Assembly: GCA_902785365.1 (NCBI GenBank)
Contig: CACZYC010000001.1
Span: 1-64,000 of the forward strand
Direction of reading: 5' to 3'
From: an uncultured Ruminococcus sp.
GTDB lineage: Bacteria > Bacillota > Clostridia > Oscillospirales > Acutalibacteraceae
DNA: 64,000 nt
The notes under the pieces are model-generated. The model did not search any database. It was given only the letters and a program-made list of their open reading frames with translations, and was not told the DNA's origin. Positions 1 through 64,000 of the stretch are shown here, one piece after another (positions within the stretch are counted from its first letter, which is position 1; the number at the start of each line of letters is the position of its first letter). Made by a program: the position numbers and the translations under genes.

Positions 1-233
1 ACTTCTTTCTACGGTAGTGTTTTGTTGCAAATTCATTATACCATATTTTGAAGTTACTTCTCTTTTTTATTGGTTCATATCATTTTAACACATACATTTT
101 GCTATATTAATGTTTTAAATCTTGTAACACTTTGCCGAATAATCTTATCTTTTTCCCTTTAGCAACTTAAACTAAAATTGTATGACTGTTTTGTGCACCC
201 TTAACAAATCGCCGTCCCGAGCCTTAGTTATAC
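1..233. other. Intergenic, no gene seen
   Basis: AT-rich stretch at the window edge. No open frame with a ribosome binding site, no tRNA-like fold and no repeat shared with the rest of the window was seen. It may be the 3' flank of a gene outside the window. Confidence 0.5.
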
Positions 234-262
234 TTGACAAAAGACGGCTTTTGTGAGATAAT
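234..262 (+). promoter_or_regulatory. Sigma-A type promoter with extended -10
   Basis: TTGACA at 234-239 and GATAAT at 257-262 are separated by 17 nt, with TG one base before the -10. Transcription would start near 269, upstream of the acyl-CoA ligase. Confidence 0.7.
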
Positions 263-281
263 TTATGCAATTCAAGACTTT

Positions 282-317
282 AAAGCCCTAAAGCGAAAAA
301 CGTTCTGGGGCTTTTTT
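282..317 (+). terminator. Leader terminator/attenuator hairpin
   Basis: AAAGCCC at 282-288 pairs with GGGCTTT at 308-314 and the stem extends inward to a 5-nt loop with one mismatch. A run of T ends at 317. It lies between the promoter and the ligase start at 359, so it is either an attenuator or the end of a very short transcript. Confidence 0.6.
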
Positions 318-358
318 AATGAAATCCTTTAACAATACTTAATGAAACGGAGAAAAGT

Positions 359-2011
359 ATGCCAATTACCGAATATTTGACAAAGAACGCGACGTATTTT
401 AAAAATGACATCGCGCTCGTGGAGATTAATCCCGATGTAAAAAATATTCCGCACGTTACATGGCGGGAGTATTCGCTCATAGAAAGCAACCGTTCGGGAG
501 CTTTCCGCAAACAGATGACATGGGGCGAGTTTGATATCAAAGCCAACCGATTCGCCAATCTTCTTTTAACCAGAGGAATCAAAAAGGGCGACAAGGTAGC
601 GATTCTGCTTATGAATTGTATCGACTGGCTTCCTATCTATTTCGGCATATTAAAGACAGGAGCGCTCGCCGTTCCGCTCAACTATCGATACACAGCCGAC
701 GAGATTGAGTACTGCGTCAATCAGGCGGACGCCGACGCGCTTGTTTTCGGTCCTGAGTTTATCGGCAGGGTAGAGGAGATACTTGACAAAATCCCCAAGG
801 TAAAAAACTGCTTTTATGTGGGCGAGGATTGTCCCTCTTTTGCCGACAGCTACGAGAAACTCATAAATTATTGTTCCTCGATAGCTCCAAGCGTATACAT
901 CACCGACGAGGATGACGGCGCGATTTATTTTTCTTCGGGCACAACGGGATTTCCCAAGGCGATTCTTCACAATCACGAGAGCCTTATGCACTCGGCAAAG
1001 GTTGAGCAGGCTCACCACGGCCAGACCAAGGACGACGTGTTCCTCTGTATTCCTCCGCTGTATCACACAGGCGCAAAAATGCATTGGTTCGGAAGTCTTT
1101 ACACAGGCGGAAAAGCGGTTATCCTCAGAGGCGTAAGTCCAGAGTGGATTATCCGCTGTGTGAGCGAGGAGCGCTGTACAATAGTATGGCTGCTTGTTCC
1201 GTGGGCTCAGGATATTCTGGACGCCATAGATTCAGGCAAAATAAACCTTGATGATTATGAAATCAGTCAGTGGAGACTTATGCACATCGGCGCTCAGCCC
1301 GTGCCTCCCACGCTCATCAAAAGGTGGAAAAAAGTCTTCCCGAATCACGATTATGATACAAACTACGGACTTTCGGAGTCAATCGGCCCCGGCTGTGTGC
1401 ACCTCGGTATAGAGAATACACACAAGGTCGGCGCTATCGGTATTCCCGGTTACGGCTGGCAGGTTAAGATTGTTGACGAAAACCGCAACGAAATCAATGA
1501 CGGCGTCGGAGAGCTCGCGGTCAAGGGACCGGGTGTTATGACCTGTTACTACAAGGACCCCAAGGCTACCGAGGAAGTTCTCGACAGCGAGGGCTGGCTC
1601 TATACGGGCGATATGGCTGAACGCGACAGCGACGGATTCATTTATCTTGTAGACCGCAAGAAGGACGTTATCATCTCGGGCGGCGAGAACATTTATCCCG
1701 TTCAGATTGAGGATTTCCTGCGTTCCAACAACGCGGTCAAGGATGTTGCCGTTATCGGTCTTCCCGACCAGCGTCTCGGTGAAATCGCCACAGCTGTTAT
1801 CGACGTAAAACCCGGGTTCACTCTTACGGAGGACGAGGTCAACGAGTTCTGCAAGGAGCTTCCGCGTTACAAGCGTCCGAGGAAGATAATCTTTGCCGAC
1901 GTACCCCGTAACCCCACGGGTAAAATCGAAAAGCCCGTACTCAGAAAAATCTATTGCGGCGAGAGCGTAGTAGCCCGCCAGAATGAGATTGATATGAGCG
2001 AACTGAAATAA
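359..2011 (+). CDS. AMP-dependent acyl-CoA synthetase/ligase
   Basis: Class I adenylate-forming enzyme of 550 residues, normal length for acyl-CoA ligases, which activate a carboxylic acid with ATP and CoA. Seen: the SSGTTG phosphate loop near residue 191, YTGD near 415, the hinge and GGENIYP region near 440, and PTGK with the catalytic lysine near 519. The start follows a GGAG site. The next gene is a Na+/solute symporter 113 nt downstream on the same strand, suggesting uptake of an organic acid followed by CoA activation. That coupling is inference. Substrate, fatty or aromatic, cannot be read from the motifs. Confidence 0.9.
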   Translation: MPITEYLTKNATYFKNDIALVEINPDVKNIPHVTWREYSLIESNRSGAFRKQMTWGEFDIKANRFANLLLTRGIKKGDKVAILLMNCIDWLPIYFGILKTGALAVPLNYRYTADEIEYCVNQADADALVFGPEFIGRVEEILDKIPKVKNCFYVGEDCPSFADSYEKLINYCSSIAPSVYITDEDDGAIYFSSGTTGFPKAILHNHESLMHSAKVEQAHHGQTKDDVFLCIPPLYHTGAKMHWFGSLYTGGKAVILRGVSPEWIIRCVSEERCTIVWLLVPWAQDILDAIDSGKINLDDYEISQWRLMHIGAQPVPPTLIKRWKKVFPNHDYDTNYGLSESIGPGCVHLGIENTHKVGAIGIPGYGWQVKIVDENRNEINDGVGELAVKGPGVMTCYYKDPKATEEVLDSEGWLYTGDMAERDSDGFIYLVDRKKDVIISGGENIYPVQIEDFLRSNNAVKDVAVIGLPDQRLGEIATAVIDVKPGFTLTEDEVNEFCKELPRYKRPRKIIFADVPRNPTGKIEKPVLRKIYCGESVVARQNEIDMSELK

Positions 2012-2017
2012 TTAAAT

Positions 2018-2049
2018 CCCCTTTTAACGGGGAAACCCGTTAGAAGGGG
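2018..2049. other. Strong intercistronic inverted repeat
   Basis: CCCCTTTTAACGGG at 2018-2031 is complementary to 2036-2049 with one G-T pair. No T-run follows on the plus strand, so it is more likely an mRNA processing or stabilising hairpin between ligase and symporter genes than a terminator. Confidence 0.5.
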
Positions 2050-2124
2050 AAAAATAAAGCCCTCGACACTTCAGTCCTTTAAAGGGGTGAATTAAGGGCA
2101 CATAAATATAAATCGGAGGTAAAA

Positions 2125-3693
2125 ATGGATTTAAAAGGCATTCTCTCACTAATCTTCTTAGTGGTATTTTTCGGAATTATGATTTGCGTGGGTATTTACT
2201 GCCGACGTCATGCGACCGATGTTAACGGATTTGTTCTCGGCGGCAGAAGCGTAGGCCCATGGCTTACGGCTTTCGCTTACGGTACATCGTACTTCTCCGC
2301 GGTTATCTTTGTAGGATACGCGGGACAGTTCGGCTGGAACTTCGGTGTGGCGTCAACCTGGATTGGTCTGGGCAACGCGTTTATCGGTTCGCTTCTGGCG
2401 TGGGTAGTCCTGGGCAGAAGAACCCGTATTATGACTCAGCACCTCAACTCGGCTACCATGCCCGAATTTTTCGGAAAGCGTTTCAGCAGCAAAGGACTGA
2501 AAATCGGCGCTTCCGTAATCACATTTATTTTCCTTATTCCTTATACGGCTTCTCTCTACAACGGACTTTCACGTTTGTTTGAGATGGCGTTTGGCATTGA
2601 TTATATCTGGTGTATTCTGATTATGTCGGTGCTTACGGGTATTTATGTAATCGCGGGCGGATATATGGCTACGGCTATAAACGACTTTATCCAGGGCTTG
2701 ATTATGCTCGTCGGTATTGTCGCTGTAATCGCGGCGGTGCTCAGCAGTCAGGGCGGATTTATGGAGGCTCTCAACGGGCTCGCCAAGGTCACAGACGAGA
2801 CTGTCACAACAACTCCCGGAGCGTTCAACTCCTTCTTCGGTCCCGCTCCGCTCAACCTCCTGTTCGTTGTAATCCTCACTTCTCTCGGTACATGGGGACT
2901 TCCGCAAATGGTTCAGAAGTTCTACGCTATCAAGAGTGAGAAAGACATCAAAAAGGGTACAATCATTTCCACAGCTTTCGCGCTCGTAGTAGCGGGCGGA
3001 TGTTACTTCCTCGGCGGATTCGGCAGACTTTTCGCAAACAACCCCGACGTAGCTGAGGCTGTAGCGAACAAGAACTTCGACTCAATCATTCCCACAATGA
3101 TTTCCACCCTTCCCGACGTGCTCATTGCTATCGTAATCATCCTGGTGCTTTCGGCTTCGATGTCCACGCTTTCGTCGCTGGTTATCGCGTCGAGCTCAAC
3201 TCTGACAATCGACTTCCTCAAGGGCAATTTCATCAAGAAAATGTCACAGAAGAAGCAGGTTCTTTTAATAAGAATCTTCATCGTTGTATTTATCGCTATT
3301 TCGGCGTTTATCGCTATCTATCAGGTTAAGAGCAACAACGAGAGCGTTAAGTTTATCGCTCAGCTTATGGGCGTGTCATGGGGCGCACTCGCGGGCGCGT
3401 TCCTCGCTCCTTTCCTTTACGGCTTGTACTGGAAAAAGACCACAAAGGCAGCCTGCTGGGTAAGCTTTATCTTCGGCGCGGGAATAATGATTCTCAACCT
3501 CTTGTTCAGAGATATGTTCCCCGAAATTCTTCAGTCACCGATTAACTGCGGTTCAATCGCTATGATCGCGGGATTGATTATCGTACCGCTTGTGAGCCTG
3601 ATAACTCCCAAGCCTGACAAAAAGCTTGTTGACGAAGCGTTCGCGTGCTACGAGAAAAAGGTTCCCGCGGCTCAGAAAAACTCACTTGATTAA
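2125..3693 (+). CDS. Sodium:solute symporter family protein
   Basis: Integral membrane protein of 522 residues with about 13 hydrophobic segments, typical of the SSS family (PutP/PanF/monocarboxylate type), which couples solute uptake to the Na+ gradient. Seen: an N-terminal hydrophobic helix, the GGRSVGPWLTAFAYGTSYFS region near residues 39-58 typical of TM2 in this family, and a charged C-terminal tail. The start follows a GGAGG site 7 nt upstream. It is probably co-transcribed with the CoA ligase ahead of it and ends at a perfect hairpin. The substrate is unknown; a carboxylate is the best contextual guess. Confidence 0.88.
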   Translation: MDLKGILSLIFLVVFFGIMICVGIYCRRHATDVNGFVLGGRSVGPWLTAFAYGTSYFSAVIFVGYAGQFGWNFGVASTWIGLGNAFIGSLLAWVVLGRRTRIMTQHLNSATMPEFFGKRFSSKGLKIGASVITFIFLIPYTASLYNGLSRLFEMAFGIDYIWCILIMSVLTGIYVIAGGYMATAINDFIQGLIMLVGIVAVIAAVLSSQGGFMEALNGLAKVTDETVTTTPGAFNSFFGPAPLNLLFVVILTSLGTWGLPQMVQKFYAIKSEKDIKKGTIISTAFALVVAGGCYFLGGFGRLFANNPDVAEAVANKNFDSIIPTMISTLPDVLIAIVIILVLSASMSTLSSLVIASSSTLTIDFLKGNFIKKMSQKKQVLLIRIFIVVFIAISAFIAIYQVKSNNESVKFIAQLMGVSWGALAGAFLAPFLYGLYWKKTTKAACWVSFIFGAGIMILNLLFRDMFPEILQSPINCGSIAMIAGLIIVPLVSLITPKPDKKLVDEAFACYEKKVPAAQKNSLD

Positions 3694-3699
3694 TTATTC

Positions 3700-3723
3700 G
3701 AGGCTGGCCTTTTGGCCAGCCTC
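3700..3723 (+). terminator. Hairpin after symporter gene
   Basis: GAGGCTGGCC and GGCCAGCCTC form a perfect 10-bp stem with a TTTT loop just after the stop codon. There is little T-run, because the heptad repeat array begins 3 nt further on. Confidence 0.65.
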
Positions 3724-3725
3724 GT

Positions 3726-3753
3726 AGTACTCAGTAGTCAGTAGTTAGTAATC
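3726..3753 (+). repeat. Heptad array, left side of cassette
   Basis: Four consecutive 7-nt units: AGTACTC, AGTAGTC, AGTAGTT, AGTAATC, then a decaying AGTTTGA. It is the same degenerate repeat (AGTNNTC) found at a dozen other sites here. An inverted array lies at 4123-4157. Confidence 0.85.
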
Positions 3754-3774
3754 AGTTTGAGTTAGGAGATTATT

Positions 3775-4152
3775 ATGGCAGGAAAAAGTTATAAAGATTT
3801 ATTGGTGTGGCAAAAATCAATTGATTTGACAGTAGAGATATATAAACTGGTTAAGTTTCTTCCAAATGAAGAAGTTTATGTACTTTCAAGTCAAATGCGC
3901 CGTGCCGCTATCTCAATACCTTCTAATATAGCAGAAGGACAGCAAAGAAAATCAAATAAGGAGTTTATCAATTTCTTATCAATAGCGCGTGGTTCAAAAG
4001 CGGAATTACAAACACAATTGTATTTGTGTTACAAATTAAGCTTGTTAACAAAACAACAAGTCGAAAAACCAATGAATATGCTATCAGAAATAGGAAAGAT
4101 GATTAACAAGCTTATGGAGTCAATTAACTGGCAACTGACTACTGACTACTAA
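3775..4152 (+). CDS. Four helix bundle protein (23S rRNA intervening-sequence type)
   Basis: The 125-residue product matches the S23/IVS-encoded four-helix-bundle family in length and in its hallmarks: KDLLVWQKSIDLTVEIY at the N-terminus, an SQMRRAAISIPSNIAEG segment near residues 40-56, and a following helix with FINFLSIARGS. Proteins of this family are found in 23S rRNA intervening sequences, and relatives include the Avd accessory protein of diversity-generating retroelements. Their biochemical role is mostly unknown. The last codons (LTTDY then stop) are written by the inverted heptad array. The codon mix is more A+T-rich than flanking genes, indicating separate origin. Confidence 0.85.
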   Translation: MAGKSYKDLLVWQKSIDLTVEIYKLVKFLPNEEVYVLSSQMRRAAISIPSNIAEGQQRKSNKEFINFLSIARGSKAELQTQLYLCYKLSLLTKQQVEKPMNMLSEIGKMINKLMESINWQLTTDY

Positions 4153-4157
4153 TTACT
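4123..4157 (-). repeat. Heptad array, right side of cassette
   Basis: Five units in reverse orientation: ATTAACT, GGCAACT, GACTACT, GACTACT, AATTACT. It overlaps the 3' end of the four-helix-bundle gene and supplies its stop codon. Confidence 0.85.
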
Positions 4158-4171
4158 AAAAGGAGGAAACT

Positions 4172-4927
4172 ATGACCGCATTAATTACAGGAGCCAGCAG
4201 CGGAATGGGACGCGATATGGCGCATTATCTCGCTGAATTAGGCTATGACTTGATACTTGTAGCGCGCAGAGAGGACAGACTGAACGCGCTGAAAGAAGAA
4301 ATAAAGGGCGTAAAGGTACGCACAATAGTTATGGATATCTCAAAGCAGGAGAACTGCTTTGAGCTTTACGAAATGACCAGGGACGAAGGCGTGGATTTCC
4401 TTATAAACAACGCGGGATTCGGCGCGTACGGCAAGGTTAAAGACGTGTCGCTGGAGCGTGAGCTTCAGCTCATTGACACCAACATAAAGGCGCTTCATAT
4501 TCTGACAAGGTTATATCTCAAAGATATGGTAGAAAAAAACAGCGGATATATCCTCAACGTCGGTTCAATAGCGGGTTTTCTCGCGGGACCTTTCCTCGCG
4601 AGCTACTACGCGTCAAAGAACTACGTTGTGCGCTATACCGAGGCTTTGCACGAGGAGCTCAGACGCGACAAGATAAATGTAAAAGTGTCCGTGCTTTGCC
4701 CGGGACCTGTCAACACCGAGTTCAATAAGGTGGCGGGCGTAAACTTTATTGTAGGCGGAATGAAGAGCGAATACGTCGCGAAGCTCGCAATCGACAAAAC
4801 CCTCAAGGGTAAAATTGTCATAATCCCGGGTAAACTCATAAAACTATTAAAATTCGGTTTACATTTTTTAGGTGAGAAGATGATGACGCGCGTGTCCTAC
4901 GGCGCGCAAACGCAAAGAAAGAATTGA
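4172..4927 (+). CDS. SDR family NAD(P)-dependent oxidoreductase
   Basis: Short-chain dehydrogenase/reductase of 251 residues. Seen: the nucleotide-binding TGASSGMG motif at residues 6-13, the NNAG motif near 82, and a catalytic YxxxK (YYASKN) near 145-149 preceded by a conserved serine. The fold and length are those of the DltE/YqjQ-like classical SDRs; the substrate is not predictable. The start follows AGGAGG, 9 nt after the repeat cassette. It may formerly have been transcribed with the symporter gene before the cassette was inserted (inference). Confidence 0.88.
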   Translation: MTALITGASSGMGRDMAHYLAELGYDLILVARREDRLNALKEEIKGVKVRTIVMDISKQENCFELYEMTRDEGVDFLINNAGFGAYGKVKDVSLERELQLIDTNIKALHILTRLYLKDMVEKNSGYILNVGSIAGFLAGPFLASYYASKNYVVRYTEALHEELRRDKINVKVSVLCPGPVNTEFNKVAGVNFIVGGMKSEYVAKLAIDKTLKGKIVIIPGKLIKLLKFGLHFLGEKMMTRVSYGAQTQRKN

Positions 4928-4998
4928 CACCTTGATATTTTTATAAAAATAAGATATATTTATTGTAAATCTTAAATAATGAAAGGACAGAGATAAAT

Positions 4999-5517
4999 AT
5001 GGCAAATCCTGTTGTAACATTTAATACAAACGCGGGCATAATAAAAGCGGAGCTTTATCCCGAAATTGCCCCCAACACAGTAAATAACTTTATCAGCCTT
5101 GTTCAAAAAGGCTATTATGACGGCTTGACATTTCACCGTGTAATCTACGGTTTTATGATTCAGGGCGGATGTCCCGAAGGCACAGGTACGGGCGGTCCCG
5201 GCTATCACATCAAAGGCGAGTTTCTTGCCAACGGGTTCAAGAACGACCTTAACCATACCGAGGGAGTTCTTTCAATGGCGCGCGCAATGATGCCCGACAG
5301 CGCGGGTTCGCAGTTCTTTATTATGCACAAAAACTCCCCGCACCTTGACGGCCAGTACGCGGCTTTCGGCAAGGTTATCGAGGGTATGGACGTTGTCAAC
5401 GCTATAGCCGAGTGTGATACCGATTTTGCCGACAAGCCTCTTGACGCCCAGGTTATGGAGAGCGTAACTGTCGAAACCTTCGGCGTGGATTATCCTGAAC
5501 CTGAGACTGTTCAGTGA
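4999..5517 (+). CDS. Peptidylprolyl isomerase, cyclophilin type
   Basis: Cytoplasmic cyclophilin of 172 residues with no signal peptide, catalysing cis-trans isomerisation at proline. Seen: the FHRVIYGFMIQGG active-site strand, the GTGTGGPGY loop, and SQFFIMH with an H-LDG-YAAFGKV segment, all in family order. The start follows GAAAGGACAG. The terminal codons GTT CAG TGA merge with a heptad array that begins at the stop codon, so the native C-terminus may have been slightly altered. Confidence 0.93.
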   Translation: MANPVVTFNTNAGIIKAELYPEIAPNTVNNFISLVQKGYYDGLTFHRVIYGFMIQGGCPEGTGTGGPGYHIKGEFLANGFKNDLNHTEGVLSMARAMMPDSAGSQFFIMHKNSPHLDGQYAAFGKVIEGMDVVNAIAECDTDFADKPLDAQVMESVTVETFGVDYPEPETVQ

Positions 5518-5566
5518 TCAGTGATCAGTGGACAGTGAATGGCGGGCGTTGCCCGCACCCAAATTG
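5513..5566 (+). repeat. Heptad array plus GC hairpin
   Basis: Units AGTGATC, AGTGATC, AGTGGAC, AGTGAAT run from the ppi stop codon and are followed by a GGCGGGC..GCCCGC hairpin. The same array-plus-hairpin unit occurs inverted at 36276-36330. Confidence 0.8.
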
Positions 5567-5590
5567 GATTAGAAAAATTATCAAAAAAAC

Positions 5591-5652
5591 TGTCATCCTG
5601 AGCGTTAGCGAAGGATCTTATAAGATTCTTCGGCAAGCCTCAGAATGACAGT
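5591..5652. repeat. TGTCATCCTGAGC palindromic repeat, copy 1
   Basis: A 60-bp imperfect palindrome starting TGTCATCCTGAGC and ending CTCAGAATGACA. A near-identical copy lies at 11358-11416. Similar palindromes are scattered through many gut Firmicute genomes (recollection, not searched). Confidence 0.85.
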
Positions 5653-5694
5653 GCGAAACTTCCCAGAATAGCATTGCTTTGATTAGGAGAAACT

Positions 5695-6705
5695 ATGAAA
5701 GTATTACTGACAGGCGGAGCGGGATATATAGGCTCGCACACCTGCGTTGAGCTCATCGGCGCGGGGCACAGTCCCGTAATCGCCGATAACTTTGACAACA
5801 GCTGTCCAGAGGCCGTGAAAAGAGTTGAGGAGATAACAGGCGTAAAGATTCCTATCTACGAAATCGACGTAATGGATTATGACGCGGTTGACAAGATGTT
5901 CTCCGAGAACGATTTTGACGCGGTTATCCATTTCGCGGGACTGAAAGCGGTGGGAGAGAGCTGCGCCATTCCGATCCGTTACTACCGCAACAATATTGAT
6001 ACCACGCTCACCTTGCTTGAGGTGATGAAAAAATACGGAGTTAACAACTTTGTGTTCAGCTCCTCCGCTACCGTTTACGGTGTTCCCGAGACTGTTCCGC
6101 TTGTGGAGGGTATGCCCACGGGCTGTACAAATCCCTACGGCTGGACAAAGCTTATGAATGAGCAGATTCTCACCGACGCCGCAAACGCCGACGAGGAACT
6201 CTCCGTGGTGCTTCTGAGATATTTTAACCCGATTGGCGCTCACGAGAGCGGTTTGATCGGCGAGGATCCCAACGGAATCCCCAACAACCTTATGCCGTAC
6301 ATCACTCAGGTTGCCGCGGGTAAGCTCGAAAGGCTCGGAGTTTTCGGCGACGATTATCCGACACCCGACGGTACAGGTGTGCGCGACTATATCCACGTTG
6401 TGGATTTGGCTAAAGCTCACGTCAAGGCGATTGACTATTCAGCGGAGCATAAGGGTACCGAGATTTTCAATATCGGTACGGGCAAGGGTTACAGCGTGCT
6501 GGACATCGTAAAGACGTTTATGCGCGTAAACAACCTTGAAATCCCCTATGATATCAAGCCGCGCCGCGCGGGCGATATAGCCGAGTGTTATTCCAATCCC
6601 GAAAAGGCGAACAAGGTCCTCGGATGGAAGGCTGAAAAAACTCTCGACGATATGTGCCGCGACAGCTGGAACTGGCAGAGCCATAACAAAAACGGGTATA
6701 AATAG
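5695..6705 (+). CDS. galE: UDP-glucose 4-epimerase
   Basis: GalE of 336 residues, interconverting UDP-glucose and UDP-galactose for the Leloir pathway and for glycan precursor supply. Seen: the Rossmann motif GGAGYIGSH at residues 7-15, the SSSATVYG serine region near 122-129, the catalytic YGWTK near 147, and the conserved RYFNPIGAH region near 177. Length is standard. The start follows TAGGAG. It stands alone, between a palindromic repeat and a small membrane protein gene with its own promoter, and no other galactose genes are nearby. Confidence 0.95.
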   Translation: MKVLLTGGAGYIGSHTCVELIGAGHSPVIADNFDNSCPEAVKRVEEITGVKIPIYEIDVMDYDAVDKMFSENDFDAVIHFAGLKAVGESCAIPIRYYRNNIDTTLTLLEVMKKYGVNNFVFSSSATVYGVPETVPLVEGMPTGCTNPYGWTKLMNEQILTDAANADEELSVVLLRYFNPIGAHESGLIGEDPNGIPNNLMPYITQVAAGKLERLGVFGDDYPTPDGTGVRDYIHVVDLAKAHVKAIDYSAEHKGTEIFNIGTGKGYSVLDIVKTFMRVNNLEIPYDIKPRRAGDIAECYSNPEKANKVLGWKAEKTLDDMCRDSWNWQSHNKNGYK

Positions 6706-6799
6706 CCGCCAAAAACACCGCAAATATTACAACAAATTATTTTTCTTTTAAAGCAAAATTACAATGTTGTTACGAACGAAAATTATGTTGTAAAAACGC

Positions 6800-6828
6800 T
6801 TGACATTATTCTCCTCCCGAATTATAAT
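6800..6828 (+). promoter_or_regulatory. Consensus sigma-A promoter
   Basis: TTGACA at 6800-6805, 17-nt spacer, TATAAT at 6823-6828: a perfect consensus promoter reading into the 62-residue membrane protein gene. Confidence 0.8.
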
Positions 6829-6869
6829 CAAGATACTTTGGATGATGTGTGTGAAAACGGAGGAAAGAT

Positions 6870-7058
6870 ATGTTGAGGAAACATATTAAGGCGGTGAGCC
6901 TTCTGCTCGCCGTATGTCTTATTGCGGTTATGTTTATGATAGTTGCCTTGCTTGGCAACGGCGTGGAGGGAGCCTCGGCCGTATCAGAGATAATGCTGCT
7001 TATTTTTGTGGCAATCGCTTGCGTGCCTGTGTTCCTCGTACACGAAAAACACGACTGA
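6870..7058 (+). CDS. Small membrane protein, hypothetical
   Basis: A 62-residue protein with two hydrophobic stretches (about residues 9-28 and 38-56) joined by a short GNGVEGASA loop, and a polar EKHD tail. No family recognised. That it is a real gene is supported by a perfect promoter 40 nt upstream, a GGAGG site before the ATG, and a perfect intrinsic terminator just after the stop. It is a monocistronic unit, likely well expressed, of unknown function. Confidence 0.75.
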   Translation: MLRKHIKAVSLLLAVCLIAVMFMIVALLGNGVEGASAVSEIMLLIFVAIACVPVFLVHEKHD

Positions 7059-7066
7059 GAAATTTT

Positions 7067-7090
7067 GGCTGTCCGCGGACAGCCTTTTTT
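7067..7090 (+). terminator. Intrinsic terminator
   Basis: Perfect palindrome GGCTGTCCGCGGACAGCC at 7067-7084 followed by six T. It ends the transcript of the small membrane protein. Confidence 0.9.
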
Positions 7091-7097
7091 CTTTTTC

Positions 7098-7126
7098 TTG
7101 AAAAAACTCTCGGTTTATAATATAAT
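7098..7126 (+). promoter_or_regulatory. Sigma-A promoter
   Basis: TTGAAA at 7098-7103, 17-nt spacer, TATAAT at 7121-7126, reading into the secreted cohesin-like protein gene. Confidence 0.7.
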
Positions 7127-7157
7127 GTTAGTATCTTATTTAAAGGTTATGATTTGT

Positions 7158-7997
7158 ATGAAAAAAATATTGAAAGTATCATTATCTGTTCTGGTTTTTG
7201 CGCTGATACTGTCATTATCAGCTGTCAACTGTTTCGCAAAGAGCGGGTTGACGCTCGCCGATGGCGTTACTGTCGACAAAGGGGACACGGTAACATATAC
7301 TCTGTACCTCGCCGACTGTGAGAGCAGCGTGACCGCTATGGACGCTATGCTTTTTTATGATGACGAGTATCTTGAGCTGGACAAGGAATCGGTGGATTTC
7401 CACGACCTTGTAGGAGTTATTCGGAATGTTGATTTGGAGGGCAGTATTTCCTTTGTTTTCAGCGCAATCAGTAATCCGGTTGATTTTTCGAAAAGAACGC
7501 CTGTTATTTCCGCGGATTTCAAGGTCAAAAAGGGCGGAGAGTCAGCGATTAAATATTTTGTAAAAGACCTGGACTGCGGTTCTGTCACGGACAGCGCTCC
7601 CGCTAAGGAATTTACATTGACCTGCGACTATGTCGCGCATAATGCTGACGGCGACAAAAAGTATGAGGAGCTCACGCCTGTTCTTCTGGACGACAAGGAA
7701 AAGATAGATTCCTATCAGGGCAGTTTTGTCAACTACGAGGACGGCAAGGGTGAACAGAACGGCGCGGACGCAAACCATTCCGCCGTTACAGGCGCGCCGC
7801 AGGACGTAGTTGACGTTACACAGAATTCCGCTTCCGAGCCAAACAACAACACAACCGTTATAATTACCGTGGCGGTCATAGTGATTGTCCTGGTTATCGG
7901 AATTGTGCTGATACTCAGAAAAGTATTCGCGAACGACAACGGCGAAGAAGAGAACCCTGATGAAGATGCTGTCGAAGAAAGCGATGAAAACGAGTAA
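7158..7997 (+). CDS. Secreted cohesin-like protein with membrane anchor
   Basis: The ATG at 7158 is chosen because it lies just downstream of the promoter and opens a classical signal peptide; the frame remains open upstream but would precede transcription. The product is 279 residues: signal peptide 1-25, an all-beta domain (about 27-140) with the YDDEYLEL pattern reminiscent of cohesin/CBM-type folds, a polar linker, one transmembrane helix (about 233-255), and an acidic cytoplasmic tail rich in E and D. It is likely an outer-face protein held in the membrane, perhaps a binding module. Cohesin-like is inferred from pattern, not proven; no dockerin was recognised in this window. Confidence 0.65.
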   Translation: MKKILKVSLSVLVFALILSLSAVNCFAKSGLTLADGVTVDKGDTVTYTLYLADCESSVTAMDAMLFYDDEYLELDKESVDFHDLVGVIRNVDLEGSISFVFSAISNPVDFSKRTPVISADFKVKKGGESAIKYFVKDLDCGSVTDSAPAKEFTLTCDYVAHNADGDKKYEELTPVLLDDKEKIDSYQGSFVNYEDGKGEQNGADANHSAVTGAPQDVVDVTQNSASEPNNNTTVIITVAVIVIVLVIGIVLILRKVFANDNGEEENPDEDAVEESDENE

Positions 7998-8138
7998 GTG
8001 TTACAGATTTGTAACTGCGGCTTTTGAATATTGATAATTAATTATATTGGTTTATAAACGCCCTGCTTTTGTGCAACTTGTTCAAAAAGCGGGGCTAATC
8101 TTTGTGTAAAACGCCAAAGGTTTTTGTTTCGTTTTTTA

Positions 8139-8167
8139 TTGCGAAATTGTAACTTATATTGTATAAT
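8139..8167 (+). promoter_or_regulatory. Sigma-A promoter
   Basis: TTGCGA at 8139-8144, 17-nt spacer, TATAAT at 8162-8167, followed by a GGAGGAG ribosome site before the ATG at 8214. Confidence 0.75.
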
Positions 8168-8213
8168 AGTAGCAACAGACTATGTCTAATTATATTTTGG
8201 AGGAGATTTTCAA

Positions 8214-9299
8214 ATGATTAAAAAGATTATTGCAATCGCGGTAGCAGTTGTTATGGTTATGTCTATGGCTGTAGTTGCTGTTTCTGCTGCAGAAGTAAAT
8301 GATTCCGATGTCGGCGCCGGTTCTTCAAGCTCCGTAGGCGCTGATACTTCAAGCTCAGCTTCAGGCTCTGGCGATCTTATTTATTTTAACGCCGCAGGCT
8401 GGAAAAGCTTTGCTAAGATTTATTGCCACATCTGGGTAATCGGCGGCGATTCCTTCTTTGGTTGGCAGACACCTTCCGAGGAGTGCCAGAAGGTTTCAGG
8501 TACAAAGTATTCCTATGACCTTTCCAAGCTCACAGGTTCAATGGACGTTTCCGGCGGCATGAAGTCAGGCGGTAAGTACGGCATTATCTTCAGCGCTAAC
8601 ACAGGTATCCAGACTTATGACCTTACAATCGGCGTTGAGTGTAAAGGCGATACAGCTAAGCTGACAGGTAAGCAGATTGAGAACCCCGTTGACTCCAACA
8701 AGAAGGGTTACGAGGCTGTTTGGACATCTAACACCGGCAAATACGGTCCTCACCTTGCTCTTACATCTATCGGTAATGTTGTTGGTTCCAAGCTCGCTCC
8801 CGGTGAGAACGGCATCCAGGTTATCGGTGACTGGGCTCCCACATACTTCAACAGCCCCAACGTTAACGCTGTAAGCGCTCTCGCGAAGGCATATCCCAAG
8901 TTCGGTATCAAGACTGTGGCTGACCTTACAAACGTTTATGCTTACATTCTTACTAAGGACGGCGTAGCTAAGGGCGATTTACCCGCTATCAAGTCTACTC
9001 TTGAGAAAGCTTTCTATAAGGCTTATCCTTCACAGAAGGGCAAGAAGATCGACGAGAAAACTGCTGAGAAAAAGGCAGAAAGCGGCGAAGCTTCTAATCC
9101 TTCAAGCCTCTCAGGCGGTTCCAGCGGCGATTCCTCTAGCAGCAGCGGCGGTTCTTCAGGCGGCTCATACAGCGGCGGCGGCGACAGCTCAGGTTCAGGC
9201 GCAGACGGTCAGGAGACAACAATCTTCTTCGTACTCGGCGGCGTTATGATTGCGGCTGCAGGCGCAATGTTCATTTCTCGCAAGAAGAGAGAGGAATAA
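8214..9299 (+). CDS. Secreted surface protein with possible carbohydrate-binding domain
   Basis: A 361-residue protein: signal peptide 1-26, a short Ser-rich stretch, an aromatic-rich beta domain starting LIYFNAAGWK with IYCHIW and a Trp about 14 residues later, a helical region with an SALAKAYPKFGI segment, a Ser/Gly-rich linker (about 300-335), then a C-terminal membrane helix and RKKREE stop-transfer tail. The YF..W..IY.HIW pattern resembles CBM26-type starch-binding modules, also seen in the 1127-residue protein at 54898. The gene uses favoured codons and has a good promoter and terminator, suggesting high expression. Function as a surface starch or glycan binder is inference. Confidence 0.65.
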   Translation: MIKKIIAIAVAVVMVMSMAVVAVSAAEVNDSDVGAGSSSSVGADTSSSASGSGDLIYFNAAGWKSFAKIYCHIWVIGGDSFFGWQTPSEECQKVSGTKYSYDLSKLTGSMDVSGGMKSGGKYGIIFSANTGIQTYDLTIGVECKGDTAKLTGKQIENPVDSNKKGYEAVWTSNTGKYGPHLALTSIGNVVGSKLAPGENGIQVIGDWAPTYFNSPNVNAVSALAKAYPKFGIKTVADLTNVYAYILTKDGVAKGDLPAIKSTLEKAFYKAYPSQKGKKIDEKTAEKKAESGEASNPSSLSGGSSGDSSSSSGGSSGGSYSGGGDSSGSGADGQETTIFFVLGGVMIAAAGAMFISRKKREE

Positions 9300-9314
9300 T
9301 TCAATAAATAATTA

Positions 9315-9339
9315 AAGGCTTCCTTCGGGAAGCCTTTTT
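9315..9339 (+). terminator. Intrinsic terminator
   Basis: AAGGCTTCC and GGGAAGCCTT pair across a short TTC loop, followed by a T-run. It directly follows the surface protein gene. Confidence 0.9.
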
Positions 9340-9343
9340 ATTT

Positions 9344-9371
9344 AGTTCTCAGTAGTCAGTGATCAGTGGTA
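9344..9371 (+). repeat. Heptad array
   Basis: Units AGTTCTC, AGTAGTC, AGTGATC, AGTGGTA. An inverted array at 9750-9777 closes a 434-bp segment that contains a CTTCCC element and a hairpin but no gene. Confidence 0.85.
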
Positions 9372-9375
9372 ATGT

Positions 9376-9600
9376 AGGCTTCCCTTGGGGGAAGCTGTCG
9401 AGCGAAGCGAGACTGAAGAGGGTCCGCTTGAAAAAGAAATAAATTTAACGTTTCATAAAACGAGCATTTCTAAAGTCGACCCTCTCCCGACCAATTCGCC
9501 TTTGGGCGAATTGCCCACCCTTTCCTTAGCAGGAACGGCAACCCTTTTGTCGGCGTTGCCGACATTTCCCCTAGCAGGGGAATTTCCCAAGGGAGGGCTT
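9376..9600. mobile_element. CTTCCC-hairpin element, copy 1
   Basis: Non-coding element. The left end has a CTTCCCTTGGGGGAAG hairpin, then a GTC..GAC hairpin and GAAGAGGGTCC. The right part is inverted: GACCCTCTCCCGACC, a hairpin AATTCGCCTTTGGGCGAATT, then a TTTCC..GGCAACCC..GTCGGC module and terminal TCCCAAGGGA. It contains no open frame with a ribosome site. It shares both ends with copies at 10395, 21936, 28372 and 41681. Confidence 0.75.
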
Positions 9601-9635
9601 TGCCTTCTATCTAGAATCAATTCTTCGATAAACAG

Positions 9636-9669
9636 AAAGTCTTAGGTTCTGTGCTGAGCCTAAGACTTT
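9636..9669 (+). terminator. Hairpin inside heptad-bounded segment
   Basis: AAAGTCTTAGG pairs with CCTAAGACTTT, followed by TGTTTT. It looks like a terminator but no gene lies upstream within the segment. Other heptad-bounded segments also carry one central hairpin. Confidence 0.5.
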
Positions 9670-9749
9670 GTTTTATAGTATTAGATGATTATAAATTGTT
9701 TGGGAACTAAACTTTTAAGTTAGCAGTTTCTTTGTACTCGACATTCACG

Positions 9750-9777
9750 GATCACTGCCTACTGACCACTGACCACT
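9750..9777 (-). repeat. Heptad array, inverted
   Basis: Units GATCACT, GCCTACT, GACCACT, GACCACT, the reverse complement of the array at 9344-9371. Confidence 0.85.
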
Positions 9778-9799
9778 ATAAATAATCGCGCTCGCGCGA

Positions 9800-10375
9800 T
9801 TATTTATAAGTTTCGGGGCAAATCTCTTTTATCTTTTCCTGTAACTTGAGGAAGTCCGCGAACGCGTCGGGCTTTTGGTTGGGGTTGCGCAGTATCGCCG
9901 CGGGGTGGAACATAGGCATCATCAAAAAGCTGCCTTTCTCAAAAAAGATTCCGTGTTCCTTTGTGATTCTGAGGTCCTCTTTTATCAGCTTCTGAGCCGA
10001 GATTCTTCCAAGGCACACTATAATTTTCGGGTTTATCAGCTTGACCTGATTTCTCAGCCAGCCTATGCATTGTTCCTGCTCCTCGGGCTTAGGGTCGCGG
10101 TTTTTCGGAGGACGGCATTTTACTATGTTAGCTATGTAAATGTTTTTGTTGCGGTCGAGGTCTACGGCGTTGAGCATTTTATTCAGAAGTTTGCCGCCGC
10201 GTCCTACGAACGGCTCTCCCTGCAAATCCTCGTTTTCCCCGGGACCTTCGCCGATGAACATTACCTTTGCTTCGGGATTGCCCACGCCTACCACAACATT
10301 ACGGCGTGTTTGGCACAGTCCGCACTTCTGACAGTTCAGACAGTTTTCCCTGAGTTCTTCAAAATTGTTGTACAT
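9800..10375 (-). CDS. Uracil-DNA glycosylase, family 4/5 type
   Basis: Base-excision repair enzyme that removes uracil from DNA. The ATG at 10375 follows AAGGAGG; an in-frame extension to 10447 would run into a repeat element and is rejected. The product has 191 residues. Seen: an N-terminal cluster of cysteines ([10 protein letters not shown], residues 11-20) and later cysteines fitting the Fe-S family, the [20 protein letters not shown] uracil-recognition region near residues 43-62, and an MFHPAA motif near the C-terminus. It is monocistronic, flanked on both sides by repeats. Confidence 0.93.
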
Positions 10376-10394
10376 AGTGTCCTCCTTGCAATAA

Positions 10395-10612
10395 TGCCCT
10401 CCCTTGGGGGAGGGTGGCTGAGCGTAGCGAAGTCGGGAGAGGGTCAACTTTAGAAAAGCTAATTATATCAAACATTAGTTATAAGCCTGTTTAACAAGTG
10501 GACCCTCTTCAGTCAGGCTACGCCTGACAGCTTTTCCCTAGCGGGAGACGGCAACCCTTTTGTCCGCTTTGCGGACATTTCCCCTGCTAGGGGAATCTCC
10601 CAAGGGAAGCCT
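10395..10612. mobile_element. CTTCCC-hairpin element, copy 2
   Basis: The left end is GCCCTCCC..GGGAGGG followed by GTGG, a short hairpin and GGGAGAGGGTC. The right end is inverted, with GACCCTCTTCAG, the hairpin TCAGGCTACGCCTGA, the GGCAACCC..GTCCGC module and a terminal TCCCAAGGGA. It lies between the divergent glycosylase and pduL genes. The remainder of this spacer holds nothing else recognised apart from the pduL ribosome site. Confidence 0.75.
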
Positions 10613-10694
10613 TTTTTCTAAATTTCCTCTTGAATTTTATCTTTATATGTATTAAAATATATTAGTAAAATTTATTGTTAAGGTGGTTTTCATA

Positions 10695-11264
10695 ATGAAA
10701 GTACTAGTTGAAACATCCGCGCGTCATTTGCACGTTTCCAGAGAAGATTTAGATACTCTGTTCGGCAAAGGCGCTAAGCTCACAAATAAAAAAGATTTAT
10801 CTCAGCCCGGTCAGTTCGCGTGCTTTGAGAGAGTAACTGTTGTAGGCCCCAAGGGCGAGCTCAATATGTCTATTCTCGGCCCCGAGCGTAAAGAAACTCA
10901 GGTTGAGGTCAGCTTCACCGACGCCAGAAAGCTCGGCCTTGTTCCTCCCGTACGCGAGTCGGGCGATATCGCTGACACACCCGGTTGTAAGCTCGTAGGC
11001 CCCGAGGGCGAAGTTGAAATCAGCAAAGGCGTAATTGTCGCCAAAAGACATATCCACTTCACTCCCGATGAGGCTGCTCAGTTCGGCGTAGAGGACAAGC
11101 AGATTGTGTCCGTTAAGGTCGGCACTCCCGGCGCTCGTGAGACAATCTTCGGAGATACAGTAGTTCGTGTACGCTCGGATTTCTCAGCCGCTATGCACAT
11201 CGACACAGACGAAGCCAACGCGGCGGGACTGTCAGGCGAGGTTTACGGCGAGATCATTAAATAA
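10695..11264 (+). CDS. pduL: Phosphate propanoyltransferase PduL type
   Basis: PduL-family phosphotransacylase of 189 residues, interconverting acyl-CoA and acyl-phosphate. The ATG at 10695 is preferred because AAGGTGG sits 8 nt upstream; a GTG at 10683 overlaps that site. Seen: two halves with zinc-binding histidine motifs, SARHLHVS near residues 8-15 and KRHIHFTP near 117-124. There is no N-terminal encapsulation peptide and no microcompartment shell gene nearby, so it probably acts in the cytosol, making acetyl-phosphate for acetate and ATP as in other Clostridia. The metabolic role is inference; family membership is firm. Confidence 0.92.
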   Translation: MKVLVETSARHLHVSREDLDTLFGKGAKLTNKKDLSQPGQFACFERVTVVGPKGELNMSILGPERKETQVEVSFTDARKLGLVPPVRESGDIADTPGCKLVGPEGEVEISKGVIVAKRHIHFTPDEAAQFGVEDKQIVSVKVGTPGARETIFGDTVVRVRSDFSAAMHIDTDEANAAGLSGEVYGEIIK

Positions 11265-11298
11265 GTAGTCAGTAGACAGTAATCAGTAGTCAGTTAAG
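11264..11298 (+). repeat. Heptad array after pduL
   Basis: Units AGTAGTC, AGTAGAC, AGTAATC, AGTAGTC, AGTTAAG begin at the pduL stop codon and run into the terminator stem. Confidence 0.85.
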
Positions 11299-11320
11299 CG
11301 GAGCAGAAGCTCCGCTTTTT
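11297..11320 (+). terminator. Intrinsic terminator of pduL
   Basis: AGCGGAGC and GCTCCGCT pair across AGAA, followed by TTTTTG and more T. It is separated from the pduL stop codon only by the heptad array. Confidence 0.9.
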
Positions 11321-11357
11321 GTTTTTTGAATATACTGTTATCTTAAATGTTTTCATC

Positions 11358-11416
11358 TGTCATCCTGAGCGTAAGCGAAGGATCTTTAAGATTCTTCGGC
11401 AAGCCTCAGAATGACA
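11358..11416. repeat. TGTCATCCTGAGC palindromic repeat, copy 2
   Basis: A 59-bp palindrome nearly identical to 5591-5652, starting TGTCATCCTGAGCG and ending CTCAGAATGACA. It lies between the converging pduL and hemolysin III genes. Confidence 0.85.
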
Positions 11417-11423
11417 TTTTGTT

Positions 11424-12074
11424 TTATTGTATTACCGCTAACAGTATTGAGAAGTAGTGGCAAACGCTGCCGAGCACAGTGAAAATATGCCATATCGAAT
11501 GGAAGTATTTTACCTTTTTGATAGCGTAAAAAATCACTCCGACAGTGTAGAATACTCCTCCTCCGATAAGCAGCCAAAGGCTCCATACGTTCATAACATT
11601 GAGCAGAGGACGTATCGCGAAGATTATTACCCATCCCATAGCTATGTAGCAAACTACCGAGGGCTTGCGGAATTTTTCCAAATCAATGGAGTTGAGCGCT
11701 ATGCCGATAATCGCCGCGCCCCAGACAATTCCAAACAGCACCCAGCCGATAACTCCGCGCATAATTGAAATAGTAATTGGGGTATATGTGCCCGCTATCA
11801 GGAAAAATATCGTGTTGTGATCCATTATCCTGAAAAACGCTTTTGCCTTCGGGTTGGTTATCGAGTGGTATAGCGTGCTCATACTGTATAGAATAATCAG
11901 GCTCGCTCCGAATACCGCGCACCCGACCACAGCCCAAGCGTCGTTGAATATCGCCGCGAGAACTATGATAACAGCTGTGCCCGCGATGGACAGCAGACTG
12001 CCTACTCCGTGGGTCACGGCGCTGAATATTTCCTCGCCTAGAGTGTATCTTTTTTTGATTTGGTTTTCAGCCAT
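11424..12074 (-). CDS. Hemolysin III family membrane protein (TrhA/YqfA-like)
   Basis: A 216-residue protein with seven hydrophobic segments, typical of the PAQR-related hemolysin III family. Seen: the opening GEEIFSAVTHGVGSLLS segment with conserved E and H, the SMSTLYHS motif after TM2, a DHNTIF motif, and a C-terminal FHSIWHIF histidine motif; these His and Asp residues are the likely metal site. The ATG at 12074 is chosen because AGAAGGTG lies 6 nt upstream. Members have been linked to membrane lipid homeostasis; haemolytic activity should not be assumed from the name. Confidence 0.92.
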   Translation of the reverse strand: MAENQIKKRYTLGEEIFSAVTHGVGSLLSIAGTAVIIVLAAIFNDAWAVVGCAVFGASLIILYSMSTLYHSITNPKAKAFFRIMDHNTIFFLIAGTYTPITISIMRGVIGWVLFGIVWGAAIIGIALNSIDLEKFRKPSVVCYIAMGWVIIFAIRPLLNVMNVWSLWLLIGGGVFYTVGVIFYAIKKVKYFHSIWHIFTVLGSVCHYFSILLAVIQ

Positions 12075-12187
12075 TTTTTTCACCTTCTGAAATGTATTTT
12101 ATCATTAATCGCGTAATTCGGCAATATACATTTCTATAATAATATTGAGTAATTATTTGTCAATACTATTTTTGAGGTGAAACTATT

Positions 12188-12616
12188 ATGATTAACGACA
12201 CACAAATGCTGCAGTTCATTATGAAAAACGCCGAGATGGGCTGCCGCGGAATCAACGACATCAAACACTATTCAAACACAGCCAAAATGGCGCGTGAGCT
12301 GCGCTCGCAAAATCTGGAGTACGGGCATATCTACCACAGCGCGCACTCTATGCTGCACAGTATCGGCGGCGAGAGCAAGCACATCCATCCCGTTGTGGCG
12401 ACTATGGCGAGAGCAAAGGCAAAGCGGGAGATGAGGGTGGAGGACTCGGACTCTCATATTGCCGAGATGATGATTAAGGGTAATACAATGGGCGTAAACA
12501 AAATCGCTCAACGTATGAGACAGTACGACGGCGGTAATAAGGAGGTCGCCAATCTTGCCAACAGGCTGATGGAAACCCAGCAGAATAATATTGAAAGTAT
12601 GAAAAGCTTTTTGTGA
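12188..12616 (+). CDS. Hypothetical helical protein
   Basis: A 142-residue protein, soluble and predicted to be nearly all helix, rich in Met, His and Asn. No family recognised with confidence. Histidines recur in the first half (IKHYS, YGHIYHSAHSMLHS, SKHIHP), a pattern that could fit a small metal-binding helical bundle, but this is speculation. The ATG follows GAGGTGAAAC. It stands alone and its stop codon abuts the heptad array of the next element. Confidence 0.7.
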   Translation: MINDTQMLQFIMKNAEMGCRGINDIKHYSNTAKMARELRSQNLEYGHIYHSAHSMLHSIGGESKHIHPVVATMARAKAKREMRVEDSDSHIAEMMIKGNTMGVNKIAQRMRQYDGGNKEVANLANRLMETQQNNIESMKSFL

Positions 12617-12768
12617 GTAGTCAGTAGTCAGTAATCAGCAGTCAGTTCATCGTTAACAAACGAAAAAAAAGGATATAGCGGAACATCTGTCGGGGAATGT
12701 TGCGCTATTTCTTATTCTTTTATTTATCGCGTGAACAACTGAGAACTGAAAACTGACTGCTGAGAACT
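12616..12768. mobile_element. Heptad-bounded non-coding element A
   Basis: A 153-bp element. The left array (AGTAGTC, AGTAGTC, AGTAATC, AGCAGTC, AGTTCAT; 12616-12650) is inverted relative to the right array (AACAACT, GAGAACT, GAAAACT, GACTGCT, GAGAACT; 12734-12768). Between them sits a 10-bp hairpin AGCGGAACAT..ATGTTGCGCT. Element B at 20404-20555 has the same length, order and core words (AACAAA, AACATC, CGCGTGAACAACTG). There is no coding potential. Confidence 0.75.
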
Positions 12769-12778
12769 AAAATAATGC

Positions 12779-12808
12779 TTGACTTTTTCATACAGATTAT
12801 GCTATTAT
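12779..12808 (+). promoter_or_regulatory. str operon promoter, extended -10
   Basis: TTGACT at 12779-12784, 18-nt spacer, TATTAT at 12803-12808 with TGC immediately before it. It leaves a leader of about 150 nt before rpsL that contains a short CGGG..CCCG hairpin near 12917-12932. No other gene was seen in this spacer. Confidence 0.7.
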
Positions 12809-12967
12809 ATTCTAGTCTGGATTAATATGTGTTGGAGTATGATTTTATATATTCAAAACATATTAAATACCCGATAAAATCTACATTTTATTGTATATTT
12901 TAACAACGTTTATTTGCGGGCGTTAAAACCCGATCAAATAAAAATTTAACAGAAAAGGAGGAAAAAT

Positions 12968-13387
12968 ATGCCAACATTTAACCAGCTTGTCCGCAAGGGT
13001 AGAGAGGTAAGTGAGAAAAAGGCTAAGGCGCCTGCGCTCTTAAAGGGTTGGAACTCTCAGAAAAATCGCGCGATTGATCAGACTTCACCCCAGAAGAGAG
13101 GCGTATGTACAGCTGTTAAGACAGCTACACCTAAAAAGCCTAACTCAGCTCTCCGTAAGATTGCCAGAGTTCGTCTTTCTAACGGAATCGAAGTCAGCTC
13201 TTACATCCCGGGCGTAGGCCATAACCTGCAGGAGCACTCAGTTGTTCTTATTCGTGGCGGCCGTGTTAAGGACCTGCCCGGTGTACGTTATCATATCATC
13301 CGCGGTACTCTTGATACTCAGGGTGTTTCGGGACGTATGCAGGCACGTTCAAAGTATGGCGCAAAGCGCCCAAAAGGTAAAAAGTAA
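12968..13387 (+). CDS. rpsL: 30S ribosomal protein S12
   Basis: Small-subunit protein at the decoding centre, 139 residues, standard length for Firmicutes. Seen: [12 protein letters not shown] at the N-terminus, the [11 protein letters not shown] loop where streptomycin-resistance substitutions occur (the Lys at the classic position is wild type), and the [10 protein letters not shown] segment. It follows AAAAGGAGG and is first gene of the str operon, followed by rpsG and fusA. Confidence 0.98.
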
Positions 13388-13484
13388 GTTTGACTGACTA
13401 AGCTTGTATTGCTGCAAGATGTTTACATAGATTGTAGGACGTCTTGTTGGCATACGGGAGTTTGTCGCTTTCGAGTACCTATGA

Positions 13485-13934
<450 letters not shown>

Positions 13935-13967
13935 TGATTTAGGTAATTTTCAGAGGAGGATATTTAA

Positions 13968-16061
13968 GTGTCAAGACAAGTATCACTCGAGCAAACGAGA
14001 AATATCGGCATTATGGCTCATATTGACGCCGGTAAAACTACAACGACAGAACGAATACTCTTCTACACCGGTATCAACCACAAAATCGGCGAAACCCACG
14101 ACGGCGGAGCTACGATGGACTGGATGGTACAAGAGCAGGAGAGAGGTATCACAATTACCTCCGCTGCTACAACATGTTTCTGGAAAGACAGCAAAAACGA
14201 TGATGTTCGTATCAATATTATCGATACTCCCGGACACGTTGACTTCACAGTTGAAGTTGAGCGTTCTCTGAGAGTACTCGACGGAAGTGTAACCGTGCTT
14301 TGCGCCAAGGGCGGCGTTGAGCCTCAGTCCGAGACTGTATGGCGTCAGGCTGACACCTACGGCGTTCCGAGAATGGTTTACGTAAACAAGATGGACATCA
14401 TGGGCGCTGACTTCTACAAAGTTGTACAGATGATGAAGGACAGGCTTAAATGTAACGCCGTTCCTATTCAGCTTCCTATCGGTGTTGAGGACACCTTTAA
14501 GGGAATTATCGACCTCGTAACTATGAAGGCTGAGGTTTATTATGATGACCTTGGTCAGGATATGCGCGAGGAGGAAATCCCCGAGGATATGAAAGAGCTT
14601 GCTCAGAAATACCACGACGAGCTTATTGAGTCTGTGGCTGAGCAGGACGAGGAGTTAATGGCTAAGTATTTTGAGGGCGAAGAGCTCACAATTGACGAAA
14701 TCAAGGCCACTATCCGTAAGTGCACAATCGAGAACACTATGGTTCCCGTAACTTGCGGTACATCCTATCGAAACAAGGGCGTACAGAAGCTCTTGGACGC
14801 GATTGTTGATTATATGCCTGCTCCTACTGACGTTCCGGCTATTAAGGGTACAGATCCCGATACAGGCGAAGAGGTTGAAAGACCTTCTTCCGATGACGAG
14901 CCGTTCTCGGCTCTCGCGTTTAAGATTGCTACCGACCCGTATGTTGGTAAACTCTGCTTCTTCAGAGTTTATTCGGGTACCCTCAACAAGGGCAGCGCTG
15001 TCTATAACTCCGTTAAGGGGAACAGAGAGCGTGTCGGTCGTATTCTTCAGATGCACGCTAACGACAGAAAAGACCTCGATGTCGTATATTCAGGCGATAT
15101 CGCAGCTGCCGTTGGTCTTAAAAATACCACAACAGGCGACACTCTCTGTGATGAGGATCACCCTGTAATCTTAGAGTCTATGGAGTTCCCGGATCCCGTT
15201 ATCCGCGTAGCTATCGAGCCTAAGACAAAGGCAGGTCAGGAAAAGATGGGCATCGCTCTCGCGAAGCTCGCTGAAGAGGACCCGACCTTCAAGGCTTACA
15301 CAGACGAGGAAACAGGTCAGACCATCATCGCAGGTATGGGTGAGTTGCACCTTGAGATTATCGTTGACAGACTTCTGCGTGAATTTAAGGTAGAGGCAAA
15401 CATCGGTAAACCTCAGGTTGCTTACAAAGAGACTATCCGCAAGGAAGCCAGTGTCGACTGTAAATATGCCCGTCAGTCAGGCGGTAAGGGTCAGTACGGC
15501 CACGTTAAGATTAACGTTTATCCGAACCCGGGCGAGGGCTATGTTTTCGAGAACAAGGTTGTCGGCGGTGCTATTCCCAAGGAATACATCCCCGCTGTTG
15601 ACCAGGGTATCCAGGGCGCTATGCAGAGTGGTGTTGTAGCAGGCTACAACGTTGTTGACTGTAAGGTAGAGCTGTACGACGGTTCTTACCACGAGGTTGA
15701 CTCGTCCGAAATGGCGTTTAAGATTGCAGGCTCTATGGCGTTCAAGGACGCTATGAAGAAGGCTGACCCCGTACTTCTCGAACCCCTTATGAAGGTTTCC
15801 GTAATCGTGCCCGACGAGTATATGGGCGGCGTTATCGGCGACCTCAACAGCCGCAGAGGTATGGTGCAGGGCACCGAGTCCGAAAACGGCACGGACAGAA
15901 TCACAGCACAGGTTCCGCTCAGTGAGATGTTTGGTTACGCTACCGATATGCGTTCCATTACACAGGGCAGAGGCCAGTATGTTATGGAACCCGACACATA
16001 TCAGGAAGTTCCCAAAAGCATCGCTGAGGAGATTATGTCCAACAAGAAAAAGGATTCATAA
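13968..16061 (+). CDS. fusA: Elongation factor G
   Basis: Translocase GTPase of 697 residues, full length. Seen: the G1 motif [12 protein letters not shown] at residues 17-28, the effector region [10 protein letters not shown], the G3 motif DTPGH near 88, the G4 motif NKMD, and EF-G domains II-V through to the C-terminus ([11 protein letters not shown]). The start is GTG after CAGAGGAGG. It is third in the str operon and 33 nt after rpsG; no terminator separates them. Confidence 0.98.
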
Positions 16062-16108
16062 TCCTTTGTATTATCATTAAACATTTTTAATGAAAAACAA
16101 AAAAACTA

Positions 16109-16137
16109 TTGCAATTTTTTCAATAAGTTGCTAAAAT
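16109..16137 (+). promoter_or_regulatory. tuf promoter, extended -10
   Basis: TTGCAA at 16109-16114, 17-nt spacer, TAAAAT at 16132-16137 preceded by TGC. It gives tuf its own promoter besides any read-through from fusA. Confidence 0.7.
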
Positions 16138-16181
16138 AGCTATGGTGATTATTTCTATTTAAAAAAGGAGGATTTTTTCAA

Positions 16182-17390
16182 ATGGCTAGAGAAAAATTTG
16201 AAAGAAATAAACCGCATGTAAACATTGGTACTATCGGTCACGTTGACCATGGTAAAACAACTTTGACAGCTGCTATTACAAAGGTATTATCTATGGCTGA
16301 TGCTAATGCTGCTGACTTCGTTGATTACGCTAATATCGATAAGGCTCCCGAAGAGAGAGAGCGTGGTATTACAATCAACACAGCTCACGTTGAGTATCAG
16401 ACAGCTAAGCGTCACTACGCTCACGTTGACTGCCCCGGACATGCTGACTATGTAAAGAACATGATCACTGGTGCGGCTCAGATGGACGGCGCTATCCTCG
16501 TAGTATCCGCTGCTGACGGTCCTATGCCTCAGACAAGAGAGCATATCCTTCTTTCCCGTCAGGTTGGCGTTCCCTACATCGTAGTATTCATGAACAAGAC
16601 TGACCAGGTTGACGATCCTGAGCTTCTCGAGCTCGTAGAGATGGAAATTCGTGACATCCTCAACGAGTATGAGTTCCCCGGCGACGATACACCTATCATC
16701 CAGGGTTCAGCTTATGTTGCTCTTACAAGCACATCCACAGATCCTAACGCTCCTGAGTATCAGTGCATCCACGATCTTATGGACGCTGTTGACGAGTATA
16801 TTCCTACTCCTGAGAGAAAGTCTGACCTTCCCTTCATCATGCCCGTAGAGGACGTATTCACAATCACAGGTCGTGGTACAGTTGCTACTGGTAGAGTTGA
16901 GAGAGGTACAATCAACACTAACGACGAGGTTGAAATCGTTGGTCTTACAGAGGAGAAGAGAAAAGTTGTTGTTACAGGTCTTGAGATGTTCAGAAAGACT
17001 CTTGACTATGCTGAGGCAGGCGACAACGTAGGCGCACTCCTTCGTGGTGTAAGCAGAGACGAGATCGAAAGAGGTCAGGTTCTTGCTAAGCCCGGTTCAA
17101 TTCATCCCCACACAAAGTTCCGCGGTCAGGTTTACGTTCTTACTAAGGACGAGGGCGGCCGTCACACACCTTTCTTTAACAACTATCGTCCCCAGTTCTA
17201 TTTCAGAACAACTGACGTTACAGGCACAATCTCTCTCCCCGAGGGCGTAGAGATGTGTATGCCCGGTGATAACGTAGAGATGGATGTTGAGCTTATCACT
17301 CCTATCGCTATCGAAGTTGGTCTCCGTTTCGCTATCCGTGAGGGTGGTAGAACAGTAGGTTCCGGCGCTGTTATCGCTATCAACGAATAA
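16182..17390 (+). CDS. tuf: Elongation factor Tu
   Basis: GTPase that delivers aminoacyl-tRNA to the ribosome, 402 residues. Seen: [15 protein letters not shown] (G1), the [12 protein letters not shown] effector loop, [12 protein letters not shown] (G3), NKTDQ (G4; the family usually has NKxD, intact here), and domains II and III with the [22 protein letters not shown]-type region. Codon use is strongly biased to the same preferred codons as the surface protein at 8214, as expected for a highly expressed gene. AAAGGAGGA precedes the start. Confidence 0.98.
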
Positions 17391-17404
17391 TTAAATCTTT
17401 TAAA

Positions 17405-17435
17405 AGAGTCAACGCTTTGCGTTGGCTCTTTTTTT
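17405..17435 (+). terminator. tuf terminator
   Basis: AGAGTCAACGC and GCGTTGGCTCT pair across a TTT loop, followed by a T-run. Confidence 0.92.
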
Positions 17436-17480
17436 CCGCAGCTTTATGATTTATTGTTATAAATCTTTTTTTGTAGTATA

Positions 17481-18293
17481 ATGAAGTCGGTGACTGAAAT
17501 GAAGCTTAAAAATATTGACAAGGGAAAAGAATTTGATTTTGGCAGGACGTCCGACGTTTACGCAAAGTACCGTGATATTTATCCGAAAAGTATGTACGAT
17601 AAACTTTTTGAACTGGGTATCGGTAAAAGCGGTCAGAGAATCCTCGACCTCGGCAGCGGCACGGCGGTTTTGCCGCTTAATATGTACCATAAAGGCGCGC
17701 AGTTTGTTTCGACCGACATTTCCGAAAATCAGATTGTGCAGGGTAAGCGTGCGGTAGAGGAGAGAGGGATAAAGAATATACAGTTCAAGGTCTGTTCAGC
17801 TGAGAATACGGGCTTTGAAGACAACAGTTTTGATGTTGTAACGGCTGTGCAGTGCTTTCAGTATTTTGACGCCGAGAAAGCGGCTGAGGAGATATACAGA
17901 ATACTGAAGCCCAACGGAATCTTTTGTAAAATCTTTATGGACTGGAAGCCTTTTGAGGATCCCGTGATTTATGAAATGGAAAATCTGGTGTTGAAATATA
18001 ACCCCGAATGGAGCGGTAAAGGCTTTAGGGAGTATAACTTCACCTTCCCCGAATGGGCAAAGGATAGGTTTGAAATAGCGGACGTAATCTCCTATGACGC
18101 GGAACTGGAATTTACAGGGGAAGCGTGGCTCGGAAGGGTGAAAAGCTGCCGCGGCGTCGGCGCGAGCCTTTCAGAGGAGAAGATAGCTGAATTTGAAGAA
18201 GAATACCGTGAGCTGCTTAAAAAATACACAGAACCGCTCAAGCTGAAACACCAGATACATATTGAAAAGTGGTCAGTGGTTAGTGGTCAGTGA
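17481..18293 (+). CDS. Class I SAM-dependent methyltransferase
   Basis: A 270-residue cytosolic methyltransferase of the Methyltransf_11 type. Seen: motif I ILDLGSGTAVLPL near residues 54-66, a following acidic STDISENQ loop, the VTAVQCFQYFD post-motif near 119, and a helical C-terminal half. The substrate cannot be inferred. The ATG at 17481 and the in-frame ATG at 17499 are both possible; neither has a strong ribosome site. The final residues (KWSVVSGQ) are encoded by a heptad repeat array, so the original C-terminus has been replaced or extended. Confidence 0.85.
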   Translation: MKSVTEMKLKNIDKGKEFDFGRTSDVYAKYRDIYPKSMYDKLFELGIGKSGQRILDLGSGTAVLPLNMYHKGAQFVSTDISENQIVQGKRAVEERGIKNIQFKVCSAENTGFEDNSFDVVTAVQCFQYFDAEKAAEEIYRILKPNGIFCKIFMDWKPFEDPVIYEMENLVLKYNPEWSGKGFREYNFTFPEWAKDRFEIADVISYDAELEFTGEAWLGRVKSCRGVGASLSEEKIAEFEEEYRELLKKYTEPLKLKHQIHIEKWSVVSGQ

Positions 18294-18360
18294 TCAGTTA
18301 ATCCCGCGAAAAAGATATAATAAAAGAAATAGCAGAGCATTTCTCGCGAGATGCTCTGCT
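18268..18360 (+). repeat. Heptad array plus hairpin (half element)
   Basis: Units AGTGGTC, AGTGGTT, AGTGGTC, AGTGATC, AGTTAAT overlap the methyltransferase stop codon. A perfect hairpin AGCAGAGCAT..ATGCTCTGCT follows at 18331-18360. The layout matches the left half of elements A and B; no inverted array closes it. Confidence 0.75.
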
Positions 18361-18491
18361 AATATTATTTATGCTTTTATATTAGACAGCATTATAGCGT
18401 TTAGTTGATAGGCAATAGTCAGAAAAGATTTGAGCTGTTGCACCGCCGTTTATCGTTGTTAGTATTAAAACTAACTTATTTAAAGGCGGAA

Positions 18492-19289
18492 TCAAAATTT
18501 TCCGCTGGTGCTTCCGAAGGAGCCGCTGTCGTGGCTTGAGGAGCTTTGTTTAGCCTTTCTTGTACGGCTTACGTGAGTGTAGATAAAGCGGTCGTAAGCG
18601 TTGTGAACCTGAAGACTGTTCTCAATGAGGTAATCGTTCGCCTCAGCCTTGAGCTGTACGGGTTTATACTTTTTCTTAACGCTGAACACAGCGATTAAGC
18701 CTACAACAATTCCCGCGCCGATCGGAATACCAAAACGAATTAGATAATCCGTCATCGTCATCTTTTTGTGATTGGTGTCGTAGGGAGTACCTTTTTCGTA
18801 TTCATCAATGAATTCGTCGGCTAGCTTAGCGAATTTTTCAAACGCGTCGTCGTAGTCGCCGTCGTGCAGATCCTCATTGATCGCGTTGCCGATGTACTCT
18901 CTGCCGTAGGCTGTGAAAGCGTCGTGCCCCTTTTCGTTGGAGGCGATACACCAGTCTCTGTCAGCCATACTTATCATCAGCAGGACATTGTTCTCGTTGT
19001 ACAGAGCATTTTTGCAAACGTACTCGGAAGCGTCGTCGATTGTGCTGAAGCTTTGGTTGAAGTTTTCGTTGAAATACGTCTGATAATCATTGACCGTAAA
19101 TATAATAACGTCAATGCCGTGTTCCTGCGACACTGTTTTCAGCTCGTTCTGTACCTCGGTAAACTCGGATTCGCTGAGGAGCGAAGCGGTGTCGTAGATA
19201 TACTCGCTTTCTTCCTCCGCGAAAACCGCGGGCATAAACAGCGCCGTCAGAATTAAAGCTATACATGCAATAGATAAAACTTTTTTCAT
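18492..19289 (-). CDS. TPM domain protein (YdjH/YgcG-like)
   Basis: Membrane-anchored protein of 265 residues: signal peptide 1-24, an extracytoplasmic TPM domain (about 28-165) opening with YIYDTASLLSESEF and including NNVLLMISMADRDW, a transmembrane helix near 188-206, and a cytoplasmic tail ending in a Ser/Gly-rich GSFGSTSGKF segment. TPM proteins are often tied to membrane or photosystem maintenance. It lies 12 nt after the zinc-ribbon gene, third in a set that matches Bacillus subtilis ydjI, ydjG and ydjH, which sit with pspA in an envelope-stress operon (established for Bacillus; transfer here is inference). No pspA is seen here. Confidence 0.8.
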   Translation of the reverse strand: MKKVLSIACIALILTALFMPAVFAEEESEYIYDTASLLSESEFTEVQNELKTVSQEHGIDVIIFTVNDYQTYFNENFNQSFSTIDDASEYVCKNALYNENNVLLMISMADRDWCIASNEKGHDAFTAYGREYIGNAINEDLHDGDYDDAFEKFAKLADEFIDEYEKGTPYDTNHKKMTMTDYLIRFGIPIGAGIVVGLIAVFSVKKKYKPVQLKAEANDYLIENSLQVHNAYDRFIYTHVSRTRKAKQSSSSHDSGSFGSTSGKF

Positions 19290-19301
19290 AACGACACCCC
19301 C

Positions 19302-20390
19302 TTAAAGCAAACCGAGCAGCGTGCCTATGAGGTAGACAATAACGCCGACTCCGACAGCAAGTCCGCCGAAAAGCGCCCCAAGTTTTGCGCCGCTTACGGG
19401 GAGGTTTCCTACAAATTTCCCTGTCTGACCGTTCATGGCGAACAGGTATTTTTCACCGCGATAATCGGTGTTGAGTATCCATACGGGGTAGAGGGCATAT
19501 TTTGCCTTACCGTTTTGTACCTGGATTGAGCTTGACTTGGGAGTAACTGTGGCGTACGGGAAGTCAATAGTTCCTCTCAGTACGTCCTCCGCGCTTCTCT
19601 TAACACGGTTATTCGCGCGTTCAATGCTGTCCTCCATACTGACGTCATACTTGTCGGCGAGATAACCCGCGAGGTATGCCGTTGTAAAGTCAACAGCCTC
19701 ATTGAAGTTGAACGGCTCTATGCTCTCCATAAGGTCGTCGGGCATTTGTGTGGAGCCGTCAACGGGGATATTCTCAAAACTCATTGAACCCTCTCGGAAA
19801 ACGTCGAAGTAGCTTGTCTCGGTGTAGTTGTACTCCGAGTCCGACCAGGTGTGTATGGTGGTTGCGGTGTAGTTTACAGCCGCGTCGGTGTCCGAGTCAA
19901 ACAGCCAGAACGGAACATACAAACCTTTGATTTCCTCGAGCTTGTTCTCGGCTTTGAAAGCCCCGGGAGCAAACTTCTTGGAGTTGACATACTTCTTGAG
20001 AGTTTCCTTCGCGGATTCCTTGTCATGTCTGAACGGAATTACATAGTCGGGTTTCAGCATACCCGAGAGTCTTCCGCTGAGCACTACGGGGTTGCCGCAG
20101 TAGGGACATTCGGTAGCCGCGGTATTTTCGTCGGCTACAATTTCACCCGCGCAGGACTTGCAGACAAACACATTCATATTTGCCGTTTCATTTTCGTCCC
20201 ATTCCTGTCCTGCGCTGCCGCCCCAGTTGAACTCATCGGGAGCCTGGTCCTTGAGGCGTTCGTCCTGTGCCTTGAACGCCTGCGGGTCAAACTCGCTGTC
20301 ACAATAGGGGCATTTCATTTTTTGCGCGTCCGCGTCGAAGTTTATCGCTCCGCCGCAACACGGGCATTTGTATTCAAAAATTTCAGCCAT
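19302..20390 (-). CDS. Zinc-ribbon membrane protein (YdjG-like)
   Basis: A 362-residue protein beginning with two zinc ribbons: CPCCGGAINFDADAQKMKCP at residues 9-28, and a second CKSC..CPYC pair near 77-97. The middle has a long beta-rich domain with a VPFWLFDSDTDAAVNYTATT-type segment near 155-174, and one or two hydrophobic helices close the C-terminus (residues 335-362). It matches TFIIB-type zinc-ribbon proteins such as B. subtilis YdjG in layout. It is second of three genes on the minus strand; a heptad-bounded element sits directly before its ribosome site (AAGAGGAAAA), separating it from the SPFH gene. Confidence 0.8.
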   Translation of the reverse strand: MAEIFEYKCPCCGGAINFDADAQKMKCPYCDSEFDPQAFKAQDERLKDQAPDEFNWGGSAGQEWDENETANMNVFVCKSCAGEIVADENTAATECPYCGNPVVLSGRLSGMLKPDYVIPFRHDKESAKETLKKYVNSKKFAPGAFKAENKLEEIKGLYVPFWLFDSDTDAAVNYTATTIHTWSDSEYNYTETSYFDVFREGSMSFENIPVDGSTQMPDDLMESIEPFNFNEAVDFTTAYLAGYLADKYDVSMEDSIERANNRVKRSAEDVLRGTIDFPYATVTPKSSSIQVQNGKAKYALYPVWILNTDYRGEKYLFAMNGQTGKFVGNLPVSGAKLGALFGGLAVGVGVIVYLIGTLLGLL

Positions 20391-20403
20391 ATATTTTCCT
20401 CTT

Positions 20404-20555
20404 AGTTCTCAGTAGTTAGCAGTCAGTTCTCAGTTTATCACTAACAAAAGAAAGTGAAAAGAATTAGCAGAACATCTTTCGGGAAACATTCAGGTAATAC
20501 TGTATAAATTCTTTCGCGTGAACAACTGACCACTGTCTACTGAATACTGACCACT
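20404..20555. mobile_element. Heptad-bounded non-coding element B
   Basis: A 152-bp element with left array AGTTCTC, AGTAGTT, AGCAGTC, AGTTCTC, AGTTTAT and inverted right array AACAACT, GACCACT, GTCTACT, GAATACT, GACCACT. The core shares words and order with element A (ACTAACAAA, AGCAGAACATC, CGCGTGAACAACTG), while its central hairpin is more degraded. It is inserted between the SPFH and zinc-ribbon genes of one operon. Confidence 0.75.
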
Positions 20556-20557
20556 AA

Positions 20558-21895
20558 TTATACTATATCGTTGTCGTCGAACGGGTCTCCGCACTCGGGA
20601 CAGAATTTGGGCGGATTCTTGGGATCTTTGGGTTCCCAGCCGCACTTGTCACATCTGTAGAGGGGAGCGTCCGCGGGTTTCTTGGAGCCGCATTCCTGAC
20701 AGAATTTGCCGAGGTTTACAGCGCCGCAGCTGCAAGTCCAGCCCTTCTGCTCGGCGGGCTTCTTAGCTCCGCATTCGGGACAGAATTTGCCCTGAGCCTG
20801 AGCTCCGCATGAGGGACATTTCCAGCCGCCCTGAGCGGGAGCCTGCTGTTGAGGAGCTTGCTGCTGGGGCTGCTGTTGCTGATTCTGCTGAGCCATATTA
20901 TAGAAGTTCTGGGCGTTCATTCCGCCGCCCGCGTTCATAGCCATACCCATTCCGATAAAGCCGTTCATTGCTCCGCCTTCGTTCGCCGCGGCAGCTTTCA
21001 TAGCGTCTGCCTGAGCGCCTACGAGCGTCGCGCCCGCCATAGACGGATCGCGCATCATACCTGTGCGCTGAGCTTCCTTGATCATCTGAGCGTCTTCCTC
21101 GGGGAGGTTGATGGGGTTGAGGGCGATTGATACAACGCTCAAGCCTCTGAGCTCCGACCACTTGGCTGTGAGAGCCTCGTTCATCGCGACCTCAAGGTCT
21201 GCCGCGTGGCTGACAATCTGGTTAGGTCTGAGTTCCATATCGCTGAGCTTACCGAAAGCGGGCTGCAAAGCGCTGATGAACTCTGTCTTGAGCTGACCGT
21301 CAAGCTCTGTGCGCTTGTAGTCGGATTCAACATTACCGCATACGTTTGTATAGAACAGAAGCGGGTTTGTGACCTTGTAGGAATATACACCGCTGCAGCG
21401 GATGCTTACGTCAACGTCAAGTCCGATGTTCTTGTCAACTACACGGAACATAATCGGGTTCTGTGTGCCGAATTTATTGTCGATGATTTCCTTTGTGTTA
21501 AAGTAGTAAACTCTCTGATCCTTGCCTGTGTCTCCGCCGAATGTGAAACGCTTGCCTATGGTTTTGAAAGTTTCCTTAATGCTGCTGCCGAGGCTGCCCG
21601 CGAAAATGCTGGGCTCTGTGGATGTGTCATATGTAAACTCGCCGGGCTCGGCGCACACCTCAACAATCTTGCCCTGTTCAACGATAATCATACACTGACC
21701 GTCGGCAACGGCGATTACGGAACCGTTGGAGATGATGTTATCGCTTCCCTTGGTGTTGGAGGAACGCCCTGAAACTCTCTTTTGTCCTTTTACGACAAGA
21801 GTGTTTTTGTCGATACTTTCACAGTAAAAGTATTCCTTCCATTGATCGGCAAGGGTGCCGCCTAAAGCGCCTATGCCTGCTTTAATTAATCCCAT
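20558..21895 (-). CDS. SPFH-domain protein with C-terminal zinc ribbons (YdjI-like)
   Basis: A 445-residue protein. Residues about 1-300 form an SPFH/band-7-like domain of the virion-core-protein type (opening MGLIKAGIGALGGTLADQWKEY). Then come an Ala/Gly/Met-rich stretch, a Gln-rich linker (about 340-362) and three zinc ribbons (CPSCGAQAQGKFCPECG, CSCGAVNLGKFCQECG, CDKCGWEP..CPECG). It matches B. subtilis YdjI and relatives. It is first gene of the three-gene minus-strand set, with GAAAGGAG before the ATG. It probably forms a membrane-associated oligomer that recruits or works with the zinc-ribbon and TPM proteins; this partnership is inferred from synteny. Confidence 0.85.
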   Translation of the reverse strand: MGLIKAGIGALGGTLADQWKEYFYCESIDKNTLVVKGQKRVSGRSSNTKGSDNIISNGSVIAVADGQCMIIVEQGKIVEVCAEPGEFTYDTSTEPSIFAGSLGSSIKETFKTIGKRFTFGGDTGKDQRVYYFNTKEIIDNKFGTQNPIMFRVVDKNIGLDVDVSIRCSGVYSYKVTNPLLFYTNVCGNVESDYKRTELDGQLKTEFISALQPAFGKLSDMELRPNQIVSHAADLEVAMNEALTAKWSELRGLSVVSIALNPINLPEEDAQMIKEAQRTGMMRDPSMAGATLVGAQADAMKAAAANEGGAMNGFIGMGMAMNAGGGMNAQNFYNMAQQNQQQQPQQQAPQQQAPAQGGWKCPSCGAQAQGKFCPECGAKKPAEQKGWTCSCGAVNLGKFCQECGSKKPADAPLYRCDKCGWEPKDPKNPPKFCPECGDPFDDNDIV

Positions 21896-21935
21896 AATTA
21901 AAACTCCTTTCGGTTTTTAAATGTAAACATATTTA

Positions 21936-22092
21936 GCCCTCCCTCGGGGGAGGGTGTCACGCCGCAGGCGTGACGGGAGAGGGTCAATAAAAAACGGTTA
22001 ATATCTTACGAGAGATAAATCGAGCATTATTGAAATGGACCCTCTATCGACCAAATCGCAAGCGATTTGCCCACTTTCCCCCAAGGGAAAGC
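21936..22092. mobile_element. CTTCCC-hairpin element, copy 3
   Basis: A 157-bp copy. The left end has GCCCTCCC..GGGAGGG, the hairpin GTCACGCCGCAGGCGTGAC and GGGAGAGGGTC. The right end (inverted) has GGACCCTCTATCG, the hairpin CAAATCGCAAGCGATTTG and CTTTCCCCCAAGGGAAAG. It is a compact form with only a short core. Confidence 0.8.
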
Positions 22093-22121
22093 ATAATGCT
22101 CAGTTTTAAATCACCAGTATT

Positions 22122-23912
22122 CTATTCAATCGGCTCAAAGTCCGCGACGCCGTGCTTGCACAGCGGACAGATGAAGTCCTCGGGAAGCTCGTCGCCCTCA
22201 TAGATGTAACCGCAAACCTTGCATACAAAGCCTTTCTTGCCGTCGGCTTCGGGCTTGGGCTTAACATTATTCTGATAATATGTGTAGGTCATTGTTTCCT
22301 TGTCAGATGTTACACGAGCCTCTGTAACGGCGCAGATGAACATACCGTGTGTGCCGAGGTCGATGTACTGCTCAACGGAGAGCGACATAAACGAGTTGAT
22401 GTATTTGGGCAGGAATACAAGACCGTTGTCAGAATACAGCGGATTGCCTGTGGCGAATTTATCTACTTCCTTGCCGCTCTGGAAACCAAAGTGCTCAAAC
22501 ACCTTGAACGGAGCTTCAACGCTGAGGCAGTTCACGTTCATTTTGCCCGTCTCTTTGATAACGTCGTGCGAGTAGTTCTGTTTGTTTATAGTTACCGCTA
22601 CGCGGTTGGGTGTGTTTGTTACCTGAGTAACGGTATTTACAATAAGACCGTTGTGCTTTTTGCCGTCATATGAAGTGACAACATAAAGACCGTAACCGAT
22701 GTTGAACAGAGCGGTGAGGTCGTTCTTGTCGGCTGTTTCCTCGTGCTGAGCGAGGTAATCCATACAAAGCTCATCGGAGAGCTTGTCGATGTCGGCGATG
22801 TTCTCGTCGCTGAGAGCGGATTTGATTGTGATGTTGGTGTCGGTGTAGGTGATATTCTTGCAGCCCTCGAGCATCTTCTTCATAGTCTTGATAGCCTGGG
22901 GAGCCCAGGAGCCGTTCTCGATAAGAGCAACTGTCTTGTTCTGGAAGTTGCGCTCTGTGAGGTGGTCTATGAATTCGCGCATAAAGGGGAAGATTTCCGC
23001 GTTGTATGTAGTGGTGGCGAGAACGATTCTTCCGTAACGGAAAGCGTCCTCAACGCACTCAGCCATATCCTCGCGGGCAAGGTCGTTGAGAGCAACCTTG
23101 GGACAGCCTTTTTCGATGAGTTTGTCCTTGAGCATTTCCGCGGCTTTCTTGGTGTTGCCGTAAACGGAGGTGTACGCAATCATAATACCCTCGGTCTCAA
23201 CGCCGTAGGATGACCAGGTGTTGTACAAATCAAGGTAGTAGCCGAGGTTTTCCTTGAGAATGGGACCATGCAGAGGACAGATAGTCTGAATATCAAGTCC
23301 CGCCGCCTTTTTGAGCACAGCCTGAACCTGAGCGCCGTACTTGCCGACGATGCCGAAGTAGTAGCGCCTAGCCTCGCAAGCCCAGTCCTCGTCCACGTCG
23401 AGAGCGCCGAATTTGCCGAAACCGTCAGCAGAGAACAGAACCTTGTCCGCGCTGTCGTATGTCATAAGAACCTCGGGCCAGTGAACCATGGGAGCGCCGA
23501 CAAAGTTGAGCGTGTGGGTTCCGAGCTCGAGGGTGTCGCCCTCTTTTACAACAATTCTTCTGTCCTCAAAGTCGGTCTTGAAGAAATTCTGCATCATATT
23601 GAACGCTTTGATACTGGAAACAATCGTTGTGGAGGGATATTTGTTCATAAAGTTCACGATGTTAGCCGAGTGGTCGGGTTCCATATGCTGAACTACAAGG
23701 TAGTCGGGAGCCTGGTCACCGAGAACCTTCTCGATATTGCCGAGCCATTCGTCGGTGAAGTTCTTGTCCACGGTGTCCATAACGGCAATTTTGTCATCTA
23801 CAATTACATAGGAATTGTATGCCATACCGTTGGGCACAATGTACTGACCTTCGAACAGGTCAACCTTGTGGTCATTAACGCCGACATAACGGATGTCGTT
23901 TGTGATTGTCAT
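22122..23912 (-). CDS. Flavodiiron protein fused to flavin reductase and rubredoxin
   Basis: A 596-residue oxygen (or NO) reductase of anaerobes. Domains in order: metallo-beta-lactamase-like diiron domain (about 1-240) with the HxExDH ligand motif HMEPDH near 79-84; flavodoxin domain (about 245-395, opening MIAYTSVYGNTKKAA); flavin-reductase-like FMN domain (about 405-545); and a C-terminal rubredoxin (about 550-596) with CKVCGYIYEG and CPLCKHG. All electron carriers are in one chain, so it may take electrons directly from a reduced pyridine nucleotide or flavin. The ATG at 23912 follows AGGGGG; an upstream GTG-type extension is less likely. A TATAAT-like -10 lies at 23929-23934. It is monocistronic. 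Confidence 0.92.
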   Translation of the reverse strand: MTITNDIRYVGVNDHKVDLFEGQYIVPNGMAYNSYVIVDDKIAVMDTVDKNFTDEWLGNIEKVLGDQAPDYLVVQHMEPDHSANIVNFMNKYPSTTIVSSIKAFNMMQNFFKTDFEDRRIVVKEGDTLELGTHTLNFVGAPMVHWPEVLMTYDSADKVLFSADGFGKFGALDVDEDWACEARRYYFGIVGKYGAQVQAVLKKAAGLDIQTICPLHGPILKENLGYYLDLYNTWSSYGVETEGIMIAYTSVYGNTKKAAEMLKDKLIEKGCPKVALNDLAREDMAECVEDAFRYGRIVLATTTYNAEIFPFMREFIDHLTERNFQNKTVALIENGSWAPQAIKTMKKMLEGCKNITYTDTNITIKSALSDENIADIDKLSDELCMDYLAQHEETADKNDLTALFNIGYGLYVVTSYDGKKHNGLIVNTVTQVTNTPNRVAVTINKQNYSHDVIKETGKMNVNCLSVEAPFKVFEHFGFQSGKEVDKFATGNPLYSDNGLVFLPKYINSFMSLSVEQYIDLGTHGMFICAVTEARVTSDKETMTYTYYQNNVKPKPEADGKKGFVCKVCGYIYEGDELPEDFICPLCKHGVADFEPIE

Positions 23913-24125
23913 AGAGTATACCCCCTGTATTATAGTCACATTTATTGTACCATAATTTGTGTAAAAATGGCAACATTAAAACGGCTTTTTTGCCCTATGC
24001 ATATTACACAAATACCGAAGTCAAAATTTGTGCAATATTTCAATGCAAAATATTGCCACGAATATGGTATAATAAACTAAGGTCTTCCCATAATATGGGA
24101 AGAATGAATTTAAGGAGGATTATTT

Positions 24126-24644
24126 ATGAAAAAACTTATCAAAATTACAGCTGTTGTTATGGCGCTTCTTATGTGCTGCGCGGTATTCGCTTCATGCGGA
24201 GGAGGTAAAGGCGGCGACAGCGGCTCAGCGGACAATTCGGTAGCGGGTGAAACAAAAACATGGGGCAACATCACTGTTCTGGTTCCCGATGGAATGAATT
24301 TCAAGGGCGGAAACGTTCTTGACGAAAAGGATCCCGATGTTGTCAACCTTTCCAAAAAGGACAACGCCACAAACTACATCCTCATTACAATCAATGACGA
24401 TGAAGAGGGCGCGAAGAGCGGTCTTGACTCAACAAAGGACGCTAACAAGGGCAGCAAGGAAACTACCTTTGAGGCAGGCAAAAAGTGGACAGCCGTAACT
24501 TATGAGTATTCGGGCTCTCCCGCGTTCCAGGCTTACGCTGAGTTTGACGGTCGTTATGCTGTTATTCAGAGCTTCGGCTTTGCCACAGATGACGAAACAA
24601 CAACCGCGGTTCTCAGTTCCCTCAAGGTTAAAGCCGCTAAATAA
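24126..24644 (+). CDS. Lipoprotein, hypothetical
   Basis: A 172-residue predicted lipoprotein: signal peptide with a lipobox ending FASC (lipidated Cys near residue 23), a Gly/Ser-rich spacer, and a beta-rich domain (about 40-172) with VLVPDGMNFKGG and a YEYSGSPAFQAYAEFDGRYA-type region. No known family was recognised with confidence. TATAAT at 24068-24073 and AAGGAGG upstream, and a strong terminator downstream, indicate a single-gene unit. It is convergent with the metal genes at 24720. Confidence 0.75.
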   Translation: MKKLIKITAVVMALLMCCAVFASCGGGKGGDSGSADNSVAGETKTWGNITVLVPDGMNFKGGNVLDEKDPDVVNLSKKDNATNYILITINDDEEGAKSGLDSTKDANKGSKETTFEAGKKWTAVTYEYSGSPAFQAYAEFDGRYAVIQSFGFATDDETTTAVLSSLKVKAAK

Positions 24645-24675
24645 TCAGCACTGTAAATCAACAATAAACAATAAG

Positions 24676-24703
24676 AGCCGTCGCTTAACGCGACGGCTTT
24701 TTT
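24676..24703 (+). terminator. Intrinsic terminator
   Basis: AGCCGTCG and CGACGGCT pair across a short loop, followed by TTTTTT. Confidence 0.9.
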
Positions 24704-24719
24704 CTTGGACTATTATTTC

Positions 24720-24968
24720 TTATCGTTTGAACAGCCCTTTCTTCTCATAGGGCTCGCAGGTGTACGAGGTCATTTTGTAGCCCGTTTCGCCGATAACCTT
24801 TTCGAGTTCTTCTCTCGGGATTTCCGCGGGGGCGATGATTTCGGTTTTCTTATCCTTGTGGGATGAGGTTACTTTCTTAACCTTGAAGTTGTTTTTGACG
24901 GCGTCGTTTGTATGAGCTTCGCACATATTGCACATCATTCCATCCACGCCGATTGTAATTTTAACCAT
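24720..24968 (-). CDS. Heavy-metal-associated (HMA) domain protein
   Basis: An 82-residue ferredoxin-fold protein with the metal-binding motif GMMCNMCEAH near residues 10-19 (MxCxxC), typical of copper-type chaperone domains, though other soft metals are possible. The C-terminal tail has an additional Cys (YTCEPYEKK). It lies 22 nt after the CDF transporter gene with AGGAGG before the ATG, so the pair probably forms a metal efflux/handling operon. Confidence 0.88.
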   Translation of the reverse strand: MVKITIGVDGMMCNMCEAHTNDAVKNNFKVKKVTSSHKDKKTEIIAPAEIPREELEKVIGETGYKMTSYTCEPYEKKGLFKR

Positions 24969-24990
24969 AGTTATTCCTCCTTTCTTTTAT

Positions 24991-26145
24991 CTATGTATAC
25001 GGATGTTCAACTGTTACCTTGAGTTTTACTTCCGGGGCTTTTTCAGCGAAAGCGTTTGTCAGCTCGCTGAGTATTATATCGCTGTCAAAATTCTTTTCGA
25101 ACGGCACAACGACATCAAAGCTGAGTTCAACGTTATCGCCGTTCTTTTCGTATCTGAAATCGTGGAAAGAATACTCGCTGTTTACATTTTTCAGTATCTC
25201 TTTTGTTACCGCAAAATACTCGGCGCGCTCTCTGCCGCCTTCGACAGGGTCAATGTGAATACACATTATTATGCCCAGCTTATCTTTGATTTCATTCTCG
25301 ATATTATCAATAATACTGTGGATAGTTACGAGGTCAAAGTCCGACGGTACTTCCGCGTGAGCGGATGCGATAATTTTGTTGGAGCCGTAGCTGTGCACGA
25401 TGAGGTCGTGGACACCGAGTATGTTCTCGTCGTTGAGAATCAGTTCTTCAATTTTACATGTGATTTCACGTGAGGGAGCCTGCCCGAGGAGAGGGTTGAG
25501 GATTTCCCTGACAATTTGGATTCCCGATATAAAGATGAATACAGCCACACACACTCCGATAATTCCGTCAACTCTGCTGATTCCGAACACGCCTGACGCA
25601 ATCAGAGCGGCAGCTGTCGCGGTGGTGGCTATACAGTCGTTTAAACTGTCCTGGCATACCGCCTTGAGGTTCAGATTGCCTGTGAGTTTGTATAGCCTGT
25701 GATTGAATATCGCCATCCACAGCTTGACAAGAATCGCCGCCGTGAGAATGAGTATGTACCACACGCTGTAACCGACCTTTTCGGGAGTGATAATCTTATC
25801 GATCGAGCTCCGAAGCAGCTCATAGCTGACAAAAAAGATTGAGAAAGCCACTATAAGCGCGGAGATATATTCTATCCTGCCGTGACCGAAAGGGTGTTCC
25901 TTGTCGTCGGGCTTGTTCGAGAGCTTTGTACCCAGGATTGTTACCACGTTTACGGCGGCGTCGGAGAGGTTATTTACGCTGTCCGCCGTGATTGAAATAC
26001 AGTTCGAGAGTAAGCCGATAACGAGCTTTACGGCGCTGAGCAGAATGTTGCAGATTATTCCGACAACTCCGCTTAGTATACCGATACCCTTGCGCGGGTT
26101 GTCCTTATATCGGTTTTGGGAAATTTTAATAAGTAATGAGGTCAA
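24991..26145 (-). CDS. Cation diffusion facilitator family transporter
   Basis: Proton-driven divalent metal exporter of 384 residues, longer than many CDFs because of its extended C-terminal cytoplasmic domain. Seen: six membrane helices in residues about 20-215, the signature NCISITADSVNNLSDA in TM2, the HPFGHGRIEY loop near 87, a second metal-site region NDCIATTATAAAL in TM5, and a His-containing ferredoxin-like C-terminal domain. TTG at 26145 is the likely start, with AGGGGCGG upstream; no nearer ATG opens the family N-terminus. It is co-transcribed with the HMA gene. The metal (Zn, Mn or Fe) is unresolved. Confidence 0.9.
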   Translation of the reverse strand: MTSLLIKISQNRYKDNPRKGIGILSGVVGIICNILLSAVKLVIGLLSNCISITADSVNNLSDAAVNVVTILGTKLSNKPDDKEHPFGHGRIEYISALIVAFSIFFVSYELLRSSIDKIITPEKVGYSVWYILILTAAILVKLWMAIFNHRLYKLTGNLNLKAVCQDSLNDCIATTATAAALIASGVFGISRVDGIIGVCVAVFIFISGIQIVREILNPLLGQAPSREITCKIEELILNDENILGVHDLIVHSYGSNKIIASAHAEVPSDFDLVTIHSIIDNIENEIKDKLGIIMCIHIDPVEGGRERAEYFAVTKEILKNVNSEYSFHDFRYEKNGDNVELSFDVVVPFEKNFDSDIILSELTNAFAEKAPEVKLKVTVEHPYT

Positions 26146-26178
26146 TGTACCGCCCCTAAATTGTTTTTATATATTTAT

Positions 26179-26206
26179 ATTATAGTTGACGGAAAATATT
26201 AGTCAA
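26179..26206 (-). promoter_or_regulatory. CDF transporter promoter
   Basis: On the minus strand, TTGACT (26206-26201) and TATAAT (26184-26179) are separated by 16 nt, 34 nt before the TTG start. Confidence 0.65.
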
Positions 26207-26248
26207 GAGAATTATTTGTGTTTGGCGGTTAGTTGTATATACCAGAAT

Positions 26249-26291
26249 TAAAAAAGTGTCGGCAGTACTTCTTCCGAAAGATGTACTGCCG
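26249..26291 (-). terminator. Terminator of fruR-ptsI cluster
   Basis: On the minus strand, CGGCAGTAC and GTACTGCCG form a 9-bp stem followed by ACAC and a T-run. It is the only terminator-like hairpin downstream of ptsI. Confidence 0.8.
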
Positions 26292-26346
26292 ATTATTTAT
26301 TTGGTTTGGTAACGATTAATTGCTCACATAAGAGAGCTTTCTCGCT

Positions 26347-28047
26347 TTATACTACTGTTTTGAGATAGTCGAGGATTTCTTTCTCGGTTGCCATAGACAT
26401 AACCTTTTCGGTTACCGCGTCGGCTTCCTCCTGTGTCCATTTCGCGATGTTCTTGCGAACCTTCAATACGGACGGAGCGGACACGCTGAATTCGGTCAGT
26501 CCAAACGAGATAAGCAGCGGAATCATCATCGGGTTGGCGGCAGCCTCGCCGCACATTCCTACCGAAATGCCTTCTTTTCTTCCGCACTCGATTATACGTT
26601 TAATCATAATAAGCACGCTGGGCTGGAACGGGGAGTAGAGGTACGCCACGTCGCCGTTGCCTCGGTCAGCCGCCATTGTGTAGCCCGTGAGGTCGTTTGT
26701 GCCTATGCTGAAGAAATCGGCTTCCTTGGCAAGCAGGTGAGCTATAACGCCCGAAGCCGCTGTCTCTGTCATAACACCGACCTGAATGTTCTCGTCAAAG
26801 TCTATGCCCGAAGCTCTGAGGTCCGCCTTTGCTTCCTCAACGAGCTCCTTGCCTTCTCTGAGCTCCTCAACCGCCGTGATAAGCGGGAACATAATTCGGA
26901 TGTCGCCGAACGCCGAAGCTCTGAGTATCGCCTTGATTTGAGACTTGAACATATCTCGGTTCTTCAGACAGTAGCGAATCGCGCGGAATCCCATAAACGG
27001 GTTCTCCTCTTTCTCGAGTCCGAGGTAGGGGATTTCCTTGTCGCCGCCGATGTCGAGAGTTCTGATGATTACGGGAGCGCCCTTCATTATGATTGACGCC
27101 TGTTTGTACGCTTCAAACTGCTCATCCTCGGTGGGCAGAGCGTTTCTGTCCATAAACAGGAACTCTGTTCTGAACAGTCCCACGCCCTCGCCGTCAGCCG
27201 CCATAGCTTTGGTGGCGTCCTTGGGTGTGCCGATATTGCAGAAAAGCTCGTACTCCGTGCCGCTTGCCGAGACGGTCTTTTTACCGCGGTAGTTTTCAAG
27301 CTCGCGCTTATCGCGCAGGAAGCTCTCACGCTTGTCGGTGTAGTCCGCGATTTGCGTTATACTGGGAGCGGTTATGATTTCGCCGCTGCTGCCGTCCACA
27401 ATAATCTGTTCATCGGTAGAAAGCTTGCTTGTAACACCCTCAACACTGAGCACCGCGGGAATCTCGAGCGCTCTGGCGAGAATCGCCGAGTGGGATGTCT
27501 GGCTGCCTGTTTCCGTGATGATACCGACGATGTTCTCTTTGTTGATTCCCGCCGTCATCGAAGGGGTAAGCTCTTTTACAGCCAGTACCGTGTTCGCGGG
27601 AGCGTCGCTGATTTTTACCTGATGAATACCGAGCAGAATTCCGAGCAGGCTGTCGCGGATATCCTTGACGTCGGTTGCTCTCTGCATAGTCAGCTCATCG
27701 CCTGTTGCCGAAAATGTGTCTATAAACATCTGGCAAATCTGGTCGACCGCTTTTTCGGCGCACTGTTCGGCTTTGATCAGATTTTCAATTTCGCCGTTCA
27801 TAAACGGGTCGCGGATAATCGCGATGTGACCTTCAAGGATTTCAGCTTCCTTGTTGCCTGTGGATTTGCGGATGGCGTCAGCCTGTTCCATAGTTTCCGC
27901 GCAGAAAACCTCTACCGCGTTGCTGTAACGCTTAAGCTCAGCGTCAACGTCGGTGACTTCCTTGGGAACATACTCAAGCTTGCGCTCCGCTATTATCATT
28001 ACTTTGCCGATTCCGATACCCTCGGAAGCGGCTATACCTTTTAACAT
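26347..28047 (-). CDS. ptsI: Phosphoenolpyruvate-protein phosphotransferase, PTS Enzyme I
   Basis: Enzyme I takes phosphate from PEP and passes it to HPr. The product has 566 residues from ATG 28047, which has GAGGTG 6 nt upstream (GTG 28056 overlaps that site). Seen: the N-terminal HPr-binding domain, the active-site histidine region GSQTSHSAILARALEIP near residue 186, the PEP-binding FRTEFLFMDR region near 290, and the C-terminal GMCGEAAANP with the catalytic Cys. It is last gene of the fructose PTS cluster, 37 nt after ptsH. Confidence 0.97.
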   Translation of the reverse strand: MLKGIAASEGIGIGKVMIIAERKLEYVPKEVTDVDAELKRYSNAVEVFCAETMEQADAIRKSTGNKEAEILEGHIAIIRDPFMNGEIENLIKAEQCAEKAVDQICQMFIDTFSATGDELTMQRATDVKDIRDSLLGILLGIHQVKISDAPANTVLAVKELTPSMTAGINKENIVGIITETGSQTSHSAILARALEIPAVLSVEGVTSKLSTDEQIIVDGSSGEIITAPSITQIADYTDKRESFLRDKRELENYRGKKTVSASGTEYELFCNIGTPKDATKAMAADGEGVGLFRTEFLFMDRNALPTEDEQFEAYKQASIIMKGAPVIIRTLDIGGDKEIPYLGLEKEENPFMGFRAIRYCLKNRDMFKSQIKAILRASAFGDIRIMFPLITAVEELREGKELVEEAKADLRASGIDFDENIQVGVMTETAASGVIAHLLAKEADFFSIGTNDLTGYTMAADRGNGDVAYLYSPFQPSVLIMIKRIIECGRKEGISVGMCGEAAANPMMIPLLISFGLTEFSVSAPSVLKVRKNIAKWTQEEADAVTEKVMSMATEKEILDYLKTVV

Positions 28048-28084
28048 AGTGTTCACCTCGAAAAATTAAATTGATTTGGGTGAA

Positions 28085-28348
28085 TTATTCGCCGAATCCT
28101 GCTTCAATCATTGAAACAGCTTCAGCCAGAGCGGCTTCCTCGTCGGGGCCTGTGGCTACAACTTCAACCTCGTTGCCGCACTTGATGCAGGCGGCGATGA
28201 TGTTCATAAGGCTCTTTGCGTTTACGTCTTTGCCGTTGTGTCTGAGCACTACGTCACAGCCGTATTTTCCCATAGCTGTAGCGAATGTGGAAGCGGGGCG
28301 CATATGGAAGCCCTGAGCGTTAACGATTGTTAGCTTTTTTGATACCAT
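28085..28348 (-). CDS. ptsH: HPr phosphocarrier protein
   Basis: An 87-residue HPr. From ATG 28348 (AAAGGAGAG upstream) the numbering is canonical: His15 in GFHMRPAS, phosphorylated by Enzyme I, and Ser46 in AKSLMNI, the site of HPr kinase regulation and catabolite control. An in-frame extension upstream runs into a repeat element and is rejected. A CTTCCC-hairpin element separates it from fruA, so expression may be partly uncoupled from the fru genes. Confidence 0.97.
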   Translation of the reverse strand: MVSKKLTIVNAQGFHMRPASTFATAMGKYGCDVVLRHNGKDVNAKSLMNIIAACIKCGNEVEVVATGPDEEAALAEAVSMIEAGFGE

Positions 28349-28371
28349 GTTATTTCTCTCCTTTTTTATTC

Positions 28372-28545
28372 GCTTTCCCCCGGGGGAAAGTGGTTTTGGC
28401 GTTCTCTCAGAGAATGCCAAAACCGATAGAGGGTCGGCGCAAGTTAGTATAATAGCAATATTGATAGTTTAATGCGCCGACTTATGTATTATTCCGACTT
28501 TGTTCAGACCTTATTACAGTCTGTTTAATAGATGTTTGATAGAGA
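28372..28545. mobile_element. CTTCCC-hairpin element, copy 4 (one end)
   Basis: Starts with GCTTTCCCCCGGGGGAAAG, then GTGG, the long hairpin GGTTTTGGCGTTCT..AGAATGCCAAAACC and GATAGAGGGTC. Its core (28438-28545) matches the inverted core of copy 5 at 41757-41870, including TCAATATTGATAG-type and AACAAAGTCGGA-type words. The right terminal hairpin is missing, so it is truncated. It lies inside the fruA-ptsH spacer. Confidence 0.75.
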
Positions 28546-28570
28546 GATTCTTATAAATAACTCTCTTTAG

Positions 28571-30502
28571 TTATGCCTTCTTCTTCATCAGAATAGCCAG
28601 CATTAACATACCTAATACCGAGCCGATGATAAGAGCGAGGAAATACATCAGCGGATTGCCGATTGTCGGGAGTACGAAGATACCGCCGTGAGGAGCCATA
28701 AGAGTACATCCGAACAGAGCGGAAAGCGCGCCCGCCGCGGCTGAACCTACGATACAGCTCGGGATAACCTGGAGAGGATGACCGGCTGCGTAGGGGATAG
28801 CGCCCTCTGTGATGAACGAGAGTCCCATAATGTAGTTGACGGGGCCGTTCTTTCTTTCCTCGGGAGTCCATCTGTTCTTAAAGAATGTTGTGGAAAGCGC
28901 GATTGCAATCGGGGGTACCATACCGCCGATCATAACAGCAGCCATAATCATATATGTCGCTGTGTTGGGTGAGTTGGCAAGTAAGCCTGCGGCTGTTACA
29001 TAAGCAGCTTTGTTGAAGGGGCCGCCCATATCGATTGCCATCATACCTGCGAGCAGAGCGCAGAGAGGAACAATCAGAGCAGGGTTCTTAGCCATTGCTG
29101 TAACGCCGTTTGTCATAGCGGTGTTGATAATACCCATAATCGGGTTGACAGCGCACATCATAACGCCGACGATACCCAATCCCGCAAGAGGATAGATCAG
29201 TACGGGTTTGATACCTTCAAGAGCGCGGGGCAGATGGTCGCATGCTTTTTCAAGCATCTTGAGGAGCCAACCTGCGATGAAGCCCGCGAGAAGAGCGCCA
29301 AGGAAGCCCGATACGGATGTAGCGTCGCCGCCGGGAGCGCCGAATGTAGCGCCTAATGAAGCGAGCGAGCCGCCTACGAAACCTACGAGCAAGCCGGGAC
29401 GGTCAGCAATTGACATTGCGATAAATCCCGCGAGAATCGGAAGCATAAATCCGAACGCCACGCCGCCGATGCTCTTGAACCAAGCCGCTACGGGAGTAGC
29501 TGAACCGAAGTTGCCGTCCTGAGGAGCGCCGCAAGCAGCGTCAATCAGGAACGCGATAGCGATGAATATACCGCCTGCTACAACGAACGGAAGCATATGC
29601 GATACGCCGTTCATCAGGTGCTTGTAGAGCTTTCTTCCGAAGCTTTCGTTATCTGTGGCTGTGTCAGCCTCAGCCTTTTTGTCTGAATGGAATACGGGAG
29701 CTTCGCCGTTTATGACTTTCTTAATAAGCTCCTCGGGCTTGTGAATGCCGTCGGCAACCTTTGTTGAAATTACGGGTTTGCCGTCAAAGCGGGCTGTTTC
29801 AACGCTCTTGTCAGCCGCGATGATGATACCGTCGCAGTTTGCGATTTCATCAGCTGTGAGTACGTTCTTGGCTCCGCCTGAGCCGTTTGTTTCAACCTTG
29901 ATTGTTACGCCCATTTCTTCGCCTGCCTTAGCGAGAGCCTCGGCAGCCATATAGGTGTGGGCAATACCTGTGGGACAAGCTGTAACCGCGAGTACGCGAT
30001 AGCCGCCTTTGTCCTCTTTTGCGGGAGCTGCAGCTTCCTCGGGGAACTGTTTAGCTTCCTGGTCATCAATAGCTTTGAGGAATTCATCCTCTGTTTTTGC
30101 CGCTTTAAGTTTAGCGGTGAAGTCCTCGTGCATAAGCATCTGCATGAGTCTCGCGAGTACCTCAAGGTGAACGTCACCGTCAAGTGTAGCCGCAATCATA
30201 AAGATAAGCTTACAGGGTGTGCCGTCGGGAGCGTCATAGTCAACGCCGTCGGGAACGGTAATCGCCGTGAGGGCGGGAGCCTTTACCGCCTCGCTCTTGG
30301 CATGCGGGATAGCTACCTCCATTCCTATTGCGGTAGTTCCCATCTCTTCGCGTTTGAGAATACCTTCCTTGTACGCCGCGACGTCACTCAGGTTTCCGCA
30401 CTTGTCGTGCAGGGCAACCAGCTTGTCAATCGCGTCACTCTTGTCGCTCGCGGCGACGCCGAGTGAAATGCCTTGTTTTTTCAGCAAATCAGTGATACGC
30501 AT
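28571..30502 (-). CDS. fruA: PTS fructose transporter subunit IIABC
   Basis: Transports fructose with phosphorylation to fructose 1-phosphate. A 643-residue single chain: IIA domain (about 1-145) with phospho-His in AIPHAKSEAV near 64-73; IIB domain (about 168-265) with the active Cys in VTACPTGIAHTYMAAEAL near 175; a charged linker; and IIC domain (about 285-643) with about 10 membrane helices. The start follows AAAGGAGG. It lies 13 nt after fruK in the order fruR-fruK-fruA, the usual fructose operon. A mannose or other sugar substrate is less likely given fruK. Confidence 0.96.
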   Translation of the reverse strand: MRITDLLKKQGISLGVAASDKSDAIDKLVALHDKCGNLSDVAAYKEGILKREEMGTTAIGMEVAIPHAKSEAVKAPALTAITVPDGVDYDAPDGTPCKLIFMIAATLDGDVHLEVLARLMQMLMHEDFTAKLKAAKTEDEFLKAIDDQEAKQFPEEAAAPAKEDKGGYRVLAVTACPTGIAHTYMAAEALAKAGEEMGVTIKVETNGSGGAKNVLTADEIANCDGIIIAADKSVETARFDGKPVISTKVADGIHKPEELIKKVINGEAPVFHSDKKAEADTATDNESFGRKLYKHLMNGVSHMLPFVVAGGIFIAIAFLIDAACGAPQDGNFGSATPVAAWFKSIGGVAFGFMLPILAGFIAMSIADRPGLLVGFVGGSLASLGATFGAPGGDATSVSGFLGALLAGFIAGWLLKMLEKACDHLPRALEGIKPVLIYPLAGLGIVGVMMCAVNPIMGIINTAMTNGVTAMAKNPALIVPLCALLAGMMAIDMGGPFNKAAYVTAAGLLANSPNTATYMIMAAVMIGGMVPPIAIALSTTFFKNRWTPEERKNGPVNYIMGLSFITEGAIPYAAGHPLQVIPSCIVGSAAAGALSALFGCTLMAPHGGIFVLPTIGNPLMYFLALIIGSVLGMLMLAILMKKKA

Positions 30503-30515
30503 AGGTTAACCTCCT

Positions 30516-31418
30516 TTAGAATTGTTTAAGCAGTTCATCTATCTTTGCTTTTGTGGCAAGTCCCGGCAGGAACGCCGTAGCGTTACCGCAGACACTGCCC
30601 AGTTTAAGTGCGTAGGGGTAGCTTTTTTCTTTCTCATAGCCCGCTACGAATCCCGCTACCATGGAATCGCCCGAGCCTACCGTGTTGATTACCTTTTGCT
30701 TTAATACGCCGGCTTTGTGTTTTTCACCGTTTTCGTCGATAAGCATAGCGCCCTCGCCGCCGAGTGATATGAGCACGTTTTTGGCGCCGAGCTTCTGGAG
30801 CTCCTTGGCGTATTTTACGGTGTCCTCCTCTGTCTTTACCTCTACGTTAAATATTTCCGAGAGTTCCTGACGGTTGGGCTTGATTAAAAACGGTTTGTAT
30901 TTCAGCGAGTTGACGAGGAGCTTCTTTGTCGCGTCAACTACGATTCTGACATCTTTATATTTAAGTTTTTCGAGCATCCTCTCATATGTATCGTCGGGCA
31001 TAGTCTTTGGAATACTGCCCGCTATTACGAGGGTGTCGCCGTCCTGAATATGGTCGAGTTTGTTCATCAGGGCTTCGAGCTTTTCCTCGCTGATGTCGGG
31101 GCCCTGACCGTTGATTTCGGTCTCCTCGCCGGACTTGATTTTTATGTTGATGCGGGAGAGCCCGCTGTCGAGCCTGATGAAGTCAGTTGTGATACGGTCG
31201 TTTTTAATGCCTTTTTCAATCGCCTCTCCCGTGAAGCCCGCCGTAAATCCGAGCGCCGTGCTGTCGATATCAAGCTCAGCGAGCACGCACGACACATTTA
31301 TTCCCTTACCGCCGAAGTAGTATTCCTCACTTTCGGAGCGGTTGGTTATGCCGAGTTTCAGATCGTTCATCCTTACAATGTAGTCTATTGAGGGGTTGAG
31401 TGTTACTGTATAAATCAT
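30516..31418 (-). CDS. fruK: 1-phosphofructokinase
   Basis: PfkB-family kinase of 300 residues that turns fructose 1-phosphate into fructose 1,6-bisphosphate. Seen: YTVTLNPSIDYIV at the N-terminus, the GGKGINVS substrate loop near residues 37-44, and the C-terminal NTVGSGDSMVAGFVAGY with the catalytic Asp near 249. The start codon overlaps the fruR stop (ATGA), showing translational coupling. Confidence 0.96.
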   Translation of the reverse strand: MIYTVTLNPSIDYIVRMNDLKLGITNRSESEEYYFGGKGINVSCVLAELDIDSTALGFTAGFTGEAIEKGIKNDRITTDFIRLDSGLSRINIKIKSGEETEINGQGPDISEEKLEALMNKLDHIQDGDTLVIAGSIPKTMPDDTYERMLEKLKYKDVRIVVDATKKLLVNSLKYKPFLIKPNRQELSEIFNVEVKTEEDTVKYAKELQKLGAKNVLISLGGEGAMLIDENGEKHKAGVLKQKVINTVGSGDSMVAGFVAGYEKEKSYPYALKLGSVCGNATAFLPGLATKAKIDELLKQF

Positions 31419-32164
31419 TTGTTGACCTCCTTGATAATCGTTTCGGAATAAAAGCTCTTATCGGGCAGAATGTCCGTTATGATACAGCATTTGTCGAGGG
31501 GAGAGAAAGTCACGGGAAATACCTTTCTGAATTTAGTACTGTCAGCCAGCATAAACGCGTTGTAGCTGTGCCGGAGAGCTGTCTCTTTAATCATGGCTTC
31601 CTCGATGTCGGGGGTGGTGAATCCCGCCTCTGCGTCAATCCCGTTGGTACCCATAAACGCCTTGGAGAAGTTGAAGTTCCTCAGATTGGCGATACCCTCG
31701 GCGCCTACAATAGCCTCAGTCAGCGACTTTATCTTTCCGCCTATGATATATGTGTTGAACCCTTTGTGTATGAGCTTGCGCGCGTGGGTGATACCGTTTG
31801 TTATATAGGTCGCTTTGTAGTTGTCGATAAAGTCAATCAGACGTGAGGTTGTCGTACCGGCGTCTATGAATACAAAATCATTGTCGTTGATGAGAGTGGC
31901 GCTGTACTTTGCAATCTCGGTTTTCTCGGCGCTCATCAGGTTTTCCTTGGCGCTGACGCCTTCCTCGAAAAAGCCTTCGTTGTGTTTTACCTTTGTGGCG
32001 CCGCCGAAGAATTTCTTAATTTTTCCGAGTTCATCGAGAGCGGTGAGGTCGCGTCTGATTGTGGATTCCGAGGTATCAAGTATCTCGGCAAGCTCCGCGA
32101 CCGTCACGGTGTTTCGTTCATTTATAATGTTTTGAATTAAGCTATATCTTTCCTGGCTGAGCAA
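31415..32164 (-). CDS. fruR: DeoR-family transcriptional regulator of fructose genes
   Basis: A 249-residue repressor: N-terminal DeoR winged helix (about 1-57, RYSLIQNIINERNTVTVAEL with STIRRDL recognition helix), and a sugar-phosphate-binding DeoRC domain (about 75-235) with DAGTTTSRL near 147. It probably responds to fructose 1-phosphate and represses its own operon (established for FruR of Firmicutes; inference here). TTG start at 32164 after AAGGAGTGA. The AT-rich spacer up to 32330 has several TCAAA/TCAAT words that may form the operator, but no clean site could be fixed. Confidence 0.93.
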   Translation of the reverse strand: MLSQERYSLIQNIINERNTVTVAELAEILDTSESTIRRDLTALDELGKIKKFFGGATKVKHNEGFFEEGVSAKENLMSAEKTEIAKYSATLINDNDFVFIDAGTTTSRLIDFIDNYKATYITNGITHARKLIHKGFNTYIIGGKIKSLTEAIVGAEGIANLRNFNFSKAFMGTNGIDAEAGFTTPDIEEAMIKETALRHSYNAFMLADSTKFRKVFPVTFSPLDKCCIITDILPDKSFYSETIIKEVNK

Positions 32165-32330
32165 AGTTAATCACTCCTTGACTATATTATAGCACTCATT
32201 TAATCAATGTCAATACAATTTAATCAAAAATATTCAAAAAATGATAGTTTTTTTAGCAAAGTTTCGTCAAAACATAAAATAATGATTAAATTCAGTCAAA
32301 TTTCGCAATCAAAATACGCAAAAATGTATA

Positions 32331-32358
32331 TTGTAAATTTTATTTTATATATTATAAT
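32331..32358 (+). promoter_or_regulatory. Promoter of Mbeg1-like gene
   Basis: TTGTAA at 32331-32336, 16-nt spacer, TATAAT at 32353-32358, 20 nt before the ATG. It lies in the divergent spacer shared with fruR. Confidence 0.6.
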
Positions 32359-32377
32359 GGAAACAGAAGGTGAGTTT

Positions 32378-33466
32378 ATGCACAATATTTTTGATTATTT
32401 AAAGTGGCGCGGTGACCTGAGCCTTGAGGCTGACGGGCTTAATAACCTTGATATACTTATACTGGCAAGACTGTCATATCTCCCGCTCGAAGGTATCGTC
32501 CCCGAGGAATACGACAAGAGTATTTCTATTGAGGAAGCTTCCTGCGAGTTCTTTATTCGTGAAATGCAGGACGGTGTGTTCTGGAAAAAAGACCCGCATT
32601 TCCTCAGGGAAATCGGAAGAAGCGAACGCTTCAAGAACCTCAGACTTTCAGCGTCAAAAAGCTTTATGGACCGCGAAAGCAAGACACAGTTTTACGCGCT
32701 GACCGTAGACCTCGGTTTGGGGAAAAGGCTGATTTCCTTTAGGGGTACGGACAATACCCTTGTAGGCTGGCAGGAGGTTATGAGCTTTTGCAGCTTGGAC
32801 ACGCTCCCGTCTCAGAAAAAAGCTCTCGAATACTTTGAGAAAGCGGCAAATGAATACAGCGGGGAGTTTTACCTTGCGGGGCATTCCAAGGGAGGAAATC
32901 TTGCGATTTATTCCGCGGTTTCATGCAAGCCCGAAGTTCGGGACAGAATTATATCGGTATACAACTTTGACGGTCCCGGTGTTAATGAGGAAGTTTTTAA
33001 GTCCGAAGCGTACATAGCGGTGAATGACAGGATAAACACCTTTGTGCCGCAGTCGTCTGTGTTCGGAATGATATTGGAGCACGACGAGGAATTTTCGATT
33101 GTCAAAAGCGCCAAAAGGAGCTTTATGCAGCACGATATCTACAGTTGGGTGGTTGATGGTAAGGATTTTATCTATCTCGACAAGAGAACCAATTCCAGCT
33201 ACTTTATCAATAACACGCTGAATACGCTGATTGATGATATGACGCCCGATGAGATAAACGAGTTCATCGACGCGGTGTTCAAAGTTATGGAGAGCAGCGA
33301 CAAAACAACAGTCGACGGGCTCCAGCGAGAATGGTACAAAAGCTACGCTAAAATGCTGCGCTCCCTTGTAACGCTGGACAAAGAGGAACGCAGACTGATT
33401 TTTTCAACATTCGCCAAAGCTATTAAATCCGCGGGAAAAAACATAAGGAAAAAGGACGAGGTGTAA
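32378..33466 (+). CDS. Mbeg1-like alpha/beta hydrolase (DUF2974)
   Basis: The ATG at 32378 is chosen because AGAAGGTG precedes it and the promoter lies just upstream; the frame is open further 5' but would be untranscribed. The 362-residue product carries the serine hydrolase elbow GHSKGGNLA near residues 167-175, the opening FDYLKWRGDLSLE segment and an Asp/His-containing C-terminal half, features of DUF2974 (Mbeg1-like) lipase-fold proteins. There is no signal peptide. The substrate is unknown; a lipase or esterase is possible. Followed 3 nt later by a small gene, probably co-transcribed. Confidence 0.88.
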   Translation: MHNIFDYLKWRGDLSLEADGLNNLDILILARLSYLPLEGIVPEEYDKSISIEEASCEFFIREMQDGVFWKKDPHFLREIGRSERFKNLRLSASKSFMDRESKTQFYALTVDLGLGKRLISFRGTDNTLVGWQEVMSFCSLDTLPSQKKALEYFEKAANEYSGEFYLAGHSKGGNLAIYSAVSCKPEVRDRIISVYNFDGPGVNEEVFKSEAYIAVNDRINTFVPQSSVFGMILEHDEEFSIVKSAKRSFMQHDIYSWVVDGKDFIYLDKRTNSSYFINNTLNTLIDDMTPDEINEFIDAVFKVMESSDKTTVDGLQREWYKSYAKMLRSLVTLDKEERRLIFSTFAKAIKSAGKNIRKKDEV

Positions 33467-33469
33467 GAT

Positions 33470-33796
33470 ATGGACGTTAATTACAATGACGTTTTCCTTA
33501 CAATTGAGGACTTTGACACGATGAAAGACTTTCTCTCAAAGCTTCTCGGCGGAGAGTATGACGATAAGGTTATAAGGGTGCGGGGCAAAAATTCCACAAG
33601 GATTTCAAACTGCGCCGTAATGCTCGGCGACAGTTTCAGACTGGGGTGTTCTTATGAAATAGAGGACGGAAAGTATCCCGACGATTATCCTCACGAGGAC
33701 GCTCGGATTGAGATTACGGGAGTAGTCACGGTCGCGAATGAATACGGCGCGAGAGTGCTGATGGTCCCGCCTGAGAATATTAAAATAATTAAGTAA
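33470..33796 (+). CDS. Hypothetical protein
   Basis: A 108-residue acidic cytosolic protein, unrecognised. It is beta-rich, with LTIEDFDTMKDFLSKLLGG at the start and an EARIEI-type strand (DARIEITGVVTVANEYG) before the C-terminus. It starts 4 nt after the hydrolase stop codon with a GAGGTG site inside the upstream gene, so it is translated from the same mRNA and may act with the hydrolase. Confidence 0.7.
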   Translation: MDVNYNDVFLTIEDFDTMKDFLSKLLGGEYDDKVIRVRGKNSTRISNCAVMLGDSFRLGCSYEIEDGKYPDDYPHEDARIEITGVVTVANEYGARVLMVPPENIKIIK

Positions 33797-33822
33797 TAAA
33801 CTGTGTTAATAAATTATCAAAT

Positions 33823-33852
33823 ACGGCATACGAATGGGATTTCGTGTGCCGT
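33823..33852. terminator. Hairpin after hydrolase operon
   Basis: ACGGCATACGAA pairs with TTCGTGTGCCGT (one G-T pair) across a 6-nt loop. The following T content is weak, so its terminator role is probable, not certain. Confidence 0.6.
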
Positions 33853-34002
33853 TTATCTGTGCAAGTTACACAAAGCACAGGTGTGTTTTTTGGGTAGTTT
33901 TACAGGTGAAAATGTGATAAAATAAATGTGTAATATTTTTACCAAGGAGGATAATTGTTGTGAGCAAAAAATCAATTCAATATTACCAAGAAAACCAACA
34001 CA

Positions 34003-34128
34003 ATGAAGGTTAAGACCGCAAAGAAAACCGTTAAGTATAATACAGTTCAGCAGAAGAGCGTCAAGGTCGCTCCGATTACAGTCAAGAAGGCGGTTTTCCG
34101 ACTCTCCGAGCGACCGCTTCTCATTTGA
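34003..34128 (+). pseudogene. Decayed fragment of Lys-rich surface-protein C-terminus
   Basis: A 41-codon frame reading MKVKTAKKTVKYNTV, then KSVKVAPITVKKA, then unrelated residues and a stop. The first 30 residues match the start of the Lys-rich C-terminal domain in the proteins at 54898 (NPMKVSAKKTVT..AVTVKKAQGK) and 61391. The rest of the domain is missing and no ribosome site precedes the ATG, although GGAGGATAATTG is seen at about 33945 before an earlier short frame. It is best read as the relic of a fourth surface-protein gene. Otherwise this 440-bp spacer holds no gene. Confidence 0.65.
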
Positions 34129-34236
34129 TGAATATAATCAAAATTATTCTTTTATAGAATATTACAGCATTGTCTTTGTAATAAAATATGTATAATAGTA
34201 TGAATATATTATTCAGTAATTCACAGGAGGATTATT

Positions 34237-35055
34237 ATGGGTTTATTTGGTAAGAAAAAAATCTGCTCAATCTGCGGAGGAGAAATCAAACTCCTCGGCA
34301 ATCGCAAGCTTGAGGACGGCAATATGTGCAAGACATGTGCCAAGAAGCTTTCACCGTGGTTCAGCGACAGACGCAAGAGCACTGTTGACGAAATCAAGGC
34401 TCAGCTTGAGTACCGCGAGAAGAACCAGGCAGAGGTTGAGAAATTCAGAGCCACTTCCGTAATCGGTCAGAGGTACAAGGTTATGCTCGACGAGGATAAC
34501 GGCAAGTTTATGGTGGCAACCACACGCGACTATGTAAGCGAAAACCCCGACGTTATCGACTTCAAGGACGTTACAGGCGTTGAAATCGACATCGACGAGG
34601 ACCGCGACGAAATCACCCGCGAGGACAGCGAGGGCAGAAGCGTAAGCTACAATCCGCCCAGATACAACTACAGCTATGACTTCAATGTGATTATCCGCGT
34701 GAATAATCCGTATTTTGACGTAATCAGATTCCAACTCAACGACTCTACCGTTCATATGGATTATTCAAGCTACGCGAACAGCTCGAATATGAATATAAAC
34801 ATAGGCGGGTTCAGTATAGGCACAAGCAACAGCGGAAACAGACCCGACCCGCACCAGAATGTTGACTACTGTGAGTATGAGAGAATGTGCAACGACATCA
34901 GAAACGCTCTCACCTCAGCTCGCAAACAGGCGCGCGAGCAGGTGGCTTCGGCTAACGCTCCCAAAATTGCTGTTGTATGTCAGTGCTGCGGCGCTACCAC
35001 AACTCCCGACGACAGCGGGCGCTGCGAGTTCTGCGGCGGTCTTGCCAAGGGCTGA
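34237..35055 (+). CDS. DUF4428 domain protein
   Basis: A 272-residue cytosolic protein. An N-terminal treble-clef-like zinc module (CSICGGEIKLLGNRKLEDGN..CKTC, residues 10-35) fits DUF4428. A long beta domain (about 70-185) includes a run of acidic residues DIDEDRDE. A C-terminal zinc ribbon CQCCGATTTPDDSGRCEFCG (about 248-267) follows. The function is unknown; such proteins are common in Clostridia. A TATAAT lies at 34191-34196 with a weak -35 and an AGGAGG site. It is followed closely by the LRR protein gene, though each has its own ribosome site. Confidence 0.82.
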   Translation: MGLFGKKKICSICGGEIKLLGNRKLEDGNMCKTCAKKLSPWFSDRRKSTVDEIKAQLEYREKNQAEVEKFRATSVIGQRYKVMLDEDNGKFMVATTRDYVSENPDVIDFKDVTGVEIDIDEDRDEITREDSEGRSVSYNPPRYNYSYDFNVIIRVNNPYFDVIRFQLNDSTVHMDYSSYANSSNMNINIGGFSIGTSNSGNRPDPHQNVDYCEYERMCNDIRNALTSARKQAREQVASANAPKIAVVCQCCGATTTPDDSGRCEFCGGLAKG

Positions 35056-35094
35056 TTTGTAATTAAATACAAGCTTTTTATAGGAGGAAAAGTT

Positions 35095-36198
35095 ATGAAG
35101 ATTAAATCACTGCGCTTAATAAGCGTAATTCTGGCGGCGCTTATGGTCCTGTCTGTTCTGTCTGTAGTTTCTGCTTCGGCTGATTCCACAGCAAGCGGAC
35201 AGACAGGCGACTGCTGGTGGCGCTATGATGAGGATACCAAAATCCTCTCAATCTCAGGTGAGGGCGCTACCGAGGACTATATGATAGGCGGAGCTCCGTG
35301 GTTTACATACGACGTTGAGACAGTTTATGTTGAGGAGGACGTCACAAAGCTCGGCGAGAACTTCTGCTTCGGTATTCCCTCAATAACACGCGTTTCACTG
35401 CCCGAGTCTCTCGAAGTAATCGGCAAATACGCATTCAAAGGGACTTCAATCAGGGAAATTGTTATTCCCTACTTTGTAACGGATATAGGCGAGGGCGCCT
35501 TCCAGTCCTGTGAGCAGCTCCACACTGCGGAGCTCGGCAGTCATCTTGAGACTATCTCTTACCTTGCGTTCGCGGAAACAAACATTAAAAGTATTTATAT
35601 CCCGCGGAACGTTTCCACAATTATCTGGAAAGCGTTCGGCAACTACAGGAGCGATTTAACTCTCTATTACGCCGAGGGCACAACTGCCGCCCAGACAGTT
35701 GTTGACTTCTGCTCGCAGTATTACTTTGACTGTATGCCTGTTTCGTTTAATTCACCCGTACTCAAGGCGGGACAGACAAAAACACTTTATCCCACAGCTT
35801 CTTACGCTGGAGGATTCACCTCAACTAAAAAGACTGTTATAGGTACGGTTACGGCTCTCAAAAAGGGTACAACCAAAATCAGAGCTATACTCGACGACGG
35901 CGCTGTAATTACCGATACAATCACGGTTAAAACCAACCCGTCAATCAAGGTTAATAACAAGGCGTTCAAAGCCAAAACGAGATACACCGTAAAGAAGGGC
36001 AAGTACCTCACAGTTAAAATCACGGGCAAGGCTAAGTCCGTTAAGAACATCTACTCAACCTCGAACAAGAAGATTGCCAAGGTTACGTCCAAGAACACGG
36101 CGACAACCGTTAAGATAAAAGGCGTAAAGAAAGGTAAAGCTACCGTCACCGTAAAGGTCAACGGCTGCGCGTTCAAGATTAAAGTCAAGGTTAAGTAA
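35095..36198 (+). CDS. Leucine-rich-repeat surface protein with Lys-rich C-terminus
   Basis: A 367-residue secreted protein: signal peptide 1-28, a short domain with DCWWRYDEDTKILSISGEG typical of BspA-type proteins, LRR_5 repeats (about 85-195) with IGKYAFKGTSIREIVIP and similar, and a C-terminal Ig-like/Lys-rich region (about 220-367) ending VNGCAFKIKVKVK. It has no LPXTG or membrane anchor; the basic C-terminus may bind the wall or surface polymers (inference). It follows the DUF4428 gene by 39 nt with AGGAGG. Confidence 0.8.
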   Translation: MKIKSLRLISVILAALMVLSVLSVVSASADSTASGQTGDCWWRYDEDTKILSISGEGATEDYMIGGAPWFTYDVETVYVEEDVTKLGENFCFGIPSITRVSLPESLEVIGKYAFKGTSIREIVIPYFVTDIGEGAFQSCEQLHTAELGSHLETISYLAFAETNIKSIYIPRNVSTIIWKAFGNYRSDLTLYYAEGTTAAQTVVDFCSQYYFDCMPVSFNSPVLKAGQTKTLYPTASYAGGFTSTKKTVIGTVTALKKGTTKIRAILDDGAVITDTITVKTNPSIKVNNKAFKAKTRYTVKKGKYLTVKITGKAKSVKNIYSTSNKKIAKVTSKNTATTVKIKGVKKGKATVTVKVNGCAFKIKVKVK

Positions 36199-36231
36199 TT
36201 CTTAATGCTTAATTCTTAATTCATAATTATA

Positions 36232-36261
36232 AAGCCGTAGGTTCAAGTGAACCTACGGCTT
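36232..36261. terminator. Bidirectional hairpin
   Basis: Perfect palindrome AAGCCGTAGGTTC..GAACCTACGGCTT between the convergent LRR and RND genes; AT-rich on both sides, so it can serve either strand. Confidence 0.85.
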
Positions 36262-36275
36262 AATTATTTATAAAT

Positions 36276-36330
36276 GGGTGCGGGCTTTGCCCGCCATTCA
36301 CTTACCACTTACCACTTCTCACTTATCACT
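36276..36330 (-). repeat. Heptad array plus GC hairpin, inverted
   Basis: Reading on the minus strand: five heptads (AGTGATA, AGTGAGA, AGTGGTA, AGTGGTA, AGTGAAT), then GGCGGGC..GCCCGC. It is the same unit as at 5513-5566 and again starts at a CAG TGA stop codon, that of the RND gene. Confidence 0.82.
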
Positions 36331-39300
36331 GCTCCAACAGTGTTTCCGCAAACTCAGCGGTTTCATCAGCCTCGTCTTCGAGGTTTTCACCCACGTCAAC
36401 AACCTTGGGCTGCTTGCGGTAGAATATGTCGTACATCACAGGCACTATAAACAGCGTCATAAGCGTTGAGTACAGAAGTCCTACGCTTACCACAACCGCC
36501 ATACTTCTCTGCATAGCGTTGCCCGCGTCCTGAGAGAATACCATTACGCTCATCGAGAGAATTGTCGTAAGCGCTGTCATAAGGATAGGCCTCATCCTGG
36601 TCTTTCCTGTTTCGATTAACGCGCGGCGTTTGTCGAGCCCCTGTATTCTCAGCTTGTTGGCAAAGTCAACAAACACGATACCGTTGTTTACGACGGTTCC
36701 CATAAGTATCATAAAGCCCATCAGGGACATTCCCGAGATTGTCATTCCGAACAAACTCAGTCCTATCATACCGCCCGTGAACGCCAGCGGAACCGTAAAG
36801 ATGATAATGAAAGGCGAGAGGAAGCTCTGGAACTGCGCGACCATAATCAAATAGATAAGTATGAATCCCAGAAGTATCGCTCTGACCATCTGATTGACCA
36901 TTTCCTCGGTCTGGATTGCCGAGCCCGCAATCTCAATTTCATAGCCCGCGGGGGCTTTGTAATTGTCGAGCTTTTCCTGAACCTTGCGGCTGAGCAGAGT
37001 TGCGTTCTCGCCATCGGCGATTTCCGACTCAACCTGCAGGTACATACGCTGGTTTTCGCGGGTGATGTTGCTCATTGTGTAGCCGTCGGTGACATACGCG
37101 AACTTTGAGAGCTTGTAGGCCTTAGTGACGTCGTTGCCCTGGGCGTCCTTCTTTGTCGCGGTGATTTCGGTCTTAAGAATGTTTTCGTAGGTGACGCGGT
37201 CGGTCTTATCGACTATCTCCACATCCACATCCTTGTCGTTTATGTTCAGAGTGGCGGCGGTCTTTTCCGTAGCGGCTTTAGCGGCTACCTGCTGAAAAAT
37301 CTGAGCAACAGTCAGTCCGTACTCAGCCGCCTTGTTGCGGTCAATGTGGAGCTTGAGAGTTTTGTCCGATTCGGTAATTCCGTTTGAGGCGTTCTCAATT
37401 CCCTTGACGCTGTTCATCATTTTGATGACGTCCTCGCTGATTTTGATCAGCTGTTCCTTATCGTCTCCGTAGATGTTGACGCTTACACCGCCGCCCGCCA
37501 GAGATGACATACTGCTCATAGCCGAGGACGAAGCCGAGAGTTCCTTGCAGTCTATGTATTTGCTTTGTTTCTCGATTTCATTTCGGATTACTCTGTATTG
37601 GTCGGTGGTTGTGACGTCGTCGTTGGTCAGAACATTAAACGAGAATATGGAATAGTTGTTTGTAGAGAAGCCCGAACCCGCTATACTGGATATAACACCT
37701 GTGTTGCCGTCGAGGCCGCTGACCTTGTTTACACCTTTGATTTTCATTATACGATTCATAACCTTGTCGGCTGTCTTGAACGCTTTTTCCTTTTTGATTC
37801 CTTCCTCAAGTGTGAGCGTTACGGTAATCTGATTGCTCTCTGTGGAGTCGAGCGTGGTCATACCCGTGCCGAAAACCTGGAAAATCATAAGAGCCAAAAG
37901 CACGATGGACACCGTGAGAGGAATAAACTTGAACCTCAGGCAGAAAGCGAGAGCTTTGCCGTAGGCGTTCTTGAGCTTGTCGTACCAGTTTTGCTTTCTC
38001 TCCCTGTTCTTTTTGAGGATAAGCGAGCCTATTGTGGGTACGACAGTCAGCGCGACAATCAGAGAAGCTATGAGCGCGTAGGAAATCGTGAACGCGAACG
38101 GTATCATAAGCTGAGCCACAATTCCCGTGGTGTATACCATCGGCAGGAAAACGCAGATTGTGGTAGCGGTGGAGGCGATAATCGGAGCCGCCACCTGCTT
38201 TGTGCCCTGAACCGCGGCGCGCGGAGCGGGGATACCTTTTTGTCTCATTCGGAAGATGTTTTCCATTACCACGACGGAGTTGTCCACAAGCATACCTATA
38301 CTTATGCACAGTCCCGCAAGCGACATTACATTGAGGTTAATCCCCGTAAAGTACATTATTATCAAAGCGAAAAGCACCGAGAACGGTATGCTGAACGCAA
38401 CTACAAATGTGGGCTTAACTGACTTGAGGAACAGAGCCAGCACGATAATCGCCAGAATCGCTCCGAGCAGAATGCTGCTGAGAACGCTGTTGAGAATCCT
38501 GGTGATATAGTCGCCCTGATTCATCATCTGGGTAAAGCTGAGCCCCTTATACTTGGTTTCCAGTTCGTCAAAAGCCTTGTTGATTTCGTCGGATACCTCG
38601 CTTGTGTTGGCGGTGTTAACCTTGTAGACGGAAAGCATTACGGCATCATCGCCGTTTACCTTACAGAAAGCCTCGCCGACGTTGTCGACTGTGACTACAT
38701 TTGCCACATCGCTGAGTTTGATTTTACCTATGCCGCTGATTTTTGTGAGCACCAGATTTTTGAGCTGTTTTTCACTCTTGAAGTTCTCGTCAATCTCTAT
38801 GAGCCACTGGTTCTCGTCCTTGTCCTCAACATAGCCCGCGGGCATTGAGAAATTCTGCGCCGAAATAAGCTGTGAGAGAGTGTCGAGAGTGAGAAGCGCG
38901 TCAATGTTTGAATTTTCCTTTGCCGCTTTGATTGACTGATCAAGCTTTTTTTCTGCTTCGTCGAGCTCCTTCTGAGCGTTTTCTATCTGTGTTTCGGCTG
39001 AGTTGAGCTGAGCCTTGCCCGCTCCGAACTCAACGGCGGCGTTCAGTTCCGCGGAATTTACGTCGGTCTGATTTTCGTCAAGGTTGCTCACTCTTTTGTT
39101 GAGCTGGTCTACTATGGTTTCCTGAACCTTAATCTTTGTGTTAAGGTTAGCGAGTTCCGTTTCAATCTGCGGAATACGAACCTTTACGGCGTTGTACACC
39201 TGCTTGAGAGTGTCAAGACTGAGGTCTTTGACCTGTTCGCCATACCCCGCGTCGTTCATCCATTTGATGAATTTCTCATATTCTTCAGGATTTTTGACAG

Positions 39301-40264
39301 CTTCCTCAACAGACGAGGGGATTGTTATTCCCTGCATTTCAGCTATGGGCTTGAGGTTTTGGTTCATAGCCGCCAGCGCTTTGTCAAGCCCGATATAGGC
39401 GTCCTCAAGCTTTGCGTCCTTGTATGCCTTCAGCTCGGCTTCTAGGGCGCTTTTGCCCGCCTTGAGACTTAGCAGTGTGGATTCATACGCCGCTTTTGTT
39501 GCCTGAGCCTTTGAGAGCTGTGTAGCGGCTTTGCTGAGCTTGTCGGTTGTTTTGCTCTGGGTGTTGCCAAGCTTGTTTTTGCCCGACGCTATCTCGCTTT
39601 TGCTTTCTGAGAGTTTGCTCTTGGAGTCCTCAATCTTTCCGCTCGCCTCAGCAAGCTTGGAGTTCGTCTTGGAAAGGATTTTGGCGTTGATTTTGTCTAT
39701 CTTCTTTTCGTTGAGCTTAACCTCAATGCTGTCGTTTATCAGACCGTTCGCGGTAACGCTCGCCACACCGTTCTGCTTTTCGAGGTACGGCTTGACGACG
39801 TTTTCGCAGAAGTCTGACAGCTCCTTGATATCCTTGCCCTTGTAGTTGATGTTCGCGTACATAGTCGCGACCATATCCATACTGATTTCAACGATATTCG
39901 GCGTGCCGCATTCCTCCGGCAAATCCATACCGTTTACCGCTTTGGAAACTCTGACGAGAGCGGAGTCCATATCTGTGTTCTCGGCAAAATTCAGAATAAC
40001 TGCGGCATAGTTGTTGGAGGAAGTTGTGGTTACCTTTTCAACGCCGTTAAGAGTACCCAGGGTGTTTTCCATAACCTCGGCAATGTCCTTTTCGACCTTG
40101 TCGGGAGAGGCTCCCACCTCGGTGGTGATGACCGCTATGTACGGAAGCTCAAACTTAGGTACGAGGTCGGTCTTCATCGAAGCAACGCTGACGAATCCTA
40201 CAACCAGCACAATGATGATTGTGACTATCATAAAGTATGGCTTTTTGACGAAAAATTTTGTCAT
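36326..40264 (-). CDS. RND-family efflux permease with coiled-coil insertion
   Basis: A 1312-residue inner-membrane pump of the RND (AcrB/CzcA) superfamily, larger than the usual ~1050. Seen: the TM1 segment followed by two external loops and 12 membrane helices, the TM4 proton-relay motif GMLVDNSVVVMENIFR near residue 690, and RMRPILMTALTTILSM in the second half. An extra region of about 260 residues (roughly 195-455), rich in K, E, S, A and Q with heptad spacing, is inserted in the first porter loop and is predicted coiled coil. No membrane-fusion or outer-membrane partner is adjacent. The pump probably exports a hydrophobic compound; substrate unknown. The terminal Glu-Gln-stop overlaps a repeat array. 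Confidence 0.9.
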   Translation of the reverse strand: MTKFFVKKPYFMIVTIIIVLVVGFVSVASMKTDLVPKFELPYIAVITTEVGASPDKVEKDIAEVMENTLGTLNGVEKVTTTSSNNYAAVILNFAENTDMDSALVRVSKAVNGMDLPEECGTPNIVEISMDMVATMYANINYKGKDIKELSDFCENVVKPYLEKQNGVASVTANGLINDSIEVKLNEKKIDKINAKILSKTNSKLAEASGKIEDSKSKLSESKSEIASGKNKLGNTQSKTTDKLSKAATQLSKAQATKAAYESTLLSLKAGKSALEAELKAYKDAKLEDAYIGLDKALAAMNQNLKPIAEMQGITIPSSVEEAVKNPEEYEKFIKWMNDAGYGEQVKDLSLDTLKQVYNAVKVRIPQIETELANLNTKIKVQETIVDQLNKRVSNLDENQTDVNSAELNAAVEFGAGKAQLNSAETQIENAQKELDEAEKKLDQSIKAAKENSNIDALLTLDTLSQLISAQNFSMPAGYVEDKDENQWLIEIDENFKSEKQLKNLVLTKISGIGKIKLSDVANVVTVDNVGEAFCKVNGDDAVMLSVYKVNTANTSEVSDEINKAFDELETKYKGLSFTQMMNQGDYITRILNSVLSSILLGAILAIIVLALFLKSVKPTFVVAFSIPFSVLFALIIMYFTGINLNVMSLAGLCISIGMLVDNSVVVMENIFRMRQKGIPAPRAAVQGTKQVAAPIIASTATTICVFLPMVYTTGIVAQLMIPFAFTISYALIASLIVALTVVPTIGSLILKKNRERKQNWYDKLKNAYGKALAFCLRFKFIPLTVSIVLLALMIFQVFGTGMTTLDSTESNQITVTLTLEEGIKKEKAFKTADKVMNRIMKIKGVNKVSGLDGNTGVISSIAGSGFSTNNYSIFSFNVLTNDDVTTTDQYRVIRNEIEKQSKYIDCKELSASSSAMSSMSSLAGGGVSVNIYGDDKEQLIKISEDVIKMMNSVKGIENASNGITESDKTLKLHIDRNKAAEYGLTVAQIFQQVAAKAATEKTAATLNINDKDVDVEIVDKTDRVTYENILKTEITATKKDAQGNDVTKAYKLSKFAYVTDGYTMSNITRENQRMYLQVESEIADGENATLLSRKVQEKLDNYKAPAGYEIEIAGSAIQTEEMVNQMVRAILLGFILIYLIMVAQFQSFLSPFIIIFTVPLAFTGGMIGLSLFGMTISGMSLMGFMILMGTVVNNGIVFVDFANKLRIQGLDKRRALIETGKTRMRPILMTALTTILSMSVMVFSQDAGNAMQRSMAVVVSVGLLYSTLMTLFIVPVMYDIFYRKQPKVVDVGENLEDEADETAEFAETLLEQ

Positions 40265-40356
40265 ATACTCACCCTTTCAGGAGTGGAAACATTTATAATT
40301 CAAGACTAACACAATGATAGTAGTTTATCAATGTAAATTTGTCGTTATTTGTCAAT

Positions 40357-41205
40357 TTAATCTTGTAAAAAGTCCTTTAAATGTTTGAGATTAATCTTTG
40401 TCGTTTTTACGCCTATATCGTATGTCTTTTGTAAAATCTCGGGATTATGCTCTACTCTGCCCGCAGGCAAAGAATTGTCGGGACACAGTACAAAGATTTT
40501 TCCCTCTTTTTCACGGCTGAAAACATAGTCCCTGCTTTGATTGTATACGTCGGGACGCGTGTCCATGGCTTTTATAAGCTCGGGATATTTTCTGAGTTTT
40601 AGGTGCATAAGCTTAGCCGTGGAAGATTTCTTTTTGGTGTAGCTTCTCGGCTGTGTAAGTACGACGACAATTTTGTCGTAGCCTTCATTTTCAAAGAACT
40701 CGAGCGGAATTGAGTTGCTTATCCCGCCGTCAAGGAGCATCTTGTCCTCGAGCTTTACGGGCTTTGACACCAGAGGAAGGGAGGAGGAGGCTCGTATCCA
40801 TTCATTGGTTTCGTAACCCGCTTTATCCAGTTTTTTGTATATGGGCTTACCTGTGTGAAGGTCTGTGCAGACGACAAAAAAATCAACAGGTGAATTGTCG
40901 AATGCTTCCTTGTCAAATTTGTCCAGCTCGTCGGGAATGGTGTGATAGCAGAACTCCGCGCCGAACAGGTCTCCTGTTTTTATCAGCGAGCGAAAACTGC
41001 AATACCGTTTGTCGTGACAAAATCTCAGGTTGTATCTGAGAGCTCTGTCCGCCTGATTTGATTTGAAGTTGCAGCCGAAAGCCGCGCCCGCGGATACACC
41101 GACAAGACCGTCGAATTCTATTTTGTTTTTCATTAATACGTCGAGTACTCCAGCGGTGAACAGACCGCGCATACCGCCGCCCTCAAGGACAAGACCTGTT
41201 TTCAT
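40357..41205 (-). CDS. Patatin-like phospholipase family protein
   Basis: A 282-residue patatin fold hydrolase. The ATG at 41205 follows TAGGAGC and opens with GLVLEGGGMRGLFTAG, the oxyanion loop of the family. Seen: the catalytic serine in GVSAG near residue 40, and the partner Asp in DGGISNS near 161. A set of basic residues near 200 (RSYTKKKSS) follows. Members cleave acyl esters; the class here resembles the bacterial YjjU/RssA-like group. The physiological substrate is unknown. Confidence 0.9.
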   Translation of the reverse strand: MKTGLVLEGGGMRGLFTAGVLDVLMKNKIEFDGLVGVSAGAAFGCNFKSNQADRALRYNLRFCHDKRYCSFRSLIKTGDLFGAEFCYHTIPDELDKFDKEAFDNSPVDFFVVCTDLHTGKPIYKKLDKAGYETNEWIRASSSLPLVSKPVKLEDKMLLDGGISNSIPLEFFENEGYDKIVVVLTQPRSYTKKKSSTAKLMHLKLRKYPELIKAMDTRPDVYNQSRDYVFSREKEGKIFVLCPDNSLPAGRVEHNPEILQKTYDIGVKTTKINLKHLKDFLQD

Positions 41206-41308
41206 AATTGCGCTCCTAAACATATAATTTGTAAGATTATACCACAAATTAATTCGTCAGTCAAAACACTTTATCATATTAACTTGGTGAAAAATCTTGC
41301 ATAAAGTA

Positions 41309-41337
41309 TTGACATTTTAAAACAAATGGTATAAAAT
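41309..41337 (+). promoter_or_regulatory. Promoter of T-box leader
   Basis: TTGACA at 41309-41314, 17-nt spacer, TAAAAT at 41332-41337, just upstream of the T-box RNA. Confidence 0.7.
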
Positions 41338-41344
41338 GCACTTA

Positions 41345-41603
41345 AACCGATGAGGGAGAGTGAGTAGGTTCTGCTACTTCTCTTACAGAGAGCCGCTGAT
41401 GGTGGAAACGCGGCAGAGAACACAGGATTGAATGGACTCCCGAGGGCGAACAGAAATGCTTAGCAGAGTATGCGAGACGGAACAGACTTTCCGTAATCAA
41501 AGGTCAGCGTATGATAGTACGCGTTGAGTGGACGTTAAACACGTCAAGCCAGGTGGCACCGCAGGATTATTCCTGTCCCGGCAAATGTCGGGACAGGTTT
41601 TTT
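41345..41603 (+). promoter_or_regulatory. T-box riboswitch, tryptophan type
   Basis: Stem I region 41345-41470 shows the AGAG and GATGGTG-type loops and a specifier region GAATGGACTCC, giving codon TGG (Trp) at 41433-41435. The T-box sequence AGGTGGCACCGC is at 41551-41562; its TGGC would pair with a tRNA ending GCCA, consistent with the G73 discriminator of bacterial tRNA-Trp. The competing terminator is 41572-41597 (CCTGTCCCG..CGGGACAGG) with a T-run to 41603. Uncharged tRNA-Trp should allow read-through. Confidence 0.92.
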
Positions 41604-41620
41604 ATTTTTCGGAGGAAAAA

Positions 41621-41665
41621 ATGAGTTTATTAACAAAACGATGGTGGCTTATCAGTTGTAAGTGA
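41621..41665 (+). CDS. Short ORF with tandem Trp codons after the T-box
   Basis: A 14-codon frame MSLLTKRWWLISCK with a good GGAGG site 6 nt upstream, just after the T-box terminator. Its two adjacent TGG codons resemble leader peptides that sense tryptophan, like the one that follows the T-box in the B. subtilis at operon. It could instead be the relic of a gene start cut off by the heptad array that supplies its last codons. Too short to tell from sequence alone. Confidence 0.45.
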   Translation: MSLLTKRWWLISCK

Positions 41666-41680
41666 TAAGTGGATAGTAAA
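41654..41680 (+). repeat. Heptad array before CTTCCC element
   Basis: Units AGTTGTA, AGTGATA, AGTGGAT, AGTAAAG directly abut the left terminus of copy 5, the same arrangement as at 9344-9376. Confidence 0.75.
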
Positions 41681-41930
41681 GCCTTCCCTTGGGGGAAGGT
41701 GGGCAAATCGCCCAGAGGCGATTTGGTCGGAAGAGGGTCCACATTATAAAACACCTCTCTATTAAACGTCTGATAAACAGACTGGAATAAGGTCTGAACA
41801 AAGTCGGATTAATACAAAAGTCGGTGCACTAAACTATCAATATTGATATAGTATTGACTTACGCCTACCCTCTATCGGTTTTGCCATTCTCTGCGAGAAC
41901 GCCAAAACCACTTTCCCCCCGGGGGAAAGC
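41681..41930. mobile_element. CTTCCC-hairpin element, copy 5 (full length)
   Basis: A 250-bp copy with both ends intact: left CCTTCCCTTGGGGGAAGG, GTGGG, the hairpin CAAATCGCCCAGAGGCGATTTG, GGAAGAGGGTC; right (inverted) CCCTCTATCGG, the hairpin TTTTGCCATTCTC..GAGAACGCCAAAA, and CTTTCCCCCCGGGGGAAAG. The core matches copy 4 in reverse orientation. It separates the T-box leader from trpB. The rest of the 41206-41964 spacer is accounted for by the leader, promoter and heptad array. Confidence 0.82.
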
Positions 41931-41964
41931 TATAACGTAAACATTTATAAAAGGAGAAAATATT

Positions 41965-43347
41965 ATGTCAGAAAACAAAATCCCTTACAAAATTTATTTA
42001 AGCGAAAACGAGATTCCTTCAAAATGGTATAACCTCAGGGCTGATATGAAGAACAAGCCCGCTCCGCTTCTCAACCCCGGCACAGGCAAGCCCCTCACAG
42101 CCGAGGAAATGAGCGGAATCTTCTGTGAAGAACTTGTAAAGCAGGAGCTCGACAACGATACACAGTATATAGATATCCCGCAGGAGATTCAGGATTTCTA
42201 CAAGATGTACCGTCCGTCTCCGCTCGTAAGAGCATATTGCCTTGAGAAGGCTCTCGGCACACCCGCCAAGATTTACTATAAATTTGAGGGTAACAACACA
42301 AGCGGAAGCCACAAGCTCAACTCTGCTATTGCTCAGGCTTATTACGCTAAGAATCAGGGCCTCAAGGGCGTTACAACAGAGACAGGAGCAGGCCAGTGGG
42401 GCACAGCTCTCTCAATGGCTTGCGCGTACCTCGGACTTGACCTCAAGGTGTTTATGGTTAAGGTAAGCTATGAGCAGAAGCCTTTCCGCCGCGAGGTTAT
42501 GCGTACCTACGGCGCGGACGTTACACCTTCTCCCTCGATGACTACTGACATCGGAAAGAAGATTCTTTCCGAGTTCCCCGACACAACAGGTTCGCTCGGA
42601 TGCGCTATCTCCGAGGCTGTTGAAGTTGCAGTTAAGAATCCCGATTACCGTTATGTTCTCGGTTCGGTTCTCAACCAGGTGCTTCTCCACCAGAGTGTTA
42701 TCGGTCTGGAGGCTAAGGCTGCTCTTGACAAGTACAACGTAAAACCCGACGTTATCATCGGATGCGCGGGCGGCGGCTCCAACCTCGGCGGACTTATCGC
42801 TCCGTTTATGGGCGAAAAGCTCAGAGGCGAAAACGATTACAGAATTATTGCTGTTGAACCCGCTTCATGTCCGAGCTTTACAAGAGGCACATACGCTTAT
42901 GACTTCTGTGACACAGGTATGATTTGTCCTCTCGCCAAGATGTACACACTCGGTTCCAGCTTCATCCCCTCCGCTAACCACGCGGGCGGACTGAGATTCC
43001 ACGGTATGAGCTCAATTCTTTCACAGCTCTACGCTGACGGTCTTATGGAAGCGACTGCCGTTGAGCAGACAGACGTATTCGAGGCTGCCGAGCAGTTCGC
43101 GAGAGTTGAGGGTATTCTTCCCGCTCCCGAAAGCGCGCACGCTATCCGCGCCGCTATCGACGAGGCTCTCAAGTGCAAGGAGACAGGCGAGGAAAAGACA
43201 ATCCTCTTCGGTCTTACAGGTACAGGTTACTTTGACCTTGTCGCTTACGAGAAGTTCAACAACGGCGAAATGTCCGACTATATCCCCACTGACGAGGATA
43301 TCGCTCAGAGCGTCGCAAAACTCCCTAAGGTTCCGGGTCAGGAATAA
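41965..43347 (+). CDS. trpB: Tryptophan synthase beta-like protein (TrpB2 type)
   Basis: A 460-residue PLP enzyme that condenses indole with serine or phosphoserine. Length and the N-terminal extension (IPYKIYLSENEIPSKWYNLR) fit the TrpB2 subgroup, which works without TrpA. Seen: the PLP lysine in NNTSGSHKLNSA near residue 113, ETGAGQWG near 141, and the phosphate-binding GCAGGGSNLGG near 266. No other trp gene is nearby, so it may salvage indole. The upstream Trp T-box fits this role; the start follows AAAGGAG. Confidence 0.93.
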   Translation: MSENKIPYKIYLSENEIPSKWYNLRADMKNKPAPLLNPGTGKPLTAEEMSGIFCEELVKQELDNDTQYIDIPQEIQDFYKMYRPSPLVRAYCLEKALGTPAKIYYKFEGNNTSGSHKLNSAIAQAYYAKNQGLKGVTTETGAGQWGTALSMACAYLGLDLKVFMVKVSYEQKPFRREVMRTYGADVTPSPSMTTDIGKKILSEFPDTTGSLGCAISEAVEVAVKNPDYRYVLGSVLNQVLLHQSVIGLEAKAALDKYNVKPDVIIGCAGGGSNLGGLIAPFMGEKLRGENDYRIIAVEPASCPSFTRGTYAYDFCDTGMICPLAKMYTLGSSFIPSANHAGGLRFHGMSSILSQLYADGLMEATAVEQTDVFEAAEQFARVEGILPAPESAHAIRAAIDEALKCKETGEEKTILFGLTGTGYFDLVAYEKFNNGEMSDYIPTDEDIAQSVAKLPKVPGQE

Positions 43348-43365
43348 TAAATAATTAACATCAGT

Positions 43366-43391
43366 AAAAGGCAGTCGAAAGGCTGCCTTTT
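43366..43391 (+). terminator. trpB terminator
   Basis: AAAAGGCAG and CTGCCTTTT pair around a GAAA-type loop. Confidence 0.85.
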
Positions 43392-43439
43392 AATACGTTG
43401 TGATAGGTTCGCGCACAGAAATAAAATGACGTATGCCTA

Positions 43440-43467
43440 TTGCGTTTAAATTTTTTTGTGCTATAAT
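43440..43467 (+). promoter_or_regulatory. Promoter upstream of the membrane-protein/V-ATPase block
   Basis: TTGCGT at 43440-43445, 16-nt spacer, TATAAT at 43462-43467 preceded by TGC (extended -10). It is the last clear promoter before the ATPase genes, so it may drive them all. Confidence 0.6.
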
Positions 43468-43498
43468 ATATGGAAGTGTAGATAATGGGGGGATAGTT

Positions 43499-43798
43499 TT
43501 GTCTGATATCAAAAACAGGGAACACCTGACCTACGAAAAAATTAAAGAAGAATATGAGGACGCCAAGCGTAAAAGAGTAAAGTACAAACGCTTTGGTTTC
43601 CTATACATAATAATATCAGGGATAGTTTTTCTAACCCTGATGTTTAGCGTAGACAGCAAAATCACCTTTCTCATTTTATGGGTATTAACCGATTTTGCCT
43701 GCGCGGCGATTATGATTCACGCTGATTACAGATATCATACGTTTGCCGATTATCTCGGCATTGAGGACGAATACAGCCAGAAGCCCGAAAGTGAGTAA
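43499..43798 (+). CDS. Small membrane protein, hypothetical
   Basis: TTG at 43499 is chosen because it follows a GGGGGGA site and lies downstream of the promoter; an earlier in-frame ATG at 43433 precedes the promoter. The 99-residue product has a charged N-terminal helix (YEKIKEEYEDAKRKRVKYKR), two membrane helices (about 34-52 and 57-75) and an acidic tail. No family recognised. It ends 5 nt before the YhgE/Pip gene, so the two are coupled. Confidence 0.65.
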   Translation: MSDIKNREHLTYEKIKEEYEDAKRKRVKYKRFGFLYIIISGIVFLTLMFSVDSKITFLILWVLTDFACAAIMIHADYRYHTFADYLGIEDEYSQKPESE

Positions 43799-43803
43799 GA
43801 GGA

Positions 43804-45969
43804 ATGAAAAACATTTTTTCTGTTTTTAAATTTGATATAAAAGACATTGCAAAAAATATTATTGTTTTTGTTGTAATAATCGGTATAACGATTCTCCCCG
43901 CGCTTTATTCGTGGTTTAATATCGCCGCTAACTGGGACCCCTACGCCAATACGTACAGCCTTCCGTTCGCTGTCTGCACAATGGACAAGGGATACAAGTA
44001 TAAAACTATTACTGTCAACGCGGGCGATACAATTGTTGATAATCTCAAGAAAAACAAAAAGATGGATTGGGCGTTTGTGAACAGGAAAGAAGCGCTTGAT
44101 GGCGTCGAAAACGGAAAATATTATGCCGCTGTCATCGTTCCTGAGAATTTCAGCAAAAACCTGTTCTCCGTTACTACGGGCAAATTCAAGCAGGCGAAGC
44201 TTCAGTATTATGTTACCGAAAAGCCTAACGCGATAGCGCCGAAGATTACCGATAAGGGCGCTGAGGCTATGGCGGCTACGGTAAACGAGGCGTATGTTGA
44301 CAAGATTACCGAGGTAATCGCGTCCACTCTTAACCTTACGAACAACGAGATTTCCGAATCAAAGGTTGAAGTCGCCGACAAGATTATAAAAACTCTTAAA
44401 AACGCTAAGACAGATTTAAAAGAGTTCAATAAAACCAACGATTTGTTCATTTCCACTCTTGATTCTATCAAGAAGCTTTTAGCTGCCAACAAGGATTTAG
44501 CCCCGAGCATAAAATCTGCGCTCAATAAGGCGGGAACTATGGGCTCAAATATCAAAGATTCCATTAAGGGATTCGGCGCTACTTCACCTCAGATTACCGC
44601 TTCAATCAGCGAAATAATCAATCAGGGTTCGGGTTACGCTCAGGATTTGGACAATGAGCTCAGCGGCATTTTCAACAGTGTTGACAAGGACGCGTCCGCT
44701 GCTGCTGATAAGCTGGAAAGATTAACGCAGATTAACAACAAGATAATCAGCGCTAACAATACCGTTCTCTCTGTTCTGAATGAAATAAAGGCGGTATTCC
44801 CGGATATTAAATGCGATAAATTAATTGAGCGTCTTAACGCCGCAAATAAAAAACAGAATACTATTATAGAAAAGATTACAAACGCGGCGAATACAATCCG
44901 TAAGACAGGCAAACTGCCCAAGGATGTTCAGAACGAGCTGAAGTCTTTGGCCGGCGCGGCTAAGTCGGATATCAGTCAGGCGAAAACAGGCTTTACGGAC
45001 GTTAAAAAGAAGATTGATAACGCTACAAAAGATGTTTACACAGCCCTCGATGATGTTTCGGATTTTATCACCACATTGAGCTCGGGCACGGATTCTGTTG
45101 ACAAGGTGCTCGATTCGGGTGTTGACACAGTAGACACTCTCAAGGCTACGTTCAAAAATCTCGGCGGTCTTATGAACAATGCCGATAAGAAGATTGACAC
45201 TATGATTGAAAAGATTAAGGATATCAGAGACAGCAAGAAAATCGAGAACTTCCTTTCTCCGATTATTGAGAACCCCGCGGAGCTCGGCAAGTTTGTTTCT
45301 AGTCCCGCCGCAATCAAGGATCACAGATTGTACCATCTTGAAAATTACGGTTCGGCTATGACACCGTTCTATTCCGCGCTTGGTTTGTGGGTAGGAGGAG
45401 TTGTGCTTGTCGCGGTCATAAGCGTCGGCTTCAGCAAGCGTGAGCTCAAAACACTCAACAAACCCAAGGAGTATCAGCTGTTCTTCGGACGTTATATTAT
45501 GTTCTTTGTAATAGGACAGCTCCAGGCGCTTGTAATTGCTTTGGGAGATTTGTTCTTCCTCAAAATACAGTGTGATAACCCCTTGATGTTTATTGTAGCA
45601 AGTATGATATCGAGCTTTGTATATACTTTGATTATCTACTCGCTCACAATTACGTTCAGCGTGCTGGGCAAGGCTCTGGCTGTAATTATTCTTGTGCTCC
45701 AGGTAGCGGGCTCGGGCGGTACGTTCCCGATCGAGGTTCTTCCGGGATTGTTCAAAGCTATGGCGCCGTTCCTGCCGTTCAAGTACGGTATAAACGCTAT
45801 GAGAGAGGCCGTAGCGGGAATGAACTGGGGCAGTTACTGGTCGAATATAGGATATTTGATGCTGTTCTCATTAATTGGGCTCTTTATAGGTTTAGTGCTC
45901 AGAAAGCCGTGCATTAAGGTTATAAACTTCTTTAACAATCGCGTTGAGGAAAGCGATATTGTAATTTAA
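43804..45969 (+). CDS. YhgE/Pip domain membrane protein
   Basis: A 721-residue protein: one N-terminal membrane helix (about 18-38), a large extracytoplasmic region (about 40-510) with several coiled-coil stretches, and a C-terminal set of about five helices of the ABC-2 permease type (about 530-705, with RYIMFFVIGQLQALVIALGD). This is the layout of the YhgE/phage-infection-protein family (as in Lactococcus Pip). Family members act in phage adsorption or as type VII-like secretion (ESX) partners; the role here is unknown. It lies 20 nt before the first V-ATPase gene. Confidence 0.88.
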   Translation: MKNIFSVFKFDIKDIAKNIIVFVVIIGITILPALYSWFNIAANWDPYANTYSLPFAVCTMDKGYKYKTITVNAGDTIVDNLKKNKKMDWAFVNRKEALDGVENGKYYAAVIVPENFSKNLFSVTTGKFKQAKLQYYVTEKPNAIAPKITDKGAEAMAATVNEAYVDKITEVIASTLNLTNNEISESKVEVADKIIKTLKNAKTDLKEFNKTNDLFISTLDSIKKLLAANKDLAPSIKSALNKAGTMGSNIKDSIKGFGATSPQITASISEIINQGSGYAQDLDNELSGIFNSVDKDASAAADKLERLTQINNKIISANNTVLSVLNEIKAVFPDIKCDKLIERLNAANKKQNTIIEKITNAANTIRKTGKLPKDVQNELKSLAGAAKSDISQAKTGFTDVKKKIDNATKDVYTALDDVSDFITTLSSGTDSVDKVLDSGVDTVDTLKATFKNLGGLMNNADKKIDTMIEKIKDIRDSKKIENFLSPIIENPAELGKFVSSPAAIKDHRLYHLENYGSAMTPFYSALGLWVGGVVLVAVISVGFSKRELKTLNKPKEYQLFFGRYIMFFVIGQLQALVIALGDLFFLKIQCDNPLMFIVASMISSFVYTLIIYSLTITFSVLGKALAVIILVLQVAGSGGTFPIEVLPGLFKAMAPFLPFKYGINAMREAVAGMNWGSYWSNIGYLMLFSLIGLFIGLVLRKPCIKVINFFNNRVEESDIVI

Positions 45970-45989
45970 CTTTGAGGAGACTTTAGGTT

Positions 45990-46304
45990 ATGCAGGATGT
46001 AATTAAAAAACTGGTGGATATCGACGAGCAGGCGAAAGTATTCAACGAAGAAACGAATAAGGAAAAAGAAAAGCTCGAGGTTCAGATTCAGGAAGACGCC
46101 GAGAAGATTTACGAGAAATATATGTCTGACGCTAAGGTTGAAGTAGAAACCGAGAAAAAGAAAATCGACGCTGACGGAGCCGCCAAGTTTGAACAAGGCG
46201 AGGCGCGCCGTAAGGAACAGGCGCAGGTGTTGAAAAATAAGTTCGACGCGAACGCCGATAAGTGGGTCGAGCAGATAGTTGAGTCAGTGATCAGTGGTCA
46301 GTGA
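45990..46304 (+). CDS. ntpF: V-type ATP synthase peripheral stalk subunit G/H
   Basis: A 104-residue, almost entirely helical protein with heptad E/K/A spacing (IDEQAKVFNEETNKEKEKLE), matching the peripheral stalk subunit that pairs with subunit E. It is first gene of the ATPase operon. Its last six residues (SVISGQ) are written by a heptad repeat array, so the usual C-terminus has been overwritten; the in-frame part up to about VEQIVE is normal for the family. The symbol follows the Enterococcus ntp nomenclature. Confidence 0.82.
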   Translation: MQDVIKKLVDIDEQAKVFNEETNKEKEKLEVQIQEDAEKIYEKYMSDAKVEVETEKKKIDADGAAKFEQGEARRKEQAQVLKNKFDANADKWVEQIVESVISGQ

Positions 46305-46327
46305 TCAGTGATCAGTGGTCAGTTATT
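46286..46327 (+). repeat. Heptad array overlapping the ntpF end
   Basis: Six units: AGTGATC, AGTGGTC, AGTGATC, AGTGATC, AGTGGTC, AGTTATT. It is the longest array in the window. It starts inside the coding frame and supplies the stop codon. Confidence 0.88.
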
Positions 46328-46337
46328 AGAACTAAGG

Positions 46338-46559
46338 CTGAGTTTGACGAGGACAACTAAAAAGATGAACTTGTACTCTCGCAGCAGACCTTGATAGGGA
46401 ATAGCGGTGCGGGGGAGAATGGAGCTCAGACAGAGGCACACTGAGTATGACGAGGACAACTAAAAGATGAACTTGTACTCTCGCAGCAGACCTTGATAGG
46501 GAATAGCGGTGCGGGGGAGAATGGAGCTCAGACAGAGGCACACTGAGTATGATGAGGAG
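46338..46559 (+). repeat. Tandem 102-103 bp direct repeat
   Basis: Unit 1 (46338-46440) and unit 2 (46441-46542) are almost identical, differing by about one base and one A in a run. A third, partial unit starts at 46543 (CTGAGTATGATGAGGAG) and leads into the ntpC ribosome site. Each unit contains CAGACAGAGGCACA and a GAGGAC motif. They look like a duplication of the ntpC 5' region. Confidence 0.9.
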
Positions 46560-46568
46560 AAACAAAAA

Positions 46569-47588
46569 ATGAGTTATGCGGCGTATACGCGCGCCAAAGC
46601 GAAATACGGGAAACGGTTGAGAGAGAAGGACTACAAGTCGCTTCTCAACTGTGAGAGTGTTCCCGACGTTATGGCATACTTAAAATCGAATACAAGATTT
46701 ATCGACGCGTTTGGCGAAGCTAACGAGCGAGGAATGAGGCGCGGACTTTTTGAAAGTCTTTTGAGGCAGTATTATATCAATGAGATAGATACGATTTGCC
46801 GATACGAGTTGAGCGTAGGTGATTATGTGTCAAAGTATGTGGCTCACAAGACCGAAATTGATGAGATAATCAGGATTTTGACTGTGCTCAATTCTAAGGA
46901 AAAACGCGAGTATAATTTTACGGTTCCCGCGCATATCGCAAAAAGAACCTCGATAGATTTGAACGCGTTGTCAGAAACTAAAACTTTCGAACAGTTTGTG
47001 GAAGCTGCCAAGAAAACTCCTTACGAGAAGATTCTCAAGAAATATATTGCTCAGAAGAACAAACAGATTCCGATAACAGAAATCGAAAGCGAGCTTTATA
47101 CTCAGCTTTATATCGAGCTGTATGAGATGATTGACAAAACGAACGAAACGGAGAGACGCGACCTGAAATCTTTCCTTGACTCGACTATCGACTTCAGGAA
47201 TTTTTTGAATATAATTCGAATAAAGAAATATTACGAAACTGACAATAAGGTCGTCAAAAGCCATATAATACCTTTCGGCAGCTTAAAGCCCGAGGTTATC
47301 GACGAGATGTGTAATGCCGAAAACCCCAAGCAGGTTTATGATATTATGGCTCAGACCAAAACAGGAAAGCTCATTGATAAGGTCGATTATGACTATATCG
47401 ATGAACTTGAGATAAAAATCAAGTACAAAAAAGCAAAACACAATATGTACTATTCCGAAAGCTCCTCAACGGTTATGATTTCTTATATCATACTGTGTGA
47501 GATTGAGCTGCACAATCTTATTTGTATTACAGAGGGAGCGAGATACAGAGTCGATAAGGATGTTATTGAAGCTCTCCTTGTTTATTAA
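46569..47588 (+). CDS. ntpC: V-type ATP synthase subunit C
   Basis: The ATG at 46569 is chosen: it follows GATGAGGAG and the family N-terminus (YAAYTRAKAKYGKRL) begins here; the open frame upstream is the repeat. The 339-residue product is the helical V0 subunit C (d-like) that sits as a cap on the membrane ring and joins the rotor shaft. No conserved catalytic motif is expected. It is followed 46 nt later by subunit I. Confidence 0.93.
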   Translation: MSYAAYTRAKAKYGKRLREKDYKSLLNCESVPDVMAYLKSNTRFIDAFGEANERGMRRGLFESLLRQYYINEIDTICRYELSVGDYVSKYVAHKTEIDEIIRILTVLNSKEKREYNFTVPAHIAKRTSIDLNALSETKTFEQFVEAAKKTPYEKILKKYIAQKNKQIPITEIESELYTQLYIELYEMIDKTNETERRDLKSFLDSTIDFRNFLNIIRIKKYYETDNKVVKSHIIPFGSLKPEVIDEMCNAENPKQVYDIMAQTKTGKLIDKVDYDYIDELEIKIKYKKAKHNMYYSESSSTVMISYIILCEIELHNLICITEGARYRVDKDVIEALLVY

Positions 47589-47634
47589 AATTTTTTATTT
47601 AGTTAATATGGAATTTAAAAGGAGGTGATTTGAT

Positions 47635-49578
47635 TTGAGTGTTGAAAATATTAAGGCTTTCAGTATCATAGGACACAAAAAAGCTCTTGACGATGTGTGT
47701 GTAACTTTGGGACAGTCAAAGGTTTTCCAGCCTGACGAGGTCAGCAACTTCTATAACGATATGGTAGGTTTTGACAGGGCAACCGCGCAAAACGCCTTCA
47801 GCGAAATTGTGCTTCGGTTTTTTGATATTATGAAGATTCTGTCAATTAATCCCCGATGCATACCTACCCAAAAAGACTTTTTGCCTACGCTTGACAACCT
47901 TGAAATTTACTCCAAAAAGGTTTTGGAGAAGGTACAGGCTTGGGAAGAACAGCGTATCTCTCTGACAGAGGAATACAATGAGTGTAAAAGAGCGCGCGAG
48001 GAAATCAGCCATTTTGTGTCTATTAATACCAACATTGAGAAACTCCTTGGTATGAATTACGTCAAGGCGGTGTTCGGACGAATGCCAAAGGAGAATCTTA
48101 CAAAGCTCGGTACAGATAACTTCAAGATGGACTATATTGAGTTTATCCCCTGTAAGGAGGAGGGCTCGTATGTATGGGCTGTTTACTTTGTGCCAAATAC
48201 AATGTATGAGAAAGCCGAAAGAATTTTCTCGCGTCTGTACTTTGAAAAGAGTACGTTCGGAGATATGGACGAAGATCCCGAAAAGCGATATAAGCGTTTG
48301 AACGCGGACGTAGAAAAACTGAAATCCAAGCTCGATCAAATCAATGAAATTATCGCGGACTATGCGGACGAAAAGGAAAAGGAGATTCTGAGCTACTTTA
48401 CCAAAGCCTCTGAATACCACCTCGATTTGTCCATAAGAACCCACGCTATGATAAGAGGCAACGGCTTCTGTCTGACGGGGTGGGTACCCGAGGAGAAATC
48501 TGACGAAATCCGCGAAAAGCTTGAGAAAATAGAGAGTGTTGATGTCGTTGTGAGCAACGCGAAGGACGAGCTTCACCTCAATCCTCCCGTCAAGTTAAAG
48601 AATAACTTCCTGACACGTCCGTTCCAGTTCTATACGGAAATGTACGGTGTCCCGAGATATAAAGAGATTGACCCGACCGCGTTTATCGCGATAACATATT
48701 TCACTCTGTTCGGAGTAATGTTCGGCGACGTAGGTCACGGAATCTGCGTAATGCTCGCGGGAGCGTTTATGTGGTTCTTCAGAAAAATGGAGATCGGAAG
48801 AATCCTGATACCCTGCGGTTTTTCGGGAACGATTTTCGGATTTATATACGGAAGTGTGTTCGGATTTGAACACGCTCTCGACTGGTTCTATATCGGTGTT
48901 CTGCATTTGAAGAAAAAGCCGATAGAAGTAATGTCGTCCGATTTTACAGGTACCATACTCTATATGGCGGTGGGTATAGGAATGACGCTGCTGTGTCTTG
49001 CGATGTGCCTTAATATCTATACGTCAATCAGACAGGGAGACTTGGGCAAAGCGATTTTCGATACAAGCGGACTGTGCGGACTTTTCTTCTACGGAATGAT
49101 ATGCGTCGGACTTATAGGTCTGTTTGTATTTGGCATAAACTTTTTCAGCCTGCCGTATATTCTGGCAATCGCTGTTTTGTTTATTCTGATATTCCTGCGG
49201 GAGCCTTTGTCGAAACTTGTTAACAGGGAAGAGGACTGGGCGCCCGAAAACTGGGGCTCGTTCATACTGGAGAATTTCTTTGAATCTATCGAGGTTCTGC
49301 TCAGCTATGTTTCGAACACAATGAGCTTCCTCAGAGTGGCGGCGTTTGTACTTGTTCACGCGGGTATGATGCAGGTAGTTTTCACGCTTGCGGAGACCGC
49401 GGGAGGCTTTATGTACTACCCGATTCTGGTATTCGGAAATCTGCTGGTATGCGCTCTGGAAGCGCTGCTCGTTTCTATTCAGGTTCTCAGACTTGAGTAT
49501 TACGAAATGTTCTCAAGATTCTATTCGGGCGAGGGCAGACCGTATGAGCCTGTTAAGCTCAGCCTTGTGAAGAATTAG
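47635..49578 (+). CDS. ntpI: V-type ATP synthase subunit I
   Basis: A 647-residue stator/ion-channel subunit (V0 a). The N-terminal cytosolic half (about 1-330) has long helical hairpins; the C-terminal half has about 7-8 membrane helices, with MFGDVGHG near 362 and NTMSFLRVAAFVLVHAG near 562-578, which carries the conserved Arg facing the rotor ring. TTG start at 47635 with GGAGGTG upstream. It pairs with subunit K encoded just downstream. Confidence 0.95.
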   Translation: MSVENIKAFSIIGHKKALDDVCVTLGQSKVFQPDEVSNFYNDMVGFDRATAQNAFSEIVLRFFDIMKILSINPRCIPTQKDFLPTLDNLEIYSKKVLEKVQAWEEQRISLTEEYNECKRAREEISHFVSINTNIEKLLGMNYVKAVFGRMPKENLTKLGTDNFKMDYIEFIPCKEEGSYVWAVYFVPNTMYEKAERIFSRLYFEKSTFGDMDEDPEKRYKRLNADVEKLKSKLDQINEIIADYADEKEKEILSYFTKASEYHLDLSIRTHAMIRGNGFCLTGWVPEEKSDEIREKLEKIESVDVVVSNAKDELHLNPPVKLKNNFLTRPFQFYTEMYGVPRYKEIDPTAFIAITYFTLFGVMFGDVGHGICVMLAGAFMWFFRKMEIGRILIPCGFSGTIFGFIYGSVFGFEHALDWFYIGVLHLKKKPIEVMSSDFTGTILYMAVGIGMTLLCLAMCLNIYTSIRQGDLGKAIFDTSGLCGLFFYGMICVGLIGLFVFGINFFSLPYILAIAVLFILIFLREPLSKLVNREEDWAPENWGSFILENFFESIEVLLSYVSNTMSFLRVAAFVLVHAGMMQVVFTLAETAGGFMYYPILVFGNLLVCALEALLVSIQVLRLEYYEMFSRFYSGEGRPYEPVKLSLVKN

Positions 49579-49648
49579 TCAAAAGTAATTATGAGCCCCG
49601 TTAAAATGTGGGTATTTATAACTGATAAAAACTTGGAGGTAATTCAAA

Positions 49649-50068
49649 ATGTTATTAAACGCTATATTCATGATTGTGCCTGTCGCACTGTTAGTATTAT
49701 CCGTAGTTATCGCTACAAACAATTTCAAGAAAAAGGGTAACGCAAAGCGTTCTCTGCTTCTTCAGCTCGCTTCATTCGGAGCCGTATTATCATTATGTCT
49801 GATATTCCCGCTCGCAGCAGGCGCGGTAGGCGAACCTACTCCCGCGGTTGACGCTTCCGCTAAGGGTATGCAGTATCTCGGCGCGGCGCTTTCCACAGGT
49901 ATCGCGTGTATCGGCGGCGGTATCGCGGTCGGACACGGCGCTCCCGCGGCTATCGGCGCGGCGGCTGAGGATCCCAAGAACTTCGGTAAGGCTATCATCT
50001 TCGTTGCTCTCGGTGAAGGTATCGCGCTTTACGGAATGCTTATCTCAATCCTTATTCTCAACGGCTGA
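49649..50068 (+). CDS. ntpK: V-type ATP synthase subunit K
   Basis: Membrane rotor subunit of 139 residues. Four hydrophobic stretches: the first two (about 5-25 and 35-62) are not ion-binding; the last pair (about 73-105 and 113-137) form the rotor hairpin, with a single ion-binding Glu in ALGEGIALYG. The Gly-rich GIACIGGGIAVGHGAPAAIG is typical of the inner helix. Na+ versus H+ specificity cannot be decided by eye. The start follows TTGGAGG. It overlaps no gene but lies 2 nt from subunit F. Confidence 0.93.
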   Translation: MLLNAIFMIVPVALLVLSVVIATNNFKKKGNAKRSLLLQLASFGAVLSLCLIFPLAAGAVGEPTPAVDASAKGMQYLGAALSTGIACIGGGIAVGHGAPAAIGAAAEDPKNFGKAIIFVALGEGIALYGMLISILILNG

Positions 50069-50070
50069 TT

Positions 50071-50379
50071 ATGAAGTATTATCTGATCAGCGATAATGTT
50101 GATACCCAGATGGGTATGAGGCTCGCGGGCATAGAGGGTGTAGTTGTGCACTCCGAGGAGCACATCAGACAGGAACTGCTGAAAGCTATGAACAACCCCG
50201 AAATCGCGGTTGTTCTTATGACTGAAACTCTGGTGTCAAAATGCCCCGACCTTGTTTATGACTTAAAGCTTAACCGCCAGCGTCCTTTGATAGTCGAAAT
50301 TCCCGACCGTCACGGCAACGGAAGAACGGCTGACAGTATTACAAAGTACGTTCAGGAAGCTATCGGAGTTAAGCTGTAG
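50071..50379 (+). CDS. ntpG: V-type ATP synthase subunit F
   Basis: A 102-residue central-stalk subunit with the family opening YLISDNVDTQMGMRLAGIEG and a VVLMTETLV strand. It acts with subunit D in the rotor shaft. It lies directly after ntpK, with ribosome signals inside the end of that gene, indicating translational coupling. The symbol follows Enterococcus, where NtpG is subunit F. Confidence 0.92.
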   Translation: MKYYLISDNVDTQMGMRLAGIEGVVVHSEEHIRQELLKAMNNPEIAVVLMTETLVSKCPDLVYDLKLNRQRPLIVEIPDRHGNGRTADSITKYVQEAIGVKL

Positions 50380-50390
50380 GAGATGTAAGT

Positions 50391-50984
50391 ATGAGTGACG
50401 ATTATAAATCAAGCAATTTTTTAAGCGCAATAAATAAGTTCAATGAGGAAGAAAGAGCGAAGGTAATTTCCGAGATGGAGGAAAAGCGCGCCAAAGCCGT
50501 TAATGACGCTAAGGCGAAAGGCGAGGCTGACGCTGAGAAATACATCAGGAAAAACCTCTCCGCCGAAAAAACGGAGATTACCGCGAAGTACGCTGTCAAA
50601 ACTCTCGACGCTCAGGGCGAAATTTTCAAAACCCGCGACGAGATGGTGGACGAGGTGTTCAAGCGTTCCGCCGACAAGCTCAAGGAATTTTCCGCTTCTC
50701 CCGAGTATAAAGATAAACTTTTGGGTTTCGCGAAGGAAATTGCTGATTCTTTTAAAGATAACAGCTGTGTGCTCTATGTTAAAGAGGACGACCTTAAATA
50801 CGCGGATGATATCAAGTCCGTGTTCACGGGCGATGTTGAAGTGCAGAGTGATGTAAAAATCCGCCTTGGAGGACTCAGAGCCTATTGCAAGGATTTGCGC
50901 ATTGTAGCCGACAATACTCTTGACAGCAAGCTTGAAAGCCAAAGAAAGTGGTTTGTTGACAACATAGATTTGAAAATCAGCTGA
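50391..50984 (+). CDS. ntpE: V-type ATP synthase subunit E
   Basis: A 197-residue peripheral stalk subunit. The N-terminal half is a charged coiled coil (INKFNEEERAKVISEMEEKR) that pairs with the G/H subunit; the C-terminal half is the globular domain that binds the A3B3 head. Start follows TAGGAGATG. Between subunits F and A in the operon. Confidence 0.9.
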   Translation: MSDDYKSSNFLSAINKFNEEERAKVISEMEEKRAKAVNDAKAKGEADAEKYIRKNLSAEKTEITAKYAVKTLDAQGEIFKTRDEMVDEVFKRSADKLKEFSASPEYKDKLLGFAKEIADSFKDNSCVLYVKEDDLKYADDIKSVFTGDVEVQSDVKIRLGGLRAYCKDLRIVADNTLDSKLESQRKWFVDNIDLKIS

Positions 50985-51002
50985 TAAGTGAGATGACACA
51001 CT

Positions 51003-52769
51003 ATGAATAAAAATGTGATTTTCGGTATTAACGGACCTGTAATTACGGTGAAAGGTCCTACCGAATTTAAAATGATGGAAATGGTACACGTCGGTGAGGA
51101 AAACCTTGTTGGTGAAATCATCGGCATTACCGATGACTATACAACTGTCCAGGTTTACGAGGAGACAACGGGACTGCGCCCCGGTGACCCGATTACGGGC
51201 ACGGGCAACCCTATGAATGTTCTTCTGGGCCCGGGTATACTTGATAATATGTTTGACGGAATCGAACGTCCTCTTAAGGCTATCGAGAAAGAGGCGGGCG
51301 CGTTTATCAGCCGCGGTTCCAAGGTTGAGTCGCTTGACCCCGATAAGCTCTGGGACGTTACGATGAAGATTAAGGTCGGGGATAAGATGAACAGCGGCGA
51401 GATTTACGCCACTATCCCCGAGACCGAGATTATCGAGCACAGGCTTATGATTCCGCCCAATCTTTCGGGCGAAATAACCGAGGTTATGCCCGACGGACAG
51501 TACAAGCTGTTTGACACCGTCGCAAAGCTGAAGGACGAGTACGGCGAAATCCACGAGCTGACACTTTGCCAGAAGTGGCCTATCCGTTTTTCGCGGCCTA
51601 TTGAAAAGCGTTTGCCCACAACAGTTCCGCTTATTACAGGCCAGCGTATTATGGACACAATGTTCCCGCTCGCCAAGGGCGGCACGGCAGCTATCCCCGG
51701 GGGCTTCGGTACAGGTAAGACTATGAACCAGCACCAGCTAGCCAAGTGGAGCGACGCTGATATTATCGTGTATGTAGGCTGCGGAGAGCGCGGCAACGAG
51801 ATGTCCCAGGTTCTTGAGGAATTCTCGGGACTGGTAGACCCTAAATCGGGCAGACCTATGACCGACCGTACAGTGCTCATCGCGAACACCTCAAATATGC
51901 CTGTTGCGGCTCGTGAGGCTTCTATTTATACAGGTATTACTCTTGCCGAGTATTACCGCGATATGGGCTATGACGTGGCTATTATGGCGGACTCCACCTC
52001 GCGTTGGGCGGAGGCGCTCAGAGAAATCTCGGGACGTCTTGAGGAAATGCCCGCGGAGGAAGGCTTCCCCGCGTATCTGCCGTCGAGACTTGCCGAGTTC
52101 TACGAGAGAGCGGGACGAGTACAGACGCTCTCCCACGACAACGGCTCTGTTTCTATTATCGGCGCTGTATCGCCACAAGGAGCGGACTTCTCCGAGCCCG
52201 TTACTCAGAACACAAAGCGCTTTACACGCGTGTTCTGGGCTCTCGACAAGGCTTTGGCTTACGCAAGACACTATCCCGCTATCAACTGGATAGATTCATA
52301 CAGCGAGTATTTCAATGACCTTGACCCGTGGTTTAACGAGCATCTGGGACCCGAATTTACAGAGTGCAGAAACAGAATTTCAGCTCTCCTGCAGGAGGAA
52401 AGCGCGCTTATGGAAATCGTTAAACTCATCGGTTCAGACGTTCTTCCCGACGACCAGAAGCTCGTTATCGAAACAGCTAAGGTTATCAGAGTAGGCTTCC
52501 TTCAGCAGAACGCTTTCCACGCTGAGGATACATATGTTCCGCTTGAAAAACAGCTCAAAATGATGCAGGTTATTCTGTATCTCTATGATAGGTCTAAAGA
52601 GGTTATAGCCAAGGATATTCCGATTTCAAAGCTGCTCGCGCTGGGAATTTTTGATAAGCTTACAAAGATAAAGTACGATATTCCGAATAATAAACTCGAG
52701 ATGTTCGACGACTATACAAAGGAAATCGACGAGAAAATTAATTCTGTATTAGAATATTCATTGACGTAA
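51003..52769 (+). CDS. ntpA: V-type ATP synthase subunit A, catalytic
   Basis: A 588-residue catalytic ATPase subunit. Seen: the Walker A GGFGTGKT near residues 233-240, the non-homologous region specific to V/A types before it (about 115-190), GERGNEM near 260, and the Walker B DSTSRWAEALREISGR near 328-343. The weak AGTGAGATG site suggests coupling to the upstream gene. With subunit B it forms the A3B3 head. Confidence 0.98.
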   Translation: MNKNVIFGINGPVITVKGPTEFKMMEMVHVGEENLVGEIIGITDDYTTVQVYEETTGLRPGDPITGTGNPMNVLLGPGILDNMFDGIERPLKAIEKEAGAFISRGSKVESLDPDKLWDVTMKIKVGDKMNSGEIYATIPETEIIEHRLMIPPNLSGEITEVMPDGQYKLFDTVAKLKDEYGEIHELTLCQKWPIRFSRPIEKRLPTTVPLITGQRIMDTMFPLAKGGTAAIPGGFGTGKTMNQHQLAKWSDADIIVYVGCGERGNEMSQVLEEFSGLVDPKSGRPMTDRTVLIANTSNMPVAAREASIYTGITLAEYYRDMGYDVAIMADSTSRWAEALREISGRLEEMPAEEGFPAYLPSRLAEFYERAGRVQTLSHDNGSVSIIGAVSPQGADFSEPVTQNTKRFTRVFWALDKALAYARHYPAINWIDSYSEYFNDLDPWFNEHLGPEFTECRNRISALLQEESALMEIVKLIGSDVLPDDQKLVIETAKVIRVGFLQQNAFHAEDTYVPLEKQLKMMQVILYLYDRSKEVIAKDIPISKLLALGIFDKLTKIKYDIPNNKLEMFDDYTKEIDEKINSVLEYSLT

Positions 52770-52781
52770 GGAGGGAACGCT

Positions 52782-54155
52782 ATGTTAATTGATTATATAG
52801 GCGTTAAGGAAATTAACGGTTCGCTTATAGTCATAGACGGAGTTAAAGGCGTTTCCAACGAGGAAATTGTCGATATCCGCCTTGAGGACGGCACAATCCG
52901 CCAGGGCAGAGTCGTTCAGATTGAGGGCGAAAGAATTGTTGTACAGGTGTTTGAAGGCACAAGAAACATCAGCCTTGTAAACGCTAAAATAAGACTTTCG
53001 GGACACCCGATGGAGCAGGCGCTCTCGCCTGAGATTGTCGGACGTGTGCTCGACGGCGCGGGACGTCCCGCCGACGGACTCGGCGATATTTTCCCCGAAA
53101 AGCGCCGCAACATCAACGGTACACCCATCAACCCCGTTTCCCGTGTGTACCCCACAAACTATATAAATACAGGTATTTCAACTATTGATACCCTTATGAC
53201 GCTTATCAGAGGACAGAAGCTCCCGATTTTCTCGGGCTCGGGTATGAAGCACAACGACCTCGCCGTACAGATTGTACGCCAGGCGAGAATTTCGGGCGCT
53301 ACCGAGGACAACTTCTGTGTAGTATTCGCGGCTATGGGTGTTCAGAAGGACGTTGCCGAATATTTCAGAAAGAGCTTTGAGGAGAGCGGTGTGCTCTCGC
53401 ACGTTGTAATGCTTCTCAACCTTTCGAGCGACCCGATTATCGAGCGTACTCTTACGCCCAGATGCGCGCTGACAATTGCCGAGTATCTGGCTTTTGACCT
53501 CGATATGCACGTTCTTGTCATTATGACGGATATGACTTCCTACGCCGAGGCTCTGCGTGAGTTCTCGTCCTCAAAGGGAGAAATCCCCGGACGTAAGGGC
53601 TACCCGGGCTACCTTTATTCCGACCTCGCTTCGCTCTATGAGAGAGCGGGTATGATTAAGGGGCACGACGGTTCGGTAACACAGATTCCGATTCTCACAA
53701 TGCCCAACGACGATATCACACACCCGATTCCCGACCTTACAGGCTACATTACAGAGGGACAGATTACCCTTGACCGAGCCTTGCAGGGACAGGGTTATTA
53801 TCCTCCCGTGGCAGTGCTTCCGTCGCTTTCTCGACTGATGAAAGACGGTATAGGCGAGGGCTATACAAGAGCCGATCATCAGGCTTTGGCGAACCAGCTC
53901 TTCGCTTCATACGCCAGGGTTGTTGACGCGCGTTCGCTCGCGTCCGTAATCGGTGAGGAGGAGCTTTCTCCGATAGACAAGAAATATATGCAGTTCGGCA
54001 AATTGTTTGAGACACGCTTTGTTAACCAAGGCTTTGACGAGGACCGCGACATAACCGAGAGCCTTGACCTCGGTTGGGAGCTTCTTTCAACCTTGCCCAG
54101 AGCGGAGCTCGACCGTGTTGACGACGAACTGCTCGACAAGTATTACAAAGGATAA
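52782..54155 (+). CDS. ntpB: V-type ATP synthase subunit B
   Basis: A 457-residue nucleotide-binding, non-catalytic subunit. Seen: [12 protein letters not shown] (a degenerate P-loop, as expected for B) near 143-154, [15 protein letters not shown] near 247-261 and [15 protein letters not shown]. Starts 12 nt after ntpA with GGAGGG. Confidence 0.98.
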
Positions 54156-54192
54156 ATTACGCCTCGTATAAAGAGGTTGGAGGTTTGTATTT

Positions 54193-54810
54193 ATGGCTGT
54201 TCAGGCTGTGCCCACCAAGGGCAATTTGATGAATACAAAAAAATCATTGGCTCTCGCCAAAATGGGATATGAGCTTATGGACAAAAAGCGCAATATCCTC
54301 ATTCGTGAGATGATGATGCTCATAGATAAAGCTAACGCGATTCAGAGTAAAATCGACGATACCTACGCCGAGGCTTATCAGGCGCTTCAGACGGCTAACA
54401 TCATTCACGGCTATTGCTCCGAAATCAGTAAGAGTATTCCCGTGGAGGAGTCGCTGTCCCTTGATTACCGTTCCGTAATGGGCGTTGAAATCCCGATTGT
54501 AAAGATGGACGCGCCCGACAGGAGCAAGCTCTATTTCGGGCTTAACTCGACCACCACGGCGCTTGACAACGCTTTTGATAAGTTCACCGAGGTTAAAGTT
54601 CTTACGACTGACCTCGCGGAGATCGAGAACAGCGTTTATCGTCTGGCTGATTCTATTAAGAAAACTCAGAAGCGCGCTAACGCTCTGAAAAATATTATGA
54701 TACCTAAATTTGAGGAGACGGTTAAGTTTATCACCGACGCTCTCGACGAAAAGGACAGAGAGGAATTCTCCAGAATGAAAGTTATCAAAAGACAGAAGAA
54801 GGACGCGTAA
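54193..54810 (+). CDS. ntpD: V-type ATP synthase subunit D
   Basis: A 205-residue central rotor shaft subunit: two long helices forming an antiparallel coiled coil, opening with VPTKGNLMNTKKSLALAKMG and closing with LPRMIKRQ-like RMKVIKRQKKDA. Start follows GTTGGAGG. It is last gene of the operon, and its terminator overlaps the stop codon. Confidence 0.95.
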   Translation: MAVQAVPTKGNLMNTKKSLALAKMGYELMDKKRNILIREMMMLIDKANAIQSKIDDTYAEAYQALQTANIIHGYCSEISKSIPVEESLSLDYRSVMGVEIPIVKMDAPDRSKLYFGLNSTTTALDNAFDKFTEVKVLTTDLAEIENSVYRLADSIKKTQKRANALKNIMIPKFEETVKFITDALDEKDREEFSRMKVIKRQKKDA

Positions 54811-54824
54811 CTGCGTCCTTTTTT
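54799..54824 (+). terminator. V-ATPase operon terminator
   Basis: AAGGACGC and GCGTCCTT pair across a loop containing the ntpD stop codon, followed by a T-run. Confidence 0.92.
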
Positions 54825-54835
54825 ATGATTTACTA

Positions 54836-54864
54836 TTGACATTGATAATTTCTGAATGTATAAT
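54836..54864 (+). promoter_or_regulatory. Consensus promoter of large surface protein
   Basis: TTGACA at 54836-54841, 17-nt spacer, TATAAT at 54859-54864: full consensus on both boxes. Confidence 0.8.
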
Positions 54865-54897
54865 TGAATTAATTTAGAAGAAAGTCAGGTGACTTAA

Positions 54898-57800
54898 ATG
54901 AAATTAACAAAATCGTTCAAAAAGTCGGTAAGCTTAATCCTATCGGCTATACTCATACTGTCGCTGTTTTCCGTAGCGGCGGTATCCGCAAGCGCAGTCA
55001 GCTCGGGCGATATTATCTACTTTGAAAAGCCCGACAGCTGGAGCGACAATATCTATATTTATTACTGGGAAGGTTCTCCGAAACCTTCAGGTCTGCAGGA
55101 CTACAAAATGGAAAGCGTCGGCGGGAACATCTACAAATACACCGCCAAGGCAAGCTTTAGCGAGTTCCTGTTTAACGACGGAACTCACCAGACCGTCAAC
55201 GTTACTTTGCCCGCTTCGGGCAAGATGTGCCGTGTTCTTTCCACGGGCCGCAACAATGATTGGGGCAACTTCTGCAATGACGCGACTTGGGTTGACTTTG
55301 AACAGCAATCAATCGGTTTGTCAGTCGGCGCTTCGCCCAAGAACTGTGACTTTGTAGGCAGTATTGAGGTTACTCTCAGCGTTACCGAAACACCCTACGG
55401 CACATACAAAATCAACAACGGAACTCCTGTTCAGTACACCGACGGAACAAAAATCACCCTCGGCGCCGACGCTCAGGTTGGCGACGTTATAAAGCTTGAC
55501 TTGTCCGCGTCTGCTGACGGCGAAACCACAAACGAGAGTTATACCTACACCAAGGTGTCAACTCCGTCAGCATCCTCTCTCGCGTATTTTGACAACTCAA
55601 AATACAACTGGGACGACGTTTACATCTACGCTTACGGCACCAAGGAAAACGCTGAGTGGCCGGGCGTAAAAATGCAGAGGGACGACAGCGGTCTCTACTA
55701 TTACGCGTTCTCGTCCGCTTTCAAGAATGAAAACATAATCTTTAACAACGGTAAAGAAAAGGACGCAGGCAAAGAGCAGTACCCCGAGAACAGCGGGCTT
55801 CCGCTCAAAGCAGGTGAATGTAAACTGCTCACTTCGGACAATGAGTGGGTTGACTACGGCACTCCCGATTCCAAGCCCGCGGGCTTTGCTTATACAGCGA
55901 ACGGCACAGCCTTCTCCACCGATACTATGAACGTAAAAATCGGGCTCAAGAACGCCGTGAAGGGTACCTATCGCATCGACGACGGCTCCGAATTTGAGTA
56001 TACTGGAACCAAAGTTATTTCCGTAGGTCAGGGCAAAATCGGAAACTCAACCGTAAAACTTACACTCACAGCCGAGAATGACAAGGGCGTTAAGACCTCA
56101 AAGAACTTTACCTATAAAAAGACATTTACACCGTCCAAGACCACATACTACTCTCCCTCGGACGGCCACACAAACAACGCCGTAGGCGGCTATTACGGAA
56201 CTAACCCCAATATGCAGCTCGGCAAGAACAAGACAATCACTGTTGACGGAAACCCCTCCGACTGGGACAGCTCAATGATTATCGCTCAGGGCGTTGCCAA
56301 TGACGACCCGCGTGTATATATGCCGTCATCGATGCACGAACAGCCCTGGGACGACTACGCTCTCTATGCCGCGTGGGATGATACAAACATCTACTTTATG
56401 TGGGAGATGGCAAATACCACATATGTTGTATCACCGAGCGACAACTTCGCGGCTTCTCAGGAGGCGCGTCCGTGGAGAAACTCAATCCCGATGTATCTCG
56501 CTCTCAGCATCGATCCCTCAATCCATGCCGACGGCACAGCATGGGGAACGGATAAGACCGGAACCCCCTACACAAACCCGTATGTTTGGGGATGTGACGG
56601 CGGAACCGCCAAAGACGGCGGCGTAGGCTTTACGACCAATGTCGATACCTTAATCGCCTTTGACACAAACAACTCCAACGGCGGCGCGTCAATTTTCAAG
56701 GCTGACCACTACGACCAAGCCACCGACAACTATATGTTCAACTACGACACAAGAATCCCGATAGGTGTAACTTCGTTCGAGAAGCAGGACAACCAGAACG
56801 GCTTTAAGATTGCCCACGATTACGGCACACTTTCAAACACAATGTACGGCGTAGGCGGAGCTAAAGGCTCGCACACAATCGGAGACAGCTTAAGCCCCAA
56901 TTCAAACTGGGTTGACTTCTTTGACCTCGGCTATCAGAACAACCACGGATTCATCTATGAGGTAGCCGTTCCTCTTGAAAAGCTCGGAATCGACAAGAAC
57001 TATATCGAAACAAACGGAATCGGCGCTATGCAGATTCTTACCTACGGCACATCGGGTATGGACTGCCTGCCCTACGACGCTTCGATGCAGGACAACGCAA
57101 ATGTTGAATACAGCTATGATCCGTCAACCTCTCACGAGAAAGAGGACAACGACAAAATCACAGTTCCGCTCGCAAGAGTCGGCGCGCTTCTCGGCGACTC
57201 CGTTATAAATGAAGCTCCGTATGAGGTTAACTTCGGTACCGACAAGGCGGGCACTCAGGGCATAGGAACACCCATAACCCTTAAGGCTGAGCCTCACAAC
57301 TTTAAGAGCAATAACCTCACATACAGATTTTCGGTAAACCATGAGGTGGTTCAGGAATCTTCTTCCGACACATACACATTCACTCCGACAGATAAGATGA
57401 CATACAGCCTCGGAGTAATGGTGCTGGATGAAAACGGCAAATACGCCGCGGGTGGAACGAGTATAACTATCGGAGAGGAGGCTCCCGCCGTTACCGAACC
57501 GACTGTTCCCACAGAGATTACTCAACCTACACAGGCAACCGAACCGACAGGAACACAGGCTACTCAGACCTCAAGCGAAACACAGGCAACCGAATCAACG
57601 GAAACACAAGCAACTCAGTCCACGGAAACACAGGCAACGGTTGAAACTCAGCTTACCGAACCCACAGGCGATACTCAGCCTACGGGAACGCAGGCAACTC
57701 AGTCCACCGATCCCACCGAACAGACACAGGCGACCGAAACACAGGCTCCCGAGACCACAATCAAGCTTAAGGCGACCAAGTCCACAATTTATGTTGGAAG

Positions 57801-58281
57801 TACTACTACTGTCAAGGCGACCGTTGAATACGGCGCAGTCAGCACCACGTTCAAGTCCAGCAACACAAAGGTTGCGACAGTTTCCTCGGCCGGCGTTGTA
57901 AAAGGACTTAAAGCTGGCTCGGTGACAATTACAGCCAAGAACAACGGTAAGTCTGATTCGGTTAAGATTAAGATAGTCAAGAAGGCTAACCCGATGAAGG
58001 TCAGCGCCAAAAAGACTGTTACAGCTAACTCCAAGAAAACGACAACAATCAAAAAGGCTGTTACAGTTAAAAAGGCACAGGGCAAACTCACTTTTAAGAC
58101 CAACAACAAAAAGGTCGTAATCAAAAACGACATTATTAATCTCGGCGACGGTAAAATGATAGTAGCCAAGGGATTAAAGAAGGGCAAGACCTATACGGTC
58201 AAAGTTACAGTCAAAGCCGCAGGCAGTACAATGTATAAGGCGGGCAGCAAGACGGTGACGGTAAAGATAAAAGTTAAGTAA
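54898..58281 (+). CDS. Large secreted starch-binding-type surface protein
   Basis: A 1127-residue secreted protein. Domains: signal peptide 1-33; CBM26-like module (about 38-135, IIYFEKPDSW..IYIYYWEG); a beta domain with GTYKINNGTPVQYTDG (about 138-222); second CBM26-like module (about 228-320, LAYFDNSKYNWDDVYIYAYG..WPGVKM); second beta domain (about 327-412); a CBM9/DOMON-like domain (about 440-760, TVDGNPSDWDSS); an Ig-like domain (about 770-860); a Thr/Glu/Gln/Pro linker (about 865-960); a Big_2 Ig fold (about 962-1035); and the Lys-rich C-terminus ending VKIKVK. No glycoside hydrolase domain, dockerin or LPXTG was seen. It is best read as a starch/glycan adhesin; this is inference from module patterns. 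Confidence 0.75.
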   Translation: MKLTKSFKKSVSLILSAILILSLFSVAAVSASAVSSGDIIYFEKPDSWSDNIYIYYWEGSPKPSGLQDYKMESVGGNIYKYTAKASFSEFLFNDGTHQTVNVTLPASGKMCRVLSTGRNNDWGNFCNDATWVDFEQQSIGLSVGASPKNCDFVGSIEVTLSVTETPYGTYKINNGTPVQYTDGTKITLGADAQVGDVIKLDLSASADGETTNESYTYTKVSTPSASSLAYFDNSKYNWDDVYIYAYGTKENAEWPGVKMQRDDSGLYYYAFSSAFKNENIIFNNGKEKDAGKEQYPENSGLPLKAGECKLLTSDNEWVDYGTPDSKPAGFAYTANGTAFSTDTMNVKIGLKNAVKGTYRIDDGSEFEYTGTKVISVGQGKIGNSTVKLTLTAENDKGVKTSKNFTYKKTFTPSKTTYYSPSDGHTNNAVGGYYGTNPNMQLGKNKTITVDGNPSDWDSSMIIAQGVANDDPRVYMPSSMHEQPWDDYALYAAWDDTNIYFMWEMANTTYVVSPSDNFAASQEARPWRNSIPMYLALSIDPSIHADGTAWGTDKTGTPYTNPYVWGCDGGTAKDGGVGFTTNVDTLIAFDTNNSNGGASIFKADHYDQATDNYMFNYDTRIPIGVTSFEKQDNQNGFKIAHDYGTLSNTMYGVGGAKGSHTIGDSLSPNSNWVDFFDLGYQNNHGFIYEVAVPLEKLGIDKNYIETNGIGAMQILTYGTSGMDCLPYDASMQDNANVEYSYDPSTSHEKEDNDKITVPLARVGALLGDSVINEAPYEVNFGTDKAGTQGIGTPITLKAEPHNFKSNNLTYRFSVNHEVVQESSSDTYTFTPTDKMTYSLGVMVLDENGKYAAGGTSITIGEEAPAVTEPTVPTEITQPTQATEPTGTQATQTSSETQATESTETQATQSTETQATVETQLTEPTGDTQPTGTQATQSTDPTEQTQATETQAPETTIKLKATKSTIYVGSTTTVKATVEYGAVSTTFKSSNTKVATVSSAGVVKGLKAGSVTITAKNNGKSDSVKIKIVKKANPMKVSAKKTVTANSKKTTTIKKAVTVKKAQGKLTFKTNNKKVVIKNDIINLGDGKMIVAKGLKKGKTYTVKVTVKAAGSTMYKAGSKTVTVKIKVK

Positions 58282-58338
58282 GTATTTAGTATTCAGTATT
58301 CAGCACTCAGTGAAGGGCAGCGGAAATTCCGCTGCCCT
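58281..58338 (+). repeat. Heptad array plus palindrome
   Basis: Units AGTATTT, AGTATTC, AGTATTC, AGCACTC, AGTGAAG begin at the stop codon of the large surface protein. They are followed by a near-perfect palindrome AGGGCAGCGGAA..TTCCGCTGCCCT (58314-58338), which probably terminates that transcript. Confidence 0.85.
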
Positions 58339-58347
58339 GTTTCTGTG

Positions 58348-58376
58348 TTTACAAACTTCTTTTACTGTGATAGAAT
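58348..58376 (+). promoter_or_regulatory. lytTR promoter, extended -10
   Basis: TTTACA at 58348-58353, 17-nt spacer, TAGAAT at 58371-58376 preceded by TGA. Confidence 0.6.
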
Positions 58377-58407
58377 TAGGGCAAATGATGAAAGGATGTG
58401 GTGCGTG

Positions 58408-58881
58408 ATGTCTGACAATATCAAGGTCAATTTTATAATTGACGACAACTGCGAAGAGCCCGAGATTACCATTCGCGCCAAGGGAAAATCCGAACGTGTA
58501 GACAGGATAGTCGAAGCTGTCAGGGACGCGTCAAAAAAAGACCTGACGGTCATCCCCGCCTATTCGGACGGCAAGCTGGAGCTAATCCCGCAGAACGATA
58601 TTATGCGCATTCGAACCGAGGGGCGCCAGATTGTACTGGACACCGAGGACCGCTACTATATAGTAAAACAAACTCTCACCAGGATTGAGGAGGAGCTGTA
58701 CAGCAGCCGATTTGTACGGATTTCTCAGTCCGAGATTATCAACATATACAAAGTGAAAAGGTTCGACGTCAGCGTTTCGGGCACAATTGGAATAGAGTTT
58801 GACAACGGAGTCAAGACCTATGCCTCACGAAGATACATAAACTCTATCAAAAACTTTTTGAAAAGCAGGGAGGGTGAATGA
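58408..58881 (+). CDS. LytTR DNA-binding regulator
   Basis: A 157-residue protein from ATG 58408 (AAAGGA upstream; earlier in-frame starts precede or overlap the promoter). An N-terminal region of about 50 residues of unknown fold precedes a LytTR domain (about 58-155) with IMRIRTEGRQIVLDTEDRYY and RISQSEIINIYKV segments. No receiver domain is present, so it is not a classic response regulator. The stop overlaps the next start (ATGA), coupling it to the DUF3021 membrane protein, which probably controls it. A candidate operator lies at 59401. Confidence 0.92.
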   Translation: MSDNIKVNFIIDDNCEEPEITIRAKGKSERVDRIVEAVRDASKKDLTVIPAYSDGKLELIPQNDIMRIRTEGRQIVLDTEDRYYIVKQTLTRIEEELYSSRFVRISQSEIINIYKVKRFDVSVSGTIGIEFDNGVKTYASRRYINSIKNFLKSREGE

Positions 58882-59360
58882 TGAGCAATAAACAAAAATT
58901 CCTGCTGTTATTCGCGGTCGGTTTCATGCTCGGAGCAATACTGTGCACTGTCATCACTATGATTCTGGCTTCGCATTACGAGAACGGCGGAGAGATAGCT
59001 TTCTGCGCGCCGTCATTTGTAAAGCAAGTGGGCAACGCTTCGCTCGCGCTGGTTATTCAGGCGGTTGTGTCGGGAATATACGGCGGACTTGTTATAGGCG
59101 CTACGGTAGCCTATGACATCGAAAAGTGGAGCGTGTTAAAATCCACAGCCGTGCACTGTGTCATAACGCTTGTGCTCTACTACACAACAGGTTTCCTGCT
59201 TCATTGGTTCGCGATTACCGACATTGTTGAAATCCTGATTATGCTCGGTGTATTCGTTGTTGTGTACACTTCCATATGGCTTATTAACTACATCAGGTAC
59301 AAGTCGGATATCAAGAAATTCAACGAAGAACTGCAAAAACTGAAGGACAAAGATAAATAA
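58878..59360 (+). CDS. DUF3021 family membrane protein
   Basis: A 160-residue protein with four membrane helices (about 8-30, 43-65, 84-106, 113-135) and a charged cytoplasmic tail (KSDIKKFNEELQKLKDKDK). The translation overlap with the LytTR gene is the common LytTR-DUF3021 arrangement, in which the membrane protein is thought to restrain or signal to the regulator (family knowledge; inferred here). Confidence 0.9.
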   Translation: MMSNKQKFLLLFAVGFMLGAILCTVITMILASHYENGGEIAFCAPSFVKQVGNASLALVIQAVVSGIYGGLVIGATVAYDIEKWSVLKSTAVHCVITLVLYYTTGFLLHWFAITDIVEILIMLGVFVVVYTSIWLINYIRYKSDIKKFNEELQKLKDKDK

Positions 59361-59369
59361 CTGTAAACG

Positions 59370-59400
59370 GGACTGTCGATATTATCGGCAGTCCTTTTTT
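59370..59400 (+). terminator. Terminator of lytTR operon
   Basis: GGACTGTCGAT and ATCGGCAGTCC pair with one G-T pair across an ATT loop, followed by six T. Confidence 0.93.
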
Positions 59401-59433
59401 ACCGAATAAACACGAAAATCGACCGAATAAACA
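59401..59433 (+). promoter_or_regulatory. Candidate LytTR operator, direct repeats
   Basis: ACCGAATAAACA occurs at 59401-59412 and 59422-59433, exactly 21 bp apart, two DNA turns. LytTR regulators such as AgrA and ComE bind direct repeats with about this spacing just upstream of a -35 box. Here the second repeat ends 8 nt before TTGACA. It lies between the lytTR operon and two small membrane protein genes. Binding is inference. Confidence 0.6.
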
Positions 59434-59440
59434 TAATTCG

Positions 59441-59469
59441 TTGACAGGAAACGTCAAAATTATTATAAA
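59441..59469 (+). promoter_or_regulatory. Promoter of tandem small membrane proteins
   Basis: TTGACA at 59441-59446, 17-nt spacer, TATAAA at 59464-59469. Confidence 0.7.
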
Positions 59470-59519
59470 TAATTTTGGTGATTTTTTGTAACACTTTTTC
59501 ACCGGGAAGGAGTACAATT

Positions 59520-59708
59520 ATGAATCTCAAGACAATAATTGGTATTTTGCCGTTTATCGGAGTGCTTGTAATGGTACTTTGGGGAGTGCTTGGCAACGCT
59601 TGGAACATAAGCTGGATTGCGGTTTGCGTATGCGGCGTGCTTATGGCGATTCTCTCAATCATCAACGCAAGTCTCAGTAAAGACAAAAAAGAAAACGATA
59701 ATAAATAA
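59520..59708 (+). CDS. Small membrane protein, tandem copy 1
   Basis: A 62-residue protein from ATG 59520 (GGGAAGGAG upstream), with two hydrophobic helices (about 5-23 and 30-52) joined by WGVLGNAWNISWI, and a Lys-rich tail (KDKKENDNK). Its neighbour at 59733 is a paralogue sharing MNLK, the central WGxLGNAWNISWI motif and a polar tail. The family is not recognised. It lies directly under the candidate LytTR operator, so it is a likely target of the regulator. Confidence 0.8.
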   Translation: MNLKTIIGILPFIGVLVMVLWGVLGNAWNISWIAVCVCGVLMAILSIINASLSKDKKENDNK

Positions 59709-59732
59709 CAGTAGATTTAAAGGAGAGTAGTT

Positions 59733-59909
59733 ATGAATTTAAAGATTTTATATCCGATTATCGCAATCGTGTCCGTAATGGTAATGGTTATTTGGGGTAT
59801 GCTGGGCAACGCTTGGAATATCAGCTGGATTTCAGTATTTGTCGGCGGTTGTCTGATGGGTATTCTGGGAGTTATCATTGGAGCGCAGGAAAAAAACAAC
59901 AAGAAATAG
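59733..59909 (+). CDS. Small membrane protein, tandem copy 2
   Basis: A 58-residue protein with AAAGGAGAG before the ATG: MNLKILYPIIAIVSVMVMV, then WGMLGNAWNISWISVFVGG, a second helix, and an EKNNKK tail. It is the paralogue of the gene 24 nt upstream, with the same topology and the same WGxLGNAWNISWI centre but diverged helices. Its size is below common gene-calling cut-offs, so it is easily missed. A hairpin-like CCC..TTT/AAAGGG with T-run at about 59926-59960 may end the transcript. Confidence 0.8.
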   Translation: MNLKILYPIIAIVSVMVMVIWGMLGNAWNISWISVFVGGCLMGILGVIIGAQEKNNKK

Positions 59910-59989
59910 TATAATATTACAAAAGCCCGCTTTACACCCAGAGTGACAAAGGGTTTTTTGTTAATAGTGCCATTTTTGGAGGTTAATTA

Positions 59990-60463
59990 ATGAAAAAATC
60001 AATATGTATTATAATCGCGCTGATTTGCGCGTCCGTATTGGTGCTGTCGCTGACGTCATGCGGTGAAACAACCGAGAAAAAGGAAACCGCTTCCGTTTCC
60101 GAAACCGCTTCAGCATCAGAAACCGCGTCCGAAAAGGCTGAATCAAGCGAAACAAAAGCGGAGTCTTCTTCTGCAAGCAGCAAATCAACTTCTTCAAAAT
60201 CCCAGGCGTCCGCCGATAAAGAGCTTGTAGGTTCCTGGGAGTATGAGAGCGGCGGCTTCACCTACATCTTTAACGCCGATGGAACAGGTACATATGATGT
60301 TGCGGGTCAAAAGATGAAGTTCACTTATGAAGCCGACGGTTCAACGCTGAGCATCTTATACGATGGCAATACGGCGCCGATGAAGCTTGAATACGAATTA
60401 AGCGGCGACACCTTGAACGTTAAAGATTCCACAGGCAGTGATACAATTTATAAGAGAAAATAG
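59990..60463 (+). CDS. Lipoprotein with C-terminal lipocalin-like domain
   Basis: A 157-residue lipoprotein: signal peptide with lipobox LTSC (Cys near 24), a Ser/Glu/Ala/Thr-rich tether with repeated ETAS units (about 32-75), and a C-terminal beta domain (about 78-157) opening ELVGSWEYESGGFTYIFNADGTG, the look of DUF5640/lipocalin-like domains. Function unknown. Start follows GGAGG. It may belong to the same regulatory neighbourhood as the small membrane proteins. Confidence 0.75.
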   Translation: MKKSICIIIALICASVLVLSLTSCGETTEKKETASVSETASASETASEKAESSETKAESSSASSKSTSSKSQASADKELVGSWEYESGGFTYIFNADGTGTYDVAGQKMKFTYEADGSTLSILYDGNTAPMKLEYELSGDTLNVKDSTGSDTIYKRK

Positions 60464-60491
60464 TAAACACTATTGTGTTTGAGGACTTAAA

Positions 60492-61358
60492 ATGAAAAAC
60501 AAAACAAATAGCAGAGCGTTTATGATAATAAACTGTCTCGCCTTAATGATTATCGCCGCAAACCTTACGAGCCCCGTACACGAGGCGACGCATATGCTTA
60601 CACAGATGGCTGTGGGAATGAAGCCCGAGTTTTTTGGCTTCGGTATTAACAGTACCGTGGGAACCGTAAGCGTTGATATGAATTCCTTTTTCTGGAAGCT
60701 GATGTACGAGGGCAGCGCGGCTCTGATGAATATAGCGGTAGGTTTCATACTGCTGCTGATTCTCAGCAAAATCAGGTTTGGTCCGCTGAGCAGAGTGCTT
60801 GTTCTTATGCTTACTATTATGCACCTGAGTATGGGATTCGGTTATTTTCTGCGCGACGGTATAGCTTACTCGCCGAATAACGGTATGGGTGACTGGTGCA
60901 AGGTGCTCGACCGTTTTGACGGCAGTATTGCGCTTCGAATCGGAATGCTGGTCGTGGGCAGCGCGGGCATTCTTTTGACGTTCTATATAGCTTACAGGCA
61001 GGCGTATCACTTCATAAAAAATAACAACGACAAGAAGGAGAGGAATACGGTCGCTTCGGCGCTGTACCTCTTTCCGTTCATATTGTTTTCGGTAGTTTAC
61101 ACGCTTCTGGGGCTGGTTTCTCCGCTTGCCGCCGAGATAGGCGCGGTGAATTCCTTAATCTTCGGAGCTATAACTAACGTATTCGGTATGATTACATTTT
61201 TCTGGGGATATATGTTCACGGCGGTTATGGTTAAGCCTATGAAAAAGAGCATATACTATTTCTCACCCTGCGCGGACAGAAAAATAATTTTGTGGGTTGC
61301 GGCAGCGGCTCTGCTGTTATTTGACGTGTTCGTACTTTGCCCGGGAATCTATTTTTAA
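60492..61358 (+). CDS. Membrane protein with HExxH motif, possible M50-like protease
   Basis: A 288-residue integral membrane protein with about six helices. HEATH at residues 30-34, at the end of the first helix, fits the HExxH zinc site of membrane metalloproteases of the M50 (site-2 protease) type; a later DxG-type region (RDGIAYSPNNGMGDWCKVLD, near 120) could supply a third ligand. Overall match to a defined family was not recognised, so enzyme activity is a hypothesis. Start follows GAGG. It lies 28 nt after the lipoprotein gene, probably the same transcript. Confidence 0.65.
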   Translation: MKNKTNSRAFMIINCLALMIIAANLTSPVHEATHMLTQMAVGMKPEFFGFGINSTVGTVSVDMNSFFWKLMYEGSAALMNIAVGFILLLILSKIRFGPLSRVLVLMLTIMHLSMGFGYFLRDGIAYSPNNGMGDWCKVLDRFDGSIALRIGMLVVGSAGILLTFYIAYRQAYHFIKNNNDKKERNTVASALYLFPFILFSVVYTLLGLVSPLAAEIGAVNSLIFGAITNVFGMITFFWGYMFTAVMVKPMKKSIYYFSPCADRKIILWVAAAALLLFDVFVLCPGIYF

Positions 61359-61390
61359 CATAAATTTTCATAAAATCAGGAGGAATAATT

Positions 61391-62581
61391 ATGAAAAAAA
61401 GAGTTATTTCAGTTGGCTTGATTCTTTGCCTATGCCTCAGTATGATTTCGCTGTGTGCGATTCAGGCTTCGGCATTCAGCCCTGATAATTTCAAGGCTCA
61501 GATTAAAAAAATCACAATAGGTAAGCCGCTTACGAATGCAGATACAGGAAAGAAATATCTTCCTGTTACCGTAGAAATCTTCGCTGCCGAGAATCTTAGT
61601 GACAGTGACGCGGTACATTTTCTCGAAGGCTATCTTAGTGCATTGCTCAAAGACGGTAGAACATCCGAGAGTATCAGAAGCCTCGGTATGACTCTGATGG
61701 GCCCGGTTAAGCCCGATGTTGAGCTTGATAGCAATATGTGGAACTGGAGCTGGACTCCCTACGATACAGGCGGTGGTCAGGGACTTATAAAGTACAACGT
61801 ACCGCTTTTGGAAAACGATGAGACACAGACTGTTGAGCAGAGCCAGGCGACAGGTTTGACCGAGGTCAATGGACTCAAGGTCGGCGACCAAATTACTATC
61901 CAGAACGAGACAGTAGTGAATACGAACAGTTTCCCTGAGAATGTTGTAAAGGAATTATTCCCTGACGGTCCGAGCGTGTTCTCCAATAAGGCGACATTCA
62001 CAGTTGAGGAAGAAAGCAATTATCCCAAGACAATCGAGGTAGGCGAGGAAGCCCAGACAGAAGTATCCGCCAAAGCGGGCAAGACCAAACTCTTTGTCGG
62101 CGAAAGCACAAAAGTTACGCCTGAGGTTAAAAATCCTGTTGGCGAAACCACATTTACATCAAGCAACTCCAAGGTTGCCACAGTGGACAAAAACGGTAAG
62201 GTCAAAGGTGTTAAATCAGGCACAGCATACGTCAGAGTAACCAACAACGGCAAGTACACAGAGATGAAATTTACTGTTGTCAAAAGGTCTAACCCCGTGA
62301 CCGTTAAGGGCAAAACTTTAAAGGTTAAAGCCGAGTCTAAAAAGACTGTGTTCAAAAAAGCCAAAGCCTATTCAATCAAAAACGCAAAGGGAAAATTGGC
62401 GTTCAAGAAGGTTAAAGGCAGCAAGAAGATTACTGTCAACAAAAAGACAGGTAAAATCACCGTCAAAAAAGGCCTCAAAAAGGGCAAGACCTATAAGTTC
62501 AAGGTAAAGGTAAGCGCCAAGGGCAACACAGCGTACAAGTCAAAATCCAAAACCGTAACGGTGAAGATTAAAGTGAAATAA
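61391..62581 (+). CDS. Secreted Ig-like protein with Lys-rich C-terminus
   Basis: A 396-residue protein: signal peptide 1-28, an N-terminal beta-rich domain (about 30-215; a DUF5067-like sensing or binding domain is possible, not certain), a Big_2 Ig fold (about 228-305, with TTFTSSNSKVATVDKNGKV), and the Lys-rich domain (about 306-396) ending TVKIKVK. The last two domains are clearly homologous to those of the 54898 protein. AGGAGG precedes the ATG. It is probably anchored to or near the cell surface. Confidence 0.78.
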   Translation: MKKRVISVGLILCLCLSMISLCAIQASAFSPDNFKAQIKKITIGKPLTNADTGKKYLPVTVEIFAAENLSDSDAVHFLEGYLSALLKDGRTSESIRSLGMTLMGPVKPDVELDSNMWNWSWTPYDTGGGQGLIKYNVPLLENDETQTVEQSQATGLTEVNGLKVGDQITIQNETVVNTNSFPENVVKELFPDGPSVFSNKATFTVEEESNYPKTIEVGEEAQTEVSAKAGKTKLFVGESTKVTPEVKNPVGETTFTSSNSKVATVDKNGKVKGVKSGTAYVRVTNNGKYTEMKFTVVKRSNPVTVKGKTLKVKAESKKTVFKKAKAYSIKNAKGKLAFKKVKGSKKITVNKKTGKITVKKGLKKGKTYKFKVKVSAKGNTAYKSKSKTVTVKIKVK

Positions 62582-62626
62582 AAGGCTTCCCCAAATGTGG
62601 GAAAGGCTTAAACACGAACAATTTTT

Positions 62627-62654
62627 GGGCGACCGATTTTCGGTTGCCCTTTTT
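62627..62654 (+). terminator. Intrinsic terminator
   Basis: GGGCGACCG and CGGTTGCCC pair with one G-T pair across ATTTT, followed by five T. A degenerate CTTCCC..GGGAAAG hairpin lies just upstream at 62587-62605. Confidence 0.88.
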
Positions 62655-62709
62655 GTTATGTTCAGGACTTGACGGGGATGGTATAATAGTTATGGATGGA
62701 GGAATTTGT

Positions 62710-63441
62710 ATGTTAAAGATAAAAAACCTTTCGTTTGACGTTCAGTCCGAAGGTCAGAATAAAGAAATAATCAAGGACATTTCCATAGAAGTTCCCGACG
62801 GAAAACTGTTTGTTATCACAGGCCCCAACGGCGGAGGAAAGTCCACTCTCGCCAAGCTTATCGCGGGTATTGAAAAGCCTACATCGGGACAAATCATTTT
62901 CAACGATACCGACATAACCGATATGAGTATTACCGACCGAGCCAAGCTCGGCATAGGCTTTGCCTTTCAGCAGCCCGTAAGGTTCAAAGGAATTCAGGTT
63001 CTCGACTTAATCAGAATCGCTTCGGGAAAAGAGTTGTCGATAACCGAGGTTTGTTCCTACCTTTCCAAGGTTGGACTTTGCGCGGCGGAGTATATCAACC
63101 GTGAGGTCAACTCAAGCCTTTCGGGCGGTGAACTCAAGCGTATCGAAATTGCAACTGTGCTCGCCAGGGGTTCTCTGCTCACAGTGTTTGATGAACCCGA
63201 GGCGGGAATAGATTTGTGGAGTTTTTCCAACCTTATTGAGGTGTTTGAGAGACAGCGCAGGGAGATAAAGGACAGGTCTATCCTCATCATCTCCCATCAG
63301 GAGCGTATCCTCAACATAGCCGATGAAATAATCGTGCTCAAAAACGGAGTGCTGGAAACAAAAGGAACCAAGGATGAGGTGCTCCCCGCGCTTATGGGCA
63401 CATCCTCAGCGGTAAAGGAATGCAGAGGAGTGAATAATTAA
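62710..63441 (+). CDS. sufC: Fe-S cluster assembly ATPase SufC-like
   Basis: The ATG at 62710 is chosen because GGAGGAA precedes it and the family begins MLKIKNLSF; an upstream in-frame start overlaps the terminator. The 243-residue ABC ATPase shows Walker A GPNGGGKST near residues 38-46, the signature LSGGELKR near 139-146, Walker B LTVFDEPEAGID and the switch His in ISHQ. With the SufB-type gene 1 nt later it forms the two-gene SUF-like (SMS) system of anaerobes that builds Fe-S clusters without SufD, SufS or SufU nearby. A TATAAT at 62682-62687 may serve as its -10. Confidence 0.92.
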   Translation: MLKIKNLSFDVQSEGQNKEIIKDISIEVPDGKLFVITGPNGGGKSTLAKLIAGIEKPTSGQIIFNDTDITDMSITDRAKLGIGFAFQQPVRFKGIQVLDLIRIASGKELSITEVCSYLSKVGLCAAEYINREVNSSLSGGELKRIEIATVLARGSLLTVFDEPEAGIDLWSFSNLIEVFERQRREIKDRSILIISHQERILNIADEIIVLKNGVLETKGTKDEVLPALMGTSSAVKECRGVNN

Positions 63442-63442
63442 T

Positions 63443-64000
63443 ATGGATTTGAATAATATACAGAAATATTTACTTAAAGAAATAGCGGACATAACGGAAG
63501 TCCCGCAGGGCGCTTATAACATCCGCTCAGACAGTCAGTCCATAGGCCGTCAGTCCACCGAAAATGTGGAAATCACACCCAAGGAGGGCGTCAGCGGGCT
63601 GGATATCTTCATCAAGCCTAATGTTAAGGACGAGACTGTCCACATCCCCGTTGTGATGACAAAAAGCGGACTGAAAGAAGAAGTTTACAACGATTTCTTT
63701 ATCGGCGACAACGCTCAGGTGCTTATTGTCGCGGGTTGCGGAATTGACAATTGCGGCGCTCACGACTCACAGCACGACGGTATTCATCGCTTTTACGTCG
63801 GCAAAAACGCCAAGGTTAAATATGTCGAAAAGCATTACGGCTCGGGCGACGGCGCGGGCAAGAGAATCCTCAATCCCGTGACCGAGGTCTACGCGGAGGA
63901 GGGCAGTACCGTCGAGATGGAGATGGTACAGATTAAAGGTGTGGACGATACCACCCGCACAACTGTAGCGGAGCTCAAAAAAGGCGCGAGTATGGTAGTC
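63443..64000 (+). CDS. sufB: SufB/SufD-family Fe-S scaffold, 3' part outside window
   Basis: A gene starting at 63443, one base after the sufC stop, and running off the window (186 codons visible). The N-terminus MDLNNIQKYLLKEIADI and the right-handed beta-helix pattern, with AGCGIDNCGAHDSQHDGIH near residues 97-115, fit the SufB/SufD scaffold that receives Fe-S clusters with SufC. Cys and His in that segment may be cluster ligands. The C-terminal part, needed to decide between full-length SufB and the short SmsB type, lies beyond the end. Confidence 0.88.
   Translation, partial: MDLNNIQKYLLKEIADITEVPQGAYNIRSDSQSIGRQSTENVEITPKEGVSGLDIFIKPNVKDETVHIPVVMTKSGLKEEVYNDFFIGDNAQVLIVAGCGIDNCGAHDSQHDGIHRFYVGKNAKVKYVEKHYGSGDGAGKRILNPVTEVYAEEGSTVEMEMVQIKGVDDTTRTTVAELKKGASMVV

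Follow-up and report, generated by a model that had tools for sequence, protein, structure and literature searches.

In the window, the 64,000-nucleotide stretch of an uncultured Ruminococcus sp. contig analysed here, a gene for an intervening-sequence-type protein (IVP) lies between two inverted arrays of a heptad repeat, and arrays of the same kind bound gene-free elements elsewhere in the genome. We propose, with a probability of about 0.6, that the locus at 3725-4158 belongs to a two-part family of repetitive elements as its gene-bearing form, a reading that includes recognition of the arrays by the IVP and upkeep of the gene-free satellites by the same protein.

The IVP element

The element consists of three features, the upstream array being read from the sequence and found again by a whole-genome pattern search, the gene being identified by profile matches and the downstream array being read from the sequence:

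3725-3759, + strand: forward heptad array of five CAGTNNT units, upstream of the IVP gene
3775-4152, + strand: IVP gene (PF05635 / TIGR02436), 125 aa
4124-4158, - strand: inverted heptad array of five units, overlapping the 3' end of the coding sequence

The product of the 3775-4152 gene matches the PF05635 (23S_rRNA_IVP) profile with an E-value of 4.8e-42 (142.9 bits against a curated cut-off of 33.8) and belongs to the TIGR02436 family (four helix bundle protein; score 139, cut-off 24). On the + strand the units of the upstream array are TAGTACT, CAGTAGT, CAGTAGT, TAGTAAT and CAGTTTG, and the inverted array encodes the last residues of the protein, LTTDY. The preliminary description of this DNA, which had an intervening-sequence-type protein gene between forward and inverted arrays, is thus borne out; the arrays it placed at 3726-3753 and 4123-4157 are present, but their ends lie a few bases away. 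It was also right that the locus is richer in A+T than its surroundings, the element having a G+C content of 32.5% and two neighboring genes 48.7% and 47.1%. The genes on either side encode a sodium:solute symporter and a short-chain dehydrogenase, so the element is intergenic and not inserted in a 23S rRNA gene.

The IVP is a small, widespread bacterial protein with no assigned function despite a solved fold. Its only Pfam matches are 23S_rRNA_IVP and bAvd, with no HUH/Y1 transposase domain, and no recognized nuclease or transposase domain was found in it. Comparison of the window gene with the second genome copy gives a dN/dS of 0.06, a rough value as dS is near saturation; the gene is under purifying selection. 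Two other readings of the locus were discarded, phage defense because a PADLOC search gave no match, and a plasmid copy because plasmid copies sought at the DNA level gave none.

IVP genes across phyla

The comparison supports the view that IVP genes in general sit between inverted heptad arrays, across many phyla. We compared 213 IVP loci in three sets: 92 obtained by profile search of 250 genomes belonging to the window's bacterial family, 80 from named genomes of many phyla, and a further 41 mostly from the Xanthomonad family (the one to which the Lysobacteraceae bacterium of locus L256 belongs). At a period-7 score of at least 10, arrays are found to the left and right of the gene at 43 and 45 of the 92 loci, 49 and 41 of the 80, and 19 and 25 of the 41. 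The other periods between 4 and 12 give only 0-6 loci each, and segments more than 400 bp from the IVP gene contain arrays in 2.5% of cases in the 92-locus set. Where both arms are present they are inverted in 36/36, 36/39 and 19/19 loci of the 92-, 80- and 41-locus sets respectively, and arm similarity in the 92-locus set is 21.0 in inverted orientation as against 5.5 in direct orientation and 6.0 between loci. The preliminary description had raised the question of whether the gene is always flanked by arrays. They are present at many loci across phyla, but 33 of the 92 own-family loci have no array on either side at a score of at least 10.

The heptad itself varies between lineages, ruling out one universal sequence. 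G exceeds C in the 5' arm of 108 of 119 IVP loci. Protein identity correlates with heptad similarity (Mantel 0.30, permutation sd 0.02), a correlation that common ancestry of the linked sequences would produce too. As a separate observation, 16 IVP genes were counted in genome G162 of the window's own bacterial family; the heptads flanking them are of several kinds, and some of the arrays exceed 100 bases.

Gene-free elements and arrays in the window

A 31-base five-box pattern, with one mismatch allowed, has 13 matches in the window and 0 in each of 30 shuffles. Together with the period control, the shuffles rule out a chance origin of the arrays. Beyond the IVP element, the window contains the following features, the single arrays being read from the sequence:

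5512-5539, + strand: single heptad array of four units, family C, overlapping the stop codon of the upstream gene
9343-9778, no strand: gene-free paired element, with forward array 9343-9370 and inverted array 9751-9778
11263-11297, + strand: single heptad array immediately 3' of a stop codon, then a terminator-like hairpin
12615-12769, no strand: gene-free element, family B, with forward array 12615-12649, inverted array 12735-12769 and an 85-bp core with a hairpin
18267-18301, + strand: single heptad array at a gene 3' end, then a ATAGCAGAGC..GCTCTGCTA hairpin
20403-20556, no strand: gene-free element, family B, with forward array 20403-20437, inverted array 20522-20556 and an 84-bp core
46285-46333, + strand: heptad array of six boxes at a gene 3' end, family E
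58280-58314, + strand: single heptad array immediately 3' of a stop codon, then a terminator-like hairpin

Two of these, 12615-12769 and 20403-20556, correspond to the gene-free elements with the same inverted arrays that had been noticed at 12616-12768 and 20404-20555, and neither holds an open reading frame of more than 37 codons. The paired element at 9343-9778 and the single arrays at 5512, 11263, 18267, 46285 and 58280 had been overlooked. In the paired element the core has a GGCTTCCC-type repeat beside a stem of the family A type (AAAGTCTTAGG..CCTAAGACTTT), and after the array at 5512-5539 comes the family C palindrome, GGCGGGC..GCCCGCACCC.

Arrays and core families in the genome

The window's own assembly comprises 1.96 Mb in 39 contigs, in which array loci were read from pattern and family searches. 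The loci read contain 96 arrays, which form 35 convergent and 0 divergent pairs within 700 bp, and the genome has three IVP genes. Two of the three sit among the array-bounded core types. The third belongs to another subfamily and is flanked by inverted arrays with a heptad of its own, AGGAATA, of which no gene-free copies were found in this genome, an observation that weighs against the two-part family.

Four core families recur. The family A core is 130-350 bp long in most copies and runs from TGTCGAGAACA to CCCGACC; its central stem keeps pairing via two-sided changes (8 of 23 predicted pairs, counted over the whole structure). It is a repeated non-coding sequence with such a compensatory-change stem at loci L166, L171, L165 and others of this genome. 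An Rfam search of eight loci gave no match to this core, ruling out on that scope a known RNA family. Family B has a core of 81-85 bp and comprises the window elements 12615-12769 and 20403-20556 together with two others. In family C a single array precedes a GGGCGGGC..GCCCGCACCC palindrome, and in family E a single array precedes a repeat that ends near a start codon.

The orthologous sites that we examined in two congeners are all without elements, among them the intergenic region of congener G074 corresponding to element 20403-20556 (L151), although divergence at these sites prevents insertion points from being placed exactly and target duplications from being recognized. At the level of sequence, the element-free sites show that elements have been gained or lost, without indicating a mechanism. 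They would be expected if an ordinary transposase, for instance of the Y1/RAYT type, had moved the elements as relics of the MITE or REP kind, with the IVP as cargo, and some Y1_Tnp match is present in 6 of 9 genomes tested. Genomes G074 and G096 nevertheless have arrays and no Y1_Tnp match, which rules out a Y1 transposase as the necessary mover, and the sole Y1_Tnp match in the window's own genome is partial and at a contig end. No target duplication is evident by eye in the listed element flanks, and a cargo gene would not stay tied to the arrays across phyla. We therefore regard movement by an ordinary transposase as very improbable, and return to the two-part family.

Gene-free copies and the heptad of the local IVP gene

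If the gene-free elements depend on the IVP, their distribution and their heptads would be expected to follow it. In genome-association tests that treat related genomes as independent, which they are not, AGTNNY arrays were detected in 15 of the 250 genomes of the window's bacterial family, and each of the 15 has an IVP gene against 119/250 overall (Fisher 9e-6); of 15 genomes of this family with GAATGCN arrays, 14 have an IVP gene (Fisher 2e-4); and 57 of 199 Xanthomonad-family genomes carry GGGAATC arrays, with an IVP gene in 43 of the 57 and in 42 of the 142 without arrays (Fisher 4e-9). Congener G185 has neither arrays nor an IVP gene. In these three comparisons arrays are restricted to, or commoner in, genomes with the gene, but 14 Xanthomonad-family genomes have GGGAATC arrays and no detected IVP gene, one of them with 90 hits (the GGGAATC genome counts are of overlapping hits, not elements). 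Gene loss or incomplete drafts could be the cause. These genomes, like the IVP loci without arrays, count in part against the interpretation offered in the preliminary description.

Array variants also resemble the heptad of each genome's own IVP gene: TAGTTTT in G074, CAGTGTT in G073 and GAGTGGC in G096. A covariance model of family A identifies two copies in G013, which is of another genus (E 8e-4 and 0.008). Both are bounded by AATGCAG arrays, the same sequence as at the IVP gene of G013, and the family A core carries CAGTNNT in G000, the window's own genome. The occurrence of the same core with different heptads indicates that it took on the heptad of the local IVP, and G013 is the strongest single case for gene-free elements following the IVP heptad.

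These data bear on the possibility that the arrays are sites of another host factor acting at gene ends, in translation, termination or mRNA stability, and that the IVP uses them or was caught between them. In the window's own genome 47 of the 96 arrays begin between -34 and +5 of a sense-strand stop codon, and passages of MacGregor 2015 (PMC4679880) propose translational regulation for TAACTGA heptamers before start codons. Proximity to stop codons may, however, just reflect the sites tolerated in a compact genome. The heptad changes together with that of the IVP between related genomes, as the site of a conserved host factor would not, and the same layout is found at IVP genes in many phyla. 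We consider a host factor to be a decidedly unlikely explanation of the arrays, and favor recognition by the IVP.

Proposed recognition of the arrays

The IVP element folds into one long hairpin closed by the arrays (z -7.7), with a terminal stem like that of the 23S rRNA intervening sequences, and the RNA of gene-free element 12615-12769 also folds well (z -6.7). The arrays might accordingly act as RNA only, RNase III cutting the long stem so that the insert is harmless, with the IVP a passenger and the gene-free copies self-processing. There is a precedent in the Coxiella intervening sequence, for which PMC4990558 describes excision by RNase III, a terminal stem of 28 bp and heptamers upstream of the S23 open reading frame. 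Against this, 26 arrays of the window's own genome have no partner within 700 bp, and the spacers of the two arms show no covariation: their dinucleotides are identical in 37 of 131 cases, close to the expected 35.8, and A.C mismatches occur as often as G.U. The uncoupled variable bases rule out a duplex maintained by compensatory arm changes. A passenger role is also difficult to reconcile with purifying selection on the IVP, and leaves unexplained the heptad common to the IVP gene and the gene-free elements. On balance an RNA-only role is unlikely. The independently varying spacer bases indicate that each arm seems to be recognized alone, and a role for the hairpin may still be compatible with uncoupled arms, given how well the whole element is predicted to fold.

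We infer, from the sequence relationships described above, that the IVP recognizes the arrays belonging to its family, whether as DNA or as RNA. Such recognition would let gene-free copies persist or spread at the expense of the IVP. The gene-bearing master with gene-free satellites envisaged in the preliminary description is thus well supported as genetics (layout, common heptads and genome association), but supply in trans by the IVP is a step that we infer. The IVP has no recognized nuclease or transposase domain, so any cutting and joining would need another enzyme.

The number of boxes offers a speculative model of recognition, and it is the mechanism that we prefer. Five boxes (NAGT in this genome) spaced by exactly 7 bases are present in 66 of the 96 own-genome arrays, a count favored by a search pattern that itself had five, and array lengths at IVP genes, measured without this bias, peak at 30-33 bases, equivalent to five boxes. 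The structural relatives of the IVP in the PDB, 2gsc and 2rld, have five chains per entry, and Xcc0516 is cited as a pentamer in passages of PMC4990558 and PMC3936711. Five boxes and five subunits suggest, as a hypothesis, one box per subunit, so that a five-box array would wrap one pentameric IVP ring. TRAP is a ring protein wrapped by its repeats in this way. Two inverted arrays could then bring together two rings and thus both ends of the element. Some arrays have at least six boxes, and a few far more, which a strict five-box rule leaves unexplained.

Relation to known systems

Intervening sequences of 23S rRNA that carry an S23/IVP open reading frame (PF05635) occur in Leptospira, Coxiella and Brucella. 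The IVP element has the same protein family, a similar size (about 430 bp) and inverted ends that form a long stem, but is intergenic, has arrays at both ends and is accompanied by dozens of gene-free elements in the genome. Speculatively, the rRNA intervening sequences, after which the protein family is named, could be such elements that landed in rRNA. Passages of the published Coxiella account (PMC4990558) describe tandem GACAGAT heptamers just upstream of the S23 open reading frame, and do not generalize them.

Like REP/REPIN-RAYT (TnpA-REP) systems, the family combines a gene-bearing element with many gene-free ones having the same inverted ends, and the ends match the lineage of the protein. 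Unlike them, it has in the IVP a protein that is no HUH/Y1 transposase, and five-box heptad arrays take the place of REP hairpins at the ends. The analogy with RAYT proteins drawn previously therefore holds for the layout but not for the enzyme, the IVP lacking the domain and Y1_Tnp being missing from two array-bearing genomes. Avd is the helper protein of diversity-generating retroelements. It is distantly homologous to the IVP (PHROG 4.6e-10, NCBIfam 8.2e-10), but the score of 38.9 bits falls below the curated cut-off of 80, and no reverse transcriptase is present among the genes adjacent to the IVP (transporter and dehydrogenase), which places the locus outside the diversity-generating retroelements.

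Xanthomonas GGGAATC and Nostoc GGGGA(C/T)T heptamers are reported as G-quadruplex repeats in passages of Rehm 2015, with 70-75 convergent GGGAATC pairs per Xanthomonas genome (PMC4692102). These are likewise intergenic heptad arrays in convergent pairs, and heptads of the GGGAATC and GGGACC types are found beside IVP genes in the Xanthomonad family; the passages of that paper's main text are, by contrast, without mention of the IVP, and an association with mobile elements was not found there. TAACTGA direct repeats are described from Beggiatoaceae, Cyanobacteria and Bacteroidetes in passages of MacGregor 2015 (PMC4679880). They too are intergenic heptamer arrays beside genes, and their other strand, TCAGTTA, fits CAGTNNT. 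They differ in being mostly direct and before start codons, with one inverted repeat reported, and those passages contain no link to the IVP.

Heptamers have thus been reported before in the Coxiella intervening sequence (PMC4990558), as Xanthomonas convergent pairs (PMC4692102) and as Beggiatoaceae TAACTGA repeats (PMC4679880), and are nowhere in the passages of these papers tied to the IVP family as a whole. In the open-access literature we found no paper linking such heptads to the IVP family; priority is uncertain, subscription papers and preprints lying outside this coverage. The combination of IVP, inverted heptad arrays and gene-free copies points to a previously undescribed kind of protein-plus-satellite DNA element. 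Tentatively, and at somewhat less than even odds, there may be a pan-bacterial element class in which a pentameric ring of a protein lacking nuclease and transposase domains reads five-box arrays of a lineage-specific heptad and sustains gene-free satellites in trans, the rRNA intervening sequences and the heptamers of Xanthomonas, cyanobacteria and Beggiatoaceae included. If true, the array next to the IVP gene would give the family a target defined by sequence, and the role of the IVP would become directly testable. The rRNA intervening sequences, Xanthomonas GGGAATC and Beggiatoaceae TAACTGA repeats would be united as one element type, and REPIN-RAYT would be joined by a second example of a chromosomal gene whose ends recur in satellites.

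Other repeats near arrays

Two Rfam hits lie near arrays: L21_leader at L175:767-846, above its cut-off (37.5 bits, cut-off 36), and whalefall-1 at L023:427-491, below it (32.3 bits, cut-off 37). Between the heptad array at 46285-46333 and a start codon, a 102-bp unit is repeated in 2.3 copies (46338-46572), and GACGAGG..AACTAAAA sequences similar to this repeat follow arrays at C1:124825 and C7:24934. Palindromes of the form TGTCATCCTGAGCG..CTCAGAATGACA occur at 5595-5660 and 11340-11420 and are also nested within family A elements. Immediately 3' of a stop codon, at 36196-36228, there is a heptad-like array of TAATTCT units, and at 36278-36333 an inverted AAGTGGT-type array adjoins the family C palindrome, GGCGGGC..GCCCGCACCC.
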